From Bacteroidia bacterium (GTDB lineage Bacteria > Bacteroidota > Bacteroidia > SpSt-205): a stretch of 35,061 bases of DNA. A program made the position numbers and the translations under genes. Shown piece after piece: positions 1 through 35,061 of the stretch; within the stretch, counting starts at the first letter, position 1; every line of letters starts with the position of its first letter. The DNA lies in assembly GCA_025054525.1 (NCBI GenBank), contig JANWZJ010000003.1, forward strand, positions 1 through 35,061. The letters are read 5' to 3'. The notes under the pieces are model-generated. The model was given only the letters and a program-made list of their open reading frames with translations. It did no database searches and was not told the DNA's origin.

Positions 1-2
1 CC

Positions 3-557
3 CCCCTCATCGTCTCTTTTGTTATCTTTTCTATGCTCCAGCCCTCAACCGCCCAGAATTACTCCCTCTATGAAGACAGCACTTATCATGCCGCACAGAA
101 ACTTTACTTCTTAGCCGTCCAATCTGAAAACTACCTTCTCCAAGCCGAACAATCAATCCAGAGCTTGCTACGAAAGTACGGTCCTCTTCCCTCCCTGCAG
201 ATGTATCTCTATGGTATCACTGCTCTCAAAGCTCGCTATACTCGGAACTTGTCTGAAAGGGTGGCGTATTTTCGGCAGGCGGTAGCAGGCATGGATGCGC
301 AAGTACAACGCACACCCTATGATGTAGAAGTGCGCTTCTTGCGCGGCTCTTTCTACTATTATCTCCCCAGCTTTCTGGGCAAAAAGCAGGAGGCACGAAA
401 AGACCTGCAGACCCTCATGAGACTTCTTACAGAGCAACCCGCACTTTACCGAAGCCGTTATCGTCCAGAAGTACTGAGGGCGATTCGCGGCTTCCTGGAA
501 CAAACCGAATGGTTCTCCCAAGAAGAATGCGCACTTCTACATACACTCTACCCTTGA
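3..557 (+). CDS. exported protein of unknown function, 5'-truncated by the window edge
   Basis: I do not recognise the family. The first ATG is at 33, giving 174 residues, but the frame stays open to base 3. The residues before and after that Met read as a hydrophobic stretch (LIVSFVIFSML) followed by QPSTAQ-NYSLYED, which looks like the end of a signal peptide with cleavage near Thr-Ala-Gln. Other exported proteins in this window also have signal peptides ending in AQ. So the true start probably lies upstream of the window and the mature protein begins near base 51. The rest is helical and rich in Tyr, Leu, Gln and Arg, with a spacing that suggests TPR-like helical pairs, but no clear repeat. 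It ends one base before the M20 dipeptidase, so the two are probably co-transcribed. A weak promoter-like TATCTTTT at 23-30 leaves a start at 33 possible. Confidence 0.6.
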   Translation, partial: PLIVSFVIFSMLQPSTAQNYSLYEDSTYHAAQKLYFLAVQSENYLLQAEQSIQSLLRKYGPLPSLQMYLYGITALKARYTRNLSERVAYFRQAVAGMDAQVQRTPYDVEVRFLRGSFYYYLPSFLGKKQEARKDLQTLMRLLTEQPALYRSRYRPEVLRAIRGFLEQTEWFSQEECALLHTLYP

Positions 558-558
558 T

Positions 559-1926
559 ATGAGCCCAGCCCAGTGGATACAGCAGCATCAAGTCGTCTTA
601 TTAGAAGAACTTAAGGCCTTTTTGCGGTTTCCCAGTATTAGTGCTCAGCCTGCTTACCGAGAAAGCCTCTACCAGACAGCACACTGGCTAACCTCCAAAC
701 TGCAAGAGTTAGGTTTCGCTGTGGAACTCTTAGGAGACCCGCCCGTAGTGCATGCATGGCAAGCAGGACCCGAGGGAGCGCCTACCTTGCTTTTTTATGG
801 ACATTACGATGTACAGCCCCCCGAACCTTTAGAACTTTGGCACAGTCACCCTTATGAACCTCGGATAGAAGCGGGGGCTATTTATGCCTCAGGTGCCAGC
901 GACGATAAAGGACAGGTTTTTGCTCATTTGGCTGCCTGGCGCTACTGGAAAGAGACTCAGGGCACCCTGCCCGTTTCCCTTCATGTGGTGATAGAGGGAC
1001 AAGAAGAAACGGGTAGCGAAACCCTCTACCAGGTCCTTTCTCGGGTAAATGGTATCTGGGAAAGCGATGCTATAGTTGTTTCCGATACAGCCTTTTTTTC
1101 CGCAGAAGTACCTACGCTCACAGTAGGTCTGCGCGGTTTGATTTACACAGAGATAGAGGTTACCGGACCTGTGCGTGATTTACACTCAGGTAGCTTCGGT
1201 GGCGTGGTGGAAAACCCCATCATGGCTCTCTGTCGTATTCTCACTACGCTCAAAGGACCAGATGGGCGTATTCACATACCTGGGTTTTATGAAGAGGTAC
1301 TTCCTCCTCGGCATCAAGAAAGGCTTTCATGGGCAAAGGTGGGGTCGTTAGAAGAGCATTATCAGCAGCTTACGGGGGCGCCTGCTTTATATGGGGAAGC
1401 GGGATTTACACCCTTGGAGCGGATAGGTGTCCGCCCCACCTTAGAAATAAATGGAATATGGGGCGGTTATACAGGGGTGGGTTCTAAGACAGTGCTGCCT
1501 TCTAAAGCATTTGCGAAGGTATCTATGCGGCTTGTGCCCCGTCAAGACCCCTATAAGATTTGGGCGAGCTTCCGAGATTACATTTATGAAATATGCCCTC
1601 CCCATGTAGAAGTAAAGGTACGGCTACTGCATGAGCCAGCGCCTGCCTTTGAGACACCGACGGAATCACCCTTTTATCAAGCAGCTGAACAAGCAATTGA
1701 AAGGGCTTTTGGCAAAGGGCCGCTTCCCTTACGAGAAGGGGGGTCTATCCCTGTGCTTTCCGCCCTACAGAAGGCCGCAGGCGGAGCTCCAGTAGTGCTT
1801 ATGGGCTTCGGACTACCTGATGATTGCGTACATAGTCCGAACGAACGCTTCCGATTAGAGCACCTGTGGAAGGGCATAGAGGCCGCCTCACTCTTTTATG
1901 AACTTGCAGCGCAAGTTTCCTCCTGA
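559..1926 (+). CDS. M20 family metallo-dipeptidase
   Basis: This 455-residue protein is a zinc-dependent M20 peptidase of the cytosolic nonspecific dipeptidase type, which hydrolyses dipeptides or small peptides. The expected metal ligands are all visible: His82 in GHYDVQP, bridging Asp115 in SGASDDKG, the catalytic base and ligand Glu149-Glu150 in GQEETGS, Asp176 in VVSDT and His425 in DDCVHSPNE. The dimerisation (lid) domain lies between about residues 190 and 330 and begins with the typical GLRGL and DLHSGSFGG segments. The length is normal for the family and there is no signal peptide, so it should act in the cytoplasm. It starts one base after the preceding exported protein and is followed by a 182-base gap containing a terminator. 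The exact substrate cannot be told from sequence. Confidence 0.93.
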   Translation: MSPAQWIQQHQVVLLEELKAFLRFPSISAQPAYRESLYQTAHWLTSKLQELGFAVELLGDPPVVHAWQAGPEGAPTLLFYGHYDVQPPEPLELWHSHPYEPRIEAGAIYASGASDDKGQVFAHLAAWRYWKETQGTLPVSLHVVIEGQEETGSETLYQVLSRVNGIWESDAIVVSDTAFFSAEVPTLTVGLRGLIYTEIEVTGPVRDLHSGSFGGVVENPIMALCRILTTLKGPDGRIHIPGFYEEVLPPRHQERLSWAKVGSLEEHYQQLTGAPALYGEAGFTPLERIGVRPTLEINGIWGGYTGVGSKTVLPSKAFAKVSMRLVPRQDPYKIWASFRDYIYEICPPHVEVKVRLLHEPAPAFETPTESPFYQAAEQAIERAFGKGPLPLREGGSIPVLSALQKAAGGAPVVLMGFGLPDDCVHSPNERFRLEHLWKGIEAASLFYELAAQVSS

Positions 1927-2040
1927 AGTAGTCTGAATGCAACTCAGCCTCCAATTCTTACCATTAGTACAGAGTTGCTTATATAAGAAAGGCGAAACCT
2001 CGCATCTTTATCATACCCAAGACGCCCACACGAGCAAGCC

Positions 2041-2091
2041 CAGGCGGTTGAGCTCCCCCAGAGGTTGAGCTCCCGCCTGTTTTGTTTTTTT
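2041..2091 (+). terminator. intrinsic terminator downstream of the dipeptidase gene
   Basis: A CAGGCGG arm at 2041-2047 pairs with CCGCCTG at 2073-2079. Inside it, GAGCTC at 2050-2055 can pair with GAGCTC at 2067-2072, with two bulged T bases. A T-rich tract follows at 2080-2091 (TTTTG then seven T). The structure sits between the dipeptidase stop and the FKBP gene, as expected for the end of a transcription unit. The internal part is built from a direct repeat of GGTTGAGCTCCC (2046-2057 and 2063-2074). The rest of the gap, 1927-2040, shows nothing I can name. Confidence 0.8.
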
Positions 2092-2093
2092 CG

Positions 2094-2101
2094 TACATTA
2101 G
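2094..2101 (+). promoter_or_regulatory. possible -7 box for the FKBP-ald-glycosyltransferase unit
   Basis: TACATTAG differs from the Bacteroidota TAnnTTTG box at one position and ends eight bases before the ATG at 2109, directly after the terminator. A new transcription unit must start here, which supports it, but no -33 box is visible at the usual spacing. Confidence 0.4.
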
Positions 2102-2108
2102 CTGAGAT

Positions 2109-2528
2109 ATGCGTGTTTTGCCAGGATGCCATGTACGGCTGCGTTACACCCTTACAGATGAGGAAGGCCAAGTACTTTATCAAAGCGACGACGAGGTGGA
2201 ATTTACAGTAGGGGAGGGCGAAGTACTACCTGCTTTTGAAGAAGCGATTATGGAAATGGAGGTGGGCGAACAGCGAGTTTTCACATTAGAACCCGAAGAG
2301 GCTTTTGGTACTTACCAGCCTGAGTGGGTGTTTCGGCTTAGCCGACAGCAAGTTGTAGGCCAAGCAGACATCGTCCCAGGCCAAATGCTCCATCTCTCCA
2401 CTCCAGAAGGGGAAACCCTCCCCGTGTATGTGATTTCCGCCGATGAAGAAACTATAGAAGTAGATGCTAATCATCCACTCGCGGGTAAGCGATTAACTTA
2501 CCACGTAGAGATTCTGAGGGTAGAATAG
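2109..2528 (+). CDS. FKBP-type peptidyl-prolyl isomerase, SlyD-like
   Basis: The 139-residue product matches the SlyD class of FKBP prolyl isomerases, which act as folding catalysts and chaperones in the cytoplasm. The N-terminal FKBP strand pattern (VRLRYTLTDEEGQVL), the GEGEVLPAFEEAIMEMEVGE segment and the C-terminal NHPLAGKRLTYHV motif are characteristic. The insert-in-flap domain occupies roughly residues 68-118. The metal-binding His-rich tail of E. coli SlyD is absent, which is common. It is the first gene after a terminator and is followed three bases later by alanine dehydrogenase. Confidence 0.9.
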   Translation: MRVLPGCHVRLRYTLTDEEGQVLYQSDDEVEFTVGEGEVLPAFEEAIMEMEVGEQRVFTLEPEEAFGTYQPEWVFRLSRQQVVGQADIVPGQMLHLSTPEGETLPVYVISADEETIEVDANHPLAGKRLTYHVEILRVE

Positions 2529-2531
2529 CGT

Positions 2532-3722
2532 ATGGCGAGAGGCTGGTCCAGTGCCTCTTTGCAGCCTCAGCCCCAAGCTGAACGCGTACTCACCACTAAA
2601 GAAACCCTCACCATAGGCATTCTCAAAGAACGACAGCTCCAAGAACGACGCATCCCCCTTACTCCCGCTGCCGTTAGTACCCTTACTGCTCGGGGCCATC
2701 AAGTCTTCGTAGAATATAAAGCCGGCGAATACGCTTCCTTCTCCGATAAGGAATATACGGAAGCAGGAGCAGTGATTGTATATAGTCCAGAAGAAGTTTT
2801 TCGTTCGGCGGATTATATCATCAAGATTACCCCGCTGACTGATAGAGAGATTCAATTTGTACGGGCGAAGCAAGTACTTTTCTCCGCGGTACATATGGGT
2901 TCTCTGCGCCAAGAATATCTCCAAACGCTCATGGAGAAAAATATTGTAGCGATTGGGTATGAGTTCCTACAGGCAAAAGATGGAAGCCTACCTATCATAC
3001 GAATCATGAGTGAGATTGCGGGGTACGCAGCGATACAAATCGCCTCTGAACTGCTATCCCAACAGGGACGTGGTATGCTTTTGGGGGGTATCACGGGAGT
3101 ACCTCCTGCTCGTGTGCTTATCTTAGGCGCAGGCACTGTCGCCCTCAATGCAGCCCGAGCCGCTATTGGCTTTGGCTGCTCCGTAACGGTGCTGGACGAA
3201 GAAGTTTATCGGCTACAACGACTGCGCACTGCTTTAGGACATCCTATTGCCACAGGACTCATCCAACCCGACCTCTTGCAGCAGCTTTTACCCCAAACTG
3301 ATGTGCTCATCGGCGCCCTTTATCGCAAATCCGCCACCAGTCAGCTCGTCGTAACCGCCGATATGATACCCCTCATGCCCGAAGGCAGCATCATTATAGA
3401 TGTTGCCATAGACCAAGGAGGGAACGTAGAAACAAGCGTCCAAACTACGCATGAACTCCCTACTTTCACTAAGTATGGTATCGTGCATTATTGCGTGCCG
3501 AATATACCGTCCCGAGTGCCGCGCACTGCGTCCATCGCCTTTAGTAATGTGCTTCTGCCCATGCTCCTGAAGCTAAGCGACTTCGGTGGGCTTAGGGCAC
3601 TATTGGCTGCAGGGCACATGCTCAAAAGCGGCATCTACATTTACAATCGCCACCTCACCAATCACACTCTCGCTCGTTTATTCCAGATGGATTCGCTGGA
3701 TGTAGAACTTTTAGTGATATAG
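2532..3722 (+). CDS. ald: alanine dehydrogenase
   Basis: This 396-residue enzyme belongs to the alanine dehydrogenase / pyridine nucleotide transhydrogenase family and should interconvert L-alanine with pyruvate and ammonia using NAD. The pyruvate-binding residues are present as Arg40 (in QERRIPLTP), Lys98 (YIIKIT) and the catalytic His121 (SAVHMGS). The Rossmann motif GAGTVA lies at 199-204, and the conserved IDVAIDQGG loop with the catalytic Asp is present. The protein has about 24 extra residues at the N-terminus compared with classic 370-residue enzymes, rich in Ser and Gln; an internal start cannot be excluded, but the extension is common in Bacteroidota homologues. It lies three bases after the FKBP gene and four bases before the glycosyltransferase. 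Confidence 0.9.
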   Translation: MARGWSSASLQPQPQAERVLTTKETLTIGILKERQLQERRIPLTPAAVSTLTARGHQVFVEYKAGEYASFSDKEYTEAGAVIVYSPEEVFRSADYIIKITPLTDREIQFVRAKQVLFSAVHMGSLRQEYLQTLMEKNIVAIGYEFLQAKDGSLPIIRIMSEIAGYAAIQIASELLSQQGRGMLLGGITGVPPARVLILGAGTVALNAARAAIGFGCSVTVLDEEVYRLQRLRTALGHPIATGLIQPDLLQQLLPQTDVLIGALYRKSATSQLVVTADMIPLMPEGSIIIDVAIDQGGNVETSVQTTHELPTFTKYGIVHYCVPNIPSRVPRTASIAFSNVLLPMLLKLSDFGGLRALLAAGHMLKSGIYIYNRHLTNHTLARLFQMDSLDVELLVI

Positions 3723-3726
3723 CCCG

Positions 3727-4827
3727 TTGGTAAAAGCATTTGCTATCCTACTGTTCCTACTCCTGTGGGGTAGCTATATCTACCTAATGTGGCGATGGAG
3801 AAAGTACAAATCTCCGCAAACTCTCCCTGGCCCCCTTCCCCCAGCAACACTCCTCATACCTGTAAGAAATGAAGCCCTACACCTTGCCCGATGTTTAGAC
3901 TCTCTCGTGGCTCAGGCACACCTCCCTGAAAAAATTCTCATCTTAGATGATGGAAGCGAAGATAAGACTCCTTTCATAGCCCAGTATTATGCGCAGAGAT
4001 ACCCTTTCATAGTCTATCAGCGTCTGCCAGCCCCTATTAGCGGCAAAAAGGCTGCCCTACAAATGGGGCTTCAAGTCGTAAACTCTCCTATAGTTATCAC
4101 TACGGACGGCGATACGGTACATGAGCAAGATACGATAAGGAAACTTCTTCTTCCTTTCTGTGATGAGCAAGTACAAGCAGTAGGGGGCTGGGTCAAGCTA
4201 CGAGCCGAACCTACCCTGCTAAATGCGCTCCAACGCATAGAAATGGCGGGTATTCTTCGGCTTACTGCGGGCAGTTGGAGCAGAGACTTTCCCCTCACGG
4301 CGAATGGAGCGATTTTAGCCTATCGGCGTGCTGCCTTTGAGGCAGTAGGCGGGTGGGGCGCAGCCCAAATCCACCCCAGCGGCGATGACGATATACTCGT
4401 GCAGCGAATTTATGCTCGCTTCGGGGCGAAGGCTATCAGCTTCAGTGAAGCAGTAGTGGAAACAGAGCCTGCTCCCTCTTGGCGCGCGCTTATTCACCAG
4501 CGCCTGCGCTGGCTCTCTAAGAGAAGTGCGTATCCTCTGCCTTTCACGCCTTGGCTGCTGCGAGGGATAGCCCTGACACAAATGAGCTTGATTATTGCTC
4601 TAATGCTTATGCCTCTCTTGGGCGCCACTGCATGGATAGTCCTGGGAGTAATCCAAGCGCGCTTCGCCTATAAAGCTATACGCTGGATGCGTTCTCCTTC
4701 TCCTCCACTCTGGCAGTGGATAGTAGTTATTCTGATTTACCCCTTCTACCTCACTCTGATAGGCTTATGGGCAATCCTCCATCCCTCTTTTGAGTGGAAA
4801 GGCCGCACCTATTCTACTCTCTCCTAA
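3727..4827 (+). CDS. family 2 glycosyltransferase, membrane-bound
   Basis: The 366-residue product is a GT2-family glycosyltransferase. It has an N-terminal membrane helix (about residues 4-22), a cytosolic GT-A domain with DDGS (74-77), DGD (127-129), a GDDDI catalytic-base segment (219-223) and QRLRW (258-262), then two or three C-terminal membrane helices from about residue 275. The layout is that of processive or polyprenyl-sugar GT2 enzymes that make envelope polysaccharide or glycolipid. A TTG start at 3727 is chosen because it places a complete membrane helix at the N-terminus; no ATG lies near. It ends 13 bases before the true lepA start. Acceptor and sugar donor cannot be inferred. 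Confidence 0.87.
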
Positions 4828-4832
4828 TTTTG
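4825..4832 (+). promoter_or_regulatory. TAnnTTTG box upstream of lepA
   Basis: TAATTTTG matches the Bacteroidota -7 consensus exactly, overlaps the TAA stop of the glycosyltransferase and ends nine bases before the lepA ATG at 4841. It may give lepA its own transcript with a leader of only a few bases. No TTTG -33 box is seen at the expected spacing. Confidence 0.5.
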
Positions 4833-4840
4833 CTCTATCC

Positions 4841-6622
4841 ATGCCAACAACCCATCTGCGAAACTTCTGCATTATCGCCCACATAGACCATGGCAAAAGC
4901 ACCCTGGCAGATCGCCTTTTAGAGATTACAGGTACCCTTTCCCAACGAGAAATGATGGACCAAGTGCTGGACAGCATGGACTTAGAGCGAGAGAAGGGTA
5001 TTACCATCAAAAGCCACCCGGTTCAAATGCATTATCAGGGCTACACGCTCAACCTTATAGACACGCCAGGACATGTAGATTTTTCTTATGAGGTTTCCCG
5101 GGCGATTGCTGCATGCGAAGGCGCCCTTCTCGTCGTAGATGCTTCCCAAGGCATTCAAGCCCAAACGCTAGCTAACTTGTACTTAGCCTTAGAGCAAGAC
5201 TTAGAGATTATTCCCGTGCTCAATAAAATAGATTTACCTGCTGCTCGTCCTGACGAGATAAGAGACCAAATCGTAGAACTGCTGGGCTGCAAACCCGAAG
5301 AAGTGATTTATGCCAGCGCCAAGGAGGGAATAGGCATAGAGGACATTTTACAGGCCATCCAAGGGCGTATCCCTCCGCCGACAGATAATAGTAACGCCCC
5401 CTTGCGAGCCCTGATTTTTGACTCGCAGTTTGATTCTTATCGGGGGGCGATAGCGTATGTACGAGTGAAAGAAGGTAGTTTGCGTCCGGGGATGCGGATT
5501 CGGCTCATGGCTACTGGTGCGGAATATACCATAGAAGAAGTGGGGGTTTTCCGTCCGCACCGCCAGCCCCAAGAGGAAATCCCCTGCGGCTCGGTCGGAT
5601 ACGTCGTAGCAGGTATCAAAAACATCCAAGAAATCAAGGTAGGCGACACAATAACCGAGGCTCTGCGTCCTGCTGCAGAACCCCTCAAGGGCTTCCGAGA
5701 AATGAAACCGATGGTCTATGCAGGCTTCTATCCTAACGACTCCAGCCAGTTTGAGGACCTGCGCGACTCTCTGGAGAAACTGCGCCTCAATGATGCCGCT
5801 ATTCAGTTTGAGCCAGAGACTTCGGCGGCGTTGGGGTTTGGGTTTCGGGTGGGATTCTTGGGCATGCTGCATATGGAGATAGTGCAAGAGCGGCTCTCCC
5901 GCGAGTTCGGCATGGAAGTAATCGCCACCGTACCAAATGTTCCTTATCATGCTTATCTCCGGACAGGTGAGATGGTGGTGGTAACTAATCCCGCCCAAAT
6001 GCCTGACCCTACCAAGTTGGATCATTTAGAGGAGCCTTTCGTGCGCGTGCAGATTATCACAGAAGCAGCGTATATCGGACCGCTTATGGAACTATGCATT
6101 AGCCGAAGAGGCACCTTCAAGAGTCAGACCTATCTCTCGCCCACTCGTGTAGAACTGGTATTTGAGATGCCGTTAGCGGAAGTCATCTTTGACTTCTATG
6201 ACAGGCTCAAGTCGCTCTCGCGCGGCTATGCGTCGCTGGACTACGAACTGATTGGCTATCGGGAGAGTGACCTTGTCCGCATGGATATTCTGCTGAATGG
6301 GGACAAAGTAGATGCGCTGAGCTGCATTATTCATAGAGATAAAGCCTATGACTGGGGACGACGCCTGTGTCAGAAGCTCAAAGAACTCATCCCTCGCCAG
6401 CAGTTTGAAGTAGCTATTCAAGCGGCGATTCACGGCAGGGTCATCGCCCGAGAAACCCTCAAAGCCCTCCGCAAAGACGTAACCGCCAAGTGCTATGGAG
6501 GGGACATTACCCGAAAGCGAAAACTTCTGGAGCGGCAAAAGGAAGGCAAAAAACGCATGCGCCAACTTGGCTCTGTAGAAGTACCCCAAGAAGCCTTCAT
6601 GGCTGTGCTCAAGCTGGACTAA
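4841..6622 (+). CDS. lepA: translation elongation factor 4 (LepA GTPase)
   Basis: The product is the LepA/EF4 translational GTPase, which acts on the ribosome and affects back-translocation or initiation under stress. The GTPase motifs are clear: AHIDHGKST near residue 13, the switch region [21 protein letters not shown], and NKIDLP. The LepA-specific C-terminal domain follows, with [19 protein letters not shown] close to the end. The frame is open from 4790 (610 residues), but that start lies inside the glycosyltransferase gene; the ATG at 4841 gives [18 protein letters not shown] and 593 residues, matching the family length of about 600. The stop is followed one base later by the next gene. 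Confidence 0.96.
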
Positions 6623-6623
6623 C

Positions 6624-7178
6624 ATGAATTACACCGAGTTTAGCGAGAAACTCTGGCTGGAGTACAAGGTTCAGCGGCATACTATCACAGAAAAACCGGC
6701 TTTTGAGATTCTGCTGAGGGCATTTCCTGCTTTGCTCGTGGCTCAGGCAGATGGCTTTGCCGATGCCTCCGAGTTACAAAGAGTAGATGAGATAATAAAT
6801 TTTCTTTGTAGAAAGGAAAATATACCGACTAACTCGGCTGATTGGCGGTCGGAAGTTAGATATTTAGTGATAGATTCGGCATACTGGCGGCAGAGCTTCT
6901 TAGAGGCGCTGCACCTTATGCTCAAAGAGCGGCCCGAGCTTTATTTTGAGCAAGCAGAGTTTATGTATGCGGTGGCAGCCGCCAGCACAGGTGATGTCGT
7001 CTCCAATATCCTGCTCAAAATGAAACGAGCCCCTCTCAAAGAAAGCAGCGAGCTTCCCGCTCTTATTTCTGACAAAGAACGACAAGAAATAGACCGAATC
7101 ATCCAAGAGTTGGGTTTCGGCGAGGCACCCGATGCTCTTGCCTATCTTCACCATCTACTTGACCAATCCCATGGTTGA
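6624..7178 (+). CDS. conserved hypothetical protein, possibly TerB-like fold
   Basis: I do not recognise this 184-residue cytosolic protein with certainty. It is mostly helical. The segment LLVAQADGFADASELQRVDEI (about residues 37-57) resembles the helix-Asp-Gly-x-x-Asp-helix pattern of the TerB / tellurite-resistance-like helical family, and a second DKERQEIDRIIQEL helix is near the C-terminus. That resemblance is a weak inference. The gene begins one base after lepA and overlaps the start of the Ppx/GppA gene by eight bases (ATGGTTGA), so it is translated from the same messenger. Position between a translational GTPase and a (p)ppGpp/polyphosphate phosphatase could hint at stress physiology, but nothing in the sequence proves a role. 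Confidence 0.7.
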   Translation: MNYTEFSEKLWLEYKVQRHTITEKPAFEILLRAFPALLVAQADGFADASELQRVDEIINFLCRKENIPTNSADWRSEVRYLVIDSAYWRQSFLEALHLMLKERPELYFEQAEFMYAVAAASTGDVVSNILLKMKRAPLKESSELPALISDKERQEIDRIIQELGFGEAPDALAYLHHLLDQSHG

Positions 7179-8736
7179 AAGGATAGCGGCATTAGACCTC
7201 GGAACGAATTCATTTCACCTACTTATCGCTCGGATTCATCCGCAGAATGCGATGGTCATCTTAGAGAAGCGCCGGCGAGAGTTTGTGTTCTTAGGTAGAG
7301 AGCTGGAAGGAGACCCCCCTGTCTTTTCTCAAAGGGGCATTCAGAAAGCCCTAAATGTACTCCAGGAGTTCATAGCAGAAGGGGAGAAACAGGGAGTGAG
7401 TCAGTGGATAGCCTGCGGCACAGAAGCCTTTCGCAAAGCCGCTAATGCAGAAGTTCTTCTAAGTAAGCTCCGTAAATCACTGGGATTAGAGATACGCATT
7501 CTCACCGGGGAAGAGGAAGCCCGATTGATTTACGAGGGGGTTCGGCATGGGCTACCCCTACCCGAAGAGCCTTTTCTCATTATGGATATAGGGGGAGGGT
7601 CGGTGGAGTTTATTTGGGGCGAAGGAGAAACAATTCATCATCTCTTTAGCGTGCCGTTAGGGGTTACCGCTTTACAGCGGCTTTTTGCTGGTACGGACCC
7701 CTTGTCTCCCTCCGAAATAGAAGCGATTCGCCGCCATATAAAGCAAACGCTCACCCCACATTGGCGCACCCTACCTCAGGATAAAATCACCCACTTGATT
7801 GGCACTTCTGGCACTTTCAAAACGCTCGGCAGGCTCGTGGCCTATCATGCAGGAGATGGCACAGCCAGCCAAACAATCCACGGTTTCCGCTTCGGACCCA
7901 TGTTATTTTATCCTGTACTACAGAAGCTGCTCACACTTCCCTTGTCCGAACGGCTCGCCCTCAAAGGCATGCAAGCCGAACGCGCACCCCTCATTCCCTA
8001 TGGAGCCATCCTAGTAGATGAAATACTGCACTATTTGCCTATCCAGGTCATCACAATCAGCGATTATGCCCTGAGAGAAGGGCTGATATATGATTATGTA
8101 CGCCAGCACTTTGAAGTACCCTCTCTCCAACAAGCTGCCCTACGAGAGCAGACCGTGAGAACCTTAGCCGAGAAATACCAACTCCCCTCGCAACATGCAG
8201 AATATAGCCGATTGTGGGCGGAGCGACTGTTTGACGAGCTCAAACCTCTTCATGGGCTGGGCAGTCAAGAAAGAGAGTGGTTAGGCTTCTCCGCTTACCT
8301 CCATGATATTGGGCACTTCATCAATCCCAGCGGGCATCACAAACACGGTCTGTATATTCTACTCAATAGCCCTATGCCTGGCTTCACTTCCGAAGAGCTT
8401 CTCCTTATGGCGAACCTGACTCGCTATCATCGCAAAGGCCTACCTTCTTCTGAGCATTTCCATTACAGTGCGCTGCCTCGCGCCCAAAAGAAAACTATCG
8501 GACTATTAGCCCCCTTACTACGACTGGCAGACTTACTCGCCAAATACCTTCATCATCCTCCCCAAGGCCTGGAGATTCGCTGGAATAATCACCAAGTAGA
8601 AATACAAATCACCACCTCCGAGTCTAATCCGCAGAGGTATCTTCCTTCTATAGAAGCAACGACTCAGGAGTTCTTTGAACGAAGCTATAATCGCCATCTT
8701 GTTGTTTCATTTACATGCCAGCCTTCGCTGGATTAG
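7171..8736 (+). CDS. exopolyphosphatase / pppGpp phosphohydrolase with C-terminal HD domain
   Basis: This 521-residue protein is of the Ppx/GppA family, which removes terminal phosphate from polyphosphate and/or converts pppGpp to ppGpp. The ASKHA nucleotide-binding fold is shown by LDLGTNSFHLLIA (9-20), the TGEEEARLIYEG segment with the catalytic Glu (112-123), DIGGGSVEF (139-147) and GTSGTFKTL (211-219). An HD-type domain follows, with LHDIGHF (Asp-379 in the His-Asp pair 378-379) and further His residues at 389-392. The frame runs back to 7132, but MVERIAALDLGTNSF at 7171 is the normal N-terminus and gives the usual length. Which of the two substrates it prefers cannot be read from sequence. 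It overlaps the following exported protein by 22 bases. Confidence 0.9.
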   Translation: MVERIAALDLGTNSFHLLIARIHPQNAMVILEKRRREFVFLGRELEGDPPVFSQRGIQKALNVLQEFIAEGEKQGVSQWIACGTEAFRKAANAEVLLSKLRKSLGLEIRILTGEEEARLIYEGVRHGLPLPEEPFLIMDIGGGSVEFIWGEGETIHHLFSVPLGVTALQRLFAGTDPLSPSEIEAIRRHIKQTLTPHWRTLPQDKITHLIGTSGTFKTLGRLVAYHAGDGTASQTIHGFRFGPMLFYPVLQKLLTLPLSERLALKGMQAERAPLIPYGAILVDEILHYLPIQVITISDYALREGLIYDYVRQHFEVPSLQQAALREQTVRTLAEKYQLPSQHAEYSRLWAERLFDELKPLHGLGSQEREWLGFSAYLHDIGHFINPSGHHKHGLYILLNSPMPGFTSEELLLMANLTRYHRKGLPSSEHFHYSALPRAQKKTIGLLAPLLRLADLLAKYLHHPPQGLEIRWNNHQVEIQITTSESNPQRYLPSIEATTQEFFERSYNRHLVVSFTCQPSLD

Positions 8737-10136
8737 CGCTTATTTGCTGGTTGCAGGTGCGCGAAGGAGGCCATCCCCAGCTCATTACCATACCCCACTG
8801 GGGCAATCGCCAAACTCGCGTATGTGTGGCTTTGGCTTGGCGGCATACCCCTCCAGAAAAGCCCACAGCAGAATGGCTTCTGCGGCTCGCCGCCAGCGAA
8901 GGAGTACATTTAGATAAACCTGTTTTTGCTGAGAGTTTAGGAGTAGAGGTACGCACTTGGTGTAGAGAAGAAGGAGCCGCACTCATATTAGTCGTACCTC
9001 GCTCGCAGCTCATCCCCGCCATAGAAAGGCTTTACTTCTGGATGCAGAACCTCCCCTTGGAAGACACTCTACGCTGGATTCAAGTTCAGCGCGCTTATTT
9101 ACGCTCATGGCAAGGCTTTTCCCTACAACAGGAACTCCAGCTACGCTTGCGTCATTCCGCTCTGCGCCTGCCTCTGCCAGACTTAAATAGAATCACCGCT
9201 TATGCCTATCGGTACCTTCACCCTGACTCCCTAATCCTGATAGTAAGCAGTGCCCTTTCCCTCAAAGAGAAAAATGCCATTCTACGATTGCCTTTTTTAT
9301 GGACTTACTTTGCACCCAAGGGGTCTCCTACTTTTAGCCTTTCCACTTCCTCGCGGCTGCCCCCCGACAGCATAGAAGAAAACCTCTGGGCTTATCCGGG
9401 CTATGTAGCTCTCTATATTAGTACCCCTTGTGCTTGGGATGAGAGGCTGGCTTTTCTGCAAGCCTTTCTCACTCGGTGGAAAACCCAAGCGCCCCCCCTC
9501 TCATGGCAAGGCTCTTGGGAAAATGCATGCCAGTTCTTTCTCCAAGCTCGTCTGGATGGAAAGAGCTTCTTATTCTTAAGAAACCTAACGCACCTAAGTC
9601 CCCGCGACTCAAGCGAAGTCATCGCTTGGCATCACGCTTACACCGCCAAGATAAAACACCTTCTGACTTATCCCGAAGAATATGTGGATTTTTGGCTGCC
9701 GGTAGTTTTGAGGGGGGATAGTTTGAGTGGGAGGGATACGCTTCTAAACTGGCAGTGGGATTTTCAAGCGAGGGGATTATGGCTGTATAATGAGCTGCTC
9801 TGGACCGATACTTTACCCAAACCCAGCGAAGTAAAAACGAACCGACTCTCCCAAGCGCCTCCCAGTTTTACTTGGCGTGGTAAAAGCACCCCTCCTTTAT
9901 CCCAGTGGGCAGTCGCCCTCCAGGCCTACGCAGATAACGCCAACGAAAAGCCCTGTGAGCTCATCGGCTATTATCGCAAGCGTCAGCACCAGCGCAAGCG
10001 TTTGAGTTATCTTCACTCCCTCCGCAAACAGCTTATACAACGCTACCACGTTTTACCACAGCAAGTACGCGTAGTGCTTCGCAGGACCGAATCAGCTGCC
10101 TTAGAGGAAACTATTCTCCTTCAGTGCTACGAATAG
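8715..10136 (+). CDS. exported protein resembling a catalytically inactive M16 peptidase
   Basis: The 473-residue product begins with a short hydrophobic signal-like segment (MPAFAGLALICWLQ) and is probably exported. Residues of about 35-180 follow the outline of an M16 (insulinase/processing peptidase) N-terminal domain: a beta strand (RVCVALAWRHTPP), a helix, the second strand pair with EVRTWCREEGAALILVVP, long helices, and a strand after YRYLHPDSLILIVSS, which parallels the usual YYRPxNMxLVVVG. The HxxEH zinc motif is absent; AEWLLRLAASEG stands in its place. The rest could be a second M16-like domain, but the match is vague. It overlaps ppx by 22 bases and the next exported gene by 13 bases, so the two orphan exported proteins are translationally linked. 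The M16 link is an inference at moderate to low confidence. Confidence 0.55.
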   Translation: MPAFAGLALICWLQVREGGHPQLITIPHWGNRQTRVCVALAWRHTPPEKPTAEWLLRLAASEGVHLDKPVFAESLGVEVRTWCREEGAALILVVPRSQLIPAIERLYFWMQNLPLEDTLRWIQVQRAYLRSWQGFSLQQELQLRLRHSALRLPLPDLNRITAYAYRYLHPDSLILIVSSALSLKEKNAILRLPFLWTYFAPKGSPTFSLSTSSRLPPDSIEENLWAYPGYVALYISTPCAWDERLAFLQAFLTRWKTQAPPLSWQGSWENACQFFLQARLDGKSFLFLRNLTHLSPRDSSEVIAWHHAYTAKIKHLLTYPEEYVDFWLPVVLRGDSLSGRDTLLNWQWDFQARGLWLYNELLWTDTLPKPSEVKTNRLSQAPPSFTWRGKSTPPLSQWAVALQAYADNANEKPCELIGYYRKRQHQRKRLSYLHSLRKQLIQRYHVLPQQVRVVLRRTESAALEETILLQCYE

Positions 10137-11110
10137 TCTTTCCTCTCTTAGGTGTAGCTGGCATTACTGTAGCCCAGCCCCCCTGTCGTCAGCCTGCTGA
10201 GACCCCGCTGAACTTCTGGATGCTTTATCACCTCTTAGAACATGGATATGGAGAAAAAGCCGCTCGGCTTATTGCAGCGTTGCTTTTATCTGACTCGGCC
10301 GTCGCCCAAACTGCTTATCTATACGCGGTGGAATACCAAATAGAACGGCTCGGCCCCTGGTTCATCCTGAGGGGGTATGGTCTGCCTCAAGGAGTCTTGC
10401 ATTTCTTAGAGGCACTCCATCGCGCCCAAAAGCACCTACCCGAACGAATCACCCAGGCTGCTCCTCAACTCTGGGAGAGAACTTCCAGTATGTATGCCTG
10501 GGCTTATGGAGACACTACTACCACATCGCCTTCGGTAGAGGAAATACTACGGCTTTATTTTGCCTTTTGGCGAGAGGGGCATCTGCGCTGCATCCTTCAA
10601 GGAAAAGTTACGCCTGAGCTCATACGAGCCGCCCGGATGATAACAGGCACTACGACTTCCTCTTATGAGCCCCCCCCTCCCAGTACAAGCATGCTCCAGC
10701 AGCTTCCCTTAGTGTATGTAAAGTGGCAGCTTAGTCCCCCTTTTTCTATAGATGATCTATTCCTGGTATGGTATCAGCAGGAACAGCTTCGCCGCCTTCT
10801 ATGCCAGCAAAAACAACTGGCCTGTCATTTTAGGCTTGTGCCCCTACCCGATGGAATAGAAGTATGGATAGAAACAGGACTATCTGCCGCTGTGCGCCAA
10901 AGAATAGAGGAGTTTATCATGAAGCCGCCTATACCTGAGTCCTCCGTTTACCCTGCCTTTTATAGCTGGCTATACAGTTCTGAGAATCTCCAGCTCGCAG
11001 GATGGTGGAGCTGTCTGTGGGATGTCTCTCTACCCTCTCCGATGGAGACTACCTCTAAATCTTTTCGCCTACGCAAGCCCAAGCTATACCTCTTACCCAC
11101 CGCCCCTTAG
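10124..11110 (+). CDS. exported protein of unknown function, partner of the preceding gene
   Basis: I do not recognise this 328-residue protein. It starts with GTG at 10124 inside the end of the previous gene. The N-terminus MLRIVFPLLGVAGITVA followed by QPPC is a good signal peptide with a Thr-Val-Ala cleavage site. The mature part is helical, with a Pro/Ser/Thr-rich stretch near residues 175-190 (EPPPPSTS) that may be a linker, and then an alpha/beta part. The order of helices could fit an M16-like half-protein pairing with the upstream product, as happens in two-subunit M16 peptidases, but no motif demonstrates this. The 152-base gap downstream holds the next promoter. Confidence 0.6.
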   Translation: MLRIVFPLLGVAGITVAQPPCRQPAETPLNFWMLYHLLEHGYGEKAARLIAALLLSDSAVAQTAYLYAVEYQIERLGPWFILRGYGLPQGVLHFLEALHRAQKHLPERITQAAPQLWERTSSMYAWAYGDTTTTSPSVEEILRLYFAFWREGHLRCILQGKVTPELIRAARMITGTTTSSYEPPPPSTSMLQQLPLVYVKWQLSPPFSIDDLFLVWYQQEQLRRLLCQQKQLACHFRLVPLPDGIEVWIETGLSAAVRQRIEEFIMKPPIPESSVYPAFYSWLYSSENLQLAGWWSCLWDVSLPSPMETTSKSFRLRKPKLYLLPTAP

Positions 11111-11226
11111 GCAAAGCTGATTTACAATCAGACACAGGGGCGCATAATCAAGGCACCGCAAAGCCATAATCTTCTATACCTGCATGCCCGTACACCTCTG
11201 AGGTTCGCATTTTGGCGCTGCGAGGC

Positions 11227-11258
11227 TTTCCTTTTTTCACTCCAATTTAGTACCTTTG
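11227..11258 (+). promoter_or_regulatory. promoter of the 11263 gene, leaderless type
   Basis: TACCTTTG at 11251-11258 matches TAnnTTTG exactly. TTTC at 11227-11230, one base from the TTTG -33 consensus, sits 20 bases upstream, the normal Bacteroidota spacing. The box ends five bases before the GTG start codon, so transcription should begin at or next to the start codon. Confidence 0.72.
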
Positions 11259-11262
11259 TTTA

Positions 11263-12297
11263 GTGCAACCCATCGTAGCCTTTCCCGAAAAAGCTCAGAA
11301 GGAACTTTTCCAGACTCTATTTCAGCATACTGAGCTTCTGCGAGACCTTACAGGGCATGCGCCGAAAGCAGGGAGTTTAGAGCGCGAGCCCGAGCATGGA
11401 CTTTTTATTTGTCGCTACCTCTCCTCAGACGACCAGCCCATCTACCTGTACCTCAAAACCAGTAGCTTCGGCAGTCCGCGCACCGAATATGAGCAGTTCA
11501 GCGACCAACTCTCTTTCCTGCGCCGCAATCCTGATGCCCTATATTACTTAGTACTTCTACGGGAAGCCTGGTTTGAGTGGGACGACCTCTATGTGAAGGA
11601 AGAGCTGGACCCCGCCCTGCGACGCATCGGCTATGAAGAAGTACTCTCTGCCTTCCAACGAGTAGCACCTGAACAGCTTCCCGAAGAATTCCAGCAGGAG
11701 TTTATAGCCTATCGGCGCCACATACAGCGTGAATATGAGAGCCTTCATGCCCCGGGAAGCATCATAGATCAAAGACTGCGTTACTATGTAGCTTTTTGGC
11801 ATGTACGAGAGATCATCCTCAATCGCTGGCGAGAGAAGCCTTCATATCCTTTACAGCTTCGCATTCGTACCCAACCGCACGTGCATTCCTCTCACTTAGA
11901 GGCTTATCTTTTGCGACAAGCCCCCCCTTACACTCTTCCTATAGGAAATGGGGAGCCTCTTCAGCTCTTCTGGGAACTGGAAAGGGAAAGTCTATTCTTG
12001 CGCCTAATCCTGCCTCCCATGCGCGAGAAAGAAGCAAGGCAACTACATACTCGCCTGCGTAAGAAGATAACCGCCCAAGTCAATGCCCTCTTTCGGTTAG
12101 GACGCACCCGAGGCACTCTCAAAGGCATAGACCTTATCCACGCTCGCCAAGTCAATCTACTCAAAATAGAAATCCCTGCGTTAGAATCATTACTCCATGC
12201 CTACTCTCTGGACAAAACTATGCAGCATGCTGAAGCCGTAGCCGATGAGTTAGAGCGCGCCTTTCGCCTACTTCCTGAGTTAGTGAGAAACCCCTGA
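11263..12297 (+). CDS. protein of unknown function
   Basis: I do not recognise this 344-residue cytosolic protein; there is no signal peptide or membrane segment. The GTG start is chosen because it follows the promoter box by five bases. Residues of about 55-150 (YLYLKTSSFGSP, then EQFSDQLSFLRRNPDALYYLVLL, then GYEEVLSAFQ and an EFIAYRRHIQ helix) recall the order of elements in some PD-(D/E)xK nuclease-like proteins that bind a strand-Lys core followed by a QL helix and a YL-L strand. The acidic residue before the Lys is replaced (Leu-Tyr-Leu-Lys), so an active nuclease is doubtful. The C-terminal half is basic and helical (RLRKKITAQVNALFRLGRTR). It appears to be its own transcription unit between two promoters. 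Confidence 0.65.
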   Translation: MQPIVAFPEKAQKELFQTLFQHTELLRDLTGHAPKAGSLEREPEHGLFICRYLSSDDQPIYLYLKTSSFGSPRTEYEQFSDQLSFLRRNPDALYYLVLLREAWFEWDDLYVKEELDPALRRIGYEEVLSAFQRVAPEQLPEEFQQEFIAYRRHIQREYESLHAPGSIIDQRLRYYVAFWHVREIILNRWREKPSYPLQLRIRTQPHVHSSHLEAYLLRQAPPYTLPIGNGEPLQLFWELERESLFLRLILPPMREKEARQLHTRLRKKITAQVNALFRLGRTRGTLKGIDLIHARQVNLLKIEIPALESLLHAYSLDKTMQHAEAVADELERAFRLLPELVRNP

Positions 12298-12324
12298 TCC
12301 GCTTATACTCATTCTAAATTCCAC

Positions 12325-12332
12325 TACCTTTG
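12325..12332 (+). promoter_or_regulatory. -7 box of the FTR1 gene, leaderless type
   Basis: TACCTTTG is identical to the box of the previous gene and lies at exactly the same distance, ending five bases before a GTG start. No -33 box is evident 19-21 bases upstream. Confidence 0.65.
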
Positions 12333-12336
12333 CTTC

Positions 12337-13182
12337 GTGAGCGAAGCCTTCGTGACGTTTCGCGAAGGGCTGGAGGCAGCGCTAATCGTAGGCATATTAG
12401 CTCGCTATGCTGCACCAGACCAGCGCACTTACATAGGATTCGGAGTACTCTCGGCTATATTGAGTAGCATATTGGCAGCTATACTCCTACGCCATTTAGC
12501 GGCGGCTCACGAGCTTTGGGAAATCGCCATCTCTCTATTCGCTGCTATCCTGCTGGTCTCTATGGTGGTCTGGATGAAACGCAAAGGCGCTATGCTCTCC
12601 CAAGAACTGCGCCAAACCGCACAGACCACGGAAGGCTGGATGCTTTTTGGAATGAGCTTCTTAGCCGTAGCCCGAGAAGGCATAGAAACCGTACTCTTCC
12701 TCCAAGCCCTCTGGCAAATCCATGGCGGTCTGTCCTGGGCAGGGGGATTTTTGGGAATGTTAGTGGCAGCTGCACTGGGCCTGGCTCTTTTCCTTTATGG
12801 GCGCAAAATACCCCTCAGCACCTTTTTCCAGATCACTTCTATCTTCCTGCTCATGATAGCAGCAGGCATGGTAGCTTATGCCATACATGAAACCTTAGAG
12901 CTATTAGAGCCTCGGTATGCTTGGGCCGAAGAACTGGCAGAAAGTTATGCATGGAAGCTCTTCCCCCCATTCACTCAACCGCCCACCGACTATACATGGA
13001 CTTATGCCTTCCATGATGGAAAATACTATCCCCTCCTCCATCACAAAGGATGGATAGGAGCGCTTTTACATGCACTCACAGGCTGGCGAGCCAGCATGAC
13101 TTGGAGTGAAGTTGGGATGTGGATAGGCACTTTCGTGGTAGGACTATGGCTTTGGATGCGCCCCTCTGCTAAGAAGCATTAA
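12337..13182 (+). CDS. FTR1-family high-affinity iron permease
   Basis: The 281-residue integral membrane protein belongs to the FTR1/EfeU family of iron permeases in the inner membrane. The two hallmark motifs are present: REGLE at residues 9-13 and REGIE at 113-117, each at the start of a membrane helix, together with five to seven predicted helices. The GTG start gives SEAFVTFREGLEAALIVG, which is where the family normally begins. A long non-membrane loop (about residues 195-245) is rich in Tyr, Trp and His (YTWTYAFHDGKYYPLLHHK). No ferroxidase, EfeO/EfeB or cytochrome partner gene is adjacent. The gene has its own promoter box and is followed nine bases later by the GWxTD gene, which has a box of its own. 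Confidence 0.93.
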   Translation: MSEAFVTFREGLEAALIVGILARYAAPDQRTYIGFGVLSAILSSILAAILLRHLAAAHELWEIAISLFAAILLVSMVVWMKRKGAMLSQELRQTAQTTEGWMLFGMSFLAVAREGIETVLFLQALWQIHGGLSWAGGFLGMLVAAALGLALFLYGRKIPLSTFFQITSIFLLMIAAGMVAYAIHETLELLEPRYAWAEELAESYAWKLFPPFTQPPTDYTWTYAFHDGKYYPLLHHKGWIGALLHALTGWRASMTWSEVGMWIGTFVVGLWLWMRPSAKKH

Positions 13183-13187
13183 CTTTA
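13180..13187 (+). promoter_or_regulatory. -7-like box of the GWxTD gene
   Basis: TAACTTTA differs from TAnnTTTG only in the last base, overlaps the TAA stop of the FTR1 gene and ends five bases before the ATG at 13192, the same distance as for the two genes upstream. A TTTG at 13151-13154 is 25 bases away, longer than usual. Confidence 0.5.
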
Positions 13188-13191
13188 CTCT

Positions 13192-14631
13192 ATGCGGTCT
13201 GCCCTGTGGATAGGGCTACTCTGGGCACAACCCTTATTCTATGTAGAGCCTGTTCGGTTTTATACACCAGAGGGGGAGCCCTACTTGGAACTGTTTTTAG
13301 GATTAGATGCTACTTCGGTACGATTCGTACCTGAAGGCAATGCCTATAAGGGCGAGACAGAGTTCAGCCTCCTACTCAAGAATGCAAAGAATGAGCCTGT
13401 GTATGCCGATAAGTTTCGCTTTAGTCTCCCGGTCCTTTCCGATACGAATGCGCCAGAACGGCAGCGCATCTATGTAGATGCTCGCCGACTTCGGCTACCC
13501 TCAGGCATCTATACCTTAGAAATAGAAGCACAAGACCCCCACCAGTTACCTCGTCCTCAGCAAGTCAAAGCAATCACTCAGTTTGAAGTGCCCGCTCCCC
13601 GCAAGAGTTTTGCTTACAGTGACCTGATCTACGCTCGCACCCTCACTCAAACAAAGAGCGGCTTATATCAGCGACATGGCATGAGCTTAGAACTCTGGGT
13701 CTCTAACGGCTTTCTCATAGACCCCGATACCCTCTGGGTGTATGGCGAACTCTACCGCATAGATAGTCTCACGGACCAGCCCTATTATCTACGACTGAGG
13801 CTCTTAGACGCACAGAGAGCCCTGCCCTTAGAAAACTATACTTTCACCCAGCGTCCTCGTCGTCCCAGTGGCTTTGAGGCATTTGCGTTTCGCATACCGC
13901 TTCGCTACCTCCCTTCTGGGATTTACCTCGCCCAAATAGAACTCTGCCGCAATGACGGCGAAATCCTGTATACCTGGTATCGCCGCTTTACACTATTTTC
14001 CACTCGTGAGCCTATCGTAGAAGCGAACGAAGCAGAGTATGATGCAAACTATGGCTTTCCCGAAAATAAGCTGGACGAACTGCTCGGAGGCATGATCTAT
14101 TTAGCCACCCCCGTAGAGAAAAGCTTCATGCAAACCTTTCAAAGTCTGTCTGACAAGAAAAAGTTCTTTGTAGCCTTCTGGAAAAAGCGAGAAGGACAAC
14201 CAAATGCGATAACCTTCAAAGAATACCTCAAACGCTTTGAATATGCGCAACAGCACTTTAAATCTACCATGCGTCCTGGTTGGCGTACGGACCGAGGGCG
14301 CGTGATGATTCAGTATGGAGCCCCTAACGACATTCAATACTTCTACAACGAACCCGACAAATATCCCTACCAAATCTGGACCTATAATCAAATTGGCTCG
14401 CAAGGGCAGGTCATTTTTGTGTTTTATGATCCAGACCTCATCACTGGAGAATATCCACTCCTACACTCTAATAAGATTGGCGAGATACAGAATCGCAACT
14501 GGCGAGCGTTCTTACTGCGTGCGCGGGCTGCCGCCACTGGCGAGACAGAGCAGTACCAGCGCTTCGGCAGCGGTGGAGCATTTATATTCCGAGATGATCA
14601 AACGATAGGTTTTACGCGCGACGATAGATAA
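13192..14631 (+). CDS. exported GWxTD domain-containing protein
   Basis: The 479-residue product has a short signal peptide (MRSALWIGLLWAQ). Its C-terminal half carries the GWxTD domain, with the naming motif GWRTD at residues 363-367 followed by RGRVMIQYGAPN. The N-terminal half is made of beta strands and looks like Ig-like or beta-sandwich repeats. GWxTD proteins occur mainly in Bacteroidota and relatives, are exported and have no established biochemical activity. The gene's last 34 bases overlap the end of trpS on the other strand, and the C-terminal residues ([16 protein letters not shown]) look intact, so the overlap seems real. Confidence 0.9.
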   Translation: MRSALWIGLLWAQPLFYVEPVRFYTPEGEPYLELFLGLDATSVRFVPEGNAYKGETEFSLLLKNAKNEPVYADKFRFSLPVLSDTNAPERQRIYVDARRLRLPSGIYTLEIEAQDPHQLPRPQQVKAITQFEVPAPRKSFAYSDLIYARTLTQTKSGLYQRHGMSLELWVSNGFLIDPDTLWVYGELYRIDSLTDQPYYLRLRLLDAQRALPLENYTFTQRPRRPSGFEAFAFRIPLRYLPSGIYLAQIELCRNDGEILYTWYRRFTLFSTREPIVEANEAEYDANYGFPENKLDELLGGMIYLATPVEKSFMQTFQSLSDKKKFFVAFWKKREGQPNAITFKEYLKRFEYAQQHFKSTMRPGWRTDRGRVMIQYGAPNDIQYFYNEPDKYPYQIWTYNQIGSQGQVIFVFYDPDLITGEYPLLHSNKIGEIQNRNWRAFLLRARAAATGETEQYQRFGSGGAFIFRDDQTIGFTRDDR

Positions 14632-15608
14632 GAATGTACTGATAATCCTATGCGCTGCCGAACAAGAGCGAGGGTTTTAGCAGCTTCGGCACGGGCTTTT
14701 TCCGCTCCAGCATGTAGAATAGCCTCTAATTGATCCTTATCACTCATCCATGCCGCATACGCTTCTCGCTGAGAGGCAAAACGACTTTTGAGCATTTCAA
14801 AGAGTGCTTCTTTTGCCTGAGCATACCCGTAGCCTCCTTGGAGATACCGCTGACGCATCGCTTCCGTCTCCTCCGAAGGGGCTACCGCCGCATAAAGCTG
14901 AAAAACAATACACTTTTCCGGGTCCTTCGGCTCCTCTACCGGCGTGGAGTCCGTAACGATGCGCTTCACCCGTTTGTGCAGCTCATTAAGGTCCCCTAAA
15001 ACATCCAGGGTATTCCCATAGCTTTTACTCATTTTGCGTCCATCTATCCCTGGAAGCACCATCACCTGCTCTCGGAAAACCGGCTCAGGCAGTTTGAACG
15101 TATCCCCAAAAGTGCGATTAAAGGCTTGGGCTATGTCCCGGGTGATTTCTAAATGCTGCTTTTGATCCTTGCCTACTGGAATAAGGTCTGCTTGATAAAG
15201 TAAAATATCCGCTGCCATCAGCACGGGATAGGTAAAGAGCCCCGCAGAGACTTCGGCAAGATTCTCGGACTTCTCTTTGAAGGAATGGGCATTCGCCAGC
15301 ATCGGATACGGAGTAAGACAACCGAAATACCAAGCTAACTCTGTTACTTCTGGCACATCAGACTGGCGAAAGAAAACGTGTCGTTCGGGACTAAGCCCTG
15401 CTGCTAACCATGTAGCGGCTACAGCATAGGTATTTTCTCTGAGCTGTTGGGGGTCTTTGATAGTAGTGAGCGCGTGTAGGTCGGCGATGAAAAGAAAGGC
15501 AGGCTCTTTCTGGGCATCGGCTAACTCTATCGCCGGCAAAATAGCACCTAAGAGGTTGCCGAGGTGCGGCTTGCCAGAACTCTGAATCCCCGTGAGAATT
15601 CTACTCAT
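14598..15608 (-). CDS. trpS: tryptophanyl-tRNA synthetase
   Basis: The 336-residue class I aminoacyl-tRNA synthetase charges tRNA-Trp with tryptophan. The HIGH signature appears as HLGN (residues 15-18) and KMSKS at 192-196, both in normal positions. The length matches bacterial TrpS (about 330), with a short C-terminal extension after the usual RQRIGL ending ([14 protein letters not shown]). That extension is encoded in the stretch that overlaps the convergent GWxTD gene. The start codon overlaps the end of the THX ribosomal gene by eight bases, so the two are probably translationally coupled. Confidence 0.97.
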
Positions 15609-15735
15609 TTGGCTGTACAGCAGGGCGAGCCTGCATGGGGAGGGGTTGTTTGTTCTTGGGCTTACGCGGACGGTATTTACCGTAAGTGCCTCGCCAAATC
15701 TTACCTCGGCGCGTGCGACGGTCTCCTTTTCCCAT
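15601..15735 (-). CDS. 30S ribosomal protein THX
   Basis: A 44-codon reading frame on the minus strand encodes a very basic peptide beginning [19 protein letters not shown] and continuing [10 protein letters not shown]. This is the conserved core of the bacterial THX (Thx) family, a short peptide that binds the 30S head and was first seen in Thermus; Bacteroidota genomes commonly carry it. The C-terminal tail ([15 protein letters not shown]) is low in complexity. The stop codon lies inside the first codons of trpS. A good TAACTTTG promoter box lies seven bases upstream of the ATG. The gene is easily missed by automatic callers because of its size. Confidence 0.9.
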
Positions 15736-15741
15736 AGGCAG

Positions 15742-15749
15742 CAAAGTTA
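15742..15749 (-). promoter_or_regulatory. -7 box of the THX-trpS unit
   Basis: On the minus strand TAACTTTG matches TAnnTTTG exactly. It overlaps the stop codon of the glmU-like gene upstream and ends seven bases before the THX start codon. No clear -33 box. Confidence 0.6.
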
Positions 15750-16940
15750 AGCGGTAGGCACGAGTTCTCGCCAGAGTGTGCGCAGCAGTTCCTCTTCTGC
15801 CGTAGATACAGAGAGCTGGCGCCGTGCTTTCATGCGGCGCAGAGCTTCCAGGGCTTTCTCTATGTCCCAGTAGCTACGCTCATCCCAAGAAAACGCTGGA
15901 ACATATTTGGGGGTGAATTGGGTCGTTACAACATTTGCGAAAATATCCACTACACACCCAGTAATAAAGGGGGTGTGAATACCACAACGCGCAAAGTCTC
16001 CCATGAGCGTTCCGCAGAACTGAAGCGCAATAGAGCGCAAGGTACTGGTTGCTATGTCATAGAGTTTGACGGGTCCGTAGGTATTCTTGAGGTTTGAGGT
16101 ATTGGAACTGGCGCCGATATTGCACCATTCCCCTACTACCGAATGACCGAAGAAGCCCTCATGTGCTTTGTTAGCGTAGCCTAAAAAGGTACTCTGCCCG
16201 ACTTCACCGCCTATCTTACACCAGGGACCGAAGCTATTATGCGTGCGAATGCGCGCCCCCGCTACGATCGTAGTGTGCGGTCCTATGGCGTTTGTATGCT
16301 GGAGGACGGCACCATCTTGGATTTCTGCGTGCGGTCCTATCCAAACAGGTCCCTCTTCAGCACTGATATAAGCCCAGCCTGCTTTGGCATTCGGATGGAA
16401 GAAAAGATTATCTTTCCCTCGGATAGCCAGATGAGCCGGGGGAGAAGATTGCCCTGAGAGGTATTGCCAGTCCGCCGCAAGGACAGCTCCCGTAAGCTGA
16501 AAAAGGTCCGTTGCTTCTTTGAGCCAATAAAGGGAAGTGGAGGAGGGGCAAACCTCTTCTCTAAATCCCTGTCCGAATGTCTCAGGCTCATCGGTCCGAA
16601 GGAGTGGGACTCGTGTCGTGCGCAGTGCCACAGGTATGCCTTCGGCGGTTCGGTAGAGGGTGTCTGGGCGAAGGTCTTCTACCCATCGTCGTATCTCAGG
16701 GGAAAAGGGAAGAAGCCGAGCGTTCAGCCAGAGAGTCTCCCCCTCAGGAAATGAGGGCGGATATAATCTCCATAACCGGGTTTGCGCAGGGAGGAAACCT
16801 TTTACCTGCCAGCCGTGGTATCTTTCCCACTTTTGGACAAGGGTATCTATGCCCCACCACAGCGCCCATACCGGACGCACCCGCGTGAAGGGTAATAGTC
16901 CTTTCCAGCCTTCATCTTCGATCAGTCCTATTATTCGCAT
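15747..16940 (-). CDS. GlmU-like sugar nucleotidyltransferase (Bacteroidota alternative type)
   Basis: The 397-residue product matches the putative nucleotidyltransferase/acyltransferase that in Bacteroidota is thought to replace part of GlmU in UDP-N-acetylglucosamine synthesis. The N-terminus ([18 protein letters not shown], then KWERYHG) fits the family pattern LLPLTxTRP...KW. From about residue 195 a left-handed beta helix of hexapeptide repeats follows ([20 protein letters not shown] and later turns), with [14 protein letters not shown] in the acyltransferase-like region. The start codon overlaps the end of uvrA by 29 bases. Biochemical function of the family is inferred rather than proven, so no symbol is given. 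Confidence 0.85.
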
Positions 16941-19755
16941 ACCAATCCCTAAGCGCAGCCGCTGTATGACTAGTGGGATGCTCCAACAAACCCCGAACAG
17001 GCCCCTGATATACTACCTCGCCCCCGCGCTCACCCCCCTCCGGCCCTAAATCTATCACCCAATCGGCTTTTGCTATCAAGTCTAAGTTATGCTCAATAAC
17101 GATTAGCGTATGCCCTTTATTTACCAGTTCTCGGAAAGCACTAATCAGCCTCTCCACATCATCAAAGTGTAATCCTGTAGTCGGTTCATCTATAAAGAAG
17201 ACTTGGCCTGAATCCCCACTTCGCAGGTAAGAGAGGAGACGCAAACGCGTAGCTTCTCCGCCAGAGAGTTCTACAGTGGATTGACCCAAACGCAGATAAC
17301 TTAGTCCTACTTCTCGTAGAGGCGAAAGGCGACTAATAATGCATTCCCTTATGCGAGCAGGAATAGAGGGGTGTTTTTGCACAAAATCTATTGCTTCCTC
17401 AGCGGTCATCTCCAGAATATCACTGATAGATTTACCACCCACCTTAATGTCTAAAATGAAGTTTTGGAAGCGCTTACCGCCACAGCTCGGACAGGGAAGC
17501 TGAAGGTCTGCCATGAACTGCATGGAGCGAGTGATGACGCCTTCGCCTTCGCAAGTAGGGCAGCGTCCCCCCGGGTTATTGAATGAGAACATGCTAATAG
17601 ACAGCGCCTGACCGTATTCTTCAGAAGCCAAGGAGAACAATTCTCGGAAACACTCATAAGCCCAAGTGAGCGTAGCTATGACAGATCGACGATTGCGCGG
17701 GATAGAGTCCTGAGTAAGAATAGTAACCCCCGAGTAAGCTGGATAATCAAACAGAAGCGCTTCACAAGCATCTCTATAAGCAAGGGGTATCTCTTGATAA
17801 TACTTTTTGTCAGCCCCGTACTTAGGAGAAGAGCGCTTAGAAGATGAGAGAATGCTAGCCAGGAGATGAATAGCTAAGGTAGTTTTACCCGAGCCGCTCA
17901 CCCCCGTAATCACCGTAAATGCCTGAAAAGGAATGGAGACCGAGATATTTTTGAGATTATGGAGGCAAGCCCCTCGGAGATGTAAGAAGGCACGATCGTG
18001 CATCGGCTTGAACCCAACTGGAGGCCAGCGATGCCTGCGCAGATATTTGGCTGTTTGGGTAAAGCGCTGAAGAAGCTCAGGGAAAGTACCAGTAAAAACT
18101 ACCTCGCCCCCTTTCTCGCCAGCCTCCGGTCCCATTTCTATGATATAGTCTGCTGCCCGCAAGAATGCCTCATCATGTTCTACGACTACGACGGTATTGG
18201 GGGCTTGCTGGAGTTTGCGTATTGCCCGGATGAGTTTCTGGGTATCGCGTGCGTGCAGTCCTATAGTAGGTTCGTCCAGCACATAAATCGCTCCTGTAAG
18301 CTGACTACCCAAAACTGTGGCTAACTGCAAGCGTTGGCTTTCGCCGCCGGAGAGAGTTTCAGCCGCTCGGTCCAGCGTAAGATAATCTAACCCTACCTGC
18401 AAAAGGAAATTGGTACGATGGCTGAGTTGCTCCAGAAGGGGGGCAGCGATACTACGCTTGGGCTCAGGCAAGTCTATAGTTTGAAGCCAGGCTTGAAACT
18501 CCTCTAAGGTCATGCTGAGCACTTGGGGTAGAGAAGTGCCTTGAATGCGCACCCAGCGGGTATCGGGATGAAGACGACTCCCCTCACACATAGGACAGGG
18601 CCCCTCGCCGAAGAAAGCAACTATTTCTCGGATTTTACTTCGCTCCCGCTCTAAAAACTCATAACTTCCGAAAATACCTCGTATTCCTTTGAGCGGATCG
18701 CCCCACCAGAGAAGTCGCTTCTGTTGAGACGTATAACGATAATAAGGTAAATCAGGAGGGATTAGATGAGCTGCTTGCTGGATAAACTCTTCTTCAAATG
18801 CTCTGAGTTCGGGCAGGGCGCACCAGAGGGCTACCAATCCGTCTTTTAGGCTCAGACGCGGATTAGGAATGACCGCCGCAGGGAGAAGGCTCCAAGCCTT
18901 CCCTTTTCCTTGGCACTTCGGACATGCACCATAAGAACTTAGATAGTTGAACAGTTCAGATGTGGGTTCTTGAAAGGTATGACCATCGGCATACAGATGA
19001 CCTGAGAAGGAAAACTCTCCTTTGCCTACTACATATACCCATACTCTCCGATCATGTGCGTACCAGATTTCCTCCAAGGTATCCATGATACGCGCACGCA
19101 ATTCAGCTTCGCTGTGATCTATAAAGACGCGGTCTGCCACGAGATAGAGCGTATCCTCCAGTGGCTCTGTGGGAAACTCAGGATATTCATAAAGTCGCCC
19201 TGCATAGAAGAATCGGTCATAACCGGAGTTAGCGAGTTTCTCTGCCAGCTCATGGAGGGAGTTCGCTTTCATGTCAGGAGGCACGGGGCGCAGCAGCCAG
19301 ATTTCTGTCCCTTCGGGCTGCTGGAGGATAAACTGAAGGACCTCTTCCAGAGTATATCTTTCCACGGGATCGCCGCTAATCGGCGAATAGAGCGTACCCA
19401 CCCGTGCAAATAACAGCCGCAGGTAGGGATAAAGTTCACTGAGGGTGGCGACTGTGGACCGCTGTCCGCTGACGAAGCGATTTTGCGCAAGGGCAATCGC
19501 AGGTGCCAGTCCCTCTATGCGCTCCACTGCAGGTCGCGGCATCCGAGGCAGAAACTGCCTTATGTAAGTGCTCAGGCTCTCTACATAGCTACTGAAGCCT
19601 TCCGCATAGAGGGTGTCAAAAGCCAACGTTGTTTTACCCGACCCGCTCCAGCCGCAGAGCACTGTCAGCTTATGACGCGGTATTTCTACGGTGATGTTCT
19701 TGAGCGTATGTTGGCGCGCCCCTACAATCTTTATCGTCGAGGGGAGGGCCGTCAT
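16912..19755 (-). CDS. uvrA: excinuclease ABC subunit A
   Basis: The 947-residue protein has the full tandem ABC-ATPase layout of UvrA, the damage-recognition subunit of nucleotide excision repair. Walker A motifs lie at 35-42 (GWSGSGKT) and 618-625 (GVSGSGKT). Signature motifs are LSGGESQRLQLA (468-479) and LSGGEATRLRLL, each followed by a Walker B with DEPT. A UvrB-binding-like region occupies about residues 120-250. Zinc-type CxxC pairs occur at 278-281, 387-390 and twice in the second half (CPTCEGEG, CPSCGGKR). The first-half segment LFNYLSSYGACPKC departs from the usual LFSFNNPxGAC, whereas the second half keeps FSFNNPGGRCPTC. It could be the main UvrA or a paralogue. The start overlaps the pckA stop as ATGA. 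Confidence 0.9.
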   Translation of the reverse strand: MTALPSTIKIVGARQHTLKNITVEIPRHKLTVLCGWSGSGKTTLAFDTLYAEGFSSYVESLSTYIRQFLPRMPRPAVERIEGLAPAIALAQNRFVSGQRSTVATLSELYPYLRLLFARVGTLYSPISGDPVERYTLEEVLQFILQQPEGTEIWLLRPVPPDMKANSLHELAEKLANSGYDRFFYAGRLYEYPEFPTEPLEDTLYLVADRVFIDHSEAELRARIMDTLEEIWYAHDRRVWVYVVGKGEFSFSGHLYADGHTFQEPTSELFNYLSSYGACPKCQGKGKAWSLLPAAVIPNPRLSLKDGLVALWCALPELRAFEEEFIQQAAHLIPPDLPYYRYTSQQKRLLWWGDPLKGIRGIFGSYEFLERERSKIREIVAFFGEGPCPMCEGSRLHPDTRWVRIQGTSLPQVLSMTLEEFQAWLQTIDLPEPKRSIAAPLLEQLSHRTNFLLQVGLDYLTLDRAAETLSGGESQRLQLATVLGSQLTGAIYVLDEPTIGLHARDTQKLIRAIRKLQQAPNTVVVVEHDEAFLRAADYIIEMGPEAGEKGGEVVFTGTFPELLQRFTQTAKYLRRHRWPPVGFKPMHDRAFLHLRGACLHNLKNISVSIPFQAFTVITGVSGSGKTTLAIHLLASILSSSKRSSPKYGADKKYYQEIPLAYRDACEALLFDYPAYSGVTILTQDSIPRNRRSVIATLTWAYECFRELFSLASEEYGQALSISMFSFNNPGGRCPTCEGEGVITRSMQFMADLQLPCPSCGGKRFQNFILDIKVGGKSISDILEMTAEEAIDFVQKHPSIPARIRECIISRLSPLREVGLSYLRLGQSTVELSGGEATRLRLLSYLRSGDSGQVFFIDEPTTGLHFDDVERLISAFRELVNKGHTLIVIEHNLDLIAKADWVIDLGPEGGERGGEVVYQGPVRGLLEHPTSHTAAALRDWYANNRTDRR

Positions 19756-21347
19756 GAAAAAACTACCGCTGCGGGGTCTGGTTGTGCGCTGTGGATTTCA
19801 GCCGAAGCAAATGACGCGTACTTCTGGAAGTTTTGACGGAAAAGTTCCGCCAGTTTGCGGGCTTGTTGGTCATATTGATTCGGATCAGGCCAAGTATTGC
19901 GCGGGATGAGATACTCAGGAGGCACGCCCGGCACATGCATAGGTATAGCCAGCCGAAAGATAGGCTCCGTATAGTAAGATACATTTTCCAGCTCTCCACG
20001 CAAGGCAGCTCGTATCATTGCCCGTGTGTAGGGTAAGGGCATGCGTTTGCCTATCCCATAAGGCCCCCCCGTCCAACCCGTATTGATGAGCCACACCCTC
20101 ACATCATGTTTCTCTATTTTTTCGCCAAAAAGCTCAGCATACCGCGTAGGATGAAGGGGTAAAAATGCTTGTCCAAAACAGGCGGAGAAAGTGGCTTGGG
20201 GTTCTTTGATACCTGCTTCTGTGCCTGCGACTTTAGCTGTGTAGCCCGAGAGAAAATGATACATCGTTTGCGCTTTAGTGAGGCGAGCGATAGGCGGAAG
20301 CACCCCAAAGGCATCCGCCGTAAGTAGAAAGATATGCCGAGGGTGCCCCCCCACCGAGGGAAGAACAGCTCCGGGAATATAAGATAAAGGATACGCGGCT
20401 CGCGTATTCTCTGTTATGCTGGCATCATCAAAGTTGATAGTGCGCGTATTAGGGACGAAAGTTACGTTTTCTACTACTGTGCCATATCGGATAGCAGCCC
20501 AGATTTGAGGTTCTTTTTCTGAAGAGAGATTGATACACTTTGCATAGCATCCCCCTTCAAAGTTGAAGATACCTATATCATCCCAGCCATGTTCATCATC
20601 GCCGATAAGTCTACGCTCATGATCCGCAGAGAGAGTGGTTTTCCCTGTGCCTGAAAGTCCGAAAAATAATGCAACATCGCCAGCTGAACCGACATTAGCC
20701 GAACAGTGCATCGGCATAACGCCCCGCTGCGGAAGAAGGTAGTTGAGCAGGGTAAATATACTTTTCTTCATCTCACCCGCATAAGCCGAACCGCCTATAA
20801 GGATTAGGCGACGACTTAGGTTGAGGATTGTGAAGTTATGCTGACGAGTGCCATCTATGGCAGGCTCCGCGCGAAAACCTGGTACGACTATCATAAGATA
20901 GTCTGGCTCAAACCGTTCTAACTCTTCAGGAGCCGGCTCAATAAAGAGATTTCTCACGAAGAGGTTATGCCAGGGCAGTTCATTCACGACCCGTATGCGG
21001 ATACGATAATCGGGACGCGCCACAGCATAAACATCTCGGAGGTAAAGAGTTTTGTTTTGGAGATAAGCGCGCACTCGTTGGTAGAGTAGATCAAACTTTT
21101 CTTCGGGGAGGGGATTATTCACTTCGCCCCACCAAATCAGATTTTCTGTAAAGCCATCGCGTACAACGAACTTATCCCTCGGAGCTCGCCCTGTGAATTC
21201 ACCCGTCCTCACAACAAGTGCGCCATTCTCCGCGAGTGCCCCTTGTCCTTCTCGTAGTGTGTGTTCAATCAGTTCAGAGATAGGCAAGTTAGCATACACC
21301 TTGTCGGTTAGATTGCTTTTGCGAGGTTGGGTGGCAGGAGGAAACAT
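19752..21347 (-). CDS. pckA: phosphoenolpyruvate carboxykinase (ATP)
   Basis: The 531-residue enzyme converts oxaloacetate and ATP to phosphoenolpyruvate, CO2 and ADP, the first committed step of gluconeogenesis. The ATP-type signature LIGDDEHGW lies at 247-255 and the kinase-1a P-loop GLSGTGKT at 230-237. The substrate-binding segments RTGEFTGRAPRDKF (47-60) and SAYAGEMKKS (187-196) are intact. Length is normal. It is the first gene of a minus-strand run continuing into uvrA (four-base overlap) and is divergent from an Lrp/AsnC-type regulator, which may respond to the same nutritional state. Confidence 0.97.
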   Translation of the reverse strand: MFPPATQPRKSNLTDKVYANLPISELIEHTLREGQGALAENGALVVRTGEFTGRAPRDKFVVRDGFTENLIWWGEVNNPLPEEKFDLLYQRVRAYLQNKTLYLRDVYAVARPDYRIRIRVVNELPWHNLFVRNLFIEPAPEELERFEPDYLMIVVPGFRAEPAIDGTRQHNFTILNLSRRLILIGGSAYAGEMKKSIFTLLNYLLPQRGVMPMHCSANVGSAGDVALFFGLSGTGKTTLSADHERRLIGDDEHGWDDIGIFNFEGGCYAKCINLSSEKEPQIWAAIRYGTVVENVTFVPNTRTINFDDASITENTRAAYPLSYIPGAVLPSVGGHPRHIFLLTADAFGVLPPIARLTKAQTMYHFLSGYTAKVAGTEAGIKEPQATFSACFGQAFLPLHPTRYAELFGEKIEKHDVRVWLINTGWTGGPYGIGKRMPLPYTRAMIRAALRGELENVSYYTEPIFRLAIPMHVPGVPPEYLIPRNTWPDPNQYDQQARKLAELFRQNFQKYASFASAEIHSAQPDPAAVVFS

Positions 21348-21351
21348 ACCG

Positions 21352-21383
21352 CAAAGCTATGCTTTATCCGAGCAAAATACAAG
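21352..21383 (-). promoter_or_regulatory. promoter of pckA, leaderless type
   Basis: Reading on the minus strand, CTTG at 21383-21380 is followed after 20 bases by TAGCTTTG at 21359-21352. The second element matches TAnnTTTG, the first is one base from TTTG, and the spacing is the Bacteroidota standard. The box ends five bases before the pckA ATG. Confidence 0.75.
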
Positions 21384-21445
21384 TGCAGACCCTCTGAGGA
21401 AAAATAGTGGATATGGAGGTTGCGGTTACTATAGAGAAGATTAGC

Positions 21446-21453
21446 TAACTTTG
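21446..21453 (+). promoter_or_regulatory. -7 box of the Lrp/AsnC regulator operon
   Basis: TAACTTTG matches TAnnTTTG. Unlike the other boxes it lies 36 bases before the chosen ATG (21489), so this transcript should carry a leader of about 30 bases. The intergenic region is shared with the divergent pckA promoter, whose elements lie 63 or more bases away. Confidence 0.6.
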
Positions 21454-21488
21454 TGCGCGATAGTATTTATTCCGAAAATACCAATCGT

Positions 21489-22040
21489 ATGAAGAAGCGT
21501 CGCGAAAACATGGACCAGTTGGACTACAAGCTGCTATCAGTGCTTGCGGAAGACCCGACTCGTTCCTATTCTAAGGTGAAGGAAAGGTTGGGAATCTCCA
21601 TGGGCACTATCTATCTACGCAGGCAGCGTCTTCAAGAATGGGGCGTCATTAGAGGAGCTCAGCTTATTCTGGATCCGCAGAAGCTGGGATACGCTTTTTC
21701 TATAAGCGTACGCATGCGCGTGCCCGATATTCAGAAATCCATAGAGCTACTCAAGCAGCGTTCAGAAGTAAGTTCTGCTTATGTGCTGGTAGGAGATAGA
21801 AACCTCCTAGTGCATGCCTATGCACGCAGTATGAACGACGTACAAGAGTTGCTTCAGTACTTTTCACGAGAACTGCGTGCAGAGCAGATAGATTATCAAG
21901 TCGTATTAGACGCACCCCTTTCGCGAGGCGTACCTATTCCAGGAGTTGCGGAAGAGTCTTCTTCTCGCAAGCGCGCTTCCAGCCGTTCCACCAAATCCAC
22001 GAGTAGTTCTAAATCCTCCTCTAAGGGCTCCCGAAAGTAA
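21489..22040 (+). CDS. Lrp/AsnC family transcriptional regulator with Ser/Lys-rich tail
   Basis: The protein has an N-terminal winged helix-turn-helix (MDQLDYKLLSVLAEDPTRS, then VKERLGISMGTIYLRRQRLQEWGVIRG) and a C-terminal ligand-binding ferredoxin-like (RAM/AsnC) domain from about residue 60 to 145. An in-frame GTG at 21453 overlaps the promoter box, so the ATG at 21489 is preferred, giving 183 residues. Unusually, the last 30 or so residues form a low-complexity tail of Ser, Lys and Arg (SSSRKRASSRSTKS and on), not part of the family and possibly a nonspecific nucleic-acid-binding extension. It is divergent from pckA and heads a run into rsmI. The effector and targets are unknown. Confidence 0.85.
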   Translation: MKKRRENMDQLDYKLLSVLAEDPTRSYSKVKERLGISMGTIYLRRQRLQEWGVIRGAQLILDPQKLGYAFSISVRMRVPDIQKSIELLKQRSEVSSAYVLVGDRNLLVHAYARSMNDVQELLQYFSRELRAEQIDYQVVLDAPLSRGVPIPGVAEESSSRKRASSRSTKSTSSSKSSSKGSRK

Positions 22041-22049
22041 TCGGTCGGC

Positions 22050-22745
22050 TTGCAGGGCCTGTGGGTAGTGCCCACCCCTATTGGAAATCTCAGTGATATT
22101 ACACTGAGAGGAATAGAAGTTTTGCGGAGTGCGGATGTGATATGGTGTGAAGATACCCGCCACACCCGCAAGCTCCTTTCTCATTATAGCATAGGGGGAA
22201 AGTTGCTTCGCTCCTATCACATGGCAAATGAGCGCCAAGCTCTACCCCGTCTTTTTGACGAAGCTCAGGTCAAAGACTGGAAGGTAGCCTTGGTAACAGA
22301 TGGGGGCATGCCTGGGATTGCAGACCCGGGATTTTTGGCAATAAGAGAGGCATATCGTAGAAAAATTCCTGTGTCTGTACTACCTGGCCCGAATGCCGCT
22401 CTCACCGCCTTGGTAGCCAGTGGTCTGCCCTGTGATCGTTTTATTTTTGAAGGATTCATGCCCCGAAAGGGGCTACTTTCCTACCTATCTGCCTTTCAGC
22501 AAGAGGAACGAACGGTAATCTGGTATGAGTCGCCTCATAGGATTGTCCGTACCATAAACGCACTTGCAGACATATTAGGCGCTGCACGGTGGGCAGCCGT
22601 TGTACGCGAACTGAGTAAAATATACGAAGAAGTGCGCCGCGGCCCCTTAGGGCGATTGCGCAGCGATATACAAGCAAATCCTCCCCGCGGTGAAGTGGTC
22701 CTTCTCTTGTCAGGCGTCTCCTACCAAGAGCCCCTATACGTTTAG
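22050..22745 (+). CDS. rsmI: 16S rRNA (cytidine-1402-2'-O)-methyltransferase
   Basis: The 231-residue product is a tetrapyrrole-methylase-fold enzyme of the RsmI type, which methylates the ribose of C1402 in the decoding centre of 16S rRNA using S-adenosylmethionine. Diagnostic segments are VVPTPIGNLSDITLRG at the N-terminus, CEDTRHTRKLL, VTDGGMPGIADPG, and LPGPNAALTALVASGLPCDRF followed by EGFMPRK. The start is a TTG at 22050, placing the conserved TPIGNL motif at the usual distance; there is no ATG nearby. The usual SDAGTPxISDPG loop here reads TDGGMPGIADPG, a mild variation. The 3' end overlaps the chosen lnt start by 56 bases. Confidence 0.94.
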   Translation: MQGLWVVPTPIGNLSDITLRGIEVLRSADVIWCEDTRHTRKLLSHYSIGGKLLRSYHMANERQALPRLFDEAQVKDWKVALVTDGGMPGIADPGFLAIREAYRRKIPVSVLPGPNAALTALVASGLPCDRFIFEGFMPRKGLLSYLSAFQQEERTVIWYESPHRIVRTINALADILGAARWAAVVRELSKIYEEVRRGPLGRLRSDIQANPPRGEVVLLLSGVSYQEPLYV

Positions 22746-24252
22746 TCTCCTCGCGGGACTATTAGCTGGCTTGGCTTTTCCCCCTATTTCGCAGCCCTGG
22801 CTCTTATGGATGGCATTTCCTCTGTGGTGGAAGGTAGCCCAAACCCGAGCATTATACGCAGGGCTGTTTGTCTGGAATTTCATCGGGTGCTATTGGCTTA
22901 TGCTAACTGCCCTGAGTGCGCCCGACCTTCAGGAAGCTATCCTCAGCTTAGGCGCAGGTGCCACAGCAATTCTGGTCAATCCCCTTCTCATGCTAATCCC
23001 CTTCTTCTTATGGCGGGTGCTTCACCGAGGGCTCGGTCTACCCTTATCTCCTTGGAGCTTTATACCTTTTTGGGGGACTTTTGAATATCTGCACTTTCAG
23101 TGGGAGCTTAGCTGGGATTGGCTGGCTTTGGGATTGGCATGGAGTGAATGGAGCCCCCTCCGCACAGTGGCAGCCTGGGTAGGCCCTCTCGGAGTATCGC
23201 TCTGGACACTCATCGGCGCCGCATGGATAGCCGAATACCACTGGGGAAAAGCTCTCATTTGGATTATAGGGGTGCCTTTTTTGACTTCCATTATCCCGCA
23301 GTCATCCTCCACTAAGCCGCCTCGTAGCGTCTGGATTATTCAGCCTAACATAGACCCTTATGTCAAGTTCTCCGATTTTCCCCCTGACTCCCAGCTCAAA
23401 TACCTCCTTTCGTTTCTCCCTGCCGCCCCCGCAAAAGGAAGTCTCATTATTTTCCCCGAAACAGCCATTCCTGTGGGCGTAAGTATAGACTACTGGCGAG
23501 AAGACCCGTTTCTTCAGCCCTTCTTCGCTTATGCCCAGCAGCATCAGGTCAATATCCTCTTGGGCATAGTCGGCTACAAATACTTAGAGAGGGACAAAAA
23601 GCCACCCGTATCCGCTAATCCTCTTCCAGATGGACGCTACTACGAAAGCTATAATGCAGCTCTCCTCCTGCGCCCCGACACCGCTTTTCTTCATATTAAG
23701 GATAGGCTTGTGCCCTTCGTAGAACGAACGCCTTACTTAGAAACGCTACCTTTTTTGAAGGAATGGATGATAGAACTGGGCGGAGGGTTCGGACAGTTTG
23801 GTAAGCCTGAGCGCCAAACTACTCTCCCCTTATATCCGGACGAAACTCCCATGGCTGTAGCGGTATGCTATGAGAGTATTTTCGTCCATGATGTGCGCAA
23901 GCGGCTGCTTCCAGCTCCTACTTTCTTAGCCGTGATTACCAACGATGGCTGGTGGAAAAAAAGCTCAGGGTATTATCAACATTTGAGTTATGGACGGATG
24001 ACTGCAGCGACCTTAGGAGTGCCCGTGCTTAGAGCGGCGAATACGGGGGTATCTGCTTTTTTATCGGCTTCTGGTGAAATAGCCAGTAGCTTAGAATATG
24101 CCCAAGCAGGGACACTCTATCAGAAGGTAGCCCCACAAACTCCTACAACTGGTTATGTTCGGTGGGGCGAATGGGGGTGGGGGGGGCTGGTTATCTTTGC
24201 CTCTATCGTATGGATAATACGCTTGTGGCTGTTCCGGCGCTCCTCCGCTTAG
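22690..24252 (+). CDS. lnt: apolipoprotein N-acyltransferase
   Basis: The 520-residue inner-membrane enzyme transfers a fatty acid to the N-terminal cysteine of apolipoproteins, completing triacylated lipoprotein maturation. The N-terminal 200 residues contain several membrane helices; the nitrilase-like domain carries the catalytic triad Glu257 (FPETAIP), Lys337 (HIKDRLVPF) and Cys393 (AVCYES), and a final helix lies at the C-terminus. A GTG at 22690 is used; it overlaps rsmI by 56 bases, and no better start lies between it and the first helix. The end overlaps the inositol-monophosphatase-family gene by 43 bases. Confidence 0.92.
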   Translation: MKWSFSCQASPTKSPYTFSLLAGLLAGLAFPPISQPWLLWMAFPLWWKVAQTRALYAGLFVWNFIGCYWLMLTALSAPDLQEAILSLGAGATAILVNPLLMLIPFFLWRVLHRGLGLPLSPWSFIPFWGTFEYLHFQWELSWDWLALGLAWSEWSPLRTVAAWVGPLGVSLWTLIGAAWIAEYHWGKALIWIIGVPFLTSIIPQSSSTKPPRSVWIIQPNIDPYVKFSDFPPDSQLKYLLSFLPAAPAKGSLIIFPETAIPVGVSIDYWREDPFLQPFFAYAQQHQVNILLGIVGYKYLERDKKPPVSANPLPDGRYYESYNAALLLRPDTAFLHIKDRLVPFVERTPYLETLPFLKEWMIELGGGFGQFGKPERQTTLPLYPDETPMAVAVCYESIFVHDVRKRLLPAPTFLAVITNDGWWKKSSGYYQHLSYGRMTAATLGVPVLRAANTGVSAFLSASGEIASSLEYAQAGTLYQKVAPQTPTTGYVRWGEWGWGGLVIFASIVWIIRLWLFRRSSA

Positions 24253-25028
24253 TGCGAGAGGTGGGGGATTATCTGAGAGAGGAGTTCTACCGATTTGACC
24301 GCCGGGCGACCGAGTACAAAACCGCACGAGACCCTGTCTCTTATGTAGATAGAACTGCTGAAAATATGCTTCAGGAGCGATGCATGCGCTTACTTCCTGA
24401 GGCAGGCTTTATTCTGGAGGAAAGCGGCAGCTCCGACCTCAATAAGCCCCTCCTCTGGGTAATAGACCCTCTGGATGGAACAAAGAACTTCGTACATGGC
24501 ATACCACTTTTCGGAATAAGCGTGGCGCTTTTAGTAGAAAAAAAGCCAGTAGCGGGCGTAGTCTATTCTGTGATGCAGGATGAAGCTTTCTGGGCTGTGC
24601 GAGGAAATGGTGCCTTCCGAGAGAAAGAACGAATTTATGTGCGGGAAGTGGAAGACCCAGACAAAGTTCTTGTCGTAACGGGCTTTACTTACCGAGATAA
24701 AGCCCGCTCTGAGAAATATTTCATCGCCCTGAATGAAGTAATGCGCCGTTTTGGAGGGCTGCGCCGATTGGGTTCAGCGGCGTTGGATTTGGCTTATGTG
24801 GCTGCGGGCAGAATGGATGTATTTTTTGAAATGGACCTCAATCCTTGGGATGTAGCAGCGGGTAGCCTCTTAGTAGAAGAAGCCGGCGGCAAAGTCACTA
24901 CTTTTACTGGTGAGTCAGATTTTCTCTGGGGCAACGAGATATTGGCAGGAAGTCCTTGGGGGCATGAGGCGCTCCGCCAGGTCCTTCAAGAAGCAGGATT
25001 CACTTCCCCAGCGCCTCAGCTTTCGTAG
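24210..25028 (+). CDS. inositol monophosphatase family protein
   Basis: The 272-residue product is a magnesium-dependent phosphatase of the inositol monophosphatase superfamily (SuhB, CysQ and fructose-bisphosphatase relatives). The metal site is shown by EESG (70-73) and the WVIDPLDGTKNFVHGIP motif with Asp86 and Asp89, and the C-terminal signature NPWDVAAGSLLVEEAGG is intact. The frame extends back to 24162, but that N-terminus is unlike the family (Gly-rich, reading through the end of lnt), so ATG at 24210 is preferred. The substrate may be inositol phosphate, a nucleotide phosphate or a sugar phosphate; sequence alone does not decide. It is nine bases upstream of the beta-glycosidase. Confidence 0.9.
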   Translation: MDNTLVAVPALLRLVREVGDYLREEFYRFDRRATEYKTARDPVSYVDRTAENMLQERCMRLLPEAGFILEESGSSDLNKPLLWVIDPLDGTKNFVHGIPLFGISVALLVEKKPVAGVVYSVMQDEAFWAVRGNGAFREKERIYVREVEDPDKVLVVTGFTYRDKARSEKYFIALNEVMRRFGGLRRLGSAALDLAYVAAGRMDVFFEMDLNPWDVAAGSLLVEEAGGKVTTFTGESDFLWGNEILAGSPWGHEALRQVLQEAGFTSPAPQLS

Positions 25029-25037
25029 TTTAGAGGT

Positions 25038-26396
25038 ATGCGCCTTGGAGAAGGTATTCGGAGAGAAGATTTTGGAAAAGATTTTCACTGGGGTGTAGCC
25101 GTTTCCGCTTATCAAATAGAAGGTGGATGGCAAGCAGACGGTAAAGGTCCTTCTATCTGGGATGCTTTCGTGCGCCGCGCAGGTAAAATAGACCGCCGGG
25201 AAACCGGTGATGTGGCTTGCGACTTCTACCACCGATACTTAGAGGATATTCAGCTCATGCGGGAGCTTAGTATTCCTGCTTTCCGATTCTCTATTTCTTG
25301 GCCTCGGATTCTGCCCGAAGGAAAAGGAAAGCCAAACCCCGAGGGCATCCGATTTTATCACCAGGTCATAGACGCTTGCTTAGCTGCAAATATAGAACCG
25401 TGGGTCACCCTGTATCACTGGGATTTGCCGCTGGCTTTAGAAGAGGCTTATGGCGGGTGGGCAGACCGAAAAATCATAGAGGACTTTCTAAACTACGCCG
25501 AACTCTGCGCTAAAGAATATGGCGGCAAGGTCAAATACTGGATGATTCTCAATGAACCTCTGGCATTTACGATATTAGGTTATTTACTGGGGGTACATGC
25601 GCCAGGTCACCGAAGTGTTCAGAAGTTTTTAGCTGCAGTTCATCACGCCGCCCTGGTACAAGCCGAAGGGATTCGCCTCCTCAAAAGTCTCTTGCCTAAG
25701 GCAGTGATAGGTACGACTTTTTCTGTCTCTCCTACCTTTCCCCACCGCCCTAATAACCCCAAAGACATAGCGGCTGCCCGCCGATTTGACGCACTCTTCA
25801 ATCGTATCTTCATAGAACCGCTCTTAGGAAAAGGATACCCCGTAAATGAACTACCCCTCTTACGCGACATCTACAATAAATATCTGCGTCCCGGAGATGA
25901 AGAACGCCTCCGAGCCAATCCTGATTTTATCGGCATCCAGAACTACACCCGAGAAGCTATAAAACACCATGCACTGATTCCTTACATTAAGGCGCGCACT
26001 ATACCTGCGAAACGCCGCGGCGTCCCCTATCATGCGATGGGATGGGAAGTGTATCCAGAGAGTATGTACCTTATTTTGAAGCAGTTTAGCCAATACGACC
26101 CTAATCTTACCTTTATCATCACAGAAAGCGGTTATGCAGGGGAGGGGGAAACTACACAAGATACACCGCGCCTTGAGTATCTCAAAGCCGTATTGAGACA
26201 AATCCATCGCGCTAAGCAAGAAGGCATCCGGGTGGAAGGTTACTTCATCTGGACGCTTATGGACAACTTTGAGTGGGCAGAGGGGTATCGCCCTCAGTTT
26301 GGAATCGTATACGTGGATAGAGCAACCCTGCGCCGACAGCCCAAAGCATCCGCCCACTGGTACAAAAAGTTTTTAGAGAATAAAGAGGCGATTTAG
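25038..26396 (+). CDS. family 1 glycoside hydrolase (beta-glucosidase)
   Basis: The 452-residue protein is a GH1 retaining beta-glycosidase with the normal length and (beta/alpha)8 signatures. The N-terminal signature FHWGVAVSAYQIEGGW, the acid/base Glu173 in LNEP and the nucleophile Glu363 in ITESGYA are present, as is the substrate-binding NFEWAEGY segment near the C-terminus. No signal peptide is seen, so it should act on imported oligosaccharides or glycosides in the cytoplasm. ITESG replaces the more usual ITENG, a variation known in the family. It sits between the phosphatase and the ABC exporter. The preferred sugar cannot be determined. Confidence 0.95.
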   Translation: MRLGEGIRREDFGKDFHWGVAVSAYQIEGGWQADGKGPSIWDAFVRRAGKIDRRETGDVACDFYHRYLEDIQLMRELSIPAFRFSISWPRILPEGKGKPNPEGIRFYHQVIDACLAANIEPWVTLYHWDLPLALEEAYGGWADRKIIEDFLNYAELCAKEYGGKVKYWMILNEPLAFTILGYLLGVHAPGHRSVQKFLAAVHHAALVQAEGIRLLKSLLPKAVIGTTFSVSPTFPHRPNNPKDIAAARRFDALFNRIFIEPLLGKGYPVNELPLLRDIYNKYLRPGDEERLRANPDFIGIQNYTREAIKHHALIPYIKARTIPAKRRGVPYHAMGWEVYPESMYLILKQFSQYDPNLTFIITESGYAGEGETTQDTPRLEYLKAVLRQIHRAKQEGIRVEGYFIWTLMDNFEWAEGYRPQFGIVYVDRATLRRQPKASAHWYKKFLENKEAI

Positions 26397-26398
26397 GC

Positions 26399-28120
26399 AT
26401 GCGGGTAATAGGGCAGGTACTTTTTCCATTCTATAAGCGTTATCCGATTCTAACGGGAGCGGGACTACTTTTAGTAGCTGCCTCCGCCGCCTTAGCCTTG
26501 CTGCCAGGCTGGATGACAGGAGAAGTAGTGAATCACCTCCAACAAATACTCCCCTCCCAGAGTTTGGAAGAGGTATTTCTGCCCATTCTATTAGCACTGG
26601 GCGGGGTATGGTTGCTGGCTATCGTACGCGTATTTACGATGGTGGGCATGCGTCTCACCCTGGTCGTCGTAAGTCGCCGCATAGAACGCGACCATCGCAA
26701 AGGGCTATTTGAGCATTTGCTTCACTGGGATTGGCAAACCCTCCAGCGCTACCCCACAGGCGAACTCATGACCTACTTCACCGAAGACCTCAATCGCTTG
26801 CGAAACTTCACAGGACCAGTCATCCTGTATGGCACACATGTGTTTTTCATGGTAGCCTTTACGGGCATTCTTATGCTCTTCACCGCATGGAAGTTAGCCC
26901 TAGCTGCTCTTTTACCGCTCTGCTTGATAGTGCCTTTGAGCTATCATTTGCGAATGCAGGCACTGCTACGAGGCCATAAGCAACAAGAAGCTTTTGCTTG
27001 GCTTAGTGCGTTTTTACAGCAGGTCTATCCTTATTTGCGTCCGCTTAGAGCGATGGCAGACCCCTTGGCACTCAGCGAAGAATGGCGGCGCCGAGTAGAG
27101 AATCACGCCGAAGCCAGCCTAAGTGTAACTCGTATAGAAGCGCTCCTTCAGCCCCTTACTACACTATTTGTCGGTGTGAGCCTTACGATTGTGCTAATCT
27201 ATGGCGGACTCCAAGTCATAGAAAAAAGGCTCCCACTCGGCATAGTAGCGGCATTTAGTGTGTATGTCCTTCAGCTTATGCATCCACTGGGTTCGCTGGG
27301 GTGGCTCATGAGCATCTTACAGCAAGCCAAGGCCAGCGCCGAACGGCTCCTCCAACTCCAAGAAGCAAAGGGCATTATCACCTATCCCCCTATCAGTCGT
27401 GCCACACCCCAGCATAACGGCTGGCATTGGACGGGGGTTTATTTTGGTCATGAAGCGGGAACTTGGCTTTTTGAAAACTTCTCCGGGCATATCGCCCCCG
27501 GAGAAAAGATAGCCCTATCGCTTCCAACAGCGTCAGGTAAGACTACACTGGCGCGCTTGTTGATTCGGCAGTTAGAGCCGCAGAAGGGTGAGATTTTCTT
27601 CGGTGAAGTGCCGCTCCGAGCCCTTAGCTATGCAGACCTTCGCCGAATAATAGGATATGTACCCCAGCAACCCCTGCTTTTGAGTAGCACTATTATAGAG
27701 AACCTCCGCATAGCTGCACCCCAAGCCTCTCAGAAATCCCTCTGGCAGGCACTGGAATGGGCGGGACTTGCCGAGGAAGTAGCCGGATTACCCCAAGGGC
27801 TTCATACTCCCTTAGGCGTATGGGGGCAGCAAGTGTCAGGTGGTCAGCGCCAGCGCCTCGCTCTGGCAATAGTCCTGCTCCAACGCCCACAGGCTCTCAT
27901 TCTGGATGAAACATTCGCCCCCTTAGACTCTGAAAAAATCCGAGAAATCCTGATGCACTTACAGCATCACTTTAGCCAGGCTACGTGGCTCATTATTACC
28001 CACCGCCAAGAAGTGCGTCCTTTCGTGGAGCGATGGGAAACGGACTTTCAGACTTTTTCTACTGAGTCCCAAGAGATAGGGGCTATGTGGAGAGACAGAC
28101 GCCCCTCCGGTAGAATATGA
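26399..28120 (+). CDS. ABC transporter, fused membrane and ATPase domains
   Basis: The 573-residue half-exporter has an N-terminal transmembrane domain with about six helices (residues 1-310) and a C-terminal nucleotide-binding domain, and would work as a homodimer or heterodimer exporting lipid, peptide or drug-like substrates. The ATPase domain has a Q-loop (GYVPQQPLLL), signature VSGGQRQRLALA, Walker B with catalytic Glu (ALILDET), D-loop and H-loop (IITHR). The Walker A is odd: residues 375-382 read LPTASGKT where GPTGSGKS is usual, so the first two glycines are Leu and Ala while Gly380-Lys381 remain. It starts two bases after the glycosidase, and its last 73 bases overlap the end of the convergent Sua5-DUF488 gene. 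Confidence 0.9.
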   Translation: MRVIGQVLFPFYKRYPILTGAGLLLVAASAALALLPGWMTGEVVNHLQQILPSQSLEEVFLPILLALGGVWLLAIVRVFTMVGMRLTLVVVSRRIERDHRKGLFEHLLHWDWQTLQRYPTGELMTYFTEDLNRLRNFTGPVILYGTHVFFMVAFTGILMLFTAWKLALAALLPLCLIVPLSYHLRMQALLRGHKQQEAFAWLSAFLQQVYPYLRPLRAMADPLALSEEWRRRVENHAEASLSVTRIEALLQPLTTLFVGVSLTIVLIYGGLQVIEKRLPLGIVAAFSVYVLQLMHPLGSLGWLMSILQQAKASAERLLQLQEAKGIITYPPISRATPQHNGWHWTGVYFGHEAGTWLFENFSGHIAPGEKIALSLPTASGKTTLARLLIRQLEPQKGEIFFGEVPLRALSYADLRRIIGYVPQQPLLLSSTIIENLRIAAPQASQKSLWQALEWAGLAEEVAGLPQGLHTPLGVWGQQVSGGQRQRLALAIVLLQRPQALILDETFAPLDSEKIREILMHLQHHFSQATWLIITHRQEVRPFVERWETDFQTFSTESQEIGAMWRDRRPSGRI

Positions 28121-29370
28121 AGTACCCGAATCCCTTTTTGGCTCAGCCGGTCAGCTAATGCAAACCGATGACACCGTCTCGGCTCTCCCTCGGCGCACAT
28201 AAGCACTATTCGTTTAGAGTCTTTCAGTTGCTCTGAGAGAGTCTGCATTAGCAGTTCTTCGGCAGGCAGGTGTAGGTAAGCGACACTCGCTTTTTCTAAC
28301 CATTCTCGGAGGATAGGATAGGAAAAATGAGGCACATATCGGGAATAGGGGGCTTTTCGCACATCTATAAGTAGGCTTACCCCATACCGCGCTAAGAGAC
28401 TCAAAAATCGCTCAGCCGAGTGCGTGCTATGACCAATCGTAAGCACAAAAGGTGAAGCTGCTCTTCGCAGTCTATCTTCTACTGCTTCCCGGTGGGGGAA
28501 AGTCAGAGGTACTCGCTGCACTAAAATGAACTTCGTAGGCTCTCCTTCACATTGATGCAAAGTATCATAGAGCTTAGCAGGACGCGTAAGGAGGTGGGCA
28601 TGCGGACCACAGACAGAGGTTGGAGTAAAAGAGATTAGGGATGCTTCGGGCTCATCAGGTAGCACTTCCCATCCGTAAAAGAGGGGCTTGACCGGTGCAT
28701 AATGACGAGGGAATTGACCAGGGGCTTGCGGCGCAGAGCGGGGCGAAGGAAGAATAATCTCAGTCCCCAGAACTGCTTCTAATGCTTCCCGGCTGATAGC
28801 GCCAGGACGATAAAGTACAAACCGCCCCTCTTCTTCTCCGACGATGGTAGACTCCAAACCTGCTCGACAAGGTCCTCCATCCAGAATAAGCGGAATCTTT
28901 CCCTCAAAGTACTGCCATACATGCGAAGGTTGCGTAGGACTAATGCGGGCAAAGGGATTCGCACTCGGCGCTGCCAAAGGAAAATCTATTTCTTCTAAAA
29001 GGGCTTGGGTGAGGGGATGGGCAGGCGCCCGTAAAGCCACCCGAGGTAATCCTGCCGTAACAATAGAGGGTATTTTGCCCTCATGAGGCAAGAGAATCGT
29101 AAGAGGACCTGGCCAAAACTTCTCCATGAGCAGCCTCGCCCAGTCAGGAATGGGGATACCCAGCTTTTCTACGGCTTCTCTATTTCTTACGTGGACGATA
29201 AGTGGGTCACTGAAGGGGCGTTCCTTAAGCCGAAAGACTTGGGCGACGGTGTGGGGATTGAGCGCGTTTGCTGCCAGACCATATACTGTTTCGGTGGGGA
29301 TAGCGACGACTTCGCCGCTACGCAGTAGATGAGCGGCTTCTTTTATGTTGGAGGTGAGGCGGGTTTCCAT
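28048..29370 (-). CDS. threonylcarbamoyl-AMP synthase (Sua5) fused to DUF488
   Basis: The product has three parts. Residues of about 5-195 are a YrdC/Sua5 catalytic domain (SGEVVAIPTETVYGLAANAL, KERPFSDPLIVHV, APSANPFARISPT), which makes L-threonylcarbamoyl-AMP for the t6A37 tRNA modification. Residues of about 215-305 form the Sua5 regulatory domain, beginning with PGQFPRHYAP. Residues of about 308-425 form a DUF488 domain with TIGHST (311-316), DVRKAPYSR (336-344), CAEGEP (392-397) and CHR (400-402). The DUF488 part lacks the usual LGG insert before the CAE motif, so it is short. The frame is open to 29451, but METRLTSNIKEA at 29370 is the family N-terminus, giving 440 residues. The start overlaps cdd by 28 bases and the end overlaps the ABC exporter by 73 bases. 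Confidence 0.88.
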   Translation of the reverse strand: METRLTSNIKEAAHLLRSGEVVAIPTETVYGLAANALNPHTVAQVFRLKERPFSDPLIVHVRNREAVEKLGIPIPDWARLLMEKFWPGPLTILLPHEGKIPSIVTAGLPRVALRAPAHPLTQALLEEIDFPLAAPSANPFARISPTQPSHVWQYFEGKIPLILDGGPCRAGLESTIVGEEEGRFVLYRPGAISREALEAVLGTEIILPSPRSAPQAPGQFPRHYAPVKPLFYGWEVLPDEPEASLISFTPTSVCGPHAHLLTRPAKLYDTLHQCEGEPTKFILVQRVPLTFPHREAVEDRLRRAASPFVLTIGHSTHSAERFLSLLARYGVSLLIDVRKAPYSRYVPHFSYPILREWLEKASVAYLHLPAEELLMQTLSEQLKDSKRIVLMCAEGEPRRCHRFALADRLSQKGIRVLHILPEGRLSLHIAPISWDSVEKV

Positions 29371-29819
29371 GCAAACGCCAAAGGAAGTAAGCCTTCTGTG
29401 CCTACGAAGCGATATACAGTATCCCCCCGCCCTGCGGTGAGAATAGTCCAAGGGAAGCGGCTATGCTGCTGATATTCATGCATGACCTGCCGACAAGCAC
29501 CACAGGGCATTACAGGCATCTCTAACCGAGGGGCATAGATAGCTAAAATCCTTATCTGTGGGCTCAGACCAGCTGCCCCCACCTGAAAAAGCACAACTCG
29601 CTCTGCACATAATCCACTGGGGTAAGCCGCATTCTCTTGATTATTCCCTGTAAAAATGCGCCCATCCTCTAATACAACCGCGGCTCCTACTGGGAAGTGC
29701 GAATACGGAGCATACGCCTGCTGAGCTACTTTCTGGGCGGCTTCCAGTGCCCTCCGCTCAATCGGCAGAAGCTCGTCCCATACCACTTCCTCATAGAAAT
29801 AGCGCAATTCTCGCCACAC
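29343..29819 (-). CDS. cdd: cytidine deaminase
   Basis: The 158-residue zinc enzyme deaminates cytidine or deoxycytidine to uridine in pyrimidine salvage. The zinc and catalytic motifs are SGLCAERV (Cys and Glu) and MPCGACRQVMHEY (two Cys), with YAPYSHFPVGAA and GNNQENAAYPSGLCAE as the family pattern. The homologous Bacteroidota enzymes have a similar N-terminal extension before the YAPYS motif. The start is a GTG at 29819 preceded by a TACCTTAG promoter-like box, and the gene overlaps the Sua5-DUF488 gene by 28 bases, so the two form an operon divergent from gyrB. Confidence 0.94.
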   Translation of the reverse strand: MWRELRYFYEEVVWDELLPIERRALEAAQKVAQQAYAPYSHFPVGAAVVLEDGRIFTGNNQENAAYPSGLCAERVVLFQVGAAGLSPQIRILAIYAPRLEMPVMPCGACRQVMHEYQQHSRFPWTILTAGRGDTVYRFVGTEGLLPLAFAWKPASPPT

Positions 29820-29822
29820 CCC

Positions 29823-29830
29823 CTAAGGTA
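29823..29830 (-). promoter_or_regulatory. -7-like box of the cdd operon
   Basis: On the minus strand TACCTTAG differs at one base from TAnnTTTG and ends four bases before the cdd GTG start. It lies nine bases from the gyrB box on the other strand, within a 33-base intergenic region. Confidence 0.5.
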
Positions 29831-29831
29831 G

Positions 29832-34900
<5,069 letters not shown>

Positions 34901-35061
34901 GGGGGGGCTATCTAATTGGGGCAATTTCATAGAGGTTGGGATGGGAAAGAGGAAGGGGGGCTGGGGCCCCCCCAAAGGGGGCGGGCCCACCCCACAACCC
35001 CCCACCGGGGGCGGGTTAGGCCGGTGTTTGGGCTAACCCCCCAGCCCCACAAAATAAAGCC
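34901..35061. other. GC-rich homopolymer tail at the contig end
   Basis: The sequence changes character abruptly after the stop codon. Runs of five to seven G or C dominate (for example around 34901-34907, 34955-34975 and 35005-35012), with short inverted arms such as GGGTTAG at 35013-35019 and CTAACCC at 35033-35039. No gene is seen. The composition differs sharply from the rest of the window, which suggests an assembly or sequencing artefact at a contig end, although a GC-rich repeat cannot be excluded. Confidence 0.6.

Follow-up and report, generated by a model that had tools for sequence, protein, structure and literature searches.

A Sua5-type threonylcarbamoyl-AMP synthase fused to a shortened DUF488 domain in one family of Bacteroidia

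The tRNA modification t6A occurs almost universally, and the essential enzyme that begins its synthesis has been studied in depth. Proteins built of YrdC and Sua5_C domains convert threonine, bicarbonate and ATP into threonylcarbamoyl-AMP, and TsaD, together with TsaB and TsaE, transfers the threonylcarbamoyl group from this intermediate onto A37 of tRNA. In HypF and TobZ, YrdC is found with a Kae1-like domain (PMC10321239, PMC9654439). In contrast to the first enzyme of t6A synthesis, the widespread DUF488 domain has no tested activity in the papers searched, which yielded no assay of any DUF488 protein. Here we describe a gene that joins Sua5 to DUF488. The fusion looks previously unreported; no description of it was found in the papers searched.

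The gene lies in a window of 35,061 nucleotides from a Bacteroidia bacterium (contig JANWZJ010000003.1), at 28048..29370 on the minus strand, as do all of its features given below. The open frame runs unbroken from an ATG at 29370 to a stop at 28048-28050 and encodes 440 amino acids plus stop (coding part 28051-29370). Residues 15-190 (28801..29328) form the YrdC domain, an L-threonylcarbamoyladenylate synthase (PF01300, E 2.4e-52), and the first part of the protein matches TIGR00057 (NCBIfam) at 175 bits against a cut-off of 123. The Sua5_C domain follows at residues 192-306 (28453..28797; PF03481, E 7.7e-13) with its PGQFPRHYAP linker, and a shortened DUF488 domain occupies residues 309 to 433, approximately (28072..28446; PF04343, E 5.2e-16), as is also seen in an AF2 model. 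All three Pfam matches exceed their curated cut-offs; PF04343 scores 59.8 bits against a gathering cut-off of 22.2, in two pieces, and DUF488-N3a (PF22751) reaches 20.9 bits, below its cut-off of 27. The fused Sua5 part closes with DRLRRA, as is usual, and strand 1 of DUF488 starts only a few residues on, so there is no linker between them. Translation is unlikely to begin at 29451, the TTG of a longer frame, since 12 of 12 family members keep the 'MET' start at 29370. An internal start that would yield DUF488 on its own was likewise rejected, as the family alignment has no conserved ATG, GTG or TTG at the junction.

The join is genuine. Among 119 related genomes searched, the full-length fusion turned up in ten other genomes of the genus and in one other genus of the family; with the window's own, all 12 family genomes carry it. 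The relatives are 53-59% identical to the window protein and none has internal stops. The first-pass annotation had described an unusual single-frame architecture and proposed checking the frame over 28440-28480. Both points held: the Pfam domains are over their cut-offs, and the frame across this interval, followed in the relatives' assemblies, is continuous in 12 independent assemblies. One fusion-bearing genome is a single contig of 2,268,343 bases (KatS3mg025, BPGV01000001). The same frame in 12 genomes, this one included, means that neither a frameshift nor an assembly join produced the fusion, and with two genera represented and the flanking genes conserved, we give no weight to a sequencing or assembly artefact uniting two genes. 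The fusion-bearing relatives are recorded as Bacteroidia MAGs plus one bin labelled Sphingobacterium; from the isolate names we infer a hot-spring origin for the family.

The gene has conserved neighbours. A cytidine-deaminase-like gene upstream (29343..29819, minus strand) overlaps the start of the fusion by 28 bp (29343-29370) and has a 55-65% identical homologue at 10 of 10 family loci. This overlap and the conserved upstream position suggest an operon. An ABC transporter gene (26399..28120, plus strand), also conserved at 10 of 10 family loci, is convergent with the fusion, whose last 73 bp (28048-28120) overlap its end; judging from tblastn end points, most relatives have this overlap too. 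Conservation of the last 24 codons or so of the fusion may thus not stem from DUF488. The active-site codons of DUF488 lie outside the overlap. Divergent gyrB is present at 6 of 10 family fusion loci.

The Sua5 half retains the residues expected of a working enzyme. The catalytic KxR/SxN tetrad, used as a filter for Sua5/TsaC orthologues in PMC10321239, is intact as K49-E-R51 (29218..29226) and S136-A-N138 (28957..28965), with K49, R51, S136 and N138 invariant in 11 aligned fusions. The fusion is the sole Sua5-type protein and the sole DUF488 protein in each of the 12 family genomes. TsaE is present in all 12 and TsaD is over cut-off in 11. Given the single Sua5-type copy, the presence of TsaD and TsaE and the intact tetrad, the fusion protein very likely serves these bacteria as their working t6A enzyme. 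A second, unfused Sua5 that would make the fusion redundant was considered and rejected: the only other YrdC protein resembles YciO and, at about 210-230 amino acids, is short. It was not found in one genome that is 66% complete (G011). Another genome, rated 99% complete (G009), has no full TsaD match, which may be a gap or a real absence.

The DUF488 half preserves a presumed active site. In an alignment of 59 DUF488 domains (11 fused and 48 standalone), 14 core residues are identical: T, G, H, S and H; D, R and P; Y; and C, E, C, H and R. Because the standalone set was retrieved with patterns around TIGHS and CAE..C, the conservation of these two motifs is somewhat inflated. In the window protein, the invariant GHS (residues 313-315, 28426..28434) ends strand 1, DVR (residues 336-338, 28357..28365), with D and R invariant in all 59, ends strand 2, and CAEGEPRRCHR (residues 392-402, 28165..28197), with C, E, C, H and R invariant in all 59, is the presumed Cys active-site loop after strand 4. 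The alignment thus bears out the earlier suggestion that conserved Cys, His and Arg residues fit an active site. The T-GHS-H / D-R-P / Y / C-E-CHR core is kept in 11 of the 12 family genomes. In the remaining one (G007, locus L013), GHS has become NHP and CHR has become CAL in a frame that is otherwise intact; identity to the window protein is 31% in DUF488 versus 73% in YrdC, and Sua5 is intact. This gene is a natural active-site-loss variant of the fused DUF488 (G007:C9). Among the family fusions, median pN/pS is 0.35 for DUF488, 0.28 for YrdC and 0.41 for Sua5_C; classical dN/dS was dropped and only pN/pS used because synonymous sites are saturated. On this measure, constraint on the DUF488 part is about equal to that on Sua5_C, G007 excepted.

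At least 20 residues that would stand between the conserved Tyr and the strand ending in the Cys are missing from the fused domains. The Tyr-to-Cys span is 26-27 residues in fused domains versus 47-68 in the 48 standalone ones, and the LG-x-R pattern, present in 45 of 48 standalone domains (the LG glycine in all 48), is absent from 11 of 11 fused ones. Alignment with standalone members places the missing segment at P369 (28264..28266), and the PF04343 match is split accordingly, covering profile positions 2-51 and then 88-121. The first-pass remark that the domain lacks an LGG-type insert is therefore correct. Many of the standalone genes (L057-L127) stand in tandem as a long and a short copy, and at L124 both are in one frame.

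The DUF488 fold was predicted with AF2 (pLDDT 89.5, pTM 0.83). The model is Rossmannoid, with alternating strands and helices; each core residue falls within one of strands 1 to 4 or directly behind it. Strand 81-85 (model numbering), the fourth, ends in C85, a position for the Cys that rhodaneses and tyrosine phosphatases share. Foldseek against the PDB returned PRL-1, SsoPTP and other Cys phosphatases at probabilities of 0.98-1.00 and TM of about 0.5. The PRL-1 and SsoPTP matches have a probability of 1.00 but an E of about 0.006, SRP GTPases match the model equally well, and none of the PDB fold matches has an E of 0.001 or lower. A viral fold search returned nothing beyond weak phosphatase-like matches, one fused domain weakly matches Pfam Rhodanese (E 0.015), and a sequence search found no solved DUF488 structure. 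The fused Cys loop reads C-x9-R, with a second Cys and a His; that of tyrosine phosphatases is C-x5-R. A published classification reportedly groups DUF488 with RapZ-C and DUF4326, and we take the C-terminal domain of RapZ to be a relative of DUF488. The predicted structure makes a Cys-phosphatase/rhodanese-type class likely rather than proven, because the Foldseek E-values are weak and SRP GTPases appear alongside. The full-length model (pTM 0.49) is too poor for the domain arrangement to be read. Both the fused DUF488 and a standalone member match the PADLOC candidate-defence models PDC-M45B and M19A, and by sequence other DUF488 proteins may therefore serve in defence.

The fused DUF488 domains form one clade (SH-aLRT 99%) that is restricted to this family among the genomes searched, and each is both the only Sua5-type and the only DUF488 copy of its genome. 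In a class sample of 395 genomes, 57 have a DUF488 match; the match is fused only in the 12 family genomes and belongs to separate proteins elsewhere. The sampled sister family (G012) yielded no DUF488. A fusion-wide profile run on 395 phylum genomes, a sample that overlaps the first, matched Sua5 almost everywhere, and among the matches listed none but that of the window's genome extends beyond the end of Sua5_C or its vicinity; weaker fusion matches may lie below those listed. A scan of 84,980 species found only this clade fused among the nearest 80 DUF488 loci; an independent fusion may exist among more distant DUF488 domains. The domain tree gives no clear nearest standalone relative. Two Bacteroidia DUF488 matches align to the fused profile with few gaps and neither is fused to Sua5: one has a short segment, yet bears LG (L135), and the other has broken frames (L136). 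The fusion probably has a single origin, the direct joining of a DUF488 gene to the end of sua5 in the ancestor of this uncultured hot-spring family of Bacteroidia.

Unfused genes give no Sua5-DUF488 link. Only 2 of 68 standalone DUF488 loci, both in Microcystis, have a Sua5 neighbour within about 3 kb, and no DUF488 was found within 1.5 kb of the 18 unfused Sua5 loci. The co-occurrence of unfused neighbours that the first-pass annotation wished to see checked is thus rare at best, and its proposed functional link to tRNA modification gained no support beyond the fusion itself, with the G007 motifs lost as well. In two Microcystis genomes (L103 5036, L111 4117), a gene for a YrdC-like protein of 206 amino acids is found near the DUF488 pair.

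We favour, at a probability of about 0.5, a two-function protein in which a Cys-dependent, phosphate-handling DUF488 domain with an altered pocket is tethered to Sua5. The DUF488 half would be of the rhodanese/tyrosine-phosphatase type, with a Cys as the nucleophile for removing or transferring a phosphate or similar group carried by a nucleotide, a sugar phosphate or the end of an RNA. The trimmed loop of the fused form would open or change the substrate pocket, and the tether would hold the domain beside threonylcarbamoyl-AMP synthesis or beside the tRNA. The C-x9-R loop, the absent LG-x-R and the loss of GHS and CHR in G007 count against this reading. The weakest step, which we put forward tentatively and at less than even odds, is that the fused domain serves t6A: the fusion and the exclusive pairing speak for this role, and the lack of a neighbourhood link in unfused genomes and the G007 decay speak against it. 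It seems unlikely that DUF488 acts within t6A synthesis proper, for instance hydrolysing or recycling adenylate or phosphate species by the Sua5 site or acting on the tRNA. If it did, the protein would be a bifunctional t6A enzyme, and t6A synthesis the first pathway assigned to DUF488, whose relatives are on the PADLOC candidate-defence list.

DUF488 could instead be active or useful in a manner unrelated to t6A, the join securing co-expression and stability of two activities. The missing neighbourhood link, the patchy occurrence of DUF488 in the class and the lack of a match in the sister family sampled all fit this account, as does the decay of the motifs in G007 beside an intact Sua5. Nevertheless, all 12 species retain the fusion, free of a linker and with neither part present separately, which exceeds what a purely neutral join would lead one to expect, and we consider an unrelated activity a serious possibility, somewhat short of an even chance. 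Loss of the LG-x-R segment from all fused members, and the tolerance of G007 for the loss of core motifs, would also suit a catalytically dead accessory domain, a module with a structural or RNA-contacting role, like the RapZ C-terminal domain, that would hold tRNA or TsaD in position. Such a scaffold need not keep the 14 core residues (two Cys, three His and two Arg among them), yet none of these varies among the other 11 fused domains, whose median identity is about 57%, and we rate a dead accessory domain as quite improbable.

The stable natural fusion, with no further copy of either partner in any of these genomes, is a tractable handle on DUF488: one protein offers one presumed active site and a measurable partner reaction, and the G007 variant with its decayed site adds to this. 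Compared with two-domain Sua5 (e.g., PDB 6f87, 9d3h and 2eqa), the fusion has the same YrdC and Sua5_C domains, KxR/SxN tetrad and PG-HYAP linker, and differs in carrying a third domain directly at the C-terminus. HypF and TobZ also join YrdC to another enzymatic domain, but theirs is a Kae1-like carbamoyl-transfer domain and DUF488 is not. The DUF488 half resembles the rhodanese/tyrosine-phosphatase superfamily in strand-helix order and in the Cys that ends strand 4, and is set apart by its long C-x9-R loop and the lack of a significant PDB match. With standalone DUF488 proteins (PF04343), it shares the invariant 14-residue core and a profile match over the cut-off, whereas the junction to Sua5 and the removal of 20 or more residues with LG-x-R distinguish the fused form.
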